A stretch of DNA of 64,000 nucleotides from Veillonella nakazawae (GTDB lineage: Bacteria; Bacillota; Negativicutes; Veillonellales; Veillonellaceae), in NCBI RefSeq assembly GCF_013393365.1, contig NZ_AP022321.1:964001-1028000 (forward strand). Direction: 5' to 3'. Shown here piece after piece: positions 1-64,000 of the stretch. Position numbers and translations under genes: made by a program. Each line of letters starts with the position of its first letter. The first letter of the stretch is position 1. The notes beneath the pieces were generated by a model. That model worked only from the letters and a program-made list of their open reading frames with translations, searched no databases and was not told where the DNA came from.

Positions 1-1
1 T

Positions 2-784
2 CGTATTGCGGCCAAACTCGTTGCTAATGGCAAAGCTGATGCTGTACATACTATGTTTGAAGATACCTTATCCGTTAACATGCGGGGTAAAAATATTACG
101 CCTAAAACAGAAGGTCAAAAATACTATGTAGATAGCATTCGTAAAAATACCATTACCTTTGGCATTGGCCCCGCTGGTACAGGTAAAACATTCCTAGCCG
201 TAGCGTTAGCCGCATTCTATTTAAAAAACCGCAACGTAGATAAAATCATTTTGACTCGTCCTGCTGTAGAGGCTGGTGAACGATTAGGCTTCCTACCTGG
301 TGAATTACAAGACAAGGTAGATCCTTATTTGCGACCTCTTTATGATGCATTACATGAAATGTTTGGCATCGAGCAAGTACAACGCTTTATGGAGCGCGGT
401 ACTATCGAGGTAGCACCATTAGCATATATGCGTGGTCGTACCTTAGAAAACGCCTTCGTTATTCTAGACGAAGCTCAAAATACGACGGCTGAGCAGATGA
501 AGATGTTCTTAACACGTTTAGGTAACAACTCTAAAATGGTAGTCAACGGTGATAAGACACAAATTGACTTGCCACCACGTGTTGTGTCTGGTCTTGGCGA
601 GGCTGAAAAGGTATTGCGTCATGTACCGGGGATTAATATGGTTTACTTTAGCGATCAAGACGTTGTTCGTCACGATTTAGTTGGTCGTATTGTAAAAGCT
701 TACGATCAGTATCATGAACGTAAATTAGCTGGTGAGACTGCGGAAACTAACGCAGCATCTAAAGACCATGTAGCGAAAGGATAA
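2..784 (+). CDS. phoH: PhoH-family ATPase, 5' end outside window
   Basis: Cytoplasmic PhoH-like P-loop ATPase; the family is associated with RNA metabolism and ribosome maturation, though its exact substrate is unsettled. The frame is open from base 2 with coding-like sequence ([15 protein letters not shown]) ahead of the first ATG at 53, so the true start lies upstream and the 261 codons seen are the C-terminal part. The Walker A motif GPAGTGKT and the Walker B VILDEAQN are both present, as is the conserved [15 protein letters not shown] stretch. It ends 2 bp before ybeY, and this phoH-ybeY-era order is the usual Firmicute arrangement, which supports a shared transcript. Confidence 0.95.
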
Positions 785-786
785 GC

Positions 787-1263
787 ATGTATATACATAT
801 TAGCTATGATGAAGGAATTCGAGAGGATTCCAATATTGAGGCTGTTATACGCAAGGTCTGCGATGAAGTGAGTCGCGTATATGGTCTTGAAGAGGATGAA
901 ATGAGTATTTTGCTCTGCGATAATGCTAAGATTCACGAGCTTAACAAAGAATATCGCGGCATCGATAGACCTACCGATGTATTGTCCTTTGCCCTTAATG
1001 AAGGGGATGATTACGAAGGCAGTGAAGAGGAACATCACTTACTTGGTGATATGATTATTTCTTTAGAGCGCACTCGTGAACAGGCTATCGAATATGGACA
1101 TAGCTTTGAACGAGAATTAGCGTATTTAACGACTCACAGTTGCTTACATATCTTAGGCTATGACCATATGAACGATGAAGATAAAAAAGAGATGCGTACT
1201 GAAGAAGAATTTATCTTAGGTAATCTCGGTTATGTGCGGGAGGATGCACCATATAATGAATAA
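787..1263 (+). CDS. ybeY: Endoribonuclease YbeY, 16S rRNA maturation
   Basis: Metal-dependent RNase of the UPF0054 family involved in 16S rRNA 3' end processing and ribosome quality control. The 158-aa protein carries the zinc-binding signature HSCLHILGYDH, with His117, His121 and His127 as ligands. The second residue of the motif is Ser where Gly is more common; the histidines are intact. It is preceded by phoH with a 2-bp gap, and its last 8 bp overlap the start of era, so translational coupling is likely. Length is normal for the family. Confidence 0.95.
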   Translation: MYIHISYDEGIREDSNIEAVIRKVCDEVSRVYGLEEDEMSILLCDNAKIHELNKEYRGIDRPTDVLSFALNEGDDYEGSEEEHHLLGDMIISLERTREQAIEYGHSFERELAYLTTHSCLHILGYDHMNDEDKKEMRTEEEFILGNLGYVREDAPYNE

Positions 1264-2155
1264 GAACGAACATTTTAAATCTGGCTTTGTTGCCGTTGTT
1301 GGACGCCCTAATGTTGGTAAATCTACCTTAATTAATGCCCTTATTGGTGATAAAATCGCTATCGTATCTGATAAGGCTCAAACAACGCGTAACCGTATCA
1401 TCTGTGTATATACAGATGAAGCAAAACAAATCGTTTTCATGGATACGCCAGGTGTACATAAGCCAAAACATAAATTAGGTGAATTCATGGTAGATGCTGC
1501 CATTGAGTCCTTGAAAGAAACGGAAGCTGTTTTATTTGTAGTAGCAGGCAATGAAAAACGCGGCCCTGGAGATAATTTTATTATAGAGCAATTAAAACGT
1601 GTAAAAGTTCCTGTTTTCTTAGTCGTTAACAAGATTGATACTCTAAAAAAAGAGGAGCTTTTAGAAGCTATTGTGTCTTATCAAGATGCATATCCATTTG
1701 CCGGGGTTATTCCTATTTCTGCAAAGGATAAAGAGAACCTAAATGAAGTTTTAAATGTATTAGAAGAAACATTACCGGAAGGTCCACAATACTTCCCAGA
1801 GGATATGATTACGGATCAACCAGAACGTCTTATCATTTCTGATATTGTTCGTGAAAAAATCCTATTGGCTACACGTGATGAAATCCCTCATGCTATCGCT
1901 GTAGACGTAGATGAAATGAAAACACGTGATGATGGCACAACATATATCCGTGCTACTATTTACTGTGAACGAGACTCTCAAAAGGGCATTATCATCGGTA
2001 AGAAAGGTGCCTTGTTGAAACAACTTGGTGCTGAAGCCCGTGTAGATATTCAAAAACTATTGGCTACAAAGGTGTACTTAGACCTTTGGGTTAAGGTTAA
2101 AAAGGATTGGCGCAATAAATCCGGCATGTTATCTGAACTTGGTTATAGAAAATAA
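1256..2155 (+). CDS. era: GTPase Era
   Basis: Ras-like GTPase that binds 16S rRNA and is needed for 30S subunit assembly. It is 299 aa with G1 GRPNVGKS at residues 16-23, G3 DTPG, G4 NKID and a C-terminal KH RNA-binding domain containing the GKKGALLKQLG loop. The start at 1256 was preferred over an in-frame ATG at 1232 because the protein then begins MNKNEHFKSGF, as Era proteins do, and a GGGAGG site lies about 12 bp upstream. It overlaps ybeY by 8 bp. Confidence 0.95.
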   Translation: MNKNEHFKSGFVAVVGRPNVGKSTLINALIGDKIAIVSDKAQTTRNRIICVYTDEAKQIVFMDTPGVHKPKHKLGEFMVDAAIESLKETEAVLFVVAGNEKRGPGDNFIIEQLKRVKVPVFLVVNKIDTLKKEELLEAIVSYQDAYPFAGVIPISAKDKENLNEVLNVLEETLPEGPQYFPEDMITDQPERLIISDIVREKILLATRDEIPHAIAVDVDEMKTRDDGTTYIRATIYCERDSQKGIIIGKKGALLKQLGAEARVDIQKLLATKVYLDLWVKVKKDWRNKSGMLSELGYRK

Positions 2156-2209
2156 TTTTTGCTATAATAAAAACTAACTCGTTTTCCCTATTATATGAAA
2201 GGAATTAAG

Positions 2210-3541
2210 ATGGATAGTGTAGATGGCCTGTTACCCATAGGGTTTGGTCTTGTATGTATATTTTTAATTAACTTTTTTGTGGTCGCAAAGTTCTCCTTTG
2301 CTCGTCTTCGTAAAGAGCATGTTGAGGATATGGATATCCTTTTAGAGAAGGATAGGGAGTTTTTATTAAAGCTCTATCAAAACCCTGAGTATTTCTTAAA
2401 TACTACACAGTTTTTGATTCTATTCTTTATCTTAGCCCTTGCGGGCACTGGTACATTTGTATTTGATAATACCGTAGATCAACTTGTAGCGGTATTTAAT
2501 GTGCATAGTACATGGATGCACTTCGTACTAGATATACTGTTATTGTTATTAATTAGCTTAATCGTTTTAATCTTTGGTGAAATCGTACCTAAAGCATTGG
2601 GCTTATCGTTCCCAACAAAGTATGTAAATACCTATAGCCGTATCGTAGTAGCTGCTGGTCGTTTGGTATATCCGTTCATTTGGATTGCTAGCAAAATATC
2701 CACTGTTATTTTGGGCTTTTACAAAACAAAATATTTAACAGAGCTAGACCTTGTGTACTCTGAAGAAGAGATTCGCATGATGATCTCTCGAAGCCATGAA
2801 GAAGGTCAACTAGACCAAGTGGAATCAGAGTTGATTGACAATGTATTTAACTTTGTAGATCGTAGAGCTAAAGAGGTTATGGTACCGCGTCAAGATGTGG
2901 ACTGTATTTTCGTTGAAGACGGTTACGATGAAGCGATGAAATTTATTCGCTCTAAGGCTCATACACGTTACCCTCTATGTGTGGAGGATAAGGATCATAT
3001 CATTGGCCTAGTTCATATTAAGGACCTCATGGAACGTCCTAACCAAGCGCGCAAGGATTTGCGTAATGTAAAACGTGATATCTTAACTGTGCCAGAGGTA
3101 ATGAAGTTATCCACACTGCTACAATACATGAGAACTCGTCGTATCTATCAAGCTATTGTTGTAGATGAGTACGGTGGTATGGTTGGTCTCGTAGGCCTTG
3201 AAGATATTATCGAAGAGCTCGTTGGGGATATTCAAGACGAACATGAACCACACTTACCAGCTAAAATTGCTTATGCAGATGGATCCTTCGAATTTGATGG
3301 TAAAGTCCTCGTAGACGAAGTAGAGGAAATGATGGACGTTGAAATCGACGATTCCGATTCTGATACAATTGGGGGCTATGTATTTGGTCTTTTAGAACGG
3401 ACACCAATCGTTGGTGATACTGTGGATGCATTGGGATATACCTTTGAAGTAACACAAATGCAAGGCTATCGCGTATCCCGTATTAAAGTAACACCTTTAC
3501 CTGAAGAGGAAACAACGGAAGAAGAACATGAAGAAGCTTAA
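2210..3541 (+). CDS. CNNM/CorC-HlyC family CBS-domain membrane protein
   Basis: Integral membrane protein of the hemolysin C/CorC type. The family has an N-terminal DUF21 (CNNM) transmembrane domain, a cytoplasmic CBS pair and a C-terminal CorC_HlyC domain; some members export Mg2+ or Co2+. All three parts can be followed: hydrophobic helices in residues about 5-30, 65-85 and 100-130, a CBS pair (VMVPRQDVDCIF, then GLVHIKDLM and VVDEYGGMVGLVGLEDIIEEL), and a terminal region with DTIGGYVFGLLERTP. The start at 2210 has GAAAGGA 6-7 bp upstream; an ATG at 2195 lies inside that site and is less likely. The gene overlaps recO by 14 bp. The transported ion cannot be read from sequence. Confidence 0.85.
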   Translation: MDSVDGLLPIGFGLVCIFLINFFVVAKFSFARLRKEHVEDMDILLEKDREFLLKLYQNPEYFLNTTQFLILFFILALAGTGTFVFDNTVDQLVAVFNVHSTWMHFVLDILLLLLISLIVLIFGEIVPKALGLSFPTKYVNTYSRIVVAAGRLVYPFIWIASKISTVILGFYKTKYLTELDLVYSEEEIRMMISRSHEEGQLDQVESELIDNVFNFVDRRAKEVMVPRQDVDCIFVEDGYDEAMKFIRSKAHTRYPLCVEDKDHIIGLVHIKDLMERPNQARKDLRNVKRDILTVPEVMKLSTLLQYMRTRRIYQAIVVDEYGGMVGLVGLEDIIEELVGDIQDEHEPHLPAKIAYADGSFEFDGKVLVDEVEEMMDVEIDDSDSDTIGGYVFGLLERTPIVGDTVDALGYTFEVTQMQGYRVSRIKVTPLPEEETTEEEHEEA

Positions 3542-4232
3542 TGGTGGTTTTAACACACCTGCCATCGTTATTAGTCGAAAAAAATATAAGCTATACTCTG
3601 TATTTACTTTTATCACACCCAGCTTAGGACTCATTCGTGCATCTATACCGCATAAGCGTATGATGACCATGCGTAACAGTTCCTATTTACGTCCCTTTAG
3701 TGCCATGTATATAACGGTCGTACCTGATGGTGAATATGTAAATGTTACACAAATTGATGGTTCCTATGTGGTAGAATCATTAGATGTTAATTTAGATAAT
3801 ATTGCTTATGCTGCAGTGGCCAGTGAGCTCATTCAAGAACTTTTTGCTATGTATGATGTAGATCGCAAGGTGTTTGATACCGTTGTAAACTATTCCAAGC
3901 AAATACGGCGCCGCAATGTACAGCTAGGAACGATAATGCTAGGATGGCAATTACTATCCCTCGCAGGTGTTGTGCCTAGTGCTAATGCTTTTTCACATCA
4001 AGATGGTATCGATCCATTCTGGATACAGGTGAAAGAAACGACAAATCTAAGTATTTCTCGTTCTGTAAAAGCTGGATTACCTCAAATTCTCGCTTACCAG
4101 TGGGGCGAAGACACGCCTATAGAACTTCCTAAAACAATTTGGAAGGATCTTGAAAAACTACTATTTGCATACTGCGAGCAAGAAATCGGTAAACCATTAC
4201 AAAGCGTTAAGTTTTTAAATTCCATAATTTAA
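3528..4232 (+). CDS. recO: DNA repair protein RecO
   Basis: RecO mediates RecFOR loading of RecA on SSB-coated ssDNA and anneals strands. The 234-aa product has the N-terminal OB-fold pattern (VISRKKYKLYSVFTFITPSLGLI...RASIPHKR, read as separate blocks) and a helical C-terminal half. No CxxC zinc pair is visible in the C-terminal half. It overlaps the upstream CBS gene by 14 bp, consistent with coupling. In related genomes recO is commonly followed closely by glyQS; here the next 5 kb is unrelated DNA. A strong terminator follows immediately. Confidence 0.85.
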   Translation: MKKLNGGFNTPAIVISRKKYKLYSVFTFITPSLGLIRASIPHKRMMTMRNSSYLRPFSAMYITVVPDGEYVNVTQIDGSYVVESLDVNLDNIAYAAVASELIQELFAMYDVDRKVFDTVVNYSKQIRRRNVQLGTIMLGWQLLSLAGVVPSANAFSHQDGIDPFWIQVKETTNLSISRSVKAGLPQILAYQWGEDTPIELPKTIWKDLEKLLFAYCEQEIGKPLQSVKFLNSII

Positions 4233-4239
4233 TGATAGT

Positions 4240-4274
4240 AAAAGGCAGTTTGAGAAATCAAACTGCCTTTTGTT
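4240..4274 (+). terminator. Intrinsic terminator after recO
   Basis: A perfect 14-bp stem (4240-4253 with 4258-4271) closed by a GAAA tetraloop and ending in TTTT. It ends the phoH-to-recO transcription unit. Confidence 0.9.
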
Positions 4275-4287
4275 GATTCCAGCATGT

Positions 4288-4419
4288 ATGTCTGAATGGG
4301 CCATTTATTATGATGAACAAGATCAAAGGTTTCATAAAGTGAAACCATCAATGATAGAAAATATTATCATTAAGGTAATTGATGCTGAAAAGGGTATTTA
4401 TATGATTGAAAAAAGATAA
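4288..4419 (+). CDS. Small unknown ORF, possible gene remnant
   Basis: A 43-codon reading frame beginning MSEWAIYYDEQDQRF and ending KGIYMIEKR, located just after the recO terminator. No ribosome-binding site is seen upstream (the preceding bases are the terminator tail), and no family is recognised. It may be the tail of a lost gene at the edge of the inserted region, or chance. The composition looks protein-like (mixed charged and aromatic residues), but expression is doubtful. Confidence 0.25.
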   Translation: MSEWAIYYDEQDQRFHKVKPSMIENIIIKVIDAEKGIYMIEKR

Positions 4420-4446
4420 TCCAAATAGACATTTGTACATCTGTAG

Positions 4447-4476
4447 TTGACACTTTTAATAACAATTATTTATAAT
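4447..4476 (+). promoter_or_regulatory. Promoter of DUF3100 operon
   Basis: TTGACA at 4447-4452 and TATAAT at 4471-4476 with an 18-bp spacer. Both hexamers are perfect sigma-A consensus, 40 bp before the start codon at 4516, which itself has TAGGAGGTC 4 bp upstream. It is predicted to drive the DUF3100 gene strongly. Confidence 0.75.
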
Positions 4477-4515
4477 ATAACAATATTATATTATATGTTT
4501 TTATAGGAGGTCATT

Positions 4516-5319
4516 ATGCAGCTTTTGGGAAATCTCAAAATACATTTTCTAGCGCTCGTACTAACTGTAGTTGCTGAATTTATAGGCATAAAAAAACTAG
4601 GTCCCGTTGTATTATTGCCATTATTGTACACATTGGTTCTAGGTTTATTAATTTCTATTCCTAAGTTTAAAATTCTTACTATTAAACAGATGGAAAAATC
4701 TGCAGATTATATCGGTATTGCCGTTATGATCTTGATGGTAAAAGTAGGTTTAGGTATCGGTCCAAATCTTGGTATTCTTACAAGTGCAGGCTGGGCATTA
4801 TTACTACAAGAGCTTGGGCATTTCTTTGGTACGATTGTATTCGGTTTACCAGTAGCTTTATTAGTAGGTATGCGTCGAGAAGCAGTAGGTGCTTGTTACT
4901 CCGTAGACCGTGAGCCGAACGTAGCAATTATTATCGACAAATTTGGCTTTAGCTCTCCTGAGGGCCGTGGTGTTATGGGCATGTACATCTGTGGCGTTCT
5001 TATCGGTGCTATGTGGTCCTCCGTATTGGCTGGTATGTTGGCACAATCTGGATGGTTCCACCCATTGGCATTAGCTATGGGCGCGGGCGTAGGTAGTGCT
5101 AGTATGATGGCTGCCGCTACGGCTCCAATCATTGCAGTATATCCAGATTACGAACAACAAATTATGGCTCTTGCAGGGGCTGCAAACTTGTTGACTACCG
5201 TTCTAGGCGTATACTTTGGTCTATTTGTTTCTTTACCTGTTATGGAAAAAACATACAACTTCTTTACAGGTCGTACCCGTGAACAGGATTTAGCAGAGGA
5301 GGCAGCAAATCATGAGTAA
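4516..5319 (+). CDS. DUF3100-type polytopic membrane protein
   Basis: Inner-membrane protein of 267 aa with about seven to eight hydrophobic helices. It resembles DUF3100 proteins, a transporter-like family of unknown substrate often found beside M20 amidohydrolases. Conserved-looking features are a Gly/Ala-rich helix (GAGVGSASMMAAATAP), a loop with SVDREPNVAIIIDKFGF, and a C-terminal charged tail. A consensus promoter and a strong ribosome site precede it. Its last 8 bp overlap the next gene, so the two are coupled. With the partner and the downstream M20 hydrolase it could form an uptake and hydrolysis unit. The substrate is not inferable. Confidence 0.7.
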   Translation: MQLLGNLKIHFLALVLTVVAEFIGIKKLGPVVLLPLLYTLVLGLLISIPKFKILTIKQMEKSADYIGIAVMILMVKVGLGIGPNLGILTSAGWALLLQELGHFFGTIVFGLPVALLVGMRREAVGACYSVDREPNVAIIIDKFGFSSPEGRGVMGMYICGVLIGAMWSSVLAGMLAQSGWFHPLALAMGAGVGSASMMAAATAPIIAVYPDYEQQIMALAGAANLLTTVLGVYFGLFVSLPVMEKTYNFFTGRTREQDLAEEAANHE

Positions 5320-5773
5320 AAGCGAAAAATTAACACAATTTGTCATCGTTATCTGTATTGCTGCTATCATCACTGCAGTAGGTAATGTAATGGATGGTAA
5401 ACATCTATTTAGCGATAGCTTAGTTGGCGTAGCTATCTTAGCAGTCCTTGCTACAATTGGTGCATTGCTCTCTAACTTGCCATATGCTAATAAATTACCT
5501 ATGGTATTCTGGGTTTCCTTAGTCGGTGTTGTTGCATCCTTACCAGGTATGCCTGGCCAAGAATGGATTATTGCAAAAACTAGCCAAGTTACATTCCTTG
5601 CTACTACAACACCAGTACTTGCTTATGCAGGTTTATCCTTAGGGAAAGACCTTGGTGCATTCCGTCGCTTATCTTGGCGCATTATTCCTGTTGCACTAGC
5701 TGTAACAGCAGGTACTTTCATCTGTGCAACAGCATTAGCCCAATTAGTACTTCATTTAGAAGGTTTAATTTAA
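5312..5773 (+). CDS. Small membrane protein, partner of DUF3100 gene
   Basis: A 153-aa hydrophobic protein with about four to five predicted helices (residues ~8-28, 35-55, 65-85, 95-115, 122-145). It overlaps the DUF3100 gene by 8 bp and has GAGGAGG upstream, so it is probably translated together with it and may be the second subunit of a heteromeric carrier. Its Gly/Pro-containing loop SLPGMPGQEW and SLGKDLGAFRR segment recall bacterial split transporters of the DUF340/MadLM type, but this resemblance is weak. No function is assigned. Confidence 0.6.
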   Translation: MSKSEKLTQFVIVICIAAIITAVGNVMDGKHLFSDSLVGVAILAVLATIGALLSNLPYANKLPMVFWVSLVGVVASLPGMPGQEWIIAKTSQVTFLATTTPVLAYAGLSLGKDLGAFRRLSWRIIPVALAVTAGTFICATALAQLVLHLEGLI

Positions 5774-5863
5774 TACTAAATCATAATGTAAGATGTCTAA
5801 ATTATGTTAAGATATAATTATAGATTTATATTTCATAAGATATCTATTCATCATGAAACCATG

Positions 5864-5888
5864 ATCGACCGTATTTTATACGGTCGAT
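5864..5888 (+). terminator. Perfect 11-bp hairpin before M20 gene
   Basis: ATCGACCGTAT and its exact complement separated by TTT, followed by TTTATAAAGG. It lies between the membrane pair and the amidohydrolase, 7 bp before the AAAGGAG ribosome site. It may be a leaky terminator reducing read-through, or a 5' stabilising hairpin on a processed message. The T-run is short, so termination is uncertain. Confidence 0.55.
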
Positions 5889-5905
5889 TTTATAAAGGAG
5901 ATAGT

Positions 5906-7225
5906 ATGAGCCGTATGACAAAGGAAGAAGTTAAAGAACGTGTTTGTAAAGCAATTGTTGATGCACAACCGCGTTTACGAGAATTAGCTGAATCTATTAT
6001 GGCTGAACCTGAACTAGGTTTTAAAGAGGTAAAAACCTCTAAAAAGGTTCAAGCTATGTTTGATGAACTTGGCATTTCTTATACTACTGGTCATGCATTG
6101 ACGGGTGTAAAAGGTAGAATGAATGGCCGAGATAGTAAATATACGGTTGCAATGGTGGGAGAATTAGATGCCATTCTCTGTCCTCGCCATCCTCGTGCCG
6201 ATGATTTAACAGGGGCTGCTCATTGCTGTGGTCATAATGTACAAATTACCAATATGTTTGCCGTAGCTATAGGCCTACAAGCAGTGATGGACGAATTAGC
6301 AGGCGATGTTGTACTATTTGCTGTCCCTGCAGAGGAAATGATTGAAATTGATTACCGCAACAAATTGCGTGAACAAGGAAAACTGAAATATATGGGCGGC
6401 AAGCAACAGCTTATCTATGAAGGTGCTTTCGATGATATCGATATGGCTATGCAAATGCATGTGGAGACTGCCAAAACTCCAGCTGGTGAAATGGGGCTTG
6501 GTAGTACCTCCAATGGTTTTGTATCTAAACTGATTGAGTATCACGGCAAGGTGGCTCATGCGGCTCAAGCACCTCATGAAGGTATTAATGCTCTTAATGC
6601 TGCTTTAATGGGGGTTATGGGGGTTAACTCCATTCGTGAAACTTTCAAAGAAAGCGATTATTTCAGATTCCATCCAATCATTAATCAAGGAGGTACACTG
6701 GTAAACTGTGTGCCTGATTATGTTCAAGTTGAAAGTTATGTGCGTGCTTCTAATATTGAAGCTATTGTAGATGGCAATCATCGTGTTAACAGAGCATTAA
6801 AAGCCGGTGGTGATGCAGTAGGGGCTACATGTATTATCAAGGACCTACCAGGTTATTTACCGATGCGTAATGATGAACGTATGAATGCTCTATTACGTGA
6901 AAATTCCAATCCTATCTTTGGTGAAGCCAATGTATACCAAGGTCCACATATTACAGCTAGTACAGATATGGGGGACGTATCTCACTTGATGCCGGTTATC
7001 CATCCATGGGTTGGCTGTATCAGTGGTGTACTACACAGCGCAGAATACGAAATCTCTGTACCTGATGTAGCGTACATTAAAACAGCACAAGCCTTGGCTA
7101 TGACCATTGTAGACTTACTATACGATGATGCAGCAGGCGCTAAAGATGTATTAGACAACTTTACACCAGCATTAAACAAACAAAGCTATATTGAACTCTT
7201 AGATCGCATTGCTAAGGGGGAATAA
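5906..7225 (+). CDS. M20-family amidohydrolase/peptidase
   Basis: Zinc-dependent amidohydrolase of the M20 family (M20D, IAA-amino-acid hydrolase/AbgA/AbgB-like), which cleaves N-acyl or N-aminobenzoyl amino acids. Of 439 aa, the metal and catalytic motifs seen are AAHCCGHNVQ, VPAEEM (catalytic Glu pair), MQMHVET and a late ITASTDMGDVSHL with a terminal GVLHSAEYE. The dimerisation lid occupies residues ~190-300. The start at 5906 has AAAGGAG 6 bp upstream; the frame is open back to 5804 but that extension is unlike family N-termini. It lies downstream of the DUF3100 pair, the gene pairing expected if the carrier imports its substrate. Confidence 0.85.
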   Translation: MSRMTKEEVKERVCKAIVDAQPRLRELAESIMAEPELGFKEVKTSKKVQAMFDELGISYTTGHALTGVKGRMNGRDSKYTVAMVGELDAILCPRHPRADDLTGAAHCCGHNVQITNMFAVAIGLQAVMDELAGDVVLFAVPAEEMIEIDYRNKLREQGKLKYMGGKQQLIYEGAFDDIDMAMQMHVETAKTPAGEMGLGSTSNGFVSKLIEYHGKVAHAAQAPHEGINALNAALMGVMGVNSIRETFKESDYFRFHPIINQGGTLVNCVPDYVQVESYVRASNIEAIVDGNHRVNRALKAGGDAVGATCIIKDLPGYLPMRNDERMNALLRENSNPIFGEANVYQGPHITASTDMGDVSHLMPVIHPWVGCISGVLHSAEYEISVPDVAYIKTAQALAMTIVDLLYDDAAGAKDVLDNFTPALNKQSYIELLDRIAKGE

Positions 7226-7228
7226 AAT

Positions 7229-7273
7229 AAACCACCTACCGAAGATGAATTGATTATCTTTGGTAGGTGGTTT
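7229..7273 (+). terminator. Intrinsic terminator after M20 gene
   Basis: A 12-bp stem (7229-7240 with 7262-7273) extended inside by further pairing, ending in TTT. It separates the amidohydrolase from the small-membrane-protein cluster. Confidence 0.8.
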
Positions 7274-7359
7274 ACAATTTATTTATATAACTATAATGAT
7301 TTATTTAAGTCTATTTCTTATATACTAATGTATATATTAGTATATTTTTATAGGAGATT

Positions 7360-7710
7360 ATGAACGAGAGTCTTGCTTTACTACTAGCTATCTTATATCT
7401 AATCTATAGATTTAAGACATATAAAAAAACAAATAAAATAATAGAAGACAGAATAGAAAATGTTCACAAGCCATACTTTAAACGTGTACGAGATGTTTTA
7501 GGTTGTTCTGAAGAAGAAGCAGAGAAGGTTGGATTAGCATTAGATAAATATTTAGTACCCTTAGAAAGTAAATTCTATAAAATTGATGATAGTACTTACT
7601 CATTTGTTGATGCAGGCGGCCTTAAAGGAACATTTTCAATAGATCAAAACTATAACTTATTGACATTAGTTTATAACGATGTTGATTTACTAGCTTTACA
7701 TCAGGTTTAA
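7360..7710 (+). CDS. Unknown protein with N-terminal membrane anchor
   Basis: A 116-aa protein of no recognised family. Residues 2-18 form one hydrophobic helix followed by a basic stretch (RFKTYKKTNK), implying an N-in or signal-anchored topology. The remaining ~90 residues are soluble and mixed alpha/beta (VRDVLGCSEEEAEKVGLALDKY, split, then TYSFVDAGGLKGTFSID). The start at 7360 has TAGGAG 5-6 bp upstream. It is the first of five small AT-rich genes between the M20 terminator and the glyQ T-box. Function unknown. Confidence 0.6.
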   Translation: MNESLALLLAILYLIYRFKTYKKTNKIIEDRIENVHKPYFKRVRDVLGCSEEEAEKVGLALDKYLVPLESKFYKIDDSTYSFVDAGGLKGTFSIDQNYNLLTLVYNDVDLLALHQV

Positions 7711-7813
7711 ATATCTATAAGTAAAGAAGGCTTATATTATGAAAAAAATAATATTGTATGTAGTAAATATAGTATTATTAAATTCATTTTTTGTTTTTTA
7801 GGTGAAAATTAAA

Positions 7814-7993
7814 ATGATTACAATAAAAAAAATATTTTTCTATGCATTTGCATTATTCAACTTAATTTCTCTTATATACAGTATGGGGTATGATTATATG
7901 ACCGGTGCCGAAATCCATTATGATTTCTATGGAGCATTTTTTGTTTGTTGGTTAATATTCTTTGGCATTTTGAAGGCAATTTTAGGCATATAA
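7814..7993 (+). CDS. Small two-helix membrane protein, paralog of the next gene
   Basis: A 59-aa protein (63 aa if the GTG at 7802 is used) with helices at about residues 4-22 and 38-57. Its second half, a Tyr-rich loop then FFVCWLIFFGILK, closely matches the next small gene (FVCWLIIFALLK), so the two are tandem duplicates. No good ribosome site decides between the GTG and the ATG. Function unknown. Confidence 0.5.
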   Translation: MITIKKIFFYAFALFNLISLIYSMGYDYMTGAEIHYDFYGAFFVCWLIFFGILKAILGI

Positions 7994-8026
7994 ATAGTAT
8001 TAATTTAAAACTTGAGGCTTGGTTAA

Positions 8027-8197
8027 ATGATACAGCTAGCATTTTATGTGATCTTTTTGATTTTATTATTCTCTATTATGGGAAAAATAATATATGACTA
8101 TATTAAAGGTCATAAGATAGCATATAAATCTTATGGCCTTACTTTTGTATGCTGGCTTATTATTTTTGCTTTATTAAAATTAGTTTTTGAGCTGTAA
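8027..8197 (+). CDS. Small membrane protein, tandem paralog
   Basis: A 56-aa protein beginning MIQLAFYVIFLILLF and ending LLKLVFEL. It has two hydrophobic helices (residues 3-18 and 37-55) separated by a basic/Tyr loop (YDYIKGHKIAYKSYG). The FVCWLI(I/F)F motif and the position of the Tyr-rich loop match the 7814 gene, indicating duplication. A weak TGAGG lies 9-10 bp upstream. Such two-helix peptides can be toxins, immunity proteins or membrane modulators, but nothing in the sequence decides between these. Confidence 0.45.
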   Translation: MIQLAFYVIFLILLFSIMGKIIYDYIKGHKIAYKSYGLTFVCWLIIFALLKLVFEL

Positions 8198-8254
8198 GCC
8201 TTGTAAAAAATATTACAACAGATGAAGAAGTAAAAATGAGGTGTAATAGAATCA

Positions 8255-8584
8255 ATGAAATTAATATATTATTTTGCTACTATATCCTTGTTTTTAGCAT
8301 TTGCCTATAGTGTAATTCAATATATCCGAAGATCCAATAAGGACATAAATGAAAAATATAGACTGATTAGTTTGGGTATATTTTTATTTGTGCTTTTTAC
8401 AGATTTAAAGTTCTTAGATACCTTAAATAAAGAATTTAAGTACCTAATTGAGTTTTTATTGTTATCATTTAGTACATACCTGTTTTCACTAATTTTTAAA
8501 AATAGTGATAATAAAAGAATTTATTATTTATTTTCTTTATTTACTGTATTACTGTTATTAATGGCTATCTTATTCTCTGTATAG
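8255..8584 (+). CDS. Unknown polytopic membrane protein
   Basis: A 109-aa protein with about four hydrophobic segments (residues 3-22, 38-50, 64-82, 90-108) joined by short charged loops such as YIRRSNKDINEKYR. There is no recognised family. GAGGTG lies about 13 bp upstream of the ATG. Codon use is markedly AT-rich compared with the housekeeping genes on either side, as for the whole 7.3-9.1 kb cluster. Confidence 0.5.
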   Translation: MKLIYYFATISLFLAFAYSVIQYIRRSNKDINEKYRLISLGIFLFVLFTDLKFLDTLNKEFKYLIEFLLLSFSTYLFSLIFKNSDNKRIYYLFSLFTVLLLLMAILFSV

Positions 8585-8643
8585 TTTCATATTAAGTAAA
8601 ATTAAGGTAGAAGATTATACGTACATGATGGGAATCTTATTAA

Positions 8644-9135
8644 ATGAATGTCTATAAACAGAAACGTAATTTCATAAGTCTAATTAGATATAGATTATGG
8701 TGTTCTTTATTTATGATAGTTGCATGGACATTAAATGCAATAGATGCTATACCTATTGAGGGGATTGTTGCGATTCCAGAGGCAACACTAGTATGTACTA
8801 TCTTTATTGTAATGCTTTTGTGGCCTCTCATTAGTCATAGAAAACTTTTTGTTTTACTATATCGAAAATATATCAATAAAGGACACTCTACATTTTATTT
8901 CTGTTTATGGTTCTTAGTAGGATGGATAGATAAAATTGTGAAAGAAGATGAACTTAATAGTTCTGCTTTTAGACTTTCATTTGAATCTTATTCACTATAT
9001 GACTATATGTGGTTAATTATTTATATTCTATTCTTGCTATGGATTATATTCTATGCAGATATGAGTAATTGGCAACGTTTAATAGGTTCTAGTAGTGTGA
9101 TTCTTTTAATCCTTAAATCCTTATATGTAAAGTAA
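8644..9135 (+). CDS. Unknown membrane protein
   Basis: A 163-aa protein with about four to five hydrophobic helices (residues ~15-33, 45-62, 80-95, 120-137, 145-160) and basic loops (SHRKLFVLLYRKYINK). No family is recognised and no good ribosome site is apparent before the ATG. It is the last gene of the small membrane cluster and ends 35 bp before the glyQ promoter. Confidence 0.5.
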   Translation: MNVYKQKRNFISLIRYRLWCSLFMIVAWTLNAIDAIPIEGIVAIPEATLVCTIFIVMLLWPLISHRKLFVLLYRKYINKGHSTFYFCLWFLVGWIDKIVKEDELNSSAFRLSFESYSLYDYMWLIIYILFLLWIIFYADMSNWQRLIGSSSVILLILKSLYVK

Positions 9136-9169
9136 CCGCATTACTGGTACCCATTAATTTATATCTGTG

Positions 9170-9199
9170 TTGACATTTTTCCCTCTGTATTGCTACAAT
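9170..9199 (+). promoter_or_regulatory. Promoter of glyQS T-box unit
   Basis: TTGACA at 9170-9175 and TACAAT at 9194-9199 with 18-bp spacing, placing the transcript start just ahead of the T-box leader. Confidence 0.7.
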
Positions 9200-9204
9200 A
9201 TTGT

Positions 9205-9418
9205 GTATAATATATGCGATGAAGCAGAGTAGTAAACCTCTCTAGCGAGTGAGGATGGTGTAAGCTCACATTTGGTTGAAGGCGCTGTAGAGCATTGGCA
9301 GGAACGCAGGTATCTGTTAGTAAAGGCCAACATAGAAAAAAGAGGGCGCAAGCCAAATAGGGTGGAACCGCGGGTATACTCGTCCCTGTAACGTTTTTCG
9401 TTACAGGGACTTTTTTGT
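9205..9418 (+). promoter_or_regulatory. Glycine T-box leader with terminator
   Basis: tRNA-sensing transcription attenuator for glyQS. The conserved T-box AGGGTGGAACCGCG is at 9359-9372. Its TGGA would pair with a tRNA 3' end UCCA; U is the discriminator base of bacterial tRNA-Gly, in agreement with the downstream genes. A 12-bp terminator stem (9382-9393 with 9399-9410) is followed by six T. A GGC triplet followed by A at 9297-9299 is a possible specifier, but the stem I fold was not resolved. Confidence 0.92.
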
Positions 9419-9468
9419 TTGTAACGAAATGGTTGATTTTATGTCGGTTGTGTAAAGTGGAGGCAGCA

Positions 9469-10344
9469 ATGACATTTCAAGAGATTATTTTAAATCTACA
9501 AAAATTCTGGAGCGATCAAGGTTGTATCGTTCAAAATCCATATGATATTGAAAAGGGCGCAGGTACAATGAATCCTGCAACATTCTTGCATGCTATTGGT
9601 CCTGAACCATGGGCGGTATGTTATGTAGAGCCTTCTCGTCGTCCAGCAGACGGTCGTTATGGTGATAACCCTAACCGTTTGTTCCAACATCATCAATTCC
9701 AAGTTATTGTGAAACCATCTCCAGATAATATCCAAGAATTATACTTACAATCCTTGGCAACTCTTAGTATTCATGCGGAAGATCACGATATCCGTTTCGT
9801 AGAGGATAACTGGGAATCTCCAACATTGGGCGCTTGGGGCCTTGGTTGGGAAGTATGGCTTGATGGTATGGAAGTAACTCAGTTCACATATTTCCAACAA
9901 GTTGGTTCCATCGACTGTAAACCAGTTTCCGTAGAAATTACATACGGTTTAGAACGTTTGGCTATGTACATTCAAGGTGTAGAAAACGTATATGACCTTA
10001 AATGGAATGAAAACGTTACATATGGCGACGTTTGGCATGCTAACGAAGTAGAACAATCCGTATATAACTTTGAATTAGCAGATACAGATATGCTCTTCAA
10101 ATTATTTGATATGTACGAAGCAGAAGCAAAACGCGTTTGCGAAGCGGGCTATGTATTACCAGCTTACGACTATGTATTGAAATGTTCCCACACATTCAAC
10201 TTACTTGATTCCCGTGGTGCTATTTCTATCAGCGAACGTACTGCTTTCATCGGCCGCGTACGTGCATTAGCTCGTATTTGTGCACAACAATACCTTGCTA
10301 AACGCGAAGAATTAGGTTTCCCACTTTTGAAAGGAGATAAATAA
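9469..10344 (+). CDS. glyQ: Glycyl-tRNA synthetase alpha subunit
   Basis: Catalytic subunit of the tetrameric (alpha2beta2) bacterial glycyl-tRNA synthetase, charging tRNA-Gly in the cytoplasm. The 291-aa product starts [14 protein letters not shown] and contains the family blocks [36 protein letters not shown] and [20 protein letters not shown]. The start at 9469 has GTGGAGG upstream and matches known GlyQ N-termini, although the frame is open further upstream into the leader. It is controlled by the glycine T-box and lies 1 bp before glyS. Confidence 0.98.
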
Positions 10345-10345
10345 G

Positions 10346-12397
10346 ATGGCAAAGGATTTATTATTTGAAATCGGTGCAGAAGAAATTCCTGCCGGCTTTA
10401 TGCCAAATATCTTAGGTCAATTAAAACAATTGGCTGAAACAAAATTAAATGATGCCCATCTTCCTTTTGAAAGCATCGCAACCTACGGTACACCACGTCG
10501 TTTGGCTCTTATTGTGAAAGGTCTTGCTGACGCATCCGCTGAAATCAGCGAACGTCATAAAGGTCCTTCTGCATCCATCGCCTATGATGCTGACGGCAAT
10601 GCTACAAAAGCAGCTATCGGCTTTGCTCGTGGTAAAGGTCTTGATGTAGCTGATCTCGTTGTAGAAGACGGCTATATTTACGCTGAAACTAAAACGGCAG
10701 GCGTACCAGCAAAAGATATTGTTACAGACATGTTGCCACAATTGATATCAGGCCTTAACTTCCCTAAATCCATGCATTGGGGTAATTTAGATGCTAAATT
10801 CGTACGTCCTGTACGTTGGCTTGTAGCATTACTTGATGAAGAAGTAATTCCTGTAGAATTTGCTACTGTAAAATCTGGTAATGTAACACGTGGTCATCGC
10901 TTCTTAGGGGCTGATGAAATCACTATTAAGAATGCAGCATCCTATGTAGAAACATTAAAAGAAAACTTTGTTATGGTTGATCAAGACGCACGTCGTGAAT
11001 TGATCTCTAAACAATTACATGATATTGCAGCTTCTAAAAATGCATCCATCGTTTGGGATGATGATTTGTTAGAAGAAATTAACTATCTTGTTGAATGGCC
11101 TACAGCATTGTGCGGTGGCTTTGAAGAGTCCTACTTGGCACTTCCTGATGCAGCTATCATTACACCAATGAAAGACCATCAACGTTACTTCCCATTAGTT
11201 GGTCAAGATGGTAAATTGTTGCCAATGTTCTTAACAGTTCGTAACGGCTCCGATCATTCCATCGAAGTAGTTCAAGCTGGTAATGAACGCGTATTGCGCG
11301 CTCGTCTTGATGATGCTAAATTCTTCTTCAACGAAGACCGCAAGAAACCTCTTATCGATCGTCAAGATGGGTTGACTAAAATCGTATTCCAAGAAGGTCT
11401 TGGTAACTTAGCCGATAAAACTGAACGTTTGCTTAAATTGGGCCGTGTATTTGGTGAAGAATGTGGCTTACACGAAGATGCAGCTGTTGTATTAGAACGC
11501 GCTACAGAGCTTGCTAAAACTGACCTTACAACTGGTATGGTTACAGAGTTCACAGAATTACAAGGTGTAATGGGTAAAGAGTACGCTTTACTTGATGGTG
11601 AGTCCGAAGAAGTGGCAGAAGCTATTTTTGAACAATATTTACCACGCTTTGCAGGCGATGTATTGCCTCAAACAGAAGCAGGTAAAGTATTGTCTATTAT
11701 TGATAAAGTAGATAACATCGTTGCTACTTTCAGCCGTGGTTTAATTCCTACAGGTTCTCAAGATCCATATGCATTGCGTCGTCAAACAATTGGTATCTTG
11801 AACATCTTGCTTGGTAGCGAATGGAATATCAGCTTGCGTCCAATCTTCAAAGCATCTATGGAGTTATTGAATGTAGCTGCTGATAAACAAGAAGAATTGC
11901 TTAACCAAGTTGAAGAGTTCTTCACACTTCGTTTGAAAAATATCTTCCTTGATCGCGAAGTTCCTCATCATGTAATCGATTTGTTGTTGTCTAACAATGA
12001 ATTGTCCGTAGCTGATGCAGAAGGTCTTGTAAATGCATTGTTAGCAAACCGCATCGATGAAAACGTTGAGCTTGTTCAAGCTTATACTCGTATGTACAAT
12101 CTTGTAAAAGATGTGGAATATACAGGCGTTAATAGCGACTTGTTAAAAGAAGATGCTGAAAAAGCATTGTTTGAAGCCGCTTCTAAAGCATCTGAAGCTA
12201 GCCTTGCTGCGTGGGAAGCAAATGATTACACTGCTGTTGTAGCTGTTCCTGCTACTTTAGTTCCAGCTATCAACAAATTCTTTGAAGATGTAATGGTTAT
12301 GGATAAAGACGAAGCTATTAAAGCTAACCGTCTACAACTTGTTCGCTTAGCGTACAGCGTAATGGCTATTATCGGTGATATTAGTGCATTAAAATAA
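10346..12397 (+). CDS. glyS: Glycyl-tRNA synthetase beta subunit
   Basis: The 683-aa beta subunit provides tRNA binding and the HD-like and anticodon-binding domains of the alpha2beta2 enzyme. Recognisable blocks are LLFEIGAEEIPAGFM at the N-terminus, TYGTPRRLAL, KSMHWGNLDAKFVRPVRW, ITPMKDHQRYFPL, ARLDDAKFFFNEDRKKPL and a C-terminal DALRR-type region ending VMAIIGDISALK. Length is normal. It follows glyQ with a 1-bp gap and AAAGGAG overlapping the glyQ end, so both subunits share one message. Confidence 0.98.
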   Translation: MAKDLLFEIGAEEIPAGFMPNILGQLKQLAETKLNDAHLPFESIATYGTPRRLALIVKGLADASAEISERHKGPSASIAYDADGNATKAAIGFARGKGLDVADLVVEDGYIYAETKTAGVPAKDIVTDMLPQLISGLNFPKSMHWGNLDAKFVRPVRWLVALLDEEVIPVEFATVKSGNVTRGHRFLGADEITIKNAASYVETLKENFVMVDQDARRELISKQLHDIAASKNASIVWDDDLLEEINYLVEWPTALCGGFEESYLALPDAAIITPMKDHQRYFPLVGQDGKLLPMFLTVRNGSDHSIEVVQAGNERVLRARLDDAKFFFNEDRKKPLIDRQDGLTKIVFQEGLGNLADKTERLLKLGRVFGEECGLHEDAAVVLERATELAKTDLTTGMVTEFTELQGVMGKEYALLDGESEEVAEAIFEQYLPRFAGDVLPQTEAGKVLSIIDKVDNIVATFSRGLIPTGSQDPYALRRQTIGILNILLGSEWNISLRPIFKASMELLNVAADKQEELLNQVEEFFTLRLKNIFLDREVPHHVIDLLLSNNELSVADAEGLVNALLANRIDENVELVQAYTRMYNLVKDVEYTGVNSDLLKEDAEKALFEAASKASEASLAAWEANDYTAVVAVPATLVPAINKFFEDVMVMDKDEAIKANRLQLVRLAYSVMAIIGDISALK

Positions 12398-12445
12398 TAT
12401 ATTAGGTAAAAGATAGATAAAACTTTTACAGTAATATATGAAAGA

Positions 12446-12470
12446 AGAGTTACCATTGGTACCTCTTTTT
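12446..12470 (+). terminator. Terminator after glyS
   Basis: A 9-bp stem with one mismatch (12446-12454 with 12458-12466), loop ATT, then TTTT. It closes the glyQS unit. Confidence 0.65.
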
Positions 12471-12564
12471 GCTTTTACGAAGAATATACAAATTTTATGC
12501 AGGATTTTTTGAGACCATGGCGAATATCTTATAATATACAAAGTTGTATGAGGAGATAACTGTC

Positions 12565-12951
12565 ATGAATCATGATGAATTATATAAAGCCTTATGTAAG
12601 GTTCCAAATGGTAAAGAAAAGTCTCGTGATAAAATAATTATAGAATTATATATGCGATCTGAAGGGGCATCTCAAAAACAATTAGTAGATGCTCTTAATA
12701 TGCGTCCTGCTACAGTATCAGAGCAGACCGATATTCTTATTGAATTAGGGTATGTCACAAAGCACATCGATTATATGGATAAACGGATTTCCGTAGTAGG
12801 GCTCACTGAAGAGGGGAAACGATTAGGTAAGTCATTATTACATTCATATGACCAATTTCTTAATGTACTATTTTCTGATTTTTCTGATGATGAAAAAGAT
12901 GATTTATACCGCTTGTTAGGTAAGTTAAAGCGCCCAATCTTAAGTAAATAA
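12565..12951 (+). CDS. MarR-family transcriptional regulator
   Basis: A 128-aa winged-helix regulator. The helix-turn-helix core is GASQKQLVDALNMRPATVSE at residues ~35-55, followed by the wing (DYMDKRISVVGLTEEGKRLG), the usual MarR layout of D-R-wing-LTxxG. Terminal helices would form the dimer interface. The start at 12565 has GAGGAG 8 bp upstream, so the upstream in-frame ATG at 12544 is rejected. It appears to be a single gene; the regulated target is not visible next to it, since rplS follows behind its own promoter region. Confidence 0.85.
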   Translation: MNHDELYKALCKVPNGKEKSRDKIIIELYMRSEGASQKQLVDALNMRPATVSEQTDILIELGYVTKHIDYMDKRISVVGLTEEGKRLGKSLLHSYDQFLNVLFSDFSDDEKDDLYRLLGKLKRPILSK

Positions 12952-13019
12952 TTAGTTTCTCAAAATTATATAGAAAATACTTGCGAACAGTACGTGATTT
13001 ATGATACTATATTGCTGTT

Positions 13020-13082
13020 AATTTGAGACAGTCCGCTGCCTATAAGGTGTAGGTATTGAATGTCTGCAAACAGGAGGAAACA
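13020..13082 (+). promoter_or_regulatory. Possible rplS leader
   Basis: The region just before rplS holds short complementary blocks (CTGCCTATAAGG and TGTAGG; TGTCTGCAAACAGG) ahead of the AGGAGG site. The position suits an autoregulatory ribosomal-protein leader, but no known leader family was matched by eye. Confidence 0.3.
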
Positions 13083-13424
13083 ATGAACATTATTAACGTA
13101 CTTGAACAAGAACAACTTCGTACAGACATCCCTACTTTCCGCGCTGGTGACACAGTTCGCGTACACGTAAAAGTAGTGGAAGGTTCTCGTGAACGTATCC
13201 AAGTATTCGAAGGTTTGGTAATTAAACGTCAAAACGGTGGCGTACGTGAAACTTTCACAGTTCGTCGTATTGCATCCGGTGTAGGTGTAGAACGTACATT
13301 CCCACTTCACAGCCCACGCTTAGCTAAAATCGAAGTTATGCGCCGTGGTGTTGTTCGTCGTGCTAAATTGTACTACTTACGTAACCTTACTGGTAAAGCT
13401 GCTCGTATTCGCGAAAAACGCTAA
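13083..13424 (+). CDS. rplS: 50S ribosomal protein L19
   Basis: Large-subunit protein at the 30S-50S interface. The 113-aa product has the family pattern [56 protein letters not shown] and [19 protein letters not shown]. The start at 13083 has CAGGAGG 5-6 bp upstream; an in-frame ATG at 13056 falls before that site. It is terminated by its own hairpin before rbgA. Confidence 0.98.
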
Positions 13425-13431
13425 TGTTCAT

Positions 13432-13461
13432 AAAAGGCTGCCGTTGGCAGCCTTTTATTTT
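13432..13461 (+). terminator. Terminator after rplS
   Basis: A perfect 11-bp stem (13432-13442 with 13446-13456), GTT loop, and a T-rich tail TTTTATTTTT. Confidence 0.9.
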
Positions 13462-13492
13462 TGCTAAAATTTAGATGTAGAAAGGAAATACT

Positions 13493-14398
13493 ATGGCAGA
13501 TTCACCTATCGTACATTGGTTCCCTGGGCATATGGCGAAAGCCACACGTATGATTACGGAGTATATCAAAAAGGTAGACGTAGTTATCGAGTTACTAGAT
13601 GCGCGTATTCCTCGTTCTAGTGCGAACCCTGTAATTACTGAACTCGTTGGTCAAAAACCTCATATCGTACTGTTAAATAAAGTAGATTTAGCGGATCCTA
13701 AAGCCACAAAGGAATGGACCGAATTCTTTACTAAACAAGGTATCACAGTATTGGCTATCGATTCTAAGTCTGGCAAGGGTAATAAGAAGTTAATATCTAC
13801 GGTAGAGCGTTTAAGCAAGCCTATCATCGATCGTTGGGTAGCTAAAGGTATTCGTAGCCGTTCTGTACGTACTATTATTTTAGGTATTCCAAATGTAGGT
13901 AAATCTACGTTGATTAACTCCTTAGCTGGCTCTGCAGCTACGCGTACAGCTAACAAAGCTGGTCATACACGTGGTCAACAATGGGTTAAGATCGGTAAAA
14001 ACCTTGAACTACTTGATACACCAGGCGTATTATGGCCTAAATTAGAGGATCAACGCGCAGCGGCTCGCCTTGCTATGACGGGTGCTGTCTCTGATGATGT
14101 GTACGACTTAGAGCATGTAATGAAACAGCTATTAAATCATTTATTGACGAATACACCAAATATTTTGGTAGAGCGATATAAATTAAAAGAAGAAGAGATG
14201 ACGGATGTAGATACGATTCTTGAAAGTATCGGTCGTCGTCGTGGTTGTCTCGTAAGTGGTGGTGTAGTAGACTTTGATAAAGCTCGCCGCATTATCTTGC
14301 AAGACTACCGCAATACTAAATTAGGTACAATTACTCTCGATAAAGTTGATGAAGAACCATACTATCCTGAAAACGGTGAGGATACACAAAATGGATAA
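13493..14398 (+). CDS. rbgA: Ribosome biogenesis GTPase YlqF/RbgA
   Basis: Circularly permuted GTPase needed for late 50S assembly. The 301-aa product begins with the WFPGHMAKA signature and has the permuted motif order: G4 NKVD at ~60, then G1 GIPNVGKST at ~139, then G3 DTPG at ~178. A C-terminal RNA-binding domain follows (ESIGRRRGCLVSGGVVDFDKA). AGAAAGG precedes the start. It overlaps rnhB by 8 bp. Placement next to rplS is typical. Confidence 0.96.
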   Translation: MADSPIVHWFPGHMAKATRMITEYIKKVDVVIELLDARIPRSSANPVITELVGQKPHIVLLNKVDLADPKATKEWTEFFTKQGITVLAIDSKSGKGNKKLISTVERLSKPIIDRWVAKGIRSRSVRTIILGIPNVGKSTLINSLAGSAATRTANKAGHTRGQQWVKIGKNLELLDTPGVLWPKLEDQRAAARLAMTGAVSDDVYDLEHVMKQLLNHLLTNTPNILVERYKLKEEEMTDVDTILESIGRRRGCLVSGGVVDFDKARRIILQDYRNTKLGTITLDKVDEEPYYPENGEDTQNG

Positions 14399-15188
14399 GG
14401 ATACATTTAGTAAATTAAAAGTGGCAGATATAAAAGCTCTTTTTGAAACTGAACAAGCCTTAGATATTTTGTCTTTAGCCCAAGAGGATACTCGTAGTTC
14501 TGTACAAAAATTGGCTGCTTCTTACATTAAGCGCCAAGAAAAAGAGTTAAAAGAACAACAACGCCTCATGAGCATGTATGACTATGAAGGTATGTTCTAC
14601 GATCAAGGTATGTATCATGTAGCTGGTGTCGACGAGGTAGGTCGTGGCCCTATTGCAGGACCTGTAACGGTAGCTGCCGTTATATTGCCGCCTATGACAT
14701 TAATTCCTGGTTTAAATGACTCTAAAAAGCTAACTGAAGAAAAGCGTGAAGCCCTCTACGATATCATCATGGACGAAGCTATAGCAGTTAGCTGTATTTC
14801 TTACGGCCCAGAAAAGATTGATGAGCTCAATATCTATGAAGCAACGCGACAAGCGATGTATGAGGCGATTCGCACGCTCAGCGTACCAGCTGAAGCAGTA
14901 GTAGCTGATGCAATGAAATTGCCTGATCTGACGATTCCTGTTGAATCTATTATTAAGGGCGATAGTAAAAGCGCTAATATTGCGGCTGCATCAATCATTG
15001 CAAAGGTTACACGAGATCGATATATGAAGAGCCTTGATGATGAATACCCTGGTTACGGATTTGGTATTCATAAAGGCTATTATACGGAGTTACATAAAGA
15101 AGCTGTTGAACAACAAGGTGTAACACCACTACATCGCAAGAGCTTTGAACCTATTAAATCTATTGTTCGTTGGGTTAAGCCAGAGTAA
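14391..15188 (+). CDS. rnhB: Ribonuclease HII
   Basis: Cleaves RNA-DNA hybrids and excises misincorporated ribonucleotides. The 265-aa protein has a ~75-residue helical N-terminal extension typical of Firmicute RnhB, then the catalytic core: GVDEVGRGPIAGPV (Asp-Glu pair), DSKKL, and VVADAMKLP. The start at 14391 overlaps the rbgA stop and has GGTGAGG about 8 bp upstream; an open extension back to 14346 is within rbgA and unneeded. Confidence 0.95.
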   Translation: MDKDTFSKLKVADIKALFETEQALDILSLAQEDTRSSVQKLAASYIKRQEKELKEQQRLMSMYDYEGMFYDQGMYHVAGVDEVGRGPIAGPVTVAAVILPPMTLIPGLNDSKKLTEEKREALYDIIMDEAIAVSCISYGPEKIDELNIYEATRQAMYEAIRTLSVPAEAVVADAMKLPDLTIPVESIIKGDSKSANIAAASIIAKVTRDRYMKSLDDEYPGYGFGIHKGYYTELHKEAVEQQGVTPLHRKSFEPIKSIVRWVKPE

Positions 15189-15291
15189 TTATTAATAAAC
15201 TTATTTTATGATTCGACTATTAAGTTAACTTCTATATTTGTATTAATTGTATTAGTTGTATCATTATAAATCGCATATAGTTCATAACCGT

Positions 15292-15338
15292 AAAGAGGTT
15301 CCTATTGGTCACCGATGTGACTATTAGGAACCTCTTTT
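15292..15338 (+). terminator. Terminator after rnhB
   Basis: A 13-bp stem (15292-15304 with 15325-15337) with an inner GTCAC/GTGAC pairing and a TTTT end. It lies in the 278-bp gap between rnhB and yraN, separating the two transcription units. Confidence 0.85.
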
Positions 15339-15389
15339 GTATTTACTTTTATAGTCTCCATACTCTACGCTACAAGTAAGTGTTACCTG

Positions 15390-15419
15390 TTGAAAGTTTA
15401 GATGTAGATTGAGTGATAA
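15390..15419 (+). promoter_or_regulatory. Candidate promoter for yraN-comM-dprA-topA
   Basis: TTGAAA at 15390-15395 and TGATAA at 15414-15419, spacer 18 bp, 48 bp before the yraN start. The -10 is imperfect. Confidence 0.4.
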
Positions 15420-15466
15420 CTATTCTATAAGTTATTGTAGTTACTACACGTAAATAGGAGGTATAT

Positions 15467-15865
15467 ATGAAAACGATTAGTACGGGTAAAGCATTCAATG
15501 AACTCGATTCCAAGGAACTTGGAAAATGGGGTGAACGGGTGGCCATTAAATATATTGAAAAAATAGGCCTTACTGTAGTAGATACAAATTATCGAACTAG
15601 ATTAGGTGAAATCGATATTATTGCTAAACGTGATTTAGTATATCACTTTATTGAAATTAAAGCCCGTCGAGGAATGCAGCATGGATTGGCTCGAGAGGCG
15701 GTAACTAAGAAGAAGCAAAAGCATATTAAACGGGCAGCCATGTTATTTTTGTATGATTTGCATCAGAAAAGACGGCGTTGGAAAGAGTTATCCTTTGATG
15801 TAATCGAAGTGTACTTGCATGAAGACTTTCAAAGTTCCATTCATTATTTGCCGCAGTGCTTTTAG
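15467..15865 (+). CDS. yraN: YraN/UPF0102 family nuclease-fold protein
   Basis: A small cytoplasmic protein of the UPF0102 family with a restriction-endonuclease-like fold and no firmly established role. The 132-aa product has the family signature GKWGERVAIKYIEKIG, NYRTRLGEIDIIAKR and FIEIKARRG, in which the Glu-x-Asp and Glu-x-Lys positions mimic a PD-(D/E)XK nuclease site. AGGAGG lies 6 bp upstream. It begins the run yraN-comM-dprA-topA-trmFO. Confidence 0.92.
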   Translation: MKTISTGKAFNELDSKELGKWGERVAIKYIEKIGLTVVDTNYRTRLGEIDIIAKRDLVYHFIEIKARRGMQHGLAREAVTKKKQKHIKRAAMLFLYDLHQKRRRWKELSFDVIEVYLHEDFQSSIHYLPQCF

Positions 15866-15876
15866 AGAGGTTACCT

Positions 15877-17457
15877 ATGTATGCAAAACTTTATGGAGCC
15901 ACCTTACATGGCATAGACGGATGCATAATTACGGTTGAAGTCGATATATCGCAAGGTTTACCTGTATTTGATATCGTAGGACTGCCTAATCAGTCCGTAA
16001 AGGAAGCTCGGGAACGTGTGAGGGCGGCTATCAAAAATAGTGGCTATGACTTCCCTATGAGGCGTATCGTAGTCAATCTAGCACCTGCTACAATTCGTAA
16101 AAGTAGCGCAGGACTCGATTTAGCGATTGCTTTAGGGGTTCTCATTGCATCAGGGCAGATAAAGGGGCGTAAAGCGAAAATTTCAGCTTTATTGAATAGA
16201 TGTCTATTTATGGGCGAGCTAGCCTTAGATGGTTCACTGCTACCGACCTTTGGCACCTTGGCGATGTCATTGGCAGGGTTAGAAGCTGATTACAACACTA
16301 TATATACAAGCGTAGAAAATGGATATAATTTGAAAGCTATTCCAAATCTTACTATATATGGCGAGTCTTCATTACAAAATATTATCACCGTCTTAGAAGA
16401 CCAGGTTAAATCTAAATCTATTCCAACTTCTAAAAAGGTAAAAATAGGGAAAAATCAAGATGAGATATTAACAGATACGATGAATAATAAAAACCATAAT
16501 ACTACGTATGATGTAGATTTTGGCGATGTACAAGGTCAAGAGCTTGGTAAACGAGCCATGCTCATTAGTGCTGCAGGACATCATCATTGTATTATGATAG
16601 GTCCGCCTGGTGGTGGTAAAACGATGATGGCCGAACGATTACCGACCATATTGCCTCCTATGACTTGGAATGAGATGGTTGAGGTAAGTCGCATCCAAGA
16701 TGTGATCGGTTTACTCGGTGATAAGGGACTCGTCAAAACTAGGCCTTTTAGGCATCCACATCATACGGCGACTTTGGCGAGTATGGTGGGTGGAGGTATA
16801 CAGGGACGTCCTGGGGAAGTCACACTTGCACACGGTGGTGTTTTATTTATGGATGAAGCCCCAGAGTTTCAGCGCCAAGTTATTGATGCCCTAAGGCAGC
16901 CCTTAGAGTCTCGCACAATTACTATCAATAGGTCTCAAGGTAATTATATGTATCCCGCTAATTTTATTTGTATATTGGCCGCAAATCCCTGTCCCTGTGG
17001 TTATTATCATGATCCACATAGGGAATGCATATGTTCTGAAACGATGGTTAAAAACTATCAGCGACGGTTGTCAGGGCCTATTATGGACCGCATTGATTTA
17101 CATATTCCCATTGAAAGACCTACACTAGAACAATTATTGGATAATTCGACGTCTACTATGACCAGTGAAAGCATGAGGCAACAAGTTATTATGGCAACTG
17201 CTTTACAACAGAAACGTTATGAAAACTTAGAATTTAATTCTAATGGAGCCGTACCTCATAAGGCCATAGGTGAACTGTGTAATATTACTGATAAGGCGTG
17301 GAGTGTATTAGGCAATATATTTGATCACTTTCATTTAAGTGGGCGTGCCTTTGATCGCATATTAAGGGTGGCTCGTACTATAGCAGACCTTGAGGGAAAT
17401 CCACAAGTGGAGCCTCATCACATTTCCGAGGCTATGTTGTTTAGAACAGGTAAATAG
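15877..17457 (+). CDS. comM: YifB/ComM family Mg-chelatase-like AAA+ ATPase
   Basis: ComM is a hexameric helicase that extends branch migration during natural transformation. The 526-aa product has an N-terminal Lon-like domain (MYAKLYGATLHGIDG, then GLPNQSVKEARERVRAAIKN), AAA+ core with Walker A GPPGGGKT and Walker B VLFMDEAPEF, a cysteine-rich insert NPCPCGYYHDPHRECICS, and a C-terminal Mg_chelatase_C helical part. The start at 15877 matches the family; the frame opens at 15856 but that adds residues unlike homologs. With dprA next and comEA/comEC in the window it suggests transformability. Confidence 0.94.
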   Translation: MYAKLYGATLHGIDGCIITVEVDISQGLPVFDIVGLPNQSVKEARERVRAAIKNSGYDFPMRRIVVNLAPATIRKSSAGLDLAIALGVLIASGQIKGRKAKISALLNRCLFMGELALDGSLLPTFGTLAMSLAGLEADYNTIYTSVENGYNLKAIPNLTIYGESSLQNIITVLEDQVKSKSIPTSKKVKIGKNQDEILTDTMNNKNHNTTYDVDFGDVQGQELGKRAMLISAAGHHHCIMIGPPGGGKTMMAERLPTILPPMTWNEMVEVSRIQDVIGLLGDKGLVKTRPFRHPHHTATLASMVGGGIQGRPGEVTLAHGGVLFMDEAPEFQRQVIDALRQPLESRTITINRSQGNYMYPANFICILAANPCPCGYYHDPHRECICSETMVKNYQRRLSGPIMDRIDLHIPIERPTLEQLLDNSTSTMTSESMRQQVIMATALQQKRYENLEFNSNGAVPHKAIGELCNITDKAWSVLGNIFDHFHLSGRAFDRILRVARTIADLEGNPQVEPHHISEAMLFRTGK

Positions 17458-17465
17458 GTGTAAAG

Positions 17466-18692
17466 ATGACTAGATACGATGATACTATTTATATTGCTGG
17501 CTTGCAAAGTTTATATAATGTGGGAGCCACACATGTACGGCGTTTCATAGAGGATTTTGGGTCGCCCTATGATGCTTGGGATGCCGTTAAGAAGGTTGAA
17601 AATTTAAAGCCTTATACACATATTTCTAACACTGATAAACGTGCTATAGCATCATCGGCTAAGGATGAAAAGTTAGATTATATAATTCATAAAATAGACG
17701 AATATAAGATGGATGTTACTACCTTTTTAGATAAAGATTTTCCATCTATTTTGAACCATATTTATAATCCACCGGCTATATTGTTTATGCGAGGTAATAG
17801 AGCTCTTTTAGATAAACGGCTAAATCGGATTGCCCTTGTAGGGGCACGGCGCTGCTCATTGTATGGACGCAATGTGGCGAGAATGCTTGGTAAAGAGCTC
17901 GGCAAATACAGCGTTATTATCGTCAGTGGCGGGGCTCGTGGTATCGATACACATGGTCATGAAGGATTATTGGCGAGTCAGGGATACGGTATTGTAGTCA
18001 TGGGTTGTGGCTTAGATATTGTATATCCACGAGAGAATACAAAATTATTTGACCGAATCCTACAAAACAATGGGTTGCTTGTATCTGAGTACCCACCTGG
18101 TACGCCACCATCTGCTAAACATTTCCCTGCTCGAAATCGTATCATTAGCGGCCTTAGTAGAGGTGTAATCGTAGTAGAGGCAAAAGGAAGTAGTGGTTCA
18201 TTGATTACGGCGGATATGGCTGTTAGCGAAGGTCGAGATGTATTTGTAGTGCCTTGTAATTTATTAGACCATACGGCAGATGGCAATAAATTCCTCATGC
18301 GTAATGGAGCCTTTGTATTAACTAGTTATGAGGACATCGTTAAGGAATATCATTTAACCTTGCGAGATATGTTTAGTACTAAAGAAAAACTTTCACCACC
18401 AAATAAAAGAGATACAATGGGTGTAAAAGATAGTAATCAAATAGTGAATCATGGTCAAGGTGTTGATACACAAGGGCTCTCTATGTTAAGCTTTAGTTTG
18501 GATAAGAGTTTAATATTGAGTGAAATACCTCATGATCGTTGTATCACCGTTAGTGATATTTTGAAAGCGACCTCTATTCCATTACAACAACTGCAGCCCT
18601 TATTACTAGAGTTAGAAATGGAAGGGGCTATAGAACATCAACCGCCGAGAGGCTATATTAATATGACTAGGAGTGATATACTTGTCCATTAA
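17466..18692 (+). CDS. dprA: DNA-processing protein DprA
   Basis: DprA protects incoming single-stranded DNA and loads RecA during transformation. The 408-aa product has an N-terminal helical (SAM-like) part, a Rossmann-like core at ~100-300 (VGARRCSLYGRNVA, VSGGARGIDTHGHEG, GCGLDIVYPREN, FPARNRIISGLSRGVIVVEA, GSLITADMA) and a C-terminal winged-helix domain at ~350-405 reached by a low-complexity linker. It follows comM by 8 bp and its end overlaps the start region of topA. Confidence 0.96.
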   Translation: MTRYDDTIYIAGLQSLYNVGATHVRRFIEDFGSPYDAWDAVKKVENLKPYTHISNTDKRAIASSAKDEKLDYIIHKIDEYKMDVTTFLDKDFPSILNHIYNPPAILFMRGNRALLDKRLNRIALVGARRCSLYGRNVARMLGKELGKYSVIIVSGGARGIDTHGHEGLLASQGYGIVVMGCGLDIVYPRENTKLFDRILQNNGLLVSEYPPGTPPSAKHFPARNRIISGLSRGVIVVEAKGSSGSLITADMAVSEGRDVFVVPCNLLDHTADGNKFLMRNGAFVLTSYEDIVKEYHLTLRDMFSTKEKLSPPNKRDTMGVKDSNQIVNHGQGVDTQGLSMLSFSLDKSLILSEIPHDRCITVSDILKATSIPLQQLQPLLLELEMEGAIEHQPPRGYINMTRSDILVH

Positions 18693-21081
18693 ACGATCAA
18701 TCGTTATTGGCGAGCCAAAAGTAGCTAGTACTAGTAAAGATACTAAAAAGAAAAGTACTAAGAAAGAGAGTACTACGATAAAGCGTAAGGTTGCTAAAGA
18801 AGCCCTTACTCCCATGGGAATTGTACGAGATAAATCTGTACTACAAACGTCCGTACCACCAGAGCAACGGGAACCACGCGTTTATAATCCTGATGGCAAA
18901 GTGTTGGTTATCGTAGAGTCTCCTGCTAAATCTAAAACAATTGAAAAATTCTTAGGTCCTAACTATGTTGTAAAGGCGAGTATGGGCCACTTACGAGATT
19001 TGCCAAAGTCTCAAATGGGCATCGATATCGAACATGATTTTACGCCCCGTTATAGCAATTTGGTAACTCGTAAAAAGGTTATTGATGAACTCGTTTCCTA
19101 CGCCGATGAAAGCAGTGCCGTATTGCTCGCAACTGACCCTGACCGCGAAGGAGAAGCTATCTCTTGGCATTTAGCGTACATATTAAATGTAGATCCTACA
19201 TCTACATGTCGTATTACGTTTAATGAGATTACTAAAAATGCCGTAGCAGAGGCCTTGGAATCTCCACGGACTATCGATATGAACATGGTTGATGCCCAAC
19301 AAGCACGCCGTGTATTAGACCGTATCGTAGGCTATAAATTGAGTCCTTTATTATGGAAAAAGGTTTGTAAAGGCCTCAGTGCAGGTCGTGTGCAATCCGT
19401 TGCAGTTCGACTTATCTGTGAAAGAGAGCGAGAAATTCAAGCTTTCGTGCCACAAGAATATTGGACCATTGAAGGCAATTTTGAAACGCCTAAAAAAGAG
19501 GCTTTCACAGCAGAATTGACTCATATTAAAGGTGAAAAAATCGATATTACTACTGAAAGTGAAGCGCAAGCCGTAGTAGATGCTATTGGCGGAGCCGATG
19601 CAGTAGTGACAAATATTGAAAAGCGCAAGCGTTCTCGTAAGGCGGCACCTCCCTTTACAACGTCTACGTTGCAACAAGATGGTGTGCGTAAATTGAACTT
19701 TGGTGCGAAGCGTACCATGATGATTGCACAACATCTTTACGAAGGTCTTGAAATCGGTTCCTATGGCCACGTAGGTTTGATTACGTACATGCGTACAGAC
19801 TCTACGCGTATCTCTAAAGAGATGCAGGTCATGGCTAAGGACTATATTATTCGTAACTATGGTGAAGATTATTATCCTTCTAAACCTAATATGTATGGTG
19901 CAAAAGGTTCTGCTCAAGATGCGCACGAAGCGATTCGCCCTACATCTTTAGAGTTAACACCTAAAATGGTAGAGCCCTTCTTGAGTCGTGATGAGCTTAA
20001 GTTATATACATTGATTTGGAATCGTTTTATGGCGAGCCAAATGGCACCACAACAAAATGAATCTACAACTATTGAATTGACTGTTCATGATGATTACACA
20101 TTTAAAGCGACAGGATCTCGTGTTATCTTCCCTGGTTTTAGTGCCGTTTATGAAGATGCGAAAAAAGAGGATGTTCCTCAATTGCCAGCTCTTAAAAAGA
20201 ATGATGCTGCTCATACAGTAGAGGTATTGCCTGAACAACATTTCACGCAACCACCTCCACGTTACTCTGAGGCGAGTCTTATCAAAACACTAGAAGAACT
20301 AGGTATTGGTCGTCCTAGTACGTATGCACCAATTCTGGATACTATCGTTAGTCGTAACTATGTAGAGAATACGAATAAACAATTTATTCCAACAGAGCTA
20401 GGCTTTGTAGTGGTAGACTTCTTGATAGCGTACTTTGAAAAAATCATCAATACAGGTTTTACACGAGACCTTGAAGAAGAGCTTGACGCTATTGCGTCCG
20501 GTAAAGATACATATCTAAAGGTATTGTCTGATTTCTATGAAGTATTCGCTAAAGAGCTAGAAGATGCGAGCGATGTGGATCGCATCGAAATTGCATCTAT
20601 GGAAAGTGATGAAACGTGCGAACTCTGTCATAGCCCAATGGTATATAAATTTGGTCGCTATGGTAAGTTCCTTGCATGTTCTAACTTCCCAGAATGTAAA
20701 AATACTAAACCTATTACAGTAGGTACAGGTGTAACTTGCCCTAAATGTAAGGATGGGGAAATCGTAGAGCGTAAGTCTCGTCGTGGTCGTCTATTCTACG
20801 GCTGTAATCGATATCCACAATGTGACTTTACATTATGGGATAAACCAACCCATGAATTCTGTGAAACATGTGGTTCTATTATGGTTGAAAAGACATATAA
20901 AAATGGTACAACTAAAAAGTTCTGTTCCAATGAAACATGTCCAACTAGACCACCAAAGAAAACAAGAAAGAAAAAAAGCGAAGCTAGTGAAGAAACTGTA
21001 AAAGAATCTAAAGAATCTGAAAAATCTAAAGAATCTAAAAAGTCTAGCAAAGCTAAAAAAGAGGAAACAACAGTTGAATAA
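18682..21081 (+). CDS. topA: DNA topoisomerase I with Lys-rich tails
   Basis: Type IA topoisomerase that relaxes negative supercoils. The 799-aa product has the Toprim domain ([29 protein letters not shown]), the active-site Tyr in [14 protein letters not shown], and three C-terminal zinc ribbons (CELC...CSNFPEC, CPKC...CNRYPQC, CETC...CSNETC). A 70-residue Lys/Ser/Thr-rich N-terminal extension precedes Toprim and a Lys/Glu/Ser tail of ~50 residues ends it; both could add DNA binding. TTG at 18682 was chosen because AGGAG lies 8 bp upstream; GTG at 18673 is the alternative. The gene overlaps dprA and trmFO. Confidence 0.95.
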
Positions 21082-22390
21082 TAAAAATGTTATTGTTATT
21101 GGTGCGGGCCTAGCAGGTTCTGAGGCGGCTTGGCAACTCGCTAATCGTGGCATTCATGTAGACTTATATGAAATGCGCCCCGTGAAGAGTTCTCCTGCGC
21201 ATCAAACAGATCAATTTGCAGAGCTCGTATGTAGTAACTCCTTGCGAGCTGGCAATATTGAAAATGCGGTAGGTCTTTTAAAAGAAGAAATGCGTCGTTT
21301 AGGTTCCCTGATTATGGAATGTGCTGATGCGACTGCTGTACCTGCCGGTGGTGCCTTGGCCGTTGATCGTCATTTGTTTAGTGAAATGGTGACGAAGAAG
21401 GTAAAGGGACATCCTAATATTACAGTTTACAATGAAGAGGTAACTGACATACCTGCTGAAGGCACTGTTATCTTCGCTTCTGGTCCACTTACGTCTGAAG
21501 CATTAGGAGATAAGATTAAAGCCTTAACAGGTGAAACAGGCTTTTATTTCTACGATGCAGCAGCTCCTATTGTTACGGCAGAATCTTTAAATTACGACAA
21601 AGTATTTGCCGCATCTCGCTACGACAAGGGCGATGCAGATTACCTTAACTGTCCTATGACAGAAGAGGAATATAAAGAATTCTGGCATGAACTCACTACA
21701 GCTGAAGCTGTGCAACCAAAGGATTTTGAAAAGGAAATCTATTTTGAAGGTTGCATGCCTGTAGAAATCATGGCCAGCCGTGGGGAAGACACATTGCGTT
21801 ATGGCCCACTTAAACCAGTTGGTTTAGTAGATAAACGGACTAATGAGGAATCTTATGCAGTAGTACAATTGCGTAAAGAGAATAAAGAAGGCACCATGTT
21901 TAACTTGGTAGGCTTCCAAACTCATTTAAAATGGGGCGAACAAAAGCGTGTATTTGGTATGATTCCAGGTCTAGAAAGTGCTGAATTCGTTCGTTATGGC
22001 GTTATGCATCGCAATACATATATTAACTCTCCTGAGTTGTTAAACCATGCATTCCAACTTCAAAAAGAACCACGTCTATTCTTCGCTGGTCAAATGACAG
22101 GCGTAGAAGGGTATTTAGAATCTGCTGCTAGTGGTCTTATGGTAGGTCTTCAAGTAGAACGTTATTTAGAGGAACGCTCATTTATTGATTTCCCTAAAAC
22201 TACGGCAATCGGCTCCCTTAGCCACTATATTTCTAACTACGAAGGGTCTAACTTCCAACCGATGAATGTCAACTTTGGCATCATGGATCCATGGCCTCAA
22301 AAAGTACGTAAGAAAAAAGAGAAAAATGCACTCATTGCTAATAGAGCATTAGAAGAACTGGATGCATTAAAAGGTAAAGAAAATTTATAA
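21074..22390 (+). CDS. trmFO: tRNA m5U54 methyltransferase TrmFO (FAD/folate)
   Basis: Methylates U54 of tRNA using methylenetetrahydrofolate and FADH2. The 438-aa product has the N-terminal FAD motif [15 protein letters not shown], the family segment [35 protein letters not shown] with a conserved Cys, and [17 protein letters not shown] near the C-terminus. The start is a TTG at 21074 inside the end of topA (8-bp overlap) with GAGGAAA 8 bp upstream; no in-frame ATG lies near. It ends the comM-dprA-topA run. Confidence 0.95.
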
Positions 22391-22449
22391 GATAAGTTAT
22401 TTACGTATTGATTTAGCTTGTTAGGTCAATCGTAAATTATGACTTACAT

Positions 22450-22491
22450 AAAAAATCCTTCATTCACATACCTAGGAATGAAGGATTTTTT
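22450..22491. terminator. Bidirectional terminator between trmFO and lgt
   Basis: A perfect 16-bp stem (22450-22465 with 22476-22491) with six A at the left and six T at the right, so it can serve trmFO on the plus strand and lgt on the minus strand. Confidence 0.92.
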
Positions 22492-22504
22492 ATTATTTAC
22501 TGTT

Positions 22505-23329
22505 TTATTTACGTTTTTTAGTTTTAACTGTAGGCTCTGTAGCAACAATTAATTTTTGATTTTTCTTTTCTAGATAGCCTAGATAGATAAATACACAGAT
22601 ACCAATGATGATGACAATCAAGCTAGTCATTTGAGCAGATTTTAAGCCTAATGTTAAGTTTACATAGTCACCGCGCAAAAATTCAAGGAAGAATCTAGCC
22701 GTAGAATAGAGAATCGCATAAAGCACGAATACTTGACCTTTAGCATGTTTAAAGGAGCTAAATAATAGGAGGGCTACAAAGATAAGAATGTCGATTTGAC
22801 CTTCCCAGATTTCGGCTGGCCATAATGGTTGATTGCCGTAGGTGCGATGTGCTAACGTGCTTTCAGGGTAGAGAATGCCAAAATTACCGCCCGTAGGATG
22901 ACCAAAGGCATCGCCATTTAAGAGATTTGCCATACGGCCTACAGATTGTGCCAAAATCAATGCTGGTGCAAATAAATCGGCAAAAGCCCAGAAATCGATA
23001 TTATTTTTACGTAAGTACCAATAGCCTGCAATGGTGCCAAGAACGACACCGCCTTGAATGGCCATGCCACCTTGCCATACAAAGGGGATTTCTAGTAAAT
23101 GATTGCCATAGTACTGCCAATCAAAGAAGAACACATCCCATAATCTGGCACCAATGAGACCCGCTACGGCAACAGTAATGGAAAAGTCGATGATATGTTC
23201 ATGCCAACCACGACCATCTTTTTTTAATAAAACATAGGCAACTGAGGCACCACAGATGATAGCTAAGGCTAACATGGCACCATAAGCCCTGATAGGAAAG
23301 TCACCTATAAAAAATAGATATTGATGCAT
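22505..23329 (-). CDS. lgt: Prolipoprotein diacylglyceryl transferase
   Basis: Inner-membrane enzyme that transfers diacylglycerol from phosphatidylglycerol to the lipobox Cys of prolipoproteins. The 274-aa product has about seven helices and the family motifs YGAMLALAI, GLIGARLWDV, WQGGMAIQGGVVLG, AQSVGRMANLLNGDAFGHPT (catalytic Arg in the Lgt signature) and a Lys-rich cytoplasmic C-terminus. AAAAGGAG precedes the start. The window contains at least two lipoprotein-type substrates (50041 and 57425 genes). It is monocistronic. Confidence 0.96.
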   Translation of the reverse strand: MHQYLFFIGDFPIRAYGAMLALAIICGASVAYVLLKKDGRGWHEHIIDFSITVAVAGLIGARLWDVFFFDWQYYGNHLLEIPFVWQGGMAIQGGVVLGTIAGYWYLRKNNIDFWAFADLFAPALILAQSVGRMANLLNGDAFGHPTGGNFGILYPESTLAHRTYGNQPLWPAEIWEGQIDILIFVALLLFSSFKHAKGQVFVLYAILYSTARFFLEFLRGDYVNLTLGLKSAQMTSLIVIIIGICVFIYLGYLEKKNQKLIVATEPTVKTKKRK

Positions 23330-23416
23330 ATAAAACTCCTTTTGTAATAACTTGTATTGTATAAGGTAAATTATAAATTACATGTACCCTTCATGCAACA
23401 ACTGAGATGAATTCTA

Positions 23417-23432
23417 TATAATATGGTATAAT
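23417..23432 (+). promoter_or_regulatory. Tandem -10 elements upstream of GH18 gene
   Basis: Two TATAAT hexamers at 23417-23422 and 23427-23432, 50-65 bp before the start codon. No clear -35 is visible, so which is used is unknown. Confidence 0.45.
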
Positions 23433-23481
23433 ATAGAGATTGAAATTGTATCCCCTTATGGGGCTAGAGTTAGGAGAGTTC

Positions 23482-25164
23482 ATGATTCGTAAATCTACTA
23501 TTTTAAAATCCTTAACAGCTTTAGTAATGTCCGCATTATCTACGACTGCAGTACAAGCTGAGGTGTTGGTTCCCGTTGACCAATTCTTAGCAAATACAAC
23601 ACGTCATTACGAGGCAAATCAATATAAAACATCCTATACGGTGTATGTACCTCAAACAGAGTTACAAGGAAATGCTATTGTTTTAAATCCTGCTGCTGTT
23701 GGGGAACCTGTAAAATTGCCCACAACTAGCAAAAATGGCATGACCTATGTCGATATTGAGTCTGATCCAGCTATGCTTGGTGTGAGCTATACAAAGGTCA
23801 ATGGTCAATTAACATTAGGTCCTGCACCGCAAGCCTCTACAGTAAAAGCTCCTTATACAATGCAGACACCATTATCTTGGGCCTTTGATCCATGGCCAAC
23901 ACAGGGGACTCCATATCAAGCAAAACTGAATTCCAGTGGTGATAATATCATTTCTCCAAGCTGGTTCAAATTACATAGTCTTGGCCTTGAAGCAAGTCCT
24001 AATGTAAGTATTGATTATGTTAACGATTATAAGAGCAAAGGTTACCACGTATGGCCTTTGATTACGAATCGTTTTGATCCTGGCTTTACTAGTGGTATCT
24101 TAGCAGATCAATCTGTATGGAAAAAATATGCACATAACCTCGTGCAATATGCTTATATTTACGGCTTTGATGGCTATAACTTTGACTTTGAAAATATTGA
24201 TTATGCCGATCGTGATCGTTTAACAGCATTTGTAGCGTATTTATCTAACCATTTACATCAATACAATATTAAAACATCCATCGATGTAACTGGTTATTCT
24301 GATAGCCCAGAATGGTCCTTAGTATATAACCGCAGTGCTTTTGCTAATTCTGTAGACTATGTAGTTCTTATGGCGTATGACGAAACATGGGCTAAAAGTA
24401 CAACAGCAGGTCCTGTAGCAAGTTATCCATGGGTTCGCAAACATACAGAAAAAATGCTTTCTGAAGTACCATCTCAAAAATTGGTACTTGGTGTACCATT
24501 CTATATGCGCTTATGGCATGATACTAATGGCTATGCAAAAGGCGAAACTTTGGCTATGAAAAACACGGGTAGCTATTTTGCAAATTATAAAGATAAAATG
24601 ACTTGGGATGATCGATTAAAACTATTTTATTTATCTATCCCAACTGGCTCTGGTTCTGACCGTATCTGGTTTGAAGATAATACGTCTTTAGGTTTGAAAC
24701 TAGATCTCGTAAAAGAATTACAGCTTGGTGGTTTTGCTGCATGGCGTAAAGGCTTTGAAGATGAAAGTACTATCGCTATGATTCAAGGTAAAGACTTAGG
24801 TCGTGGCATCCCTAAATCTCCTACAGCGGTTGTTCCTGAACCTGTAGTAGAAGAAACAAAACCATTAACTAAACTTGAACAATATAAATTGCGCTTAGAG
24901 GAAAAAGAAAAGGCAAAAGCCGCAAAGGCAGAAGCTAAACGCAAGGCTAAAGAGGAAAAAGAATTAGCTAAACGTAAAGCTAAGGAAGAAGCGCAGCAAG
25001 CTAAAGCGGAGAAAAAACGTTTAGAAGAAGAGGCTAAAGCGCAAAAGGAACGTGATGCACAAGAGGCAAAGGATAAAATTGCTTCTTATAAGAGTCATGG
25101 TTCTGTTCAAAATACAACTACTAAAAACGAATTAACAAAATCTGTACAAGTAGTAAAACGCTAG
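23482..25164 (+). CDS. Secreted GH18-fold glycosidase-like protein with coiled-coil tail
   Basis: A 560-aa exported protein. Residues 1-27 are a signal peptide (basic MIRKSTILK, hydrophobic core, cleavage near VQAEV). A GH18-type (beta/alpha)8 domain spans ~130-440 with the active-site strand FDGYNFDFENI at ~230 and YVVLMAYDE; the catalytic Glu is present and the third acidic position is Asn, as in SleL/YaaH-type peptidoglycan hydrolases. From ~470 to 540 is a Lys/Glu/Ala repeat predicted to form a coiled coil. AGGAGAG sits 7-8 bp before 23482; an upstream ATG at 23440 lacks a site. Likely a periplasmic wall hydrolase; substrate unproved. Confidence 0.8.
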   Translation: MIRKSTILKSLTALVMSALSTTAVQAEVLVPVDQFLANTTRHYEANQYKTSYTVYVPQTELQGNAIVLNPAAVGEPVKLPTTSKNGMTYVDIESDPAMLGVSYTKVNGQLTLGPAPQASTVKAPYTMQTPLSWAFDPWPTQGTPYQAKLNSSGDNIISPSWFKLHSLGLEASPNVSIDYVNDYKSKGYHVWPLITNRFDPGFTSGILADQSVWKKYAHNLVQYAYIYGFDGYNFDFENIDYADRDRLTAFVAYLSNHLHQYNIKTSIDVTGYSDSPEWSLVYNRSAFANSVDYVVLMAYDETWAKSTTAGPVASYPWVRKHTEKMLSEVPSQKLVLGVPFYMRLWHDTNGYAKGETLAMKNTGSYFANYKDKMTWDDRLKLFYLSIPTGSGSDRIWFEDNTSLGLKLDLVKELQLGGFAAWRKGFEDESTIAMIQGKDLGRGIPKSPTAVVPEPVVEETKPLTKLEQYKLRLEEKEKAKAAKAEAKRKAKEEKELAKRKAKEEAQQAKAEKKRLEEEAKAQKERDAQEAKDKIASYKSHGSVQNTTTKNELTKSVQVVKR

Positions 25165-25254
25165 AGTTTGACTGCTTTCATAGTAAGTAGTAAAATAAAA
25201 ATATTGATTATAAAACGGCAACTAATGAGGTTGACTATATGAGGAGGCCCCTAC

Positions 25255-27723
25255 ATGAATGAAAAATATGTAGCCCAAGATATTGAGAAAAAGTGGCAAC
25301 AGTATTGGGAAGATAACCATACATTTAAAACAGAATATGATGAATCTAAAGAAAAATACTATGTATTAGAAATGTTCCCGTACCCATCTGGCAATTTACA
25401 CATGGGTCACGTGCGTAACTATTCCATCGGTGACGTAGTAGCTCGTTTCAAAAAAATGAAGGGCTTCAACGTGCTGCATCCAATGGGCTGGGACTCCTTT
25501 GGTATGCCTGCAGAAAACGCAGCTATCAAACATGGTATTGCACCTAAAACATGGACACTAGACAACATCGAGAACATGAAATTGCAACAAAAAGCACTTG
25601 GCTTGTCCTATGATTGGGACCGTGAAGTTGCAACATGTAAAGAAGATTATTACAAATGGACTCAATGGTTCTTCCAACAATTTTATAAAAAAGGCTTAGC
25701 ATACAAAAAAGAAGCTAAAGTAAACTGGTGTGAAACGTGCCATACTGTATTGGCGAACGAACAAGTTATCGACGGTGCTTGCTGGCGCTGTGATAACCCA
25801 GTTGAGAAAAAAGATTTGTCTCAATGGTTCTTGCGTATTACAGAATATGCTGATCGTTTGTTAACTGATTTAGACACTCTTGATCACTGGCCACAACGTG
25901 TTAAATTGATGCAAAAGAACTGGATTGGCCGCTCTGAAGGTACAGAGTTCTCCTTCGAAGTTCCATCCATTAATGAACGCGTATCTGTGTATACTACACG
26001 AGTTGATACTATTTATGGCGTAAGCTATGTAGTATTGGCTCCTGAACATCCATATGTAGAACGCCTTATTGAAAATGCTCCTAATAAAGCTGAATTAGAA
26101 GCTTTCATTACGCGTATGCGCAATATGAGCGATATCGATCGTACATCTACAGATGCACCAAAAGAAGGTATGTTCACTGGTTCCTATGCAGTAAACCCTA
26201 TGTCTGGCGAACAAGTTCCAGTTTGGATTGCTAACTATGTATTAGTAGACTATGGTACTGGCGCTGTAATGGGTTCCCCTGCACATGATGAACGTGACTG
26301 GGAATTTGCTCATAAATATGATTTGCCAATTAAACAAGTTGTAGCTCGGGAAGGCGAAGAATATAGCCTTGAAAAATGGCAAGAATGGTACCATGAAGAC
26401 GGCACTCTAGTTAACTCTGGCGATTATAACGGTCAAACATCTGAAGAGGCTCGTAAAAATATTACAGCTGCCCTTAATGAACGCGGTATTGGTGAAGGTA
26501 AAGTAAACTTCCGCCTTCGTGACTGGTTGATTTCTCGTCAACGTTATTGGGGCGTGCCAATTCCTGTAGTATATTGTGAAAAATGCGGTGAACAACTCGT
26601 TCCTGAAGAAGAGTTGCCAGTACGCTTGCCAGAGGATGTTAAATTTGAATCTGGTGCCGTATCTCCATTGGCTACATCTGAAAGCTTCTTAAATACTACA
26701 TGTCCTAAATGTGGTGGTCCTGCACGTCGTGAGACAGATACAATGGACACATTTATCGATTCCTCTTGGTACTTCTTGCGCTATACAGATGCTAAAAATG
26801 ACCAAGCTCCATTCGATAAAAAAATTGCTAATTACTGGATGAACGTTGACCAATATATCGGTGGTATTGAACATGCAATCTTGCACTTGTTATACTCTCG
26901 ATTCTTTGTGAAAGTTATTCATGATTTAGGCCTTATCGAAGCTAACGAACCATTCCGTGGTTTGTTGACACAAGGTATGGTTCTTAAAGAAGGCAGTAAA
27001 ATGTCTAAATCCAAAGGTAATGTAGTTTCTCCTGAAGAAATTATCAATACCTATGGTGCAGATACTGCACGTTTGTTTATTCTATTTGCAGCACCTGTAG
27101 ATCGTGACCTTGATTGGTCTGACCAAGGCGTTGAAGGTTCTTACCGTTTCTTAGGTCGTGTATGGCGTATTGTTGATGCATATAACGAAGAAGCTAAGAA
27201 AAATGTAACTGGTGAACTTACAAAAGACGAATTTGCATTGCGTCGTGAATTGCACCGTGTTATCAAGAAGGTAACAGAAGACCTCGATAACAACTTCAAC
27301 TTCAATACTGCTATTTCTGCCATCATGGAACTTGTAAATGCTATGTACGCTCATAAGGACAAAGCTGAAACAATTAATAGCGCTTTGGCTAATGAATTGA
27401 CTCATTCCTTATTACTTCTTTTAGCACCATTCGTTCCTCATATGACAGAAGAGTTGTGGCATGAATTGGGTGAAACTACATCTATTCATACTGAAAAATG
27501 GCCTGTATACGAAGAGGCGGCTCTTGTTGTAGATGAAGTAGAAGTAGTATTACAAGTAAATGGTAAAGTTCGTGATAAACTTACTGTTTCCGTAAATATT
27601 ACAAAAGAAGAATTAGAAACAATGGCTAAAGAATCTAGCCGTGTTCAAGAGTTTACAGAAGGTAAAAATATTGTAAAAGTTATTTATGTTCCTGGTAAAC
27701 TTGTAAATATCGTTGTTAAATAA
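25255..27723 (+). CDS. leuS: Leucyl-tRNA synthetase
   Basis: Class I synthetase charging tRNA-Leu. The 822-aa product has the HIGH-type motif in [19 protein letters not shown], zinc knuckle CETCHTV...CWRCDN, the CP1 editing domain with [10 protein letters not shown] and [24 protein letters not shown], and a C-terminal anticodon-binding domain ending [11 protein letters not shown]...IVVK. GAGGAGG precedes the start. No T-box was found in the 90 bp before it. A terminator follows. Confidence 0.98.
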
Positions 27724-27748
27724 CGATATTCTATTCGTTTAATACAGT

Positions 27749-27785
27749 AAGCCCCCAACTACATAGGTAGAAGGGGGCTTATTTT
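27749..27785 (+). terminator. Terminator after leuS
   Basis: An 8-bp GC-rich stem AAGCCCCC/GGGGGCTT (27749-27756 with 27773-27780), 16-nt loop and TATTTTAT tail. Confidence 0.8.
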
Positions 27786-27799
27786 ATAGTGAGGTAATT

Positions 27800-28279
27800 A
27801 TGGCAAAACGTAGCGATTATATTTCCTGGGATGAATACTTCATGGGCGTTGCCATTTTGGCAGCACAACGTTCTAAAGACCCAAATACACAAGTTGGTGC
27901 ATGTATCGTTAGCAATGACAATAAAATTTTATCCATTGGTTACAATGGTATGCCTTTAAACTGTAGTGATGATGATTTCACATGGGAACGCGATACAGCA
28001 GATGATAATAAATATTTCTATACTGTACATAGCGAACTCAATGCCATCCTAAATTATCGGGGAGGTTCCTTAGAAGGCTCTAAGATTTATGTCACATTAT
28101 TCCCTTGTAATGAATGTGCAAAAGCCATCATTCAAAGTGGTATTAAGGCTGTTATCTACCGAGATGATCTTTACAAAGATACAAAAGAGGTTAAGGCATC
28201 TAAACGGATGCTAAAAACAGCAGGTGTAGAAATTATTGAATATAAACCTACGGGACGTACCGTACATATTACCGTATGA
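27800..28279 (+). CDS. comEB: Deoxycytidylate deaminase family (ComEB-like)
   Basis: Zinc-dependent deaminase that converts dCMP to dUMP, feeding dTTP synthesis. The 159-aa protein has the zinc site VHSELNAIL (His and catalytic Glu) and PCNECAKAI (two Cys). The N-terminal RSKDPNTQVGACIVS and the GYNGMP loop are typical of dCMP deaminases. GAGG precedes the ATG. In Bacillus the comEB homolog lies between comEA and comEC; here it sits 1.4 kb upstream of comEA with an inverted aminopeptidase gene between. The symbol refers to family relationship, not to a proved competence role. Confidence 0.88.
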   Translation: MAKRSDYISWDEYFMGVAILAAQRSKDPNTQVGACIVSNDNKILSIGYNGMPLNCSDDDFTWERDTADDNKYFYTVHSELNAILNYRGGSLEGSKIYVTLFPCNECAKAIIQSGIKAVIYRDDLYKDTKEVKASKRMLKTAGVEIIEYKPTGRTVHITV

Positions 28280-28306
28280 TAATCAATAAAAGCATATTAT
28301 TACAAG

Positions 28307-28345
28307 AAAAGCTCTTATCTATTAATAATGGATAAGAGCTTTTTC
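28307..28345. terminator. Bidirectional terminator, comEB-like and aminopeptidase
   Basis: A 13-bp stem (28307-28319 with 28331-28343) with flanking A-run and T-run between convergent genes. Confidence 0.85.
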
Positions 28346-28378
28346 TATATTTTTACTATATCAGATTATATACCTAAA

Positions 28379-29608
28379 TTATACTTGTAAACGACCGTCA
28401 ATCATAATATCAACAGCTTGACCATCACGTGTATATCCCTTAATATTCATGTGTTCATGACCAATCATAAAGTCCACATGTGTTAAGGAGTGGTTAAGGC
28501 CGCGTTCCTTTAATTCTTCTTCAGATAAACCATCGCTGTTTTTAAGGCATGTAGGATAGGATGCACCAATTGCTAAATGACAGGACGCATTTTCATCAAA
28601 CAATGTTTCGTAGAAGATTTGGTTAGACTGGCTAATTGGGCTGAAGTGATCCACTAATGCTACTTCGCCAAGGTAGTGGGAGCCTTCATCAGTTTCTACT
28701 AATTCTTTTAGAACTTCATAACCTTCTTTGGCTGTATACTCAACGATTTTACCTTCTTTGAATGTAAAGGAGAAATCAGAAATAGTGTTGCCATGGTAAA
28801 TTAAAGGTTTTGTACTGTACACAATACCATTAACGCCATTGTATTGTGGAGCAGAGAAAACTTCTTCTGTAGGTATATTAGCGTTGAAAATAGTACCATC
28901 TTTAGAGGATTCTTCACCACCTAGCCAGATATGGCCTTCTGGTAATTCCAATAGGAGGTTAGTACCATTTTCACAAGTATAACGCAATGCCTTTAAGTCT
29001 AATTTATTCAATGCTTCACAACGGTGACGCAATTTTGCCATATGATGACGATATGTATCTTTTGCTTCGATACCTTCAATGCGACAAAGTTTTAATAATG
29101 TTGCCCACAATTGGTCGATTTTTTCTTCGTCCGTACCTTCATAGCCTAATAGATCTGCCCATAGAACTGTAGGTACAGAGGCAACACACCATGTAATAGA
29201 AGAGTTCATGATAGCTGTATGGTAGAAGGATAACGCTTTATTCAAATTACGAGATTGTAAGGAAATTCGATCTGTTGGGATACCTTCTAAAGCTTTTGGA
29301 TTAGCACTAATTAAAGATAAGAAGGCTGCCTTATCATCGATATACTGTTTGTAAAATTCAGGAATCCAGTTAGCCGGTTTTTCTAAAACAGACTCGTTAG
29401 CATGTAATAAGCGTTGACGAGCGATAGGGGAACATCTCCAGTTAAGAACTACCTCTTTTGCACCTAGTTCATAGGCTTCTTCAGTAACGATTACTGCAAA
29501 ATCTTTATTTTCTACATCAACAGAAATAACTAATGTTTGGTCTTCTTGTAAATTTACGCCGTACTTTAGTAATGTATGGGCATATTTTTTTAATGTATCT
29601 TGATTCAT
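28379..29608 (-). CDS. M29-family aminopeptidase
   Basis: A cytoplasmic metallo-aminopeptidase of the thermophilic/AmpS (M29) family, releasing N-terminal residues from peptides. The 409-aa product carries the metal-ligand pattern of M29: NIPTEEVFSAP (Glu), GEVALVDH (Glu), CHLAIGASYP (His), and NHSLTHVDFMIG (His, Asp). Length matches the family. GGAG precedes the start. It is transcribed opposite to its neighbours and splits the comE-type locus. Confidence 0.92.
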   Translation of the reverse strand: MNQDTLKKYAHTLLKYGVNLQEDQTLVISVDVENKDFAVIVTEEAYELGAKEVVLNWRCSPIARQRLLHANESVLEKPANWIPEFYKQYIDDKAAFLSLISANPKALEGIPTDRISLQSRNLNKALSFYHTAIMNSSITWCVASVPTVLWADLLGYEGTDEEKIDQLWATLLKLCRIEGIEAKDTYRHHMAKLRHRCEALNKLDLKALRYTCENGTNLLLELPEGHIWLGGEESSKDGTIFNANIPTEEVFSAPQYNGVNGIVYSTKPLIYHGNTISDFSFTFKEGKIVEYTAKEGYEVLKELVETDEGSHYLGEVALVDHFSPISQSNQIFYETLFDENASCHLAIGASYPTCLKNSDGLSEEELKERGLNHSLTHVDFMIGHEHMNIKGYTRDGQAVDIMIDGRLQV

Positions 29609-29638
29609 AAATTCTCCTTTTATTCGACATCAATTGTT

Positions 29639-29688
29639 AAACTCCTGCTAGTGTGACTAATAGAGTCATGGGTAGGAGTTTTATTTTT
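29639..29688 (+). terminator. Terminator-like hairpin in comEA leader
   Basis: Outer stem AAACTCCT/AGGAGTTT (29639-29646 with 29674-29681), inner TGACT/AGTCA, then TTTTATTTTT. It faces plus strand and lies 32 bp before comEA, in a divergent intergenic region where no upstream plus-strand gene needs terminating. Confidence 0.6.
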
Positions 29689-29719
29689 CATAGGGAAATC
29701 CTTCAGTAGGAGGTGCACT

Positions 29720-30289
29720 ATGAAATATAAATTGAAGCCGTATATGATAATTATATTAATCCTATGTATTTTAGTAGGAATTTATTTCCTATGGCCTATT
29801 ATAACAGATGAAAGCGATTCTGTCCTTGTTGAAGGAGGAGTAGATGGAAATTCTTCTATATCAAATGTAGTAGAAATATCTAATAAACCGATTGCTTATA
29901 TTACAGGTGCCGTAGTTTCACCTGGTCTATATGAGCTTGAAAGCTCAGCAACAGTAGGAGATGTTATCAAGCTAGCAGGAGGGCTGTTACCGTATGCAGA
30001 TGTAGAGTCTATTAATATGGCTAAATCTGTGACTGGAGGAGATCATATCCACGTAGTATTTAACTTTCACGGAAATCCTGAAGCGTTATTGCGTGGTAAT
30101 AAAATAAATATTAATACCGCCACTGCTAAAGAACTAGATGCGTTACCCGGCATTGGTCCTGCTATGGCAAAGAGAATTGAAGAGTATCGTTCACAAAAGG
30201 GTCCCTTTACATCTGTTGAAGGCATCAAGGGGGTGAAGGGAATTGGTGACGGCGTATTTAAGAAGATTAAAGACAAAATTACAATTTAG
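29720..30289 (+). CDS. comEA: Competence protein ComEA
   Basis: Membrane-anchored receptor for transforming DNA. The 189-aa protein has an N-terminal anchor (residues 8-25), an SLBB domain at ~58-110 (AYITGAVVSPGLYEL, GGLLPYADVESINMAK), and a C-terminal pair of helix-hairpin-helix motifs (ININTATAKELDALPGIGPA, then FTSVEGIKGVKGIGDG) that bind dsDNA. AGGAGG lies 6-7 bp upstream. It overlaps the comEC frame by 47 bp. Confidence 0.95.
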   Translation: MKYKLKPYMIIILILCILVGIYFLWPIITDESDSVLVEGGVDGNSSISNVVEISNKPIAYITGAVVSPGLYELESSATVGDVIKLAGGLLPYADVESINMAKSVTGGDHIHVVFNFHGNPEALLRGNKININTATAKELDALPGIGPAMAKRIEEYRSQKGPFTSVEGIKGVKGIGDGVFKKIKDKITI

Positions 30290-32468
30290 TCATCGAGATA
30301 GCAAAAATGATGGACTCTTCAATGATGTAAATGATGTTAATGGGAACAGTAATGTTTTAACCCATAGCCAATGGGCACATATTATATTGGGTTCTATAAT
30401 TATGGGTACAATATTAGGCTATGGTCAGTATTATCCAGTACTTAATCAGATGCACTACATCTTTGCTATAGGCATAGCCATTATAGGTGTCAGTGTTTTT
30501 AAAGCTTTACAATCGTCTGATTGGTGGTGTTCACTTGGTAAGTTAATAGTTTTAGTGTCTCTTTTTGTAGGACTATCGTATTATCAAACAGATTTACGGA
30601 TTATACATTTCAATAGTTATACATCATATTATTTACAGCAAGAAGGGGAATACCTTTGTACAGTTCTTGCTGCTCCTGAAAAAGTAAATTTGAATGGACA
30701 GGAGTATTACAAATATAGTATTGCAATTCATGGCCTACATCCCTATAAAAATACTGCAAAAAATGACTATATTAAAGCACAAGGGCGTTTACAAGTTTAC
30801 TCAAAGGAATCTGCTACGAACTATCCAATACGACTAGGAGAATATGCAATTATTGAAGGTACACCAAAACCCTTATTTCTCATTGAAGAGGAAGGTCGTA
30901 TTAATCTAAGAGGCAGATATATGAGCTCGAATACTAGAGGTCGTATCTATGATGGTGTATATCGCACTGCTAGCAACAAAGATTTACAAAGGTTTTACTA
31001 TAAAGATACATTTTTTGACAAATTATTTAGGAAAGGCCTATTAATTGCTGGTGTATTACACGAATCTATAGATAAAAATATTGGTCACAATCTAGAGGGA
31101 CCGCAAAAAGTATTAGCTCAAGCGTTAGCTTTAGGTGGTCATTATAGTGAACTTGGAGAAGACCAAATGAAGGCTTTCTCTTATACAGGCCTTATCCATA
31201 TTTTATCCATATCAGGATCACATATTGCTTTACTGTTAGCACTTGTATACGGACTTGGACGACTCATTAAATTAAGAAAACGTACATGTTTAATTCTTGG
31301 TATTATAGTTGCTTGTATATATTGTGGTATCGTAGGCGGCGATGCACCTGTTCTACGTGCTACGATGATGAGCATACTCATGTGTATCGCCTATATAAAG
31401 GGACGACTATATCAGGCCAAACAAGCGCTATGTATATGTGCTATTCTATGCCTCATATATGATCCATTCTCTTTGTTTGATGTGAGCTTTCAGCTATCCT
31501 TTGGGGCGACTTATGGATTGCTCATATGGGGAAAGGTATTATACGAACGGATACAATGGCTGCCTAGATGGTTAAAAATGCCGCTCGTATTATGTGTGTC
31601 GGCCCAATTATTAATTTTACCGTTACAGCTCTATTACTTTCACTATATTAGCATTGCTAGTTTATTAGCAGCTTGTATAGTAGCGCCCCTATTAGATATA
31701 TCTATAGTTTTAATATTTGTAAGTACTTTAGTCAGTTACGTATTTTCTATATCGTTAATGTGGTCTTTATTAGATGTACTATTGCGTATATCTTTATATT
31801 TAAATCATGTGTTAGGTCGTAGTGGCAGTCTACTATGGCTTGGTATGATGCATCCTTATTGTGCTTATATATATTATGTGCTATTAGGTTTATTTACGTA
31901 CTTTTTGACGCATAGAAAAAGATATACTGTACATATAGTAATATCATTATCTTTAATGATTTTAACCTTTGGCGCTTCCTATTATGTTACGCAGCACCAT
32001 AAGGAAACATTAGTTCATTATATTCCAATGAAGCAATGCAATGTATTGCTTTGTATAGAACCTAATCATGAAGGGGCTCATCTATTAATTGATGCGCCAG
32101 ACCATATTAAAACGACGCCTAACGAAAGGCTTGTCAATCAAGCTATAAGGGCATATGGTGTGAATCCAAAAGTTGTAAAGGTAGACTATTTTCATAGTAA
32201 CGGATCTGCAAAAACAATATATAAAAATAGTATGAAAGAAATCGATGTATATAATGGACAAAGAGGAGAAAAAAATCTAAAATTAAATGATAAGATTAAT
32301 ACATTATTTATTACGAGTCGATCTAGTTCAATGAATGAAATTGGCAGATTACTGCCGCATAATATAGTTCTATTTGGCAGTCCACATGGGGCTTTACGCG
32401 ATGTGGACCCATCATCAGAATATATGTATATTATGGGGTACAGTTTTATTGAGGATATGTATCTGTGA
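30243..32468 (+). CDS. comEC: ComEC/Rec2 DNA channel with degenerate C-terminal domain
   Basis: Inner-membrane channel for uptake of single-stranded transforming DNA. The ~741-aa product has N-terminal helices and an OB-like DUF4131 part (~50-240), the Competence domain at ~290-560 with the hallmark LSISGSHIALL, GGDAPVLRATMM and DVSFQLSFGATYG, and a C-terminal region (~588-741) at the position of the metallo-beta-lactamase-like nuclease. There, LLIDAP matches the family's LIDGG strand but the HxHxDH zinc motif is replaced by DYFHSNGSA. The start used is TTG 30243, with AAGGGGG upstream; no in-frame ATG lies near. Confidence 0.9.
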   Translation: MVTAYLRRLKTKLQFSHRDSKNDGLFNDVNDVNGNSNVLTHSQWAHIILGSIIMGTILGYGQYYPVLNQMHYIFAIGIAIIGVSVFKALQSSDWWCSLGKLIVLVSLFVGLSYYQTDLRIIHFNSYTSYYLQQEGEYLCTVLAAPEKVNLNGQEYYKYSIAIHGLHPYKNTAKNDYIKAQGRLQVYSKESATNYPIRLGEYAIIEGTPKPLFLIEEEGRINLRGRYMSSNTRGRIYDGVYRTASNKDLQRFYYKDTFFDKLFRKGLLIAGVLHESIDKNIGHNLEGPQKVLAQALALGGHYSELGEDQMKAFSYTGLIHILSISGSHIALLLALVYGLGRLIKLRKRTCLILGIIVACIYCGIVGGDAPVLRATMMSILMCIAYIKGRLYQAKQALCICAILCLIYDPFSLFDVSFQLSFGATYGLLIWGKVLYERIQWLPRWLKMPLVLCVSAQLLILPLQLYYFHYISIASLLAACIVAPLLDISIVLIFVSTLVSYVFSISLMWSLLDVLLRISLYLNHVLGRSGSLLWLGMMHPYCAYIYYVLLGLFTYFLTHRKRYTVHIVISLSLMILTFGASYYVTQHHKETLVHYIPMKQCNVLLCIEPNHEGAHLLIDAPDHIKTTPNERLVNQAIRAYGVNPKVVKVDYFHSNGSAKTIYKNSMKEIDVYNGQRGEKNLKLNDKINTLFITSRSSSMNEIGRLLPHNIVLFGSPHGALRDVDPSSEYMYIMGYSFIEDMYL

Positions 32469-32479
32469 AAGGAGGATGT

Positions 32480-33457
32480 ATGGCTGAAATTAAACTCATT
32501 TATGGCGATGAGCCACAATTAATTGAAGAAGAAAAACGTAAATTTTTAAGTGCCTATCCTGACCTTCCAGTAACAGTATTAGATGATGAAGCTGGGCCAC
32601 AGAAGATAAGTGAAAAACTATGTGAAGACTCTCTTTTTGGTGATCAAAAGGTATTTTGCTTAGTGAATTTACCTATTATTCGTAAAAGCGGTAAAAATAG
32701 TGATGCCTGGATTCCATTGTATGAACTCCTCATGGAATATAATGGGGATAATCCTATAGTTTTGATTTATCATGATATGATTGATAAACGCATCAAGCAG
32801 AATAAAGAGATTTTAGATAAAATACCAAATCATCAATGTAAGCGCCTTGAAGGGGCAGACCTAGTGATGTGGATTCGTCAATATTGTACATCTAATGGAT
32901 TTAAAATGACCCCTGATGCACAAGAATATGTAGCTCATCTCATCGAATTGTGGCAAGATGTACCAGTTTCTTTCATGCGAACCGAATTTGACCGTTATTT
33001 CTTGCAAATTACAGGCGATAAAGTCATTACCAAAGAGTTTCTCGAAGAAAATGGTAGTGATTATGGAGCTAAAAATATTTTTACCTTTAAAGAGGCTTTG
33101 TTAAAACGAGATACTGATACATTACTTGAACTATTTCCGTTTATGTTCGGTTATAAAGAATTAGATCGTGCTATGAGCTACATTGAGGGGCAATTACGTT
33201 TGCAATTACTAGTCAGCGAATGTCGCCAAGCGGGAATGTCTGTTCAAGCTATTCAAAACCTATGTAAGGACCATGATTCGTCATTTAAACCATATCCAAT
33301 TAAGTTAGCTTATGAGGCGAGTCCTAGAATTTCGATTAAGGCGCTACGAGCTTTATTAAAAGGGCTCTATGAGATTATTTTGGATAGCCGTAGCAGCAAG
33401 GGCGATATTTGGCGATTTAGAGATTTATGTATTACCTATTGTGGGTATAAAGGATAA
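32480..33457 (+). CDS. holA: DNA polymerase III delta subunit
   Basis: Clamp-loader delta subunit that opens the beta clamp. The 325-aa product begins MAEIKLIYGDEPQLIEEEKR, contains the truncated AAA+ fold (EKLCEDSLFGDQKVFCLVN, KRLEGADLVMWIRQYC) and a C-terminal collar helix domain (SPRISIKALRALLKGLYEIILDSRS split). The start at 32480 has AAAGGAGG 7 bp upstream. It starts 11 bp after comEC, the usual comEC-holA neighbour relation of Firmicutes, and 2 bp before polC. Confidence 0.92.
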   Translation: MAEIKLIYGDEPQLIEEEKRKFLSAYPDLPVTVLDDEAGPQKISEKLCEDSLFGDQKVFCLVNLPIIRKSGKNSDAWIPLYELLMEYNGDNPIVLIYHDMIDKRIKQNKEILDKIPNHQCKRLEGADLVMWIRQYCTSNGFKMTPDAQEYVAHLIELWQDVPVSFMRTEFDRYFLQITGDKVITKEFLEENGSDYGAKNIFTFKEALLKRDTDTLLELFPFMFGYKELDRAMSYIEGQLRLQLLVSECRQAGMSVQAIQNLCKDHDSSFKPYPIKLAYEASPRISIKALRALLKGLYEIILDSRSSKGDIWRFRDLCITYCGYKG

Positions 33458-33459
33458 AA

Positions 33460-36400
33460 ATGAAAGTACGTTATCGTGTTGTACCAAAACAGAATAAGAA
33501 ATCATCCTTCTATGTAAACTGTCATAGCCAACATGTGACGATACAAGCTGCAGATTCTGCGTTTTCTACATTGCTTAGTTTGCGTGAAAGATTATCTGCA
33601 TGGTATAAGGAAAAAAATATTTCTTTTGATAATATTCCAACGAATACAGATACAGCTTGTTGTTTTGCCTGGAAGGTAGATACTGAAACAGGGGAAGGCT
33701 TAGATACCTATTATTATGGTGGTGGCTGTGGTGCTGGTGAATGGATTGAAGCGGCAGAAGCGCAACGTGAAGCTGAAGAGGCTAAAAACAAAGTGCCTAG
33801 AGGCAAGTCTTTTGCTGGTTATGACCAAGAAGATGAATATGATGATGTTGATGAAGATGATTTCGCTCCATTTGTAGAGGCTGTTGAGCTGGGCTACTTT
33901 AATAATAGTCCTGTCGTTGTATCTCGTTCTAATCAAACGGCTGCAGCATCTAGCAATAGTGATACTGTCGCATCTGTGAGCAGTACACCTAAAGCAAGTA
34001 AAGGTTTTGCTCCTAAAAGTACTACAAAATCTACTGCTAAAGGTAGTGAAGGGGATAGTAAATATCCTCGTCGTGCCCCCAAGGATGCTCCTACTGATGA
34101 AGGCATGATTTTAGGGCCTAAAATTGAGGGAGTTACCTCTAAAATTATGGGCACTTTGGATACGCCTAGTGTTATTTTTGAAGGTGTATTTGTTGGTCTA
34201 GATAAACGTGATACTAAGACTGGTAAAAGTATCGTTAACGGTAGCATCGTAGACGATACGAATAGCATCAAATTTATTAAGTTTGCGAATAGCCCTGAAG
34301 AAGGGGATGCGCTACTTAAACAATTAAAAGGTTTACAACGTGTACGCGTACAAGGTAGCGTCAGCTTTGATGATCGATTTGATAAGGATTATATCTTATC
34401 TATTCGAAGCATTGAAGCTATGGAAACTAATAGCGTGGAGCGCACTGAAAACCGTCCAGACTCCCGTGTAGAGCTGCACTTGCATACTAAGATGAGTGAT
34501 AAGGATGCCCTTGTATCTGTTAAAGACCTATTTAAAACAGTAAAAAAATGGGGTCATCCTGCGGTAGCTATTACAGATCACGGCGTTGTACAAGCATTTC
34601 CAGAAGCTCAAGCTCTTGGTAAAGAGTTGGGCGTTAAGGTTATCTACGGTGTAGAAGGTTATCTCATTGATGATGAAATTGTTGCTCGTGATGAAGAGCC
34701 TGTAGTAGATAAGAAGAAGAAAAAAGAAAAAGATAAACGTTACCATATTATCTTATTAGCTAAAAATATGGTAGGTTTGCGCAATCTGTACAAGATGATA
34801 TCTATTTCTCACCTTGAACACTATAAGATACGCCCTCGGTTGCCTCGTTCTGTTATTGAAGAACATCGTGAAGGTATCATCATCGGTTCTGCTTGTGAAG
34901 CCGGGGAACTTATGCAGTCCATCGTCCGTGGTGCTACAAAGGAAGAATTACTAGAGGTAGCCTCTTTCTACGACTATCTTGAAATTCAGCCACATACGAA
35001 CAATATGTTCTTGGTTCGTAAAGGCCTTATGCCAGATGAGCAAGCTCTTATCGATATGAATAAGACAGTTATCGAATTAGGGGAAGCTTTAAATAAACCA
35101 GTATGTGCTACTTGTGACGTTCATTATTTAACACCAGAAGAAAAGATTTACCGTGAAATCATGTTAACGGCATGTGGTTATCCAGATGCGGATGAACAAC
35201 CAGATTTGCACTTACGTACTACAGATGAAATGTTGGCGTCTTTCCCGTATTTAAGTGAAGAAAAGGCTTATGAAGTAGTTGTTACTAATACTCGTGCAAT
35301 TAATGATAGCATCGAAGATATTAAACCAGTTCCAGATGGCACATATTCACCAAAGATTGAAGGTGCCGATGAAGCTTTCACAGAAATGTGTTATAGAAAT
35401 GCGAAAGCCATTTATGGTGATCCATTGCCTCGCGTAGTACAAGAGCGACTTGATTATGAATTAGACTGTATTATCTCCAATGGTTACGGCGTATTGTATT
35501 ACATTGCTCATAAGCTGGTAAAAAAATCACTTGATGATGGGTATCTCGTAGGTTCCCGTGGTTCTGTAGGTTCTTCCTTTGCAGCAACCATGTCTGAAAT
35601 TACAGAGGTAAATCCATTACCGCCACATTATATATGCCCTAATTGTAAGCATTCTGAATTCTTTGAAAAGGGCGAATACGCAGGTGGCTTTGACTTACCA
35701 CGTAAAGATTGTCCAGAGTGTGGTCATGCGCTACAAACTAATGGCCATGATATTCCGTTTGCCATCTTCCTTGGTTTCGAAGGTGATAAGGTTCCAGATA
35801 TTGACCTTAACTTCTCCGGTGATTACCAAGCAAAGGCTCACAAATATACGGAAGAATTATTTGGTCGAGATAATGTATTTAAAGCTGGTACCATCGGTAC
35901 AATAGCTGATAAAACTGCTTTTGGTTATGTTAAAAAATATGCAGAAATTCGAGATATTCAAGCTCGTAGTGGTTTCTTTGAACATTTAGCAAAAGGCTTT
36001 ACCAATGTTAAGAATACTACTGGACAACATCCTGGCGGTATCATGGTATGTCCTCGCGATATGGATGTGCATCACTTTACACCTATACAACATCCAGCGA
36101 ATAAGAAGGAAAGTGGTGTATTAACAACACACTTTGACTATCACTCTATCGAAGGCCGTATGACTAAGCTTGATATCTTGGGGCATGATGATCCGACTAT
36201 CATTCGTATGCTAGAGGATTTGACCGGTATAGATGCTAAGACAATCCCATTTGATGATCCAAAGACATTGAGCTTATTCTCTTCTACAGAGGGGATTGGT
36301 TTAACACCTGAGCAATTACAAGGTGACCAAGTAGCCAGTTTGGCTGTGCCAGAATGTGGTACGAAGTTCGTACGGGGCATGCTGGAAGACTCTCGTCCTC

Positions 36401-37251
36401 AAACATTCTCTGACTTGGTTCGTATCTCTGGTTTCTCTCATGGTACAAACGTATGGCTCGACAATGCGCAAGACCTCATTAAAAATGGTACTTGTAAATT
36501 GAACGAAGCCATTTCTACCCGTGACGATGTAATGAACTTCTTAATCCATCGCGGTATGGATAGAAAGCATAGCTTCTTCGTTATGGAAAACGTACGTAAA
36601 GGGAAGGGCATAGAAAAACGGAATAAACAAGGTCAAGCTATTACGGAATTTGAAGCTGAAATGCGGGAAAATAATATTCCTGAATGGTTCATTGAATCTT
36701 GTAAAAAGATTTCCTATCTATTCCCACGGGCCCATGCTGTAGCTTATGTAATGATGGCCTTCCGTATCGCATGGTTTAAGGTGTACCATCCATTGGCTTT
36801 CTATGCAGCCTACTTCTCCATTCGTGCCAAGGCCTTTGATTTGCGCATTATGACGGGTGACCTTAAAACGCAAATGACTGAGTTCAATCGTATTAAAGCT
36901 CTTGATCGTGGTGCCAGTCCTAAAGATAAGGACCTTATGAGTGCCTTAGAAGTATCTATGGAAATGTATCAACGGGGTTATCGTTTTGTTAATGTAGATA
37001 TTCAACACTCTGAAGCTAGACGCTTTAGCATTAAAGATGGTGCTCTATTACCACCATTCTTAGCTATTGACTCCTTAGGTGAAACAGTAGCTGATGCTAT
37101 CGTAGCTGAACGAGAAGAACGTCCGTTTACATCTCTAAAAGACTTGCAACGTCGTTGTAAAGTATCTAACACCATCATTGATCTTATGAAAGAACTCAAA
37201 TGCTGTGGTGAACTACCTGAAGACGAACAAATGTCACTCTTTGGAGCATAA
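33460..37251 (+). CDS. polC: PolC-type DNA polymerase III alpha, apparently without exonuclease domain
   Basis: Main replicative polymerase of low-GC Firmicutes. Of 1263 aa: a divergent N-terminal part (1-230) with acidic and Ser/Thr/Ala-rich linkers; OB domain ~235-325; PHP domain starting VELHLHTKMSD at ~337; zinc finger CPNCK...CPECG; catalytic palm with PDIDLNFSGD at ~779; TTGQHPGGIMV; and C-terminal clamp motif QMSLF. Normal PolC (~1430-1440 aa) has a ~170-180-aa DEDD exonuclease inserted in PHP; here GYLIDDEIVARDEEP joins KRYHIILLAKN through a 20-residue Lys-rich linker and no DVETTG motif exists. Proofreading must then come from another protein. Confidence 0.95.
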   Translation: MKVRYRVVPKQNKKSSFYVNCHSQHVTIQAADSAFSTLLSLRERLSAWYKEKNISFDNIPTNTDTACCFAWKVDTETGEGLDTYYYGGGCGAGEWIEAAEAQREAEEAKNKVPRGKSFAGYDQEDEYDDVDEDDFAPFVEAVELGYFNNSPVVVSRSNQTAAASSNSDTVASVSSTPKASKGFAPKSTTKSTAKGSEGDSKYPRRAPKDAPTDEGMILGPKIEGVTSKIMGTLDTPSVIFEGVFVGLDKRDTKTGKSIVNGSIVDDTNSIKFIKFANSPEEGDALLKQLKGLQRVRVQGSVSFDDRFDKDYILSIRSIEAMETNSVERTENRPDSRVELHLHTKMSDKDALVSVKDLFKTVKKWGHPAVAITDHGVVQAFPEAQALGKELGVKVIYGVEGYLIDDEIVARDEEPVVDKKKKKEKDKRYHIILLAKNMVGLRNLYKMISISHLEHYKIRPRLPRSVIEEHREGIIIGSACEAGELMQSIVRGATKEELLEVASFYDYLEIQPHTNNMFLVRKGLMPDEQALIDMNKTVIELGEALNKPVCATCDVHYLTPEEKIYREIMLTACGYPDADEQPDLHLRTTDEMLASFPYLSEEKAYEVVVTNTRAINDSIEDIKPVPDGTYSPKIEGADEAFTEMCYRNAKAIYGDPLPRVVQERLDYELDCIISNGYGVLYYIAHKLVKKSLDDGYLVGSRGSVGSSFAATMSEITEVNPLPPHYICPNCKHSEFFEKGEYAGGFDLPRKDCPECGHALQTNGHDIPFAIFLGFEGDKVPDIDLNFSGDYQAKAHKYTEELFGRDNVFKAGTIGTIADKTAFGYVKKYAEIRDIQARSGFFEHLAKGFTNVKNTTGQHPGGIMVCPRDMDVHHFTPIQHPANKKESGVLTTHFDYHSIEGRMTKLDILGHDDPTIIRMLEDLTGIDAKTIPFDDPKTLSLFSSTEGIGLTPEQLQGDQVASLAVPECGTKFVRGMLEDSRPQTFSDLVRISGFSHGTNVWLDNAQDLIKNGTCKLNEAISTRDDVMNFLIHRGMDRKHSFFVMENVRKGKGIEKRNKQGQAITEFEAEMRENNIPEWFIESCKKISYLFPRAHAVAYVMMAFRIAWFKVYHPLAFYAAYFSIRAKAFDLRIMTGDLKTQMTEFNRIKALDRGASPKDKDLMSALEVSMEMYQRGYRFVNVDIQHSEARRFSIKDGALLPPFLAIDSLGETVADAIVAEREERPFTSLKDLQRRCKVSNTIIDLMKELKCCGELPEDEQMSLFGA

Positions 37252-37280
37252 TAAAATACTAGTTATACTTAAATACAAAG

Positions 37281-37319
37281 TAAGCACTATATCCAAAATA
37301 GGATATAGTGCTTATTTTT
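37281..37319 (+). terminator. Terminator after polC
   Basis: A 14-bp stem (37281-37294 with 37301-37314) and a TTTTT tail, ending the comEA-comEC-holA-polC run. Confidence 0.9.
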
Positions 37320-37374
37320 ATATATTTTGATACAATACAATTGATATATCATTGGTACAAGGGAGTGTTGTGTA

Positions 37375-37686
37375 ATGATAAGAAAATTATTGAAATTTCT
37401 AGGAATTAATTCATCAGATAGTAATATTACTAAAGAACCGAAAATGAAATCAGAAGAAAATGGAACTGGATCTAATATTACTAAGGAACGACAAAATCAA
37501 CCTATAGAGATTGAATTTTGGGACATTGAGGCGGAGGATGTTCCTGAGTTAGAAGAATCAGATATTCCAGGTGTATACTTTAACGAATTCCGAGAATATG
37601 TTGATGAAGAAGGGAATGTGCTATCCCCATCAGAGGTGGATGCAATACGGTATAAAGACGATTACGAGGACGATTATTATAGATAG
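37375..37686 (+). CDS. Unknown acidic protein
   Basis: A 103-aa soluble protein not recognised. The first 12 residues are basic-hydrophobic (MIRKLLKFLGIN). A low-complexity part follows with a repeated (S/D)SNITKE element, and the last 60 residues are strongly acidic with GVYFNEFREYVDEEGNVLS and a DDYEDDYYR tail. A GGGAG lies about 9 bp before the ATG. It is followed by another unknown gene. The pair looks like accessory cargo; acidic small proteins of this kind are often immunity proteins, but that is only a guess. Confidence 0.5.
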   Translation: MIRKLLKFLGINSSDSNITKEPKMKSEENGTGSNITKERQNQPIEIEFWDIEAEDVPELEESDIPGVYFNEFREYVDEEGNVLSPSEVDAIRYKDDYEDDYYR

Positions 37687-37742
37687 AAATTATTAGAGTG
37701 TCATATTTATATTGTTTTTATTTTGTAACGAGTTGGTTAATT

Positions 37743-38201
37743 ATGAGAGTTCCGATATATGAAGCTGTAGCTCACTATAAAAAGAATAATGAGTTACCTT
37801 ATACAGAGTATTTTGGCCTAGGCTTTTTTTCTAAATTATCATTAGCAGAAAAGGCATTAACTGAGTCAAAAAATTTGATAGGTTTTTCTGATTTGGCTGA
37901 TGATTCATTTTCGATAACAACTCATTATTTAAATGATTGTGCGCATATAGGTGATGATGTTGGTTATGAAATCATAAACAACAAAATTTATGGTGTTTGG
38001 TATGATTATGATATAGATGATTATTATACATGTTCAGGATACATAGGTTTATTTAGTACTTTAAAATATGCAGAGAAAGCAATAGAGTGGTATAAAACCT
38101 GGGATATATTTAAAGTACATGGCATAGAGTGTTTAGGAATAGCTACTATCACTCTTAATTTAAAGGGATGGACTGAAGGTTTTATAACAGTATATGATTA
38201 A
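37743..38201 (+). CDS. Unknown soluble protein
   Basis: A 152-aa protein from ATG 37743 (an in-frame upstream start at 37698 would add a hydrophobic 15 residues). It has two similar segments: SKLSLAEKALTESKNLIGF and STLKYAEKAIEWYKTW, each preceded by a Tyr/Gly-rich strand (EYFGLGFF; SGYIGLF), suggesting an internal duplication. No family recognised. It lies alone with the acidic gene between the polC and poxB units. Confidence 0.5.
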   Translation: MRVPIYEAVAHYKKNNELPYTEYFGLGFFSKLSLAEKALTESKNLIGFSDLADDSFSITTHYLNDCAHIGDDVGYEIINNKIYGVWYDYDIDDYYTCSGYIGLFSTLKYAEKAIEWYKTWDIFKVHGIECLGIATITLNLKGWTEGFITVYD

Positions 38202-38208
38202 ATTAAGA

Positions 38209-38246
38209 AAAAAAGAGGTGTCATCATTTTGTGACACCTCTTTTTT
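38209..38246. terminator. Bidirectional terminator before poxB end
   Basis: A perfect 15-bp stem (38209-38223 with 38232-38246) with six A and six T at its ends, between the unknown gene and convergent poxB. Confidence 0.92.
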
Positions 38247-38297
38247 GAAAGTTTTGCAGTTTATTTATTTTGACAGAGTTTGAATATTTGGTAGATT

Positions 38298-40040
38298 TTA
38301 GTACAGAGATTTATATTTCATCCAGTTTGTTTTTGCCATTTCTTTAAGTTCTGTACCACGGCCATCAAGGATTGCATTGATTAAGTATTTACTGAAGCCT
38401 TTAGCTTGTTGGTAAGCAATTTTTGGAGGCATAGCAAGTTCTTGTTTATCTACGCGAACATTGACGATTACTGGACCATTATGATCGAGTGCTTCTTTAA
38501 TTTTTTCATCTACCTCACTGGAGTTTTGGATGCTCACACCTTTAATACCAGCCGCTTCTGCAAGTTTACCGAAGTCTGGATTTACAAAGTCTGTAGCATA
38601 GTCTAGGTAGCCAGAAGCTTTCATTTCCATAGCGATGAAGCTAAGTTCTTCATTATTAAATACGAAGATTTTAATTGGTAGATTTAATTGTTTTAACGTT
38701 AGCATTTCGCCCATCATCATAGTGAAACCACCATCACCAGAGAGGGAGATGACTTGACGATTTGGACATGCATTTTGTGCACCGATGGCATGCATCATAG
38801 CATTGGCCATAGAACCATGGTTATAGGAACCTAAGATACGGCGTTTACCATTTGTTTTTAAGTGACGGGCAGTCCAAATAACTGGAGTACCTACGTCAAA
38901 AGTAAAGATGGCATCTTCACTTGCTAGCTTATTCAAACGATTAACGAAATATTGTGGATGAATTGCTACACCATCTGGTTCAGCCGCAGCATAGCTATCC
39001 AAATTCTCTCTGAATTTTGTATATTCCTTACGTATTGTATCAATAAATTCAGTATTTTCACGTTGACCTACGAGAGGTAACAACTCTTTTAATGTATCTT
39101 TTACTGTACCAATAATCCCTTGTGTAAGAGGTACACGGCGACCTAACGCACTAGGATCTCTATCAACTTGAATTACTTTTGCATTTTCCGGATAGAATGG
39201 ACGGTAAGGGAAGTCTGTACCAAGCATAATGAGTGTATCGCAGTGCTCAATAGCACGATAACCAGATGTATAGCCTAATAGGCCTGTCATACCTACATCA
39301 TATGGATTATCCCATTCAACCCATTCTTTACCTCTGAAGGCATGTACTACAGGAGCTTGTAAGCGTTTTGCTAATTCTACGACCTCATCATGTGCACCTT
39401 CACAACCTGCACCACAGAAGAGGGTAATGCGTTCACCTTTTTCTAAATGAGCAGCCATTTCTTCGATATCTTCACGTTGTGGAACGATATGAGGTAAGCG
39501 AGGGTGATGCCATACTGGTAATTCATCAATTTCCGTTTCCATTACTGCTACATCGCCAGGAAGGACTATAACGGCAACATCTTGATTACCAACTGCTGCA
39601 TTCATAGCACGGAAAAGAATTTCCGGCATTTGTTTTGGATTGGAAACGAGTTCACAGAAACAAGAACATTCTTTGAATAAGTTTTCTGGATGTGTTTCTT
39701 GGAAGTAATTTAGTCCTACTTCGGATTGTGGAATATGAGACGCAATAGCCAATACTGGAACACGATTGCGATGACAATCGAATAAACCATTGATCAAGTG
39801 TAAATTACCAGGACCAGAACTACCAGCACATACAGTCAATTTATGAGTTAAAGCTGCTTCTGCACCTGCAGCAAAGGCTGCTGTTTCTTCATGTCTAACA
39901 TGTTCAAAAGCAATCTTACCATTGCGACGTAAACTGTCGTTTACAGAATTTAAACTATCGCCAGTGATACCATAAATGCGTTCGATACCTGCATTGGCTA
40001 AGACTTCTATAAGTACATCAGAAATTCGTTTTTTTGCCAT
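38298..40040 (-). CDS. poxB: ThDP-dependent pyruvate oxidase/dehydrogenase (PoxB-like)
   Basis: A ThDP and FAD enzyme that decarboxylates pyruvate to acetate and CO2, passing electrons to quinone in PoxB or to O2 in SpxB-type oxidases. The 580-aa sequence follows E. coli PoxB closely: GITGDSLNSVNDSL, RHEETAAFAAGAEA, CAGSSGPGNLHLINGLFDC, the ThDP motif GDGGFTMMMGEMLTL with NN, and the C-terminal GRGTELKEMAKTNW tail resembling the membrane-binding end of PoxB. That favours a quinone-linked enzyme over a peroxide-forming one. AAAGGTG precedes the start. Single gene. Confidence 0.88.
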   Translation of the reverse strand: MAKKRISDVLIEVLANAGIERIYGITGDSLNSVNDSLRRNGKIAFEHVRHEETAAFAAGAEAALTHKLTVCAGSSGPGNLHLINGLFDCHRNRVPVLAIASHIPQSEVGLNYFQETHPENLFKECSCFCELVSNPKQMPEILFRAMNAAVGNQDVAVIVLPGDVAVMETEIDELPVWHHPRLPHIVPQREDIEEMAAHLEKGERITLFCGAGCEGAHDEVVELAKRLQAPVVHAFRGKEWVEWDNPYDVGMTGLLGYTSGYRAIEHCDTLIMLGTDFPYRPFYPENAKVIQVDRDPSALGRRVPLTQGIIGTVKDTLKELLPLVGQRENTEFIDTIRKEYTKFRENLDSYAAAEPDGVAIHPQYFVNRLNKLASEDAIFTFDVGTPVIWTARHLKTNGKRRILGSYNHGSMANAMMHAIGAQNACPNRQVISLSGDGGFTMMMGEMLTLKQLNLPIKIFVFNNEELSFIAMEMKASGYLDYATDFVNPDFGKLAEAAGIKGVSIQNSSEVDEKIKEALDHNGPVIVNVRVDKQELAMPPKIAYQQAKGFSKYLINAILDGRGTELKEMAKTNWMKYKSLY

Positions 40041-40284
40041 ATTATCACCTTTATTTAATAAATAATATCAATTAAGTATTGTTATAAAACCATATATTAT
40101 TATATTAGACCTCTTTGTAGTGTAATTATGTGATAAAAGTTACTATTTAATGTATACATAGTTTATACATGTTTATATTGTTATTATAATATATTTTCAA
40201 TCTAATAAAAATAGAAATATAATAATAGTTATTTTATTCCAGGTTATATATTTAATATCTTTTCTCAATACAAAACTCTTATTG
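40041..40284. other. AT-rich intergenic region
   Basis: A gene-free stretch between divergent poxB and the rib unit. Apart from the poxB ribosome site at its left end and an AT-rich promoter-like zone, no gene, repeat or RNA structure was recognised. Confidence 0.5.
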
Positions 40285-40313
40285 TTGCATAACCCTAATA
40301 AAAGTGTTACTAT
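40285..40313 (+). promoter_or_regulatory. Promoter of riboflavin operon
   Basis: TTGCAT at 40285-40290 and TACTAT at 40308-40313, 17-bp spacing, ending 24 bp before the FMN riboswitch. Confidence 0.6.
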
Positions 40314-40336
40314 TAATTCAGAAACAAAATAGATGA

Positions 40337-40444
40337 GTCTTTGGGGATAGGTGAAATTCCTTACCGGCGGTATAGTCCGCGAACCTTTTAGGTATGAATC
40401 GGTGCAATTCCGATACCGACAGTACAGTCTGGATGAGAAAAGAC
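40337..40444 (+). promoter_or_regulatory. FMN riboswitch (RFN element)
   Basis: An aptamer binding flavin mononucleotide. The P1 stem pairs GTCTTT (40337) with AAAGAC (40439-40444). Conserved blocks include GGGGATAGGTGAAATTCC, ACCGGCGGT, GAATCGGTGCAATTCCGAT and AGTCTGGATGAGA. It stands before ribD and acts with the following terminator. Confidence 0.96.
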
Positions 40445-40478
40445 GAGGCACATTTGACGTGCGTATTTATGATTACCC

Positions 40479-40508
40479 AAGGACTATGTATATAGTCCTT
40501 TTTTTATT
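40479..40508 (+). terminator. Riboswitch expression-platform terminator
   Basis: AAGGACTAT pairs with ATAGTCCTT (40479-40487 with 40492-40500), followed by seven T. It lies 35 bp after the aptamer, so FMN binding probably causes premature termination. Confidence 0.88.
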
Positions 40509-40516
40509 GAGGTGAT

Positions 40517-41731
40517 ATGGTGGATGACGTAGCATATATGAAACGCGCCATTGCACTGGCAAAATTAGCCACAGGTCACACCTCTCCAAATCCTTTGGTG
40601 GGTGCCGTAGTGGTTAAAGACAATACAATAATCGGTGAAGGTTATCATCATAAGGCTGGTACAGATCATGCTGAGGTTCATGCCTTAAATCAAGCAGGTG
40701 ATAATGCTAAAGGTGCTACTTTATATGTAACCTTAGAGCCATGCTCTCATTATGGTAAAACTCCACCTTGTGCGCTGCGTATTATCGAGGCTGGCATAGC
40801 TAAGGTCGTTGTAGGGAGTACAGATCCTAATCCACTAGTATCGGGAAAGGGTATGGATTTACTCTGTGAAGCAGGCATAGAGGTTGTTTGCCCCGTATGT
40901 AGTGAGGAATGTGCTGAACTAAATGAGCATTTCTTTACATATATACAGACAGGTAAACCTTTCGTAACTATTAAAAGTGCTATGTCCCTTGATGGTAAGA
41001 TTGCCACTTTTACTGGTCAATCCCAATGGATTACGAATGAGTCCTCCCGCCGTGATGGACATGTATTACGTGCTACTCATGATTCTATGCTCGTTGGTAT
41101 CGGTACAATCTTAGCAGATAATCCTCAGTTAAACTGTCGACTCAGTAATGATGAATTAATAGATACTATATCGGATAGAAACATTCTTAATGAGCCTATC
41201 CAAGTTCATCAACCAGATGTCATCATATTGGACAGTCTTGGTAGAACGCCTACCACAAGTCGTGTATTTGAAGTAGATACTCGTAAGGTGCATATATTTG
41301 TATCTAAAGGTTGTCCTAAAGAACGAATACAGGCGCTGGAACAAGTAGGGGCTCTTGTTACTGTTGTTGAATCAGTATCTACTCGTAAAAGTAAAAGTAC
41401 AGATATCGTAATAGATATTAAAAAACTATCTATTGATGATATTCTTACGAAGTTGGGCGATTTTGGTTATACTTCAGTATTAGTTGAAGGTGGCTCTGCC
41501 ATTATAAGTTCATTTGTAGAAACATTGAACTTTGATAAGGTTGTTACCTATATTGGTAATACAATAATCGGTGGAACAGAGGCTACACCTGCTGTAGGTG
41601 GTCGTGGCTTTGAAAGCTTAGAATCTTCTCCGCAGTTAACTTTTACAAAAACTAAAATATTAGATAATAACATTCGCATCGAAGCGTATCGTCAAGGAAG
41701 GAGGGGCGCTTATGTTCACGGGAATCGTTGA
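40517..41731 (+). CDS. ribD: Bifunctional riboflavin deaminase/reductase RibD
   Basis: Performs the second and third steps of riboflavin synthesis: deamination then reduction of the pyrimidine intermediate. The 404-aa product has the N-terminal deaminase (HTSPNPLVGAVVV, HAEVHAL, EPCSHYGKTPPC zinc site) and the C-terminal reductase (TIKSAMSLDGKIAT, then VLVEGGSAIISSF). ATG 40517 is close to GAGGTG, and the GTG at 40520 is an equally plausible start. It overlaps ribE by 20 bp. Confidence 0.96.
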   Translation: MVDDVAYMKRAIALAKLATGHTSPNPLVGAVVVKDNTIIGEGYHHKAGTDHAEVHALNQAGDNAKGATLYVTLEPCSHYGKTPPCALRIIEAGIAKVVVGSTDPNPLVSGKGMDLLCEAGIEVVCPVCSEECAELNEHFFTYIQTGKPFVTIKSAMSLDGKIATFTGQSQWITNESSRRDGHVLRATHDSMLVGIGTILADNPQLNCRLSNDELIDTISDRNILNEPIQVHQPDVIILDSLGRTPTTSRVFEVDTRKVHIFVSKGCPKERIQALEQVGALVTVVESVSTRKSKSTDIVIDIKKLSIDDILTKLGDFGYTSVLVEGGSAIISSFVETLNFDKVVTYIGNTIIGGTEATPAVGGRGFESLESSPQLTFTKTKILDNNIRIEAYRQGRRGAYVHGNR

Positions 41732-42368
41732 AGAAATCGGCCGTGTAGAGAGCATTAAAAAGGGCCCTAAATCCTTAGCCATAACAATTCGGGGGAATAA
41801 AATATTTAGTGATTTAAAAATAGGTGACTCCGTAGCTGTTAATGGTGTATGTTTAACGGCTACAACGATTGGTAATGGCGTATTTACAGCTGATGTTATG
41901 CCTGAGTCAATCAAGATGACTACTTTTACAAATTTGAAAGTTCATCAACCAGTCAACTTAGAGCGTGCTATGCTCGCCAACGGTAGATTTGGTGGTCACA
42001 TTGTGGCAGGTCACGTAGATGGGACGGGCCGCATCATTAATCGGGAGCAAACGGATAATGCCATTATCTTTACCGTAGAGGCCCCGAAATCCGTCATGGA
42101 TTACGTTATTTATAAGGGGTCCATTACGATCGATGGTATTAGCCTCACAATTATGCGACGAACGGATAGCAGTTTTTCCGTATCTATCATTCCTCATACC
42201 TTGGGGGAAACTATTTTAGGTTCTGCTCATATCGGTACTGAGGTTAATTTAGAAACAGATATCGCTGGTCGATACATTCGTCATTTTATGAATCTCGGTA
42301 GTGAATCTACCGAAGAAAAACCTAAGAAATCTATGCAATCCCTCTTAGTAGAGAATGGATTTATATAA
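41712..42368 (+). CDS. ribE: Riboflavin synthase alpha chain
   Basis: Dismutates two 6,7-dimethyl-8-ribityllumazine molecules to riboflavin. The 218-aa protein begins [14 protein letters not shown] and has two repeated lumazine-binding domains, each with a [13 protein letters not shown] or [12 protein letters not shown] block and a [13 protein letters not shown] motif in the first. AAGGAGGGG precedes the ATG inside the ribD end. Second gene of the rib operon. Confidence 0.97.
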
Positions 42369-42385
42369 AAGTAAGGAGCGTTCCT

Positions 42386-43588
42386 ATGAGCGAACAATTA
42401 CATTCAATTGAAGAGGTCTTAGAAGACCTTAAAGCTGGTAAACCTGTTATTATCGTTGATGATGAAAGCCGTGAAAACGAAGGTGATCTTATCATCGCTG
42501 CAGAGTTTGCTACACAAGAAAATATTAACTTTATGGTTAAATACGCACGTGGTATCGTATGTACACCTATGCGTCGTGAAGCCTTAGAGAAGCTTGGCAT
42601 TCCTGCAATGGTTGCCAAAAATACAGATAACCATGAAACTGCTTTCACCGTTACTGTTGACCATGTAGATACTACAACAGGCGTATCTCCAGCAGAACGT
42701 GCTTATACAATTCAAAAATTATTAGATCCAAATGCTAAACCAGAAGACTTCCGTCGTCCTGGTCACGTATTCCCTCTAGTATATAAAGAGGGTGGCGTTT
42801 TAGTACGCCAAGGCCATACAGAAGCATCTATCGACCTTTGTCGCTTAGCAGGCTTACAAGAGGCAGCTGTTATTTGTGAAATTACAAAAGACGATGGCGA
42901 TATGGCTCGTTTGCCAGATCTATTACAATTTGCTAAAGAACATAATCTTAAAATTGCATCTGTAGCAGAACTTATTGAGTATCGTAAACAACATGAAGAT
43001 ATGGTTGAGCTCGGTGCTTGTTCTAAACTACCTACTAAATTTGGTGACTTTAATATCTTTGTATTTAAAAATGATTTAGATCATAAAGAACATTTAGCTA
43101 TTGTTAAAGGTGATGTACAAAACTGTGACGATGTTCTTGTACGTATTCACTCTGAATGTTTAACCGGTGATGTATTCGGTTCTAAACGTTGTGACTGTGG
43201 TGAGCAATTAGATAACGCGTTACGTGCCATCGAAAAAGAAGGTAAAGGCGTTGTAGTATATATGCGTCAAGAAGGCCGTGGTATCGGTTTAACAAATAAA
43301 ATTAAAGCCTATGCTTTACAAGAGCAAGGTTTAGATACTGTAGAGGCTAATGAACAATTAGGCTTCCCTGCAGATATGCGCGAATATTCCTTGGCTGCTC
43401 AAATTATCCGTTTCTTAGGTATTAAGAGTATTCGATTGTTGACAAACAATCCAGAAAAACGTCATGGCTTAGAACATTGGGGTATTGATGTAACTAGCCG
43501 GGTACCGCTCATTATTGCAGCCAATAAATTTAATGCAGGGTACTTAAGGACAAAAGAAGAAAAAATGGGTCATATGTTAGAAGACTAA
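42386..43588 (+). CDS. ribBA: Bifunctional DHBP synthase/GTP cyclohydrolase II
   Basis: Provides both starting compounds of riboflavin: 3,4-dihydroxy-2-butanone 4-phosphate (N-terminal RibB, residues 1-~205, [15 protein letters not shown], and the RPGHVFPL segment) and the pyrimidine from GTP (C-terminal RibA, ~210-400, [20 protein letters not shown] zinc Cys triad, [16 protein letters not shown]). The 400-aa length is normal. AAGGAGCG precedes the ATG. Confidence 0.97.
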
Positions 43589-43660
43589 TCATTTAGTTTT
43601 ATTTAACAAATTGCTCGTCACATAAGAATTTCCTTTACAGGAATATAGGAGGTCAACATA

Positions 43661-44122
43661 ATGAAGGTTCAAGAAGGTAATTTATTAGGTAGCGGTAAAA
43701 AATTTGCTATTATCGGTTCTCGTTTTAACGAGTTCATTACGTCCAAATTAATTGGTGGCGCTGAAGATTGCTTATTGCGTCACGATGTAAAAGAAGAGGA
43801 TATCACTGTTATCTGGGTACCAGGTGCTTATGAAATCCCATTGATCGCTAAAAAAGCTGCTTCATCTGGTTGCTTCGATGCGGTTATCTGCGTTGGTGCT
43901 GTTATTCGTGGTGCTACAACTCATTATGACTATGTATGTAATGAAGTAGCTAAAGGTATTGCTCATGTTTCCTTAGAAACTGGTGTTCCTGTTATGTTCG
44001 GTGTAGTAACTACTGAAAATATTGAACAAGCGATTGAACGTGCTGGTACTAAGGCTGGCAATAAAGGTTACGACTGTGCTATGGGCGCTATCGAAATGGT
44101 TAACCTTATCGATCAATTCTAA
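43661..44122 (+). CDS. ribH: 6,7-dimethyl-8-ribityllumazine synthase
   Basis: Condenses the pyrimidine and butanone phosphate into lumazine and assembles into capsid-like shells in many bacteria. The 153-aa product has the family blocks [25 protein letters not shown] and [20 protein letters not shown] with the catalytic His, and [29 protein letters not shown] precedes the start. Last gene of the operon; a terminator follows. Confidence 0.98.
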
Positions 44123-44134
44123 TAATTACATAGT

Positions 44135-44168
44135 AAACACTCAGTGTCTTATGATGCTGAGTGTTTTT
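44135..44168 (+). terminator. Terminator after ribH
   Basis: A 10-bp stem AAACACTCAG/CTGAGTGTTT (44135-44144 with 44157-44166) and a short T tail. Confidence 0.8.
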
Positions 44169-44231
44169 AAATTATCGAAAATATGTTCCTTTATCTTGAA
44201 AATAGGCTAGACGAACATATATTCTCTATTA

Positions 44232-44281
44232 TTGAAAAGTAAATCTATGACATGATATACTATATAAGCACTTATAAGTGC
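44232..44281 (+). promoter_or_regulatory. hslO promoter with adjacent palindrome
   Basis: TTGAAA at 44232-44237 and TATACT at 44256-44261 (18-bp spacer). A perfect 14-bp palindrome GCACTTATAAGTGC follows at 44268-44281, at the expected transcript start, where a repressor could bind. Confidence 0.6.
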
Positions 44282-44316
44282 GTTTTAAACTTTAATTAAT
44301 AATAAGGAATGATAGA

Positions 44317-45195
44317 ATGGATTATATAAAACGTTTTACTACCCGAGAAGGGGTACGTATGTCTTTAGCGGTAACAACGGATACTGTTGAAACGGCTCGT
44401 GTGCGTCATGATTTATGGCCTGTCGCAACGGCTGCTTTAGGTCGCGCTATGACGGGAGCTATTTTATTAGCTGGTGATTTTAAAAATCATGAAAATGTAA
44501 GTTTGCGCATTAAAGGTGATGGCCCTCTAGGTGTAGTTCATGTAGATGCGTTTGCAGATAATACAGTTCGTGGCTATGTGGATGAGCCACATGTAGATGT
44601 ACCTTTAAAACGAGCTGGTAAGCTTGATGTAGGTGCTGCAGTAGGTCATAATGGGGAAGTGCAAGTGACTCGCTTTACACAATTAGCACAAGACTATACC
44701 TCCACAAGTCCTATTCAAAGTGGCGAAGTAGCAGAAGATTTGGCTTACTATTTATATGCTTCTGAGCAAGTGCCTTCTACTATTAGCTTAGGTGTATTGG
44801 TAGATCCAGATTATCACACGGTTGTGGCAGGCGGTTTTATCGTACAAGCTTTACCAGATGCTACAGATGAAGCATTAGCCCAAGTCGAAAAGAATATTAA
44901 TGAATTAGGCCCAATTACAGAATATTTGAAAGCAAATCCAGACGGTAAAGGCCTTATGGAACGCGTTCTTGATGGTTTAACTGTGAATGAAGTATATAAT
45001 GAACCGATTCACTTCCAATGTCGTTGTGGACGTGATCGCTTTGGTGCCGTACTCATGACATTAAGAGAAGAAGATAAACAGGCTATCTTGGAAGATGACG
45101 TAACAGAGCTTGTTTGTCACTATTGTAATGAAAAGTATCATTTCACACGAGAAGAGTTACAAGATATGTTTACCCCTAAAGGTCCAATTCAATAA
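44317..45195 (+). CDS. hslO: Redox-regulated chaperone Hsp33
   Basis: A holdase chaperone activated by oxidation. The 292-aa product has the N-terminal dimer domain (RGVRMSLAVTTDTVETAR..., GRAMTGAILLAG, VSLRIKGDGPLG) and a C-terminal redox switch with zinc Cys pairs FQCRCGRDR (CxC) and LVCHYCNEKYHF (CxxC), all four Cys present. TAAGGAATG precedes the ATG. An oxidative-stress role fits an anaerobe that meets oxygen. Confidence 0.95.
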   Translation: MDYIKRFTTREGVRMSLAVTTDTVETARVRHDLWPVATAALGRAMTGAILLAGDFKNHENVSLRIKGDGPLGVVHVDAFADNTVRGYVDEPHVDVPLKRAGKLDVGAAVGHNGEVQVTRFTQLAQDYTSTSPIQSGEVAEDLAYYLYASEQVPSTISLGVLVDPDYHTVVAGGFIVQALPDATDEALAQVEKNINELGPITEYLKANPDGKGLMERVLDGLTVNEVYNEPIHFQCRCGRDRFGAVLMTLREEDKQAILEDDVTELVCHYCNEKYHFTREELQDMFTPKGPIQ

Positions 45196-45219
45196 AACTT
45201 TATAATATATTGAAAAAAT

Positions 45220-45254
45220 ACAGGCTACTAGGTTTTTCCTATAGCCTGTTTTTC
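45220..45254 (+). terminator. Terminator after hslO
   Basis: ACAGGCTA/TAGCCTGT outer stem (45220-45227 with 45242-45249), inner AGG/CCT, then TTTT. Confidence 0.75.
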
Positions 45255-45303
45255 TATTCTATGAGAAAATAAAAGATAGAGTGATTAATAATAGGAGGTC
45301 ACA

Positions 45304-46098
45304 ATGAGTGCAATTGGCGTAATTGGTGGTACTGGCGTTTATGATCCATCCATCTTTGAAAATATTCATGAAGAATCCTTAATGACACCATATGGTGAAA
45401 TAGATTATGTACAAGGTACATACCATGGGAAAACGGTAATCTTTGTTGCTCGTCACGGCAAAGATCATACAATTCCTCCACACAAAATTAACTATCGTGC
45501 TAATATTTGGGGTCTAAAAAAATTATGCGTTACATTTATTATCTCTACAACAGCTGTAGGTTCTTTAAATGAAAACTTCAAGCCTGGTCATTTCGTTTTG
45601 ACAGATCAATTCTTAGATTTCACGAAGAACCGCATCACTACATTCTATGAAGGTGGTGACCGTCCAGTAGCACATCTGGATGTAACAAATCCTTATTGCC
45701 CTGAATTACGTGATATTCTTCAAAAGGTTGGTACTGAACAAGGTTTGTCTGTTCATAATGGTGGTACTTATGTATGTACAGAAGGTCCGCGCTTTGAAAC
45801 ACCAGCGGAAATTAAAATGTTCCACATGCTTGGTGGGGATACAGTAGGTATGACAAATGTACCTGAAGTAAATTTAGCTAATGAAGCTGAAATGGCATAT
45901 GCTACGATTTCTATGATTACAAACTATGCAGCAGGTATTTCTGAATCTGCTCTAACACATAGCGAAGTGGTAGAAATGATGGGCGACATGGCAGCTCAGC
46001 TTAAAGCTCTCATTTTAGGTGCTATTGATGTAATCGATGTAGATGCTCGTTATGATGCGCATAATCGCATGCATGAATATGGTGGCTTTAAACTATAA
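45304..46098 (+). CDS. mtnP: S-methyl-5'-thioadenosine phosphorylase
   Basis: Cleaves methylthioadenosine to adenine and methylthioribose 1-phosphate, the first step of MTA salvage. The 264-aa product has GVIGGTGVYDPSIF, the phosphate-binding RHGKDHTIPPHKINYRAN, CTEGPRFETPAEI and MTNVPEVNLANEAEM (substrate loop). GGAGG precedes the ATG. First gene of the MTA/SAH cluster; mtnA follows by 42 bp. Confidence 0.95.
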   Translation: MSAIGVIGGTGVYDPSIFENIHEESLMTPYGEIDYVQGTYHGKTVIFVARHGKDHTIPPHKINYRANIWGLKKLCVTFIISTTAVGSLNENFKPGHFVLTDQFLDFTKNRITTFYEGGDRPVAHLDVTNPYCPELRDILQKVGTEQGLSVHNGGTYVCTEGPRFETPAEIKMFHMLGGDTVGMTNVPEVNLANEAEMAYATISMITNYAAGISESALTHSEVVEMMGDMAAQLKALILGAIDVIDVDARYDAHNRMHEYGGFKL

Positions 46099-46140
46099 TC
46101 CATTCATAATGAAATACAATAGTTCATCAAAGGAGAATGT

Positions 46141-47205
46141 ATGATTAATATTGAATGGCGTAAAGATACGCTAGTACTATTAGATCAAACTAAATTGCCT
46201 ACTGAAATTACGTATGTTCACTGTACAGATTGGCGACAAGTGGCTGAAGCTATAAAAATGCTTCGCGTTCGTGGCGCACCTGCTATTGGTGTTGCTGCCA
46301 GTTATGGCCTCATTTTAGCGGCTATGGAAGCAGGCCGTTTGGATGCACCATTTAGTGAACAACTTACAAGCTTATATGAATTTAGTGAGACCTTAAAGGA
46401 AACTCGTCCTACCGCAATCAACTTAGCTTGGGCTGTAGATCGTGTTATTTCTCTTGTAAAAGAGCATGTTGAAAGCATGTTCTCTATGAGTGAAGTAGTA
46501 GAGCTCATTAGAAAAGAGGCTATTACAATTCACGAAGAAGACGTATCATTGAACCGTCGTATGGCTGAAGCAGGAGCAACTCTATTTGAAGGTCAAAAAA
46601 ATATTCGCATTCTAACTCATTGTAATGCTGGTGCACTAGCTACAGGTGGTTTAGGAACAGCACTCGGTGTTGTCCGTAAATTACATGAAAATGGACAATT
46701 AGAACGCGTGTATGCTGATGAAACAAGACCATTATTACAAGGTGCTCGACTTACTGCTTTTGAGCTTCATGAGGATGGTATCCCTGTTACTCTTGAGACT
46801 GATAATATGGCGGCCTATGCGATGCAACATGGCCTCATTGATGCCGTTATCGTCGGTGCTGACCGCATCACTACAAAAGGTGATGTAGCCAATAAAATTG
46901 GTACCTATGGTGTGGCTGTACTAGCTAAATTCCATAACATTCCATTCTATGTAGCCGCGCCATACAGCACATTTGATTTTACCCTTGAAAATGGTGCTGA
47001 TATTCCTATTGAGATGCGCGACGATTATGAAGTTACATCGTTGCATGGGGTTCAAACTGCACCTAATGGCATTGATGTGCTTAATCCAGCTTTTGATGTG
47101 ACACCACATGAACTAGTGACTGCCATCATTACTGAAGAAGGTGTATTAAAACCAAACTACGAAGAGTCTATTGATAAGCTACGTCAAATTGTAGAATCTA
47201 AATAA
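46141..47205 (+). CDS. mtnA: Methylthioribose-1-phosphate isomerase
   Basis: Isomerises methylthioribose 1-phosphate to the ribulose form. The 354-aa product has the eIF2B-related fold with the signature RVRGAPAIGVAASYG, THCNAGALATGGLGTALGV (active-site Cys), VGADRITTKGDVANKIGTY (Asp) and PFYVAAPYSTFD. AAAGGAG precedes the ATG. No mtnB, mtnC or mtnD follows, so in this locus the pathway stops at methylthioribulose phosphate; the rest may lie elsewhere or the product may go to a different route. Confidence 0.95.
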   Translation: MINIEWRKDTLVLLDQTKLPTEITYVHCTDWRQVAEAIKMLRVRGAPAIGVAASYGLILAAMEAGRLDAPFSEQLTSLYEFSETLKETRPTAINLAWAVDRVISLVKEHVESMFSMSEVVELIRKEAITIHEEDVSLNRRMAEAGATLFEGQKNIRILTHCNAGALATGGLGTALGVVRKLHENGQLERVYADETRPLLQGARLTAFELHEDGIPVTLETDNMAAYAMQHGLIDAVIVGADRITTKGDVANKIGTYGVAVLAKFHNIPFYVAAPYSTFDFTLENGADIPIEMRDDYEVTSLHGVQTAPNGIDVLNPAFDVTPHELVTAIITEEGVLKPNYEESIDKLRQIVESK

Positions 47206-47280
47206 CAAACAAATCCAATTGGGTTTACTATCAAATCTTTATTTTAACTATATCAACTCATATTAGTAAAAGGAGTTATT

Positions 47281-48525
47281 ATGCAATCTTTAATTAAAGA
47301 TATTAATTTAGCTGCAGAAGGCCGTAAAAAAATTGATTGGGTTTCTAACTTTATGCCTACATTGAATACCTTGGGCGATCGTTTTGAAGCAGAACAAACT
47401 TTCAAAGGTCAAACTATTGTTGTAAGTGTTCACTTGGAAGCAAAAACAGCATATTTAGCTACTGTATTAAAACGCGGTGGCGCTGATGTTATTGTAACTG
47501 GTTCCAATCCATTATCTACACAAGATGATGTAGCGGCAGGTCTCGTTAATATGGGCCTAACTGTATATGCTTGGTATGATTGTACTGAGGAAGAATATTT
47601 CAACTTCCTTAACAAGGCTCTTGATCATAAACCGCACATTATCATTGATGATGGTGGCGATTTGGTAAACTTATTGCACACAACACGCCAAGATGCTAAG
47701 GAACGCCTTTTAGGTGGTAGTGAGGAAACTACGACAGGTGTACATCGTCTATATGCATTAGAGAACGTTAAACAATTGACGTTCCCTATGATTGCAGTAA
47801 ACGATTCCTACTGTAAATATCTCTTTGATAACCGTTATGGTACAGGCCAATCCGTTTGGGATGGTATTATGCGTACTACAAACTTAACAGTAACAGGTAA
47901 AAACGTGGTTGTTGCTGGTTATGGTTGGTGTGGTAAAGGCGTTGCTATGCGTGCAAAAGGCCTTGGTGCTCATGTATATGTAACTGAAGTAGATCCAATC
48001 AAAGCGATTGAAGCTGTATTCGATGGTTTCAAAGTATTGCCTATGATTGAAGCTGCTAAAGTAGGGGATATTTTCTGTACTGTTACAGGTTGCAAAGATG
48101 TAATTGTGAAAGAACATTACGAAGTAATGAAAGATAAAGCTATTTTATGTAATGCTGGTCATTTTGATTGTGAAGTTAATGTAGCTGATCTTACAGACCT
48201 TGCGGTAAGCCATGAACGTGTTCGTCAAAACATCGAAGGCTATACTATGGCTGATGGTCGTAAACTCTATGTATTGGCTGAAGGTCGTCTAGTAAACCTT
48301 GCTGCTGGTGATGGTCATCCTGCAGAAATCATGGACTTGTCCTTTGCTATGCAAGCCCTTGCTGCAGAGCATATCTTGAAAAACGGCAAAGAAATGGAGC
48401 CAAAAGTATATGTATTGCCTCATGAATTAGATGTGGAAATCGCTAAACTTAAATTGAACTCCATGGGCTATGATTTAGATTCTTTAACACAAGAACAAAT
48501 CGACTACTTAACAAAAGTAAACTAA
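47281..48525 (+). CDS. ahcY: Adenosylhomocysteinase, archaeal/Thermotoga type
   Basis: NAD-dependent enzyme hydrolysing S-adenosylhomocysteine. The 414-aa product has VNDSYCKYLFDNRYGTGQS, the NAD-binding VVAGYGWCGKGVAMRAKGLG at ~209, VTEVDPIKA and NAGHFDCEVN. It resembles the short AhcY of Thermotoga and archaea, lacking the insert and KPDHYRY tail of the common bacterial form; it ends LTQEQIDYLTKVN. Homologs of this class include an enzyme that prefers S-inosylhomocysteine, and the neighbour mtaD can make that compound. AAAGGAG precedes the ATG. Confidence 0.93.
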   Translation: MQSLIKDINLAAEGRKKIDWVSNFMPTLNTLGDRFEAEQTFKGQTIVVSVHLEAKTAYLATVLKRGGADVIVTGSNPLSTQDDVAAGLVNMGLTVYAWYDCTEEEYFNFLNKALDHKPHIIIDDGGDLVNLLHTTRQDAKERLLGGSEETTTGVHRLYALENVKQLTFPMIAVNDSYCKYLFDNRYGTGQSVWDGIMRTTNLTVTGKNVVVAGYGWCGKGVAMRAKGLGAHVYVTEVDPIKAIEAVFDGFKVLPMIEAAKVGDIFCTVTGCKDVIVKEHYEVMKDKAILCNAGHFDCEVNVADLTDLAVSHERVRQNIEGYTMADGRKLYVLAEGRLVNLAAGDGHPAEIMDLSFAMQALAAEHILKNGKEMEPKVYVLPHELDVEIAKLKLNSMGYDLDSLTQEQIDYLTKVN

Positions 48526-48600
48526 TATTGAATAGAAATGTAATAGTAAATGATAGGCTTAGGTGCATTATTACTACTATATACTTTCAGAATTAATAAC

Positions 48601-48629
48601 TATAACCGAGCTATTATGGCTCGGTTATA
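48601..48629 (+). promoter_or_regulatory. Perfect 11-bp hairpin before mtaD
   Basis: TATAACCGAGC pairs exactly with GCTCGGTTATA (48601-48611 with 48619-48629). No T-run follows; GAGGGA, the mtaD ribosome site, begins a few bases later. It may be a translational or mRNA-stability element or a protein site. Confidence 0.5.
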
Positions 48630-48645
48630 CCTATGAGGGAAGACA

Positions 48646-49935
48646 ATGTCTGATTTATTGATTACTAATGTAGACGTCCTCACCGATGAGGGTGTTCTTA
48701 AAGATCATGCTATTGAAATTGAAAATGGCTATATTACAGCTATTTTAAAGGATAGTGAAGCTATTAAAGCAAAAGATGTTGCTAAGGATGTACTAAATGG
48801 TAAAGGCCAATTGGCAGCGCCAGGTCTTGTAAATACGCACACTCATATTGCGATGGGGCTATTTAGAAACTATGCAGATGATCTTGAGCTTATGGAATGG
48901 CTTGAAACAGCAATTTGGCCGACAGAAGCAAAACTTAACGACGATTATGTTCGTTATGGCACTCAACTTGGCATTGCTGAAATGCTGCGTACTGGTACTA
49001 CAACCTTTAGCGATATGTATTTCTTTATGAATACTACAGCTGAGGTAGTAAAAGAAACAGGCATTCGCTCTGTGTTATCTCGTGGTTTAGCTGGTGTTTC
49101 TCCAACAGCAGATCAAGCATTAGTTGAAAATGCTGACTTATTCCGCACGTGGAATGGCTTTGATAATGACCGCATCAAGGTATTACTTGGACCACATGCA
49201 CCATATACTTGTCCAGATGCTTATATGGAGAAGGTTATCTCTTTATCTCATGAATTAAACTGTGGCATTCACATGCACTTGTCTGAAACTAAAGGGGAAG
49301 TGGAGAATGTAATGAAAGCTACAGGTAAAACTCCAATCGCTCATATGCATGACCTAGGTTTATTCTGGAATACTACATTAGCTGCACACTGTGTTCATGT
49401 TACAGATGAAGATATGTCAATTATGGCTGAAAATAATGTAGCAGTAGCACATAATCCGCAATCTAACCTAAAATTAGCAAGTGGTATTGCACCTGTGCCT
49501 GAAATGATCGGTAAAGGTATAACAGTTGGTCTTGGTACGGATGGTTCCGCATCTAATAATAACGCGGATATGCTCGAAGAAGTACGCCTTGCTGCTACTC
49601 TACATAAAGCACGTCTCTACGATCCTAAAGCCATTCCTGCACAAGCAGCTTGGCATATGGGCACTGTAGAAGGCGCAAAAGCCCTTGGTTATACTGATCT
49701 TGGTGTATTAGCGAAAGGCTATCGTGCAGATATCGTGCTATATGACGTATCTGGTATGCACTGGATGCCTCGTTACAACGATTTAGCGGCACTTGTATAC
49801 TCTGCTAACAGTTCTGATGTAAATACTACAATTGTAGGTGGCAAAGTTCTTATGAAAGACAAAGAATTGCTTACTATTGATGAAGAAAAACTTCGTGCAG
49901 AAATCACTAAGGCTCAAGAGTATTTCAGTAACTAA
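48646..49935 (+). CDS. mtaD: 5-methylthioadenosine/S-adenosylhomocysteine deaminase
   Basis: Amidohydrolase-superfamily enzyme that deaminates MTA to methylthioinosine and SAH to S-inosylhomocysteine. The 429-aa product has the metal site NTHTHIAMGLFRNYADDL, GPHAPYTCPDAYM, HMHLSETKGEVE, AHCVHVTDEDM and LGTDGSASNNNADML, all in the expected order. GAGGGAAG precedes the ATG. Located after ahcY with a 120-bp gap holding a hairpin, it closes the cluster. Confidence 0.92.
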   Translation: MSDLLITNVDVLTDEGVLKDHAIEIENGYITAILKDSEAIKAKDVAKDVLNGKGQLAAPGLVNTHTHIAMGLFRNYADDLELMEWLETAIWPTEAKLNDDYVRYGTQLGIAEMLRTGTTTFSDMYFFMNTTAEVVKETGIRSVLSRGLAGVSPTADQALVENADLFRTWNGFDNDRIKVLLGPHAPYTCPDAYMEKVISLSHELNCGIHMHLSETKGEVENVMKATGKTPIAHMHDLGLFWNTTLAAHCVHVTDEDMSIMAENNVAVAHNPQSNLKLASGIAPVPEMIGKGITVGLGTDGSASNNNADMLEEVRLAATLHKARLYDPKAIPAQAAWHMGTVEGAKALGYTDLGVLAKGYRADIVLYDVSGMHWMPRYNDLAALVYSANSSDVNTTIVGGKVLMKDKELLTIDEEKLRAEITKAQEYFSN

Positions 49936-50040
49936 TATATTAAAAAAACTATAGCTGTAATTGATTAGCTTTTTCTTGTCTAGTTTAGTACTAGTTAGGT
50001 TTGTATTTATATAATATAAGTTTGTATGCGAGGTACTGCT

Positions 50041-50703
50041 ATGCTAAAAAGAATACTTCAATACCTTTCACTTTGTATCGCCTTAGTTAGTTTGTTGATA
50101 TTAGCTGGTTGTAGTAGTAATAGTGCGTCTTCTCAGCCTAAAGGACCTGAAGGGGAATGGATTGCTTACTCAGGCTATACCGTTCAAAATGTAGTGAGTG
50201 CTGTTGACACGCCTATTTTTACGATGAATCTTACAGCTCGAAATGATAGTAAGACGATTTATACAGCAGATATGAAAGCTTATAACTATCAATATACGAC
50301 GCCTGAAAAGAGACCTGTTATTGAATCTACTCAAATGGTAGGGGATATAAAGGAAACTCGTCTAAATTATATTACGGCACTTACACTTGTAATGAGTGCT
50401 AACGATATAGTAGGTAATGCAGATAGCTCAAATTCTAATACAATTAAGATGGATATTACTGGCATACCAAATACTGCTCTTATTTATGATTCAAAAACAG
50501 ATACTATTAAATTTATGGATCAAACCTTTAAACGAGTAAACGAAACGAACAATTTACAAACATTAGCCGATGCGTATAAGAAAGATCTTCAAGTAGCTTC
50601 TAATAAATATTTAGAAGAGATTGGCAATGCAGCAAATCCTAAAACAAAGTTTATAACAACCTATAACTTTGATGACTCTATCATTAAAGACAATAAGAAA
50701 TAA
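50041..50703 (+). CDS. Putative lipoprotein
   Basis: A 220-aa exported lipoprotein of no recognised family. The signal is basic LKRILQY, a hydrophobic run, and the lipobox LILAGC, processed by Lgt. The mature part (SSNSASSQPKGPEGEW...) is soluble, with TIYTADMKAYNYQYTTPEKR and TIKMDITGIPNTALIYD. Its beta-rich character would suit a periplasmic or outer-membrane lipoprotein. The start at 50041 was chosen because GCGAGG lies 8-9 bp upstream; an ATG at 50026 is alternative. Confidence 0.7.
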   Translation: MLKRILQYLSLCIALVSLLILAGCSSNSASSQPKGPEGEWIAYSGYTVQNVVSAVDTPIFTMNLTARNDSKTIYTADMKAYNYQYTTPEKRPVIESTQMVGDIKETRLNYITALTLVMSANDIVGNADSSNSNTIKMDITGIPNTALIYDSKTDTIKFMDQTFKRVNETNNLQTLADAYKKDLQVASNKYLEEIGNAANPKTKFITTYNFDDSIIKDNKK

Positions 50704-50714
50704 TAAATAAAATA

Positions 50715-50793
50715 AAACCCACTCATAGTATGATATATTCCTTTATTAGATACCTAATAAAAGGGGTACATATCACATGGAGTGGGTTTATTT
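50715..50793. repeat. Long imperfect inverted repeat
   Basis: About 75 nt forming a nearly continuous hairpin: AAACCCACTC (50715-50724) with GAGTGGGTTT (50780-50789), then GATAT with ATATC and CTTTATTAG with CTAATAAA near the centre. It is flanked by A-rich sequence on the left and TATTTT on the right. It lies between convergent genes and could be a strong bidirectional terminator or a small MITE-like element. Confidence 0.6.
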
Positions 50794-50814
50794 TGTAATG
50801 TTTTACTTTGAATG

Positions 50815-51564
50815 CTATTTTATTACTTTCACTAAGAACATTGGTACAGGAATATAAAATTCATCTTCTTCGTTGTAAATACGAGGACCTACTGTGGAGT
50901 CAATAGTGACGGAGCTAGCACCTAATTTTGTGAGCACTTCTTTATCCCATTGAGGGCGTGTAAAGGATGAAATTTCAAGCATATGATAAATCGTATGGCA
51001 CCGCTCTTTTAAGTCATTGCTTACATGCTCATGGGCATGATGAACAGATTGTGGTAAGTCATGGTGATTGCGAGCATGTTCCGCATCATAATTGAGGATT
51101 AAACCGCCTGGACGAATGATGCGTAACCATTCAGCATAGGCTTTATCTGGATGTGGTAAGTTCCATGTTACATTGCGGGCTACAACGATATCAAAGGTAT
51201 TGGAGTCAAAGCTGAGATTTTCAGCATCCATGACGGAGAAGGTAGCATCACAATCAAGGGATTCTGCCAGTTGATTTGCTTCGTCTATCATATTAGGCGT
51301 AATATCGATGCCGTGTACTGTATGTCCTAGTTGAGAGAGGATAATACTAAAGAAGCCTGCACCACAACCAATGTCTAAAATACGTAAAGAGCGATCAGAA
51401 TCAAAGATATGACTCGTTAGTTCATCTCTCCATAATTTAAGTTTAGGGCTCTCTAATTCTTTAGCTCGTAAGGTTCCAAAATCGTGAGCTCGATCTGTCC
51501 AATAGGATGTAATAAATTCTTTATCATCCTTCATAGGATGATTTTTTTCAAATATATCATTCAT
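50815..51564 (-). CDS. Class I SAM-dependent methyltransferase
   Basis: A 249-aa cytoplasmic methyltransferase of unknown substrate. The SAM-binding motif I is ILDIGCGAGFFSIILSQLG at ~60-78, motif II GIDITPNMI, and the post-II ATFSVMDAENLSFDSNTFDIVVARN (split) pattern with NVTWNLP; it resembles UbiE/Methyltransf_11-type enzymes. The start has GAGGAG upstream on the minus strand. It is divergent from the DUF1848 gene across a region with an inverted repeat, so both may share control. Confidence 0.82.
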   Translation of the reverse strand: MNDIFEKNHPMKDDKEFITSYWTDRAHDFGTLRAKELESPKLKLWRDELTSHIFDSDRSLRILDIGCGAGFFSIILSQLGHTVHGIDITPNMIDEANQLAESLDCDATFSVMDAENLSFDSNTFDIVVARNVTWNLPHPDKAYAEWLRIIRPGGLILNYDAEHARNHHDLPQSVHHAHEHVSNDLKERCHTIYHMLEISSFTRPQWDKEVLTKLGASSVTIDSTVGPRIYNEEDEFYIPVPMFLVKVIK

Positions 51565-51630
51565 TTTTCAGTTCTCCTCATTTTTAATACACTTAATAGT
51601 ACCATAAAATGAGAATGTACCATACTATAA

Positions 51631-51676
51631 ATATCACACTTACTCCATAAATAATTAATATTGAGTGTGATATAAT
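51631..51676. promoter_or_regulatory. Inverted repeat in divergent promoter region
   Basis: ATATCACACT at 51631-51640 and its exact complement AGTGTGATAT at 51664-51673, 23 bp apart. The right arm overlaps a TATAAT at 51671-51676 facing the DUF1848 gene; a TATAGT on the minus strand (51624-51629) faces the methyltransferase. Possible operator for both genes. Confidence 0.5.
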
Positions 51677-51711
51677 ACATCTATATTTTTGTTTTATGAA
51701 AGGACAGGATA

Positions 51712-52650
51712 ATGATTTTACAGACGGGACAGCGTACGGATATTCCTGCCTTTTATGGGCAATGGTTAATTAATCGCGTCCGCCAAGGATTTGTAGATGT
51801 ACGCAATCCCTATAATCCGATACATATAACACGATATCCTATCAATCATGAAGTAGTAGATGGTATTGCGTTTTGTACAAAGAATCCGTTGCCTTTCATT
51901 CCGCTCTTACATGAAATAAATGATTATAGACAGTATTGGCATATGACTATAACTCCATATGGAGCAGATATAGAGACTAATGTTCCACAAGTGGATTTAG
52001 TAATAGACGGATTTAAACATATATCTACAAAACGTAATCCTCAGTCCATGGTGTGGCGTTATGATCCTATTATTTTAACCCACAACTATACAGTTGATTT
52101 TCATTTTGAAAGCTTTTATAAAATGGCTAAAGCCCTCGAAGGATATACAGATACGGTAGTTGTAAGTTTCTTAGATATTTTTGATAAGGTAGCTCAGACC
52201 TTTCCCGAAGGTTATAGACCGAGTTTAGATATTCAAATGAAGATTATTAAAGAATTAGTATCTATAGCTCATTCTCATCATATGATACTTAAAACCTGTG
52301 GAGAAGGGGACATTTTCAAAGAATTAGGTGTTAATACAGAGGGCTGTTTTACGCTAGACTGTTATGAACGTGCTTGGAACGTAAAATTAAAAGCACCGAA
52401 ACGTACACCAGCTAGACCAGAGTGTAATTGTTATTTACATGGTGATATAGGTGCCTATGATACTTGTAGCCATTTTTGTCGCTATTGTTATGCCAATACA
52501 AATCAGGCTGCAGTTCGCCAAAATTGCTTATTACATGATCCGAACTCTAGCTTACTTATTGGAAAACTTTCAAAAACAGCAATTATTAAAGAAAGTGCGG
52601 AAAAAAGCTGGATTGTAGATACAAATTACACACAAGATTCTTTATTTTAA
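51712..52650 (+). CDS. DUF1848 family protein with C-terminal CxxxCxxC
   Basis: A 312-aa protein of the DUF1848 family, function unknown. Blocks seen are RTDIPAFYGQWLINRVRQGF at the N-terminus, GIAFCTKNPLP, ITPYGADIE, VWRYDPI and near the C-terminus a Cys cluster: CNCYLHGDIGAYDTCSHFC and CRYCYANT, giving CxxxCxxC at ~252-259 together with two upstream Cys. That spacing is the [4Fe-4S] signature of radical SAM enzymes, though here it is C-terminal. AAAGGACAGG precedes the ATG. Confidence 0.8.
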   Translation: MILQTGQRTDIPAFYGQWLINRVRQGFVDVRNPYNPIHITRYPINHEVVDGIAFCTKNPLPFIPLLHEINDYRQYWHMTITPYGADIETNVPQVDLVIDGFKHISTKRNPQSMVWRYDPIILTHNYTVDFHFESFYKMAKALEGYTDTVVVSFLDIFDKVAQTFPEGYRPSLDIQMKIIKELVSIAHSHHMILKTCGEGDIFKELGVNTEGCFTLDCYERAWNVKLKAPKRTPARPECNCYLHGDIGAYDTCSHFCRYCYANTNQAAVRQNCLLHDPNSSLLIGKLSKTAIIKESAEKSWIVDTNYTQDSLF

Positions 52651-52789
52651 GGAGAATTATGCCCTGCTTTTACGCCTATAGCGTTGACGTATCGTGTAAA
52701 ATATAGACAAAAGGGGTTGGGTCACCTCAAGAATATAAGAGAGTTAAACTACTTTTAATTGTTTATGTATTATTACAAGGAGGTGGAGT

Positions 52790-53698
52790 ATGATCACCTA
52801 TAAGACTGACAGTAAAGCATCATTACAATCATCTGAATCGTCTATGCCAGTACTAGCTATGTGTTATGATTTTGATAAGACTTTAACACCTGATGATATG
52901 CAGGCACAAGGCTTTATCCAATCTGTTGGCTATGATGAAGAGCAAATCAAACAGTTCTGGCAAGAATCTAATCAGCTGGCTAAGAAAAATGATATGGATA
53001 ATAACTTGGCTTATATGTACAAGATGATTCAAGAAGCAGTGGGCCGTTTTTATGTAACTCGAGAAAAGCTTATGGAATATGGGAATCAAGTGGAACTATA
53101 TGAAGGTGTTCGCACTTGGTTTGAGCGTATTCGTGAATATGGTTTAGAACACGGTGTACGCATTGAACATTACATCATATCGTCTGGTTTAAAAGAGATG
53201 ATAGAAGGTACTGAAATGGCGAAAGAGGGAGCTTTCACCAAAATCTATGCCAGTGCATTCATGTTCGACGACAAAGGCGTAGCAGTTTGGCCTGCACAAG
53301 CCATTAACTATACAAATAAAACACAGTTTTTATTCCGTATTCAAAAAGGAATTTTAGATATCAATGACACAGGTGTTAATGATTATGTTAAGCCTGAAGA
53401 TCAACGTGTACCGTTCCGCAATATGATATATATTGGGGATAGTGATACAGATATTCCTTGCATGAGCTTGGTTAATGCTAATGGCGGTCATTCTATAGGT
53501 GTTTATGATCCTGTTAAGAAGGATAAAGATAAGGTGTATAAGATGATGCGTCATCACCGCATACGTTATTATGCACCTGCAGACTATACAAATGGTTCAA
53601 AGTTAGATACATTAGTTAAACAAATTATTCGTAAAACCGCAGCCTACGAAGTGTTAGAAGGCGAATATGTACATTGTAAACACGAAGCAGAGGAGTAA
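52790..53698 (+). CDS. HAD-family phosphatase
   Basis: A 302-aa haloacid-dehalogenase-fold hydrolase. HAD motif I is YDFDKTLTPDD (nucleophile Asp), motif II IISSGLKEM (Ser), and motif IV YIGDSDTDIPC (two Asp); motif III Lys is probably in the ATNKTQFLF-like NYTNKTQFLF region. A helical cap lies between I and II (~30-110). Substrate unknown. AGGAGG precedes the ATG. It overlaps no gene and is followed 1 bp later by the DUF4241 gene. Confidence 0.82.
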   Translation: MITYKTDSKASLQSSESSMPVLAMCYDFDKTLTPDDMQAQGFIQSVGYDEEQIKQFWQESNQLAKKNDMDNNLAYMYKMIQEAVGRFYVTREKLMEYGNQVELYEGVRTWFERIREYGLEHGVRIEHYIISSGLKEMIEGTEMAKEGAFTKIYASAFMFDDKGVAVWPAQAINYTNKTQFLFRIQKGILDINDTGVNDYVKPEDQRVPFRNMIYIGDSDTDIPCMSLVNANGGHSIGVYDPVKKDKDKVYKMMRHHRIRYYAPADYTNGSKLDTLVKQIIRKTAAYEVLEGEYVHCKHEAEE

Positions 53699-53699
53699 C

Positions 53700-54443
53700 A
53701 TGGATCAATCTAAATTAACAAGTGAATGGATTCAAGAGTTTAATCGTTTAGGTTCTGAAGGTAAATTAAAACCTACCGTACCATATCATGATTTATTTAA
53801 CCGTAAAGAGCTAAAAGGATTTCCATTGCATACATTACCTATGTGGACTGTAACATTCCCAACAGGCCATATTACATGTTGTGACCCTTTGGTAACATTG
53901 CCGAATAAACCGGATACATATATTAGAACGGTAGAACCAGGTACGTACTTGTTGGAAACAAAAATCATTGAAATGGAACCTAATGAATACCGTTATGTAG
54001 CAAGCCGCGTTGTTTTTAGTGGTAATGAGCCTGTGAACTATGAATTGGCTTTAAAAGGTACAGAAGATTTAACAGATCTTGATGATGGTGAAAGCTACAT
54101 TGGCTTCCCTGTGGATTCTGGACTTGCTACCGTGGTTGATGCAGAAACTATTAAAACCTATAGAAAGTTTTATGATCAATGGCATACTAACTATCCTGAC
54201 AAAAATATCTATGATGATTACTACAGTGATTTGTTCCAATTAAATGCATTAGCATATCCGCAATACCAACGTTCTAAAGGGGATTGGATCAACTTTACAA
54301 TTCCTGAAACCGAATTGACTGTGCCAATGATTCAATCTGGCTTTGGTGATGGTTTATACCCTGTATACTGGGCTTTTGATAAAGATGGTCAAATCTGCCA
54401 ATTGATTATGGAATATATTGATTGCAGCGAAGCATATCAATAA
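53700..54443 (+). CDS. DUF4241 family protein
   Basis: A 247-aa protein resembling DUF4241 proteins, of unknown role. Seen blocks: LPMWTVTFPTGHITCCDPL, TYLLETKIIE, RYVASRVVFS, GFPVDSGLATVVDAE and PVYWAFDKDGQICQLIMEY near the C-terminus. Cytoplasmic, no signal peptide or membrane helix. The start at 53700 has GAGGAG 5 bp upstream, directly after the HAD gene, so the two are probably co-transcribed. An open extension to 53667 is inside the HAD gene. Confidence 0.72.
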   Translation: MDQSKLTSEWIQEFNRLGSEGKLKPTVPYHDLFNRKELKGFPLHTLPMWTVTFPTGHITCCDPLVTLPNKPDTYIRTVEPGTYLLETKIIEMEPNEYRYVASRVVFSGNEPVNYELALKGTEDLTDLDDGESYIGFPVDSGLATVVDAETIKTYRKFYDQWHTNYPDKNIYDDYYSDLFQLNALAYPQYQRSKGDWINFTIPETELTVPMIQSGFGDGLYPVYWAFDKDGQICQLIMEYIDCSEAYQ

Positions 54444-54499
54444 TATAATCTAGCGATATATATAGATATATAAAGCTTGATAACTTAATAACATACTAA

Positions 54500-54531
54500 A
54501 AAAGACGCTTAGATTACTAAGCGTCTTTTAT
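54500..54531. terminator. Terminator after DUF4241 gene
   Basis: A 13-bp stem (54500-54512 with 54517-54529), ATTA loop, with A-run at left and T-run at right, so it could work in both directions. Confidence 0.88.
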
Positions 54532-54554
54532 ATATTCCTATTTAATTGTAAGGC

Positions 54555-54704
54555 CTAAATGCCAAAAATCCAGTTTACGAATACACGAAGAATACTAAGA
54601 CCTACAATGATTTCTGCTAAAAATCTTAAAGAACCTTCCATACCATTACCTAAATGTTTTAAACTGCCAATTTTAGCTTTACTTACGATATCACACCAGC
54701 ACAT
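54555..54704 (-). CDS. Small membrane peptide of 49 aa
   Basis: Starts MCWCDIVSKAKIGSLK and ends with a hydrophobic helix (LSILRVFVNWIFGI). A strong GGAGGT lies 7 bp upstream of the minus-strand ATG at 54704, and a terminator follows 24 bp downstream, so expression is likely. The first half is cationic and Gly-rich, the second half hydrophobic: a layout seen in short bacteriocins, toxins and membrane modulators. No transport, immunity or toxin-antidote gene is next to it. No family recognised. Confidence 0.55.
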   Translation of the reverse strand: MCWCDIVSKAKIGSLKHLGNGMEGSLRFLAEIIVGLSILRVFVNWIFGI

Positions 54705-54865
54705 ATAATACCTCCATGAGAGTTAATATGAGTAAATTACATAATTTATATGCTTATTTTACAATGTTATATCAAAAATTTCAATATGTATTTAAAATTA
54801 AATAATAATAATTCTACACATATATCTATAATAATAAAAATTTGCCCGATATATAGCTTTATTAA
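54705..54865. other. AT-rich gap, nothing recognised
   Basis: A very AT-rich stretch upstream of the 49-aa gene. It should contain that gene's promoter on the minus strand, but no convincing hexamer pair stands out. Confidence 0.4.
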
Positions 54866-55054
54866 TATATAGATTTTATTTGTAGAGATGAATCAATCGG
54901 ACGGGAAATATATATAATTACAGACAGAAAAGCAAAAGAAAAAGGAAATATTATTCAATTTAAAATAGAGAAATTACAAGGTGAACAACCCAATATAATT
55001 ATGAAGGCTCTTGGTGATCAATCTCTAGGTTGGATTGAACTGATAAAAAAATAA
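54866..55054 (+). pseudogene. C-terminal gene remnant
   Basis: An open frame of 62 codons after a stop at 54863, without a credible start codon or ribosome site. The translation looks protein-like (REIYIITDRKAKEKG..., ending GWIELIKK) and is followed by a hairpin with a T-rich tail at 55125-55167. It is most simply the end of a deleted gene; its family is not recognised. Confidence 0.4.
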
Positions 55055-55124
55055 TTGTATGATAGAGTATATTTAATTCAGATCCATTACACAATGATAA
55101 AAGTATTTTTTAGTTTAAATTAGT

Positions 55125-55167
55125 AAAACTAGCTTATAGAAATATAGGCTAGTTTTCTTTTCTTTTT
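55125..55167 (+). terminator. Hairpin 1 of three in PAP2-remnant gap
   Basis: AAAACTAGC/GCTAGTTTT stem (55125-55133 with 55148-55156), inner TATA/TATA, then CTTTTCTTTTT. It would terminate the plus-strand remnant. Confidence 0.75.
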
Positions 55168-55168
55168 G

Positions 55169-55205
55169 AATTACTTCCGATAACGATATATTATCGGAAG
55201 TAATT
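55169..55205. repeat. Perfect 15-bp inverted repeat (hairpin 2)
   Basis: AATTACTTCCGATAA at 55169-55183 and its exact complement at 55191-55205 with a 7-nt loop. No T-run follows on either strand, so it is not an obvious terminator; it may be a repeat element or a protein site. Confidence 0.6.
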
Positions 55206-55216
55206 GTATTAAGAAA

Positions 55217-55237
55217 ATTGGGCCTAAATGGCCCAAT
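55217..55237 (-). terminator. Terminator of PAP2 gene (hairpin 3)
   Basis: ATTGGGCC/GGCCCAAT (55217-55224 with 55230-55237). On the minus strand it is followed by TTTTCTT, placing it downstream of the PAP2 gene. Confidence 0.75.
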
Positions 55238-55271
55238 CTCTTATGTTATCTAGTTTTTTAGCTATTTAAGC

Positions 55272-55889
55272 TTATTTACGTTTAAATGTATATGGTTCGT
55301 ATTCTACATCATTATGGCGGTTAGTCCACCAGTTCCAACCAATTCTTGCAAGCTTCCAAGCAATGAAGCCTACGATGATTCCCAATACTAAGCCTGTTAA
55401 TACATCTGTTGGATAATGTACAAATAGATATACTCTCGAAAATGCTACTACTAATGACCCCAGTAATGCTATAATTCCCAAATATCGCTTCTGAGGCGCT
55501 ATTTGACTCAAGCCTAGGTAAATAGTCATGGCTGACGCAAATGAACCAAAACTATGGCCTGACGGGAATGAATAGCTATTTGCTTTTGGTAATGCAGATT
55601 CTAATGGAACCGTTACATTAGGAAAATCTACAAATGGTCTTAATCTAGCTACATGTGGTTTTAAACCTTGGTCACCGATGATGAATACAAATCCTAATGC
55701 AATTATTATAGCTACGCCTAATACACGATATTTTTTCTGTAACATCAATAACAAGGCAATTACAATCCATAAGGCACCGCTGCCAGTAATTTTTGAAATA
55801 AATGCCATAATAGGTGTTAAAAAACTATATACAAGGTGATCATGTACATAGAAAATCAAAGAGTGATCAAATTGTAAGATTGTGTCCAT
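55272..55889 (-). CDS. PAP2-family membrane phosphatase
   Basis: An integral membrane lipid phosphatase, 205 aa, with five to six helices. The three PAP2 motifs are present: KPHVARLRPF (KxxxxxxRP), SFPSGHSF (PSGH) and SRVYLFVHYPTDVLTG (SRxxxxxHxxxD). Likely substrates are undecaprenyl pyrophosphate or phosphatidyl phosphates. A basic C-terminal tail follows. It is transcribed as a single gene; GGAAG is upstream of the ATG. VanW next to it also points to envelope work. Confidence 0.88.
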   Translation of the reverse strand: MDTILQFDHSLIFYVHDHLVYSFLTPIMAFISKITGSGALWIVIALLLMLQKKYRVLGVAIIIALGFVFIIGDQGLKPHVARLRPFVDFPNVTVPLESALPKANSYSFPSGHSFGSFASAMTIYLGLSQIAPQKRYLGIIALLGSLVVAFSRVYLFVHYPTDVLTGLVLGIIVGFIAWKLARIGWNWWTNRHNDVEYEPYTFKRK

Positions 55890-56022
55890 AGCTTCCTCTT
55901 CTATTTTATTAAATGATAATTATTGAGAATGGATGAATGTAGATTATATCCTCAATATTCTGTATTGGATTTCTATATACTTTATACTATGTATATATCA
56001 CTTTCTCATTTACATCCAAATA

Positions 56023-56066
56023 ATAGCCTAAACTATTTATACATCATGGTCAATAGCTTAGGCTAT
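56023..56066 (-). terminator. Hairpin downstream of VanW gene
   Basis: A 15-bp stem with one mismatch (56023-56037 with 56052-56066), loop of 14 nt. The T-run is weak. Confidence 0.5.
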
Positions 56067-56084
56067 ATTTAATAAAATCTTTAA

Positions 56085-57425
56085 TTATGGTTTCTTTTTA
56101 TCTGCTTTTTTAGTAGTACCTTCTGGAGGCATTGTTATAATCGTATCTACTGGATCATATACGGATTCAAAGGAATCTGTTTGCGTAACCCAGTTACCAT
56201 ATGTAATGGTTCTATACGTATTCATTGTTAAACCTACATGCCCCTCCTGCACTTCTTTTTCTTTTAATGAAGGATCTACCTTAGTGATAGTCTTGTTAGG
56301 AATTTCGCCATAGTCTCCTACAGAAATAGAAACATTTTTAGGCTTATCTTGAGCCGTACCTATAATGTAGATCGTTAATGTTCCGTTGTTCATAACACTA
56401 AGGATATAAATAGATTGTTGGTAAGGATTTCTAAACTTAAAGTCTAAATAGCCCCATGCTACAGTGGCATCACGACCAGCTTGAATATATCCTACTGGCT
56501 CAAAGTGTGGTGTACGCTCGATAATATTCATACCGGATAGTAAAGCTGTATTAAATATGGTAGAACTTACTTGGCAAATGCCACCGCCAATACCTGGAAC
56601 TAATTTACCATCAATCATAACAGGTGCATCATCATAGCCAGCCTCTGCAGTACGTTCACCTACAACATCGTTAAAGGAGAACTGTGCACCCGATTTAATT
56701 AGGGTACCGTTTATTTTATCAGATGCTAATTGAATATTATGGGTTCTACTTTCATTACTAGGATCATACTCTGTAGTGTAAGAAGCTAATACCGTATTCA
56801 ATGGTTTTAAATCGGCATCACTTACTTTTACAGTATTTTGTGTAGTAAATACCATAGATAAGGAGTTAATACTATCACCGGCCTGTAAATCATCTTTTAA
56901 TTTCTTAAGCGTAGCATCAATATCGATACGCTTACCCTCTTTTGTAGGATGTAATACAACTTGTCCATTTTCAATGGTAAGGTATGCATCATGTCCTGGC
57001 GTATCAATTGTTTTAGCCAATTCACTTAGATAGGTTTTACCTTTTACCTCATCAAGCTTATATTGTGGTTTAAAATGATGACCGTAGAATAAGGCATTAA
57101 ATCTATTTGAAAGTAGTGTCCACATATCATCTTCATAGCCATATGTAGAAATAGCTTTTACCATAGCATCTGTATCGATTTGGATCCCTAAATCATGATA
57201 GGTAGCTTGTTGTTTTTTATTATTGCCCATATCAATAGATATAGTTTGAGGAATTTTACTATTTAACTCTTGTAAGCGAGCCTGTAATTCATTCTTAGGT
57301 GTATTAGATAAATCTGTATCATTGTAATATACACCATAAGAAATATTTTCTGTTGGAATGTATGAACAGCCGCTCGTCCCCAAGAGGACAAGCATAGTTC
57401 CTACTAAAATATATTTCTTCGTCAT
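56085..57425 (-). CDS. VanW-family lipoprotein
   Basis: An exported lipoprotein of 446 aa. The signal (MTKKYILVGTMLVLLG) ends in a lipobox LGTSGC. A peptidoglycan-binding-like (PG_binding_4) region lies at ~120-220, then the VanW domain with SGAQFSFNDVVGERTAEAGY, GGGICQVSSTIFN and RDATVAWGYLDFKFRN at ~240-360. A C-terminal G5-like stretch with a Lys-rich tail follows. VanW proteins are linked to envelope functions without a settled activity. Monocistronic. Confidence 0.86.
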   Translation of the reverse strand: MTKKYILVGTMLVLLGTSGCSYIPTENISYGVYYNDTDLSNTPKNELQARLQELNSKIPQTISIDMGNNKKQQATYHDLGIQIDTDAMVKAISTYGYEDDMWTLLSNRFNALFYGHHFKPQYKLDEVKGKTYLSELAKTIDTPGHDAYLTIENGQVVLHPTKEGKRIDIDATLKKLKDDLQAGDSINSLSMVFTTQNTVKVSDADLKPLNTVLASYTTEYDPSNESRTHNIQLASDKINGTLIKSGAQFSFNDVVGERTAEAGYDDAPVMIDGKLVPGIGGGICQVSSTIFNTALLSGMNIIERTPHFEPVGYIQAGRDATVAWGYLDFKFRNPYQQSIYILSVMNNGTLTIYIIGTAQDKPKNVSISVGDYGEIPNKTITKVDPSLKEKEVQEGHVGLTMNTYRTITYGNWVTQTDSFESVYDPVDTIITMPPEGTTKKADKKKP

Positions 57426-57531
57426 TATTTATAAACTCTCCCGAATTAGTTATCATATTCTCTAATTATAGCATATTACGGTCTAATCTATGGTACAATT
57501 ATATTGATAATTTTAGGGATAAGGGTGAATT

Positions 57532-58542
57532 ATGTCAGAATCTAAGGAACAACAAAAACATTTCTATTTGCGTAATAATGATGCGCTTATGAATAGTACC
57601 AAGTTGTCTATGAAAGCTAAACAAAGTATATTGTTATCTAAGGCTGAGAATACTGTGGATGCTTACGAATCAGATTGGGATGATTTCGTTGATTGGTGTA
57701 CTTATCAAAAGGTACCTTATTTTCCAGCTACACCAGAAACAATTGTGAATTATATAAATGATCTTGCTGATTATGCTAAGGCAAATACAATCTCTCGTCG
57801 TATTAGCGCTATCTCAGAGAATTATAATGCCTCTGGACATCGGGATAATCCATGTATGGCACCAATTGTAAAACAAGCGTTACGAGGGATTAGACGTTTA
57901 AAAGGTACATTTCAACAAGGTAAAACACCAGTACTATTAGAGGATATTGAAGATATTTTAGATTGTATGACTAAACTAGATGTACCTGAATTACAGTTAT
58001 TACGAGATAAGGCCATTCTTTTAATTGGTTTTATGGGTGCTTTTCGTCGTAGTGAAATTGCAGCTATTACAGTAGAACATCTACAGTTTTCTCCACAAGG
58101 TGTTGAAATCTTTGTGCCATCCTCAAAAGCCGACCAAGAAGGTCAAGGTGCTGTTGTAGCGATTCCTCATCTATCCGGTTCTCCTCTAGACGCGGTACGT
58201 GCTTTACAGCAATGGTTACGTGCCTCTGGTATTACTGAAGGTCCTATATTTAGAGGTTTTACTAAAAATATGTCACTTCGTAAAACAGGCATATCCGATA
58301 AAATGATTGCAGAAATTGTGAAGAAATATATTTCTCTCATTGGTCTTGATCCATCTATGTATGGAGCTCATAGTTTACGTCATGGCTTTGCAACAACTGC
58401 CGCAGCTTATGGTGTGGAAGAACGTAATATTATGAGACAAACACGTCATCACAGTGTTAACATGGTTCGTCGTTATATTAATGAAGCCAATAAGTTTGTA
58501 GATAATCCTATTTCTACAATCTTTGAAAAACGATTTAGATGA
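57532..58542 (+). CDS. Orphan tyrosine recombinase/integrase
   Basis: A 336-aa site-specific recombinase. The N-terminal SAM-like core-binding domain (~30-120, TVDAYESDWDDFVDWC) precedes the catalytic domain with Arg in MGAFRRSEIAAI, Lys in PSSKADQ, the HSLRHGF box, a second His in TRHHSVNMVRRYINEAN, and nucleophile Tyr there. The full RKHRHY set is present. No excisionase, att repeat or phage cargo is adjacent. A GGGATAAGGG-like region is upstream. It may be a domesticated recombinase or remains of an integrated element. Confidence 0.86.
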   Translation: MSESKEQQKHFYLRNNDALMNSTKLSMKAKQSILLSKAENTVDAYESDWDDFVDWCTYQKVPYFPATPETIVNYINDLADYAKANTISRRISAISENYNASGHRDNPCMAPIVKQALRGIRRLKGTFQQGKTPVLLEDIEDILDCMTKLDVPELQLLRDKAILLIGFMGAFRRSEIAAITVEHLQFSPQGVEIFVPSSKADQEGQGAVVAIPHLSGSPLDAVRALQQWLRASGITEGPIFRGFTKNMSLRKTGISDKMIAEIVKKYISLIGLDPSMYGAHSLRHGFATTAAAYGVEERNIMRQTRHHSVNMVRRYINEANKFVDNPISTIFEKRFR

Positions 58543-58605
58543 TAATTATAAATCAGTTGATTAAGATAATATCTATAAATCGTATAATAACATACATTAG
58601 ATAAC

Positions 58606-58640
58606 AAAAAGCAGCTATCTCTATTGAGTAGCTGCTTTTT
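58606..58640. terminator. Terminator between recombinase and yneA-like gene
   Basis: A perfect 12-bp stem (58606-58617 with 58629-58640) with five A and five T at its ends; bidirectional for convergent genes. Confidence 0.9.
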
Positions 58641-58664
58641 CGTGTGGGTTATACCCATATATAT

Positions 58665-58973
58665 TTAGTTTTGAGCCACATAGTCCAAAGCTCTAACTGG
58701 ACTATCAGAATTATGTGCTGGTACCTTTAATACTGTACCAGGTACAAGTGTACCAGAATCACTGATATTGTTGAGTTCTTTCATGGCATATACCATTTCT
58801 CGAACATCCATATCTTTATGAGCTGTTCGAGCTGCAATATCCCACATCGTATCGCCTGCTTGTACCTTTACTTCACGTACTGCATGTGTATTTGTAGCTG
58901 TTACAGGATTTGTCATATTATAGCCGAACAAGATTGTTAAGCACATTCCTACCATCATCAATATATTTTTCAT
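58665..58973 (-). CDS. LysM protein, YneA-like SOS division inhibitor
   Basis: A 102-aa membrane-anchored protein: hydrophobic helix at residues 2-20, then one LysM peptidoglycan-binding domain (VKVQAGDTMWDIAARTA...LVPGTVLKVPAH). This architecture and divergence from lexA match Bacillus yneA, which delays division during SOS. The ATG at 58973 has GAGGT upstream; a longer frame opens at 59015. LexA boxes lie upstream. The division-inhibitor role is inferred from context. Confidence 0.78.
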   Translation of the reverse strand: MKNILMMVGMCLTILFGYNMTNPVTATNTHAVREVKVQAGDTMWDIAARTAHKDMDVREMVYAMKELNNISDSGTLVPGTVLKVPAHNSDSPVRALDYVAQN

Positions 58974-59008
58974 CTCATACCTCACATTTACATCGAACAT
59001 AATATCTG

Positions 59009-59022
59009 AGAACATTTGTTTG
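59009..59022. promoter_or_regulatory. LexA box 3, degenerate
   Basis: AGAACATTTGTTTG, matching the Firmicute SOS consensus GAAC-N4-GTTC with one end mismatch, just upstream of the yneA-like gene. Confidence 0.6.
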
Positions 59023-59044
59023 TTTACATGCTTATATTAGCACA

Positions 59045-59058
59045 CGAACGAATGTTCG
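59045..59058. promoter_or_regulatory. LexA box 1, perfect
   Basis: CGAACGAATGTTCG, a perfect Firmicute-type SOS box. On the minus strand it lies between a TTGACC -35 (59063-59058) and a TAATAT -10 (59039-59034) of the yneA-like gene. Confidence 0.88.
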
Positions 59059-59070
59059 GTCAAGTGTTTT

Positions 59071-59110
59071 AGAACAAATGTTTGCAAAAACTTTTAAAAT
59101 TGCCTATAAT
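59071..59110 (+). promoter_or_regulatory. lexA promoter with LexA box 2
   Basis: TTGCAA at 59082-59087 and TATAAT at 59105-59110 with a 17-bp spacer. The box AGAACAAATGTTTG at 59071-59084 overlaps the -35, giving autoregulation. Confidence 0.8.
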
Positions 59111-59225
59111 AGGTATATAAGATAAGTAATTATCTTATGTTTTTATTATATAGTACGAAATGAGTAAATTTTTCCACATATATATTAATAGTATTTTGAC
59201 ATTACATTGACTATGGAGGTTCATC

Positions 59226-59897
59226 GTGAGACGCCCTGCTACAGATATTAATACTAAACAGCGCCGTATATTAGATTTTATTAAGGACTCATTACATAAT
59301 GAATATCGTTGTCCTACTGTTCGAGAAATCTGTACCCATGTAGGCCTTAGTTCTACTTCTACTGTGCAATCTCATTTGAATGCTCTTGAAAAGTTTGGTT
59401 ATATTAAACGGGATCCTAATAAAAATCGTGCTATTACAGTACTAGAGGATACAAAACCTTCTATTTCTGTAGATGGTAATGAAACATCAAGTTCTGATAA
59501 TTTTGAGTTCTTAGGTGCTGGTTTAAAACAAGTTCCTCTTATTGGTACTGTACAAGCTGGTATGCCTATTACTGCGGTAGAAAATTTAGAATCTACTCTT
59601 ACATTACCTGTTCAATTAACTGGTGATTCTGACTGCTTCTTACTACGCGTTCAAGGCGAATCCATGATGAATATTGGTATGTATGAAGGTGATATGCTCA
59701 TCGTACGCCATCAAAATACGGCTAATAATGGTGATGTTGTTGTAGCACGTATCGATGACGAAGCTACAGTAAAACGTTTCTATAAAGAAAATGGTCATAT
59801 TCGTTTACAACCTGAAAATGATAATTTTGATCCTATTATTGTGGATGACTGTCATATTGAAGGTCTTGTCATTGGTCTTGTACGAGACAGAATATAG
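59226..59897 (+). CDS. lexA: LexA repressor
   Basis: SOS repressor with RecA-stimulated self-cleavage. The 223-aa product has an N-terminal winged helix (PTVREICTHVGLSSTSTVQS), Ala-Gly cleavage site in GTVQAGMPIT, catalytic Ser in QGESMMNIG and Lys in EATVKRFYKENG. The start is GTG with GGAGG 5 bp upstream; it is a little longer than usual owing to an acidic linker (~75-95). It is divergent from the LysM gene across three LexA boxes. Confidence 0.97.
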   Translation: MRRPATDINTKQRRILDFIKDSLHNEYRCPTVREICTHVGLSSTSTVQSHLNALEKFGYIKRDPNKNRAITVLEDTKPSISVDGNETSSSDNFEFLGAGLKQVPLIGTVQAGMPITAVENLESTLTLPVQLTGDSDCFLLRVQGESMMNIGMYEGDMLIVRHQNTANNGDVVVARIDDEATVKRFYKENGHIRLQPENDNFDPIIVDDCHIEGLVIGLVRDRI

Positions 59898-59899
59898 AA

Positions 59900-59930
59900 A
59901 AAACCGGCAACTTATGGTTGTCGGTTTTCT
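59900..59930 (+). terminator. Terminator after lexA
   Basis: A 12-bp stem with one G-T pair (59900-59911 with 59917-59928) followed by TTTT. Confidence 0.85.
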
Positions 59931-59949
59931 ATTATACTTAAGACTTGTA

Positions 59950-59989
59950 AAAAAACAGAAGCTATATTAAATAGCTCCTGTTTTTTATT
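59950..59989. terminator. Bidirectional terminator between lexA and dapA
   Basis: AAAAAACAG...AGCTAT paired with ATAGCT...CTGTTTTTT (59951-59986), one mismatch, with A-run and T-run. Confidence 0.8.
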
Positions 59990-60877
59990 TTATTTTATAT
60001 ATTCTGTTAAAGCTTTATCAATATATGCTGCTTCTTCGGCACTAGGGTCACACATTGGCAAATTAAATACACCAGCAGGTAAACCTATTTTACGGACTGC
60101 ATATTTAACAGGAATAGGATTTGTAGTAATAAACATAGCTTTTATGATATCCGCTAAGCTTTGATGAATACGAAGCGCTTCGTGATTATGACCAGATTCA
60201 TAAGCTTGAATCATAGCATTCATATCTTTGCCCGCTATATGAGAAACTACGGATACAACACCGCATGCTCCTACAGATAGCATTGGCAATGTAAGACCAT
60301 CATCTCCACTATATACCATGAAGTCATCCTCAGGCATTAAGCGTTTAATTTCAGATGAAATCATAAGATTGCCACTAGCTTCTTTAATCGCGCATACATG
60401 TGGATACTCACTATGTAATTGTGCTAGTGTTGTTGGGAAAATGCCTGTTCCTACACGGCTTGGTACATTATATACCATGATTGGCAGTGTAGTAGCCTCT
60501 GCAATAGCTTTAAAGTGTAAGTATTGACCTTGTTGATTAGGCTTATTGTAGTAAGGTACTACAACTAATAAACCATCGATTCCATCAATTTTAGATACTT
60601 CTTTTACAAAGTCTACAGAAGCTTTTGTGTCATTTGAACCTACATTAGCAATAATGGAACCTTTATGACCACATTCTTTAGCAATAGCTGTAAATAATGC
60701 TAATTTATCCTCTTTTGACATGGATGGATTTTCCCCTGTTGTACCGCATACAACGAGTCCATCGGATCCATTATCTAATAAATGATGAGCAATAGCTACA
60801 CTATTTTCTATGTTAAGGGATCCATCATTATTAAATGATGTAATCATAGCCGTTAATACTCGACCAAAGGTTTTCAT
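59990..60877 (-). CDS. dapA: 4-hydroxy-tetrahydrodipicolinate synthase
   Basis: Condenses pyruvate and aspartate semialdehyde, first committed step of lysine/diaminopimelate synthesis. The 295-aa TIM-barrel protein has VVCGTTGENPSMS (Thr-Thr), YNVPSRVGTG (Tyr and Arg), AIKEASGN (Schiff-base Lys) and YSGDDGLTLPMLSVGACG. AGGGGAGG precedes the ATG. Last gene of asd-dapB-led unit on the minus strand. Confidence 0.96.
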   Translation of the reverse strand: MKTFGRVLTAMITSFNNDGSLNIENSVAIAHHLLDNGSDGLVVCGTTGENPSMSKEDKLALFTAIAKECGHKGSIIANVGSNDTKASVDFVKEVSKIDGIDGLLVVVPYYNKPNQQGQYLHFKAIAEATTLPIMVYNVPSRVGTGIFPTTLAQLHSEYPHVCAIKEASGNLMISSEIKRLMPEDDFMVYSGDDGLTLPMLSVGACGVVSVVSHIAGKDMNAMIQAYESGHNHEALRIHQSLADIIKAMFITTNPIPVKYAVRKIGLPAGVFNLPMCDPSAEEAAYIDKALTEYIK

Positions 60878-60898
60878 ATCTGTCCTCCCCTTGATAGA

Positions 60899-61930
60899 TT
60901 AAAATGCTTGTTTTTCTACCAAGTACTCAGCAATTTGCAACGCATTAAGTGCTGCACCTTTACGAATTTGGTCCCCTACAATCCAGAAATTCATACCTTT
61001 GTCGTTATATAAATCTTTACGAATACGGCCGATTTCACAGTCGTTTTGATTAGACGTATATAATGGCATTGGATAAATTTGTTCTGCAGGATTATCTTTT
61101 ACTTGTAAACCTGGGAATTTTTCACATGCTGCTCTGAAAGCTTCTACAGAAACTGGTTCAGCTGTTTCTACTAAAACAGATTCAGAGTGGGAACGATACA
61201 CTGGAACACGTACAGTAGTTGGTACTACTTGAATTGTGTCGTCATGAAGAATTTTTTGTGTTTCATTGACCATTTTCATTTCTTCTTTTGTGTAATCATT
61301 GTCCAAGAACACATCGATTTGTGGCAATAAGTTAAATGCTACAGGATAATGTTTAGGGGCAGATCCTGTTGGCAATAAGTTTGCAGTCATTTCTTCGCCA
61401 GCAGTATATTGTTTTACTTGGTTTTCAAGTTCTTCAATACCTTCTTTACCAGCACCTGATACTGCTTGATATGTACTTACAACGATGCGTTTAATTGGAG
61501 AAATATCATGTAGTGGTTTTAAACCTAAGCTCATAATAATAGTAGAGCAATTTGGGTTAGCAATAATACCTTTATGTTTTAAGATATCTTCTGGATTTAC
61601 TTCTGGTACAACAAGAGGTACCTCAGGATCCATACGGAATGCACTAGAGTTATCGATAACAATTGCACCACGTTTAGCAGCTTCTGGTGCTAATGTTTTA
61701 GAAATAGAACCACCTGCAAATAACGCGATATCAATATTTTCAAAGGATTCTGGCTTTGCTTCTTCTACTACATATGTTTTTCCATTCACTGTAAGTTCAG
61801 TACCTGCAGAACGAGCAGATGCCAACAATTTTAAATTTTCATATGGGAAATTACGCTCTTCAATAAGTGTAATAAATTCAGCACCTACTGCACCAGTAGC
61901 ACCAAGAATTGCAACATTAGGTTTTTTCAT
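60899..61930 (-). CDS. asd: Aspartate-semialdehyde dehydrogenase
   Basis: NADPH-dependent reduction of aspartyl phosphate to the semialdehyde used by DapA. The 343-aa product has the Rossmann motif ILGATGAVGAEF, NPNCSTIIM with the catalytic Cys, YQAVSGAGKEGIEEL, and RVPVYRSHSESV with His. AAGGAG precedes the ATG. Spacing to dapA is 21 bp and to dapB 23 bp, consistent with one operon. Confidence 0.96.
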   Translation of the reverse strand: MKKPNVAILGATGAVGAEFITLIEERNFPYENLKLLASARSAGTELTVNGKTYVVEEAKPESFENIDIALFAGGSISKTLAPEAAKRGAIVIDNSSAFRMDPEVPLVVPEVNPEDILKHKGIIANPNCSTIIMSLGLKPLHDISPIKRIVVSTYQAVSGAGKEGIEELENQVKQYTAGEEMTANLLPTGSAPKHYPVAFNLLPQIDVFLDNDYTKEEMKMVNETQKILHDDTIQVVPTTVRVPVYRSHSESVLVETAEPVSVEAFRAACEKFPGLQVKDNPAEQIYPMPLYTSNQNDCEIGRIRKDLYNDKGMNFWIVGDQIRKGAALNALQIAEYLVEKQAF

Positions 61931-61953
61931 TACTATATCTCCTTGCTCTAATA

Positions 61954-62751
61954 TTATAAATAATGCTCTAAGCCGTAAGTTAAACCAGTTTTAGCACTAA
62001 TTTTTTTACATGCTAATACTACACCTGGCATAAAGGAAAGTCGGCTTAAACTATCGTGACGAATTGTTAACGTTTCATCATAGCCACCAAATAGTACTTC
62101 CTGGTGAGCTACGTAACCAGGTAAACGAACGCTGTGGATTGTTACGTCATCAACCTTAGCGCCACGAGCACCTGGTAAACTTTCACGAGTCAAATCCTCA
62201 TCAGGCGTTGCATTCGCCGCTTGTTTAGCTTCGTTAATTAATTTAGCTGTTAAAATAGATGTACCAGATGGGGCATCGTATTTATGGTTATGATGTAGTT
62301 CAATAATCTCTACATTAGGGAAATATGGTGCCAATTCTGCAGAAACCTTCATCATCATAACTGCACCAAGAGAGAAATTAGGTGCTACAAGGCAGTTTGC
62401 ATTATTTTGGCGACCAATAGCATCTAATTCGTCACGTTGTTCCGCAGTTAAACCTGTAGTACCAATAACTACATGAATACCTGCAGATAACATTTTTTTA
62501 GCATTTTCATAAATGACAGCAGGATTTGTAAAGTCTACAATTACATCAGGTTTATTTGTATTTAGAACCTCATCGATGGAGGCATTCATTTCAATTCCTA
62601 ATTGTTCGATGCCCGCTACGGAGCCTACATCTTGACCCGCCTTAGTAGGATCGATGCCACCTACTAATGTTAATTCAGGATCATTATGTACTGCTTTGAC
62701 TACTTCGCGGCCCATTTTACCGCCAGCGCCATTTACCATTACTCGAATCAT
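61954..62751 (-). CDS. dapB: 4-hydroxy-tetrahydrodipicolinate reductase
   Basis: NAD(P)H-dependent reduction of the DapA product. The 265-aa product has [55 protein letters not shown] and the [12 protein letters not shown] end. The start at 62751 has GGAGGT 7 bp upstream; a longer frame to 62781 runs into the terminator stem. First gene of the dapB-asd-dapA unit. Confidence 0.96.
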
Positions 62752-63104
62752 ATATACCTCCAAAAAAGCCAGTGGATGCATCCACTGGCCTTATAGTTTA
62801 TATAGCTTATAACTGTTACTAAAAGCTCAATGATAGCACTCCACCAATTCAAATTGATGACAGTCGTCCATCTATTAAATAGACAACCAGATAGAACTAC
62901 ATTTTCTTCTGGAGATAATGCATATCGATAGTGTCCATCGCCTGTAGGAATTTTGATTAACATCAATTCCTTAATATCACGAGAAACTGTAGCTTGCGTT
63001 ACTTCAATACCTTCTTCTAATAAGGCCGCTGCTAATTCCTCCTGAGTTTCAATCGCCTTGGACTGCACGATTTCTTTGATTTTGTTATAGCGATAGCGTT
63101 TCAT
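62748..63104 (-). pseudogene. argR: Truncated ArgR-like repressor
   Basis: The N-terminal winged-helix domain (residues 1-68) is good Arg[21 protein letters not shown], then [20 protein letters not shown] and [11 protein letters not shown]. Normal ArgR (~150 aa) then has a C-terminal hexamerisation/arginine-binding domain with the GTICGDDTIL motif. Here the frame changes to [18 protein letters not shown]... with no resemblance, and runs into a terminator at residues ~106-112. The oligomerisation domain is absent, by deletion rather than a readable frameshift in the other frames checked. It may still bind DNA weakly; another full argR may exist elsewhere. Confidence 0.7.
62762..62789 (-). terminator. 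Terminator between truncated argR and dapB
   Basis: An exact 22-bp palindrome at 62768-62789 (GCCAGTGGATG and its complement; the central ATGCAT forms the loop), followed on the minus strand by TTTTTT and then the dapB GGAGGT. It lies inside the 3' end of the argR frame. Confidence 0.85.
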
Positions 63105-63163
63105 TTTGAACTCCCTTTTTTAAACCTTGCACATAAAAGAGAATAGTATCTTTCTGCTATTAT

Positions 63164-63196
63164 TATACCATATATTCATAATTAATATATGGTATA
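63164..63196. promoter_or_regulatory. 13-bp inverted repeat upstream of argR
   Basis: TATACCATATATT (63164-63176) and its perfect complement (63184-63196), 7-bp spacer, 60 bp before the argR start. A minus-strand TATAAT (63162-63167) overlaps its left arm, so it may be an operator. Confidence 0.55.
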
Positions 63197-63351
63197 AATT
63201 GCATGTCTCATACTAGTTATGCATATTATATTAATATTTAAAATATTGTTAATTTTCTATATACTGATAGCGTATAAACACATATCCTATAGGCTTCATC
63301 TATTTATATGAAATTAATAATTTAAAATTAGAAGATTATACATGTATAAAT
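63197..63351. other. AT-rich gap, nothing recognised
   Basis: Upstream of the argR operator and before the terminator at 63352. No gene or RNA signature was seen. Confidence 0.4.
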
Positions 63352-63380
63352 AAAAGCCCCTATAAAGGGGCTTTTACATA
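63352..63380. terminator. Terminator downstream of MnmM-like gene
   Basis: A 9-bp stem AAAAGCCCC/GGGGCTTTT (63352-63360 with 63367-63375), A-run left and T-run right; on the minus strand it follows the methyltransferase gene. Confidence 0.85.
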
Positions 63381-63424
63381 TTTCTTATGACTTTTATTCA
63401 TAATGAATAAAGATATATTTCGTT

Positions 63425-64000
63425 TTATCGTTTTTGCAATATGAATAACTCAGGTGGATTATTGATTTGATTCATTGGATGCCAATGACATACATTATAC
63501 AATTTTTGTTCTAAATCTGATAAATACGATTTAAGCATCTGCATTTCTTCAAACCCTTCTGTTGTTCCAGGGTAAGCAACAATTGTGATAACTCCAGACT
63601 TCGATAATTTTTCTAAGCCTTCATTTATGGCATCAATAGTTTGATGCGGTTTAGTTATAACTTGATGATCACCACCTGGTAAATAGCCTAGGTTAAAGAT
63701 CATTAAATCAATAACTTCATCTTTTAATTGATTAGCTAATGCACGATCATGGGAGTCATGAATAAATGTTAGACTTACATCTTGTGCTATGTCATTTGAC
63801 TGCAATAACTCTTGGCTGCTATTAATCGCTTTCATTTGAATATCGATGCCATATAAATGACAGCCCTTTTTTGCTCGTTCTGCCAAATATAGTAAATCAT
63901 GGCCATTACCACATGTTGCATCTACTACTATATTAGCGTGTTTCATTACTCGATCCCAGATTAAATGTTGAAACTGAACAGCATTGTTAATGTTAATCAC
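63425..64000 (-). CDS. MnmM/YtqB-like tRNA methyltransferase, 5' end at window edge
   Basis: A class I SAM-dependent methyltransferase resembling YtqB/MnmM, which in Bacillus methylates the nm5 group of U34 in tRNA. The 191 codons contain VVDATCGNGHDLLYLAE (motif I), YGIDIQ, and the family signature IFNLGYLPGGDHQVITKP with a C-terminal PPELFILQKR. The first codon visible is GTG at the window end, which could be the start; translation may begin a few residues further on, so the N-terminus is marked as possibly partial. Symbol not assigned because the Bacillus equivalence is by motif only. Confidence 0.85.
   Translation of the reverse strand: MININNAVQFQHLIWDRVMKHANIVVDATCGNGHDLLYLAERAKKGCHLYGIDIQMKAINSSQELLQSNDIAQDVSLTFIHDSHDRALANQLKDEVIDLMIFNLGYLPGGDHQVITKPHQTIDAINEGLEKLSKSGVITIVAYPGTTEGFEEMQMLKSYLSDLEQKLYNVCHWHPMNQINNPPELFILQKR

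Follow-up and report, generated by a model that had tools for sequence, protein, structure and literature searches.

The PolC-type alpha subunit of DNA polymerase III encoded in the window, i.e. the whole stretch of 64,000 nucleotides of Veillonella nakazawae analysed here, is a natural, inherited form that lacks the DEDDh exonuclease (Exo) inserted in other PolCs; the absence is lineage-wide, and is not a deletion in a single gene. The chances seem to us evenly poised for our overall account, in which this inherited exo-less PolC has passed proofreading to its PHP domain in cis and, in the Veillonellaceae, also to a tailed exonuclease in trans. The DEDDh exonuclease that other PolCs carry at the loop separating PHP ligands 5 and 6 is missing across the Negativicutes, while by sequence the polymerase core and the clamp motif are kept; in this account the PHP domain, with its complete trinuclear-zinc ligand set, would proofread in cis as does that of M. 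tuberculosis DnaE1. In the Veillonellaceae, a free DEDDh exonuclease would also proofread in trans, holding the clamp by a QMSFF-type tail and sitting on it beside the QMSLF tail of PolC. The PHP site may be free to decay in bacteria with such a tailed exonuclease, the VA137 group of Veillonella being a case in point.

The polC gene of the window

The features of the polC region are collected in Table 1. A comEC-like gene lies upstream of the holA-like gene, and downstream of polC there are two ORFs on the same (+) strand (37375-37686, 103 aa; 37698-38201, 167 aa) with no Pfam match at E<=0.001.

Table 1. Features of the polC region, with positions counted along the window
Feature	Position	Strand	Basis or remark
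polC, exo-less PolC-type DNA polymerase III alpha subunit, 1263 aa	33460..37251	+	ORF and NCBIfam
PHP domain, residues 338-510, one Pfam PF02811 match	34471..34989	+	Pfam
Lys/Glu-rich loop, 29 residues, 400-428	34657..34743	+	sequence GYLIDDEIVARDEEPVVDKKKKKEKDKRY, between ligands Glu399 and His429
PHP ligands Asp553 (position 8) and His555 (position 9)	35116..35124	+	PolC alignment; beyond the Pfam match
Palm motif PDIDLNFSGD, residues 779-788	35794..35823	+	translation
QMSLF clamp-binding motif (sequence-predicted), C-terminal, residues 1257-1261	37228..37242	+	translation
holA-like gene (DNA polymerase III delta subunit)	32465..33457	+	Pfam PF21694, PF06144; 2 bases before polC

The protein passes two NCBIfam PolC equivalog models (PRK00448, 1468.5 bits against a cut-off of 873; TIGR01405, 1347.3 bits against 1043.45), and its main match to them begins after the Exo segment, at profile positions 604 of 1445 and 371 of 1211, respectively. 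By these models, its palm aspartates and its C-terminal clamp motif it is a PolC, from which the inserted DEDDh exonuclease is absent. An earlier note on this DNA had proposed that absence, and it is borne out by the uninterrupted PHP domain, by a search for Pfam RNase_T that returned nothing at E<=1, by the 29-residue loop and by the main PolC profile match lying past Exo; the other Pfam domains of the protein are DNA_pol3_alpha, the finger domain and HHH_6. At the ligand 5-6 loop, other PolCs carry about 213 residues that include the DEDDh exonuclease, and the spacing between the two ligands is 211-216 residues in 34 of the 35 exo-containing rows, against 29 in the window PolC; the remaining row (L243), counted among the 35 with a dead Exo, has 198. 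Three DEDDh motif patterns, all of which were found in each of the three exo-containing PolCs tried, gave no match in the window PolC, so that a remnant or displaced DEDD motif in the protein, for which the earlier note had allowed, was rejected. The Lys-rich linker was also rejected as a remnant of Exo, as 115 of the 139 exo-less PolCs carry 12-18 residues at the same place; its KKKKK version was seen in Veillonella only, among the sequences printed. In an AlphaFold2 model of residues 225-1263 (mean pLDDT 72.6), residues 406-424 fall below a pLDDT of 50, and the model is weak except in the OB and PHP domains and the C-terminal helices; its polymerase part was not used for any inference.

The palm motif PDIDLNFSGD and the clamp motif QMSLF are both present in the translation, intact as the earlier note had stated. 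PDIDLNF stands at the palm position in all of the aligned rows (120 exo-less and 35 exo-containing), and a clamp-type motif is found within the last 15 residues of 137 of 139 exo-less PolCs. These 139 correspond to 129 distinct sequences, or 85 clusters at 88% identity, and leave out L049 (a truncated PolC), L384 and L385, as well as L335-L337, which come from the same genomes as L018, L021 and L019. The best solved relative is the PolC of G. kaustophilus (3f2b), which aligns with query residues 238-1262 and has a similar core, palm and fingers. Unlike the window PolC, the natural Geobacillus enzyme carries Exo, and it has Asn at PHP position 8 where the window PolC has Asp. Where Exo would stand, the 3f2b chain reads GSGSG, which we take to be the mark of an engineered deletion.

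Distribution and origin of the exo-less form

The absence of Exo is not peculiar to the window protein, and is found across the class. The best-segment identity to the window PolC is 98% for Veillonella infantium and 97% for both V. parvula SKV38 and V. rogosae, and since these encode the same exo-less form, a sequencing artefact, the other objection that the earlier note had foreseen, is excluded. The A-rich loop is an error-prone context, in which an apparent loss through faulty sequencing or assembly might arise; this explanation has been refuted by the relatives and retains virtually no probability, as 53 of the 54 loci found with the window PolC as query share the form (52 of them read as sequence; L049, with a broken frame, by match length only) and it is also seen across the class. 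The 54th locus, L057, is labelled Bacilli and has Exo. A PolC match at E<=1e-100 was obtained in 119 of 120 Negativicutes genomes, and none of the matches listed reaches into Exo. The main matches start at profile positions 367-381, just past Exo, in ORFs of 1093-1350 aa, the exceptions being the broken PolC of G096 (486) and a short second copy in G111 (563). The RNase_T matches listed for the 120 genomes, a list that stops short of the weakest ones, all fall in ORFs of 1012 aa or less, and the alignment with other Negativicutes PolCs, which the earlier note had suggested, gave loops of 5-33 residues between PHP ligands 5 and 6 in those read. Second PolC copies also occur: in family f10 they are full-length in G067 (C5 and C16), and shorter or broken ones were seen in G059 (C9 and C10), G075 (C1) and G111 (C1).

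In an even draw of 149 genomes from the phylum, PolC was found in 113, of which 42 have Exo (41 in one ORF, plus G260, which is split over two contigs and was counted as exo-containing by its RNase_T match), one has a dead Exo (G244), 66 are exo-less and four are cut by contig ends and unclassifiable (G160, G189, G196 and G234). The exo-less share is therefore 66 of 109 classifiable PolC genomes, where the 66 were called by match start and ORF length, and 36 + 4 more of them were read as sequence. The exo-less architecture itself is already known: it was reported in 2013 for Clostridia and Negativicutes, at 6% of PolCs and 16% in the group with PolC and DnaE1 (PMC3919608). Our higher share probably reflects even sampling across families. 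The exo-less PolC described there resembles the window PolC in its uninterrupted PHP domain, in keeping the polymerase and HhH parts and in its occurrence in bacteria with DnaE1, which is also present in the nearest compared genome, G001 (26% of sampled words in common with the window).

Loss of Exo can be followed in family f45, in which L244 and L245 keep Exo with its motifs. In L243 (G244:C143), 198 residues remain and the catalytic motifs are gone (VVLALATTG and ALPNPGSGW against VVxDIETTG and VAHNAxFD), and its congener L242 (G215:C164) retains a 39-residue remnant; together they show an apparent stepwise loss of Exo within one genus. In a tree of 95 PolC core sequences, from which L243 was omitted because it is nearly identical to L242, the distribution of Exo calls for 7 changes, and well-supported branches force at least 4 of these; the tree is unrooted, and such counts cannot separate gain from loss. 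The clade holding the Negativicutes comprises 34 rows, all of them exo-less. This uniformity in an unrooted tree, together with the lack of an exonuclease at the same loop of DnaE (PMC5636811), would also suit an ancestor of the Negativicutes PolC without Exo, the domain having been inserted later in other lineages. We consider this quite improbable, as the decaying Exo of L243 and the remnant of L242 show loss elsewhere, and, with 4-7 changes needed, it is easier to envisage Exo being lost several times than being inserted several times at one loop.

The PHP metal site and possible proofreading by PolC

Within its Pfam match the PHP domain of the window PolC has the ligands H340, H342, D349, H374, E399, H429 and C479 (MAFFT alignment of PolCs), and with the two ligands beyond that match the nine read HHDHEHCDH, a complete set that agrees with the motif HHDHEH[C/H]DH given for PHP-type proofreaders (PMC12926913). 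The same set occurs in 133 of the 139 exo-less PolCs (123 of 129 distinct sequences; 84 of 85 clusters at 88% identity) and in 32 of the 35 exo-containing ones, the other three having HHDHEHCNH. The expectation that the site would be better conserved where Exo is missing was not borne out by these numbers (133/139 versus 32/35), and since it is also complete in most exo-containing PolCs, its conservation is not specific to the absence of Exo and may be structural, in keeping with the effects of D23N and D226N on stability and polymerase activity described below.

The nine-ligand PHP site proofreads in M. tuberculosis DnaE1, in which the changes D23N and D226N abolished the exonuclease fully and lowered polymerase activity and stability (PMC5636811). 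In the alignment with the DnaE1 structure 5lew, Asp349 and Asp553 of the query fall on chain positions 17 and 220, which by a single offset of six correspond to Asp23 and Asp226. DnaE1 in 5lew, whose alignment with the window PolC begins at query residue 335, likewise has all nine ligands, and beside the site the window PolC has 29 residues between ligands 5 and 6 where DnaE1 has a 29-residue loop, 77-105, by that paper's own definition; the former is a PolC known by its sequence, whereas the latter is a DnaE1 with shown activity. The same source places the DEDD exonuclease of PolC in a loop lining the PHP groove, and records that no PHP exonuclease was seen in G. kaustophilus PolC, in which one PHP ligand is changed (PMC5636811). 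We found no exonuclease assay of the PHP domain of any exo-less PolC in the literature, and from the ligands we infer that the domain may cleave. The earlier note had concluded that the enzyme should replicate without its own proofreading; its premise, the absence of Exo, holds, and the conclusion is overstated in view of the complete site, by analogy with DnaE1.

The genomes in which DnaQ-type proteins are scarcest bear on this point. From the matches listed in the first surveys, 20 genomes with a PolC match and no RNase_T were chosen (9 Negativicutes and 11 others); on re-search at E<=10, 19 of them had nothing over the cut-off and G019 did, so that single negatives of the first surveys are unsafe. 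Matches below the cut-off appeared in four of the 19 (G139, E 0.02 and 0.18; G152, 0.08; G176, 0.23; G212, 9.9), and a profile of 15 DnaQ proteins added a broken remnant in G175 and E values of 0.10 and 0.14 in G180 and G183. The remnant in G175 (C1:438216-438454) is a broken DnaQ-type gene in a genome with an exo-less PolC. Apart from G096, whose PolC is broken, all 18 of these genomes encode a PolC with a complete PHP site, including the single-contig assemblies G044, G135, G139 and G212. If these bacteria proofread at all, the PHP domain would be the sole candidate left by the RNase_T and DnaQ profile searches. The complete sites of these 18 PolCs and the precedent of M. tuberculosis DnaE1 (PMC5636811) would also suit a rival in which PHP alone proofreads in every exo-less PolC and the tailed exonuclease is a repair enzyme outside replication. 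We regard that explanation as somewhat unlikely, as it is at odds with the VA137 group of Veillonella, which keeps PolC although two of its PHP ligands have been changed in the way that abolishes the M. tuberculosis exonuclease.

This group comprises six exo-less PolCs with HHNHEHCNH, from Veillonella sp. VA137, CHU740, VA139, VA142, 3310 and 3891 (loci L018-L022 and L051), in which Exo is missing and Asn stands at PHP positions 3 and 8. The three that were printed read KNALV and GNVHY, against KDALV and CDVHY in the query, i.e. the Asp-to-Asn changes that abolish the PHP exonuclease of M. tuberculosis (PMC5636811). The change counts as a single event, confined to 1 of the 85 clusters at 88% identity, so that its link to the tailed exonuclease is anecdotal. 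The same change would fit a fair rival, which we nevertheless hold to be unlikely, namely that PolC is an accessory or strand-limited, unproofread minor polymerase beside DnaE1, whose intact PHP domain serves accurate bulk synthesis. A possibility of this kind has been raised for bacteria with PolC and DnaE1 (PMC3919608), and the DnaE1 site reads HHDHEHCDH in all 30 genomes read, which include Veillonella and genomes without an RNase_T match. Against it stand the occurrence of PolC in 119 of the 120 Negativicutes genomes and the conservation of its palm and its clamp-type ends; among the 149 genomes drawn elsewhere in the phylum, a PolC match at E<=1e-100 is missing from 36. We retain as the preferred account that PHP would be the general substitute for Exo, to which the tailed exonuclease was added in the Veillonellaceae.

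The free exonuclease with a clamp-type tail

The earlier note had also asked whether a stand-alone DnaQ-like protein exists, and the nearest compared genome does encode one. The RNase_T proteins of G001 are three: a UvrD-like helicase (L001), a 327-aa protein, presumably similar to KapD, and a 209-aa DEDDh protein (L002), which keeps the DEDDh residues and ends in QMSFF. The predicted structure of L002 matches DinG, E. coli epsilon and the Exo of PolC in its fold, and is confident to about residue 180, with the last nine residues weak (mean pLDDT 54). L002 missed all the NCBIfam epsilon cut-offs (PRK06195, 221 bits against 373; PRK05711, 36.5 against 196; TIGR01406, 37.1 against 222.7), and the possibility that it is an excised Exo of PolC was rejected, as it branches far from the PolC Exo domains in the tree.

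Among the Negativicutes, 60 loci gave an exonuclease match that could be used, and a clamp-type end was found in 9 of them, namely in all eight from Veillonellaceae (QMSFF in six; QDTFF and QDAFF in the VA137 group) and in L147, and in five of nine further top-scoring Negativicutes loci, all of the L147 type; the other 51 and four, respectively, have no tail. Outside the Negativicutes it was seen in none of the 26 loci of the exo-less kind; the counts were 0 of 19 for loci from exo-containing genomes and 1 of 6 for those from genomes without a PolC match. The final pattern used for these counts excludes L149 and L151, which end in EEIMDTLF, and also L280, L281, L312 and L324, which a looser pattern had flagged and none of which ends in a clamp motif. 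In a second survey by homology, covering the best 120 of 260 database matches to L002, a clamp-type end was present in 81 of the 90 closest homologues against 1 of the 30 distant ones, and the same motif in 4 of 22159 internal 8-residue windows. The 90 closest listed are, by their similarity, probably Veillonellaceae, one alone carrying the name; their tails include QMSFF (43), QTSFF (9), QLSFF (7), QTSLF (6) and others, and the nine misses are three short entries, the near-motifs QMSSF, EMSLF and EISLF (twice), and two others. The clamp consensus is given as QL[S/D]LF or QxxLF (PMC12309361), from which QMSFF departs at position 4, where Phe replaces Leu. Another DnaQ subfamily has QLSLW or QMSLW as its tail in 20 of 21 listed homologues of at least 66% identity (one named Acidaminococcus fermentans) and in 3 of 3 listed at 50-52%; 1 of the 96 lower ones has it, off the terminus.

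The conservation of the motif suggests that the tail binds the clamp, and the free exonuclease may edit replication errors; it could also serve repair. In E. coli epsilon (DnaQ) a clamp-type motif likewise follows the exonuclease domain, and the fold is common to both proteins at an identity of about 20%. In the Veillonellaceae protein, unlike in epsilon, the motif is the extreme C-terminus and there is no known polymerase-binding segment. We suggest tentatively, at a probability somewhat below even, that the Veillonellaceae rebuilt an epsilon-like arrangement, in which a tailed free exonuclease that did not come from Exo proofreads on the clamp of PolC, letting the PHP site of the VA137 subgroup be inactivated too, and that the Acidaminococcus type gained QLSLW on the other DnaQ subfamily. 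The tail seems to have arisen after Exo was already absent, because the whole class shares that absence, whereas the related family f3 and most other Negativicutes read have no tail. The tailed exonuclease is known from relatives of the window's organism, the nearest being G001.

Other exonucleases were met with in the same surveys. L303 and L304 (G162 and G199) and L327 (G145) are free exonucleases close to the Exo of PolC: outside their own trio their best partners among 146 rows are PolC Exo domains, at 44-50% identity, and the data allow a grouping of the PolC Exo domains without them (AU p 0.39). Among NCBIfam families, L303 scores highest with PRK06807 (189 bits) and next to it with PolC at 181. 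Two of the three stand in genomes with an exo-less PolC and one, ending in QTQLDLFG, in a genome without a PolC match; they are possibly excised PolC Exo domains. The helicase L001 (G001:C1:1862600-1866070) is UvrD/PcrA-like, of ~860 aa, with RNase_T inside the C-terminal helicase domain; by ORF length L070-L074, L076-L082 and L085-L089 are probably of the same kind, and the exonuclease parts of such helicases from families f1, f3 and f10 form one clade in the tree.

We found no description in the literature searched of the clamp tail, the dead-Exo intermediate or the PHP subgroup altered in two ligands; the intermediate, the clamp-tailed exonuclease and the altered subgroup are added here to what PMC3919608 describes. 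Exonuclease proofreading is usually regarded as part of every replicative polymerase. Whether PHP can proofread for PolC is put to a natural test in a class whose PolC is exo-less and in some genomes of which no DnaQ-type match exceeds the cut-off, and the Veillonella subgroup without Exo and with an altered PHP site provides a ready-made comparison. The clamp-tailed exonuclease offers a handle on the ways in which proofreading may shift from cis to trans.
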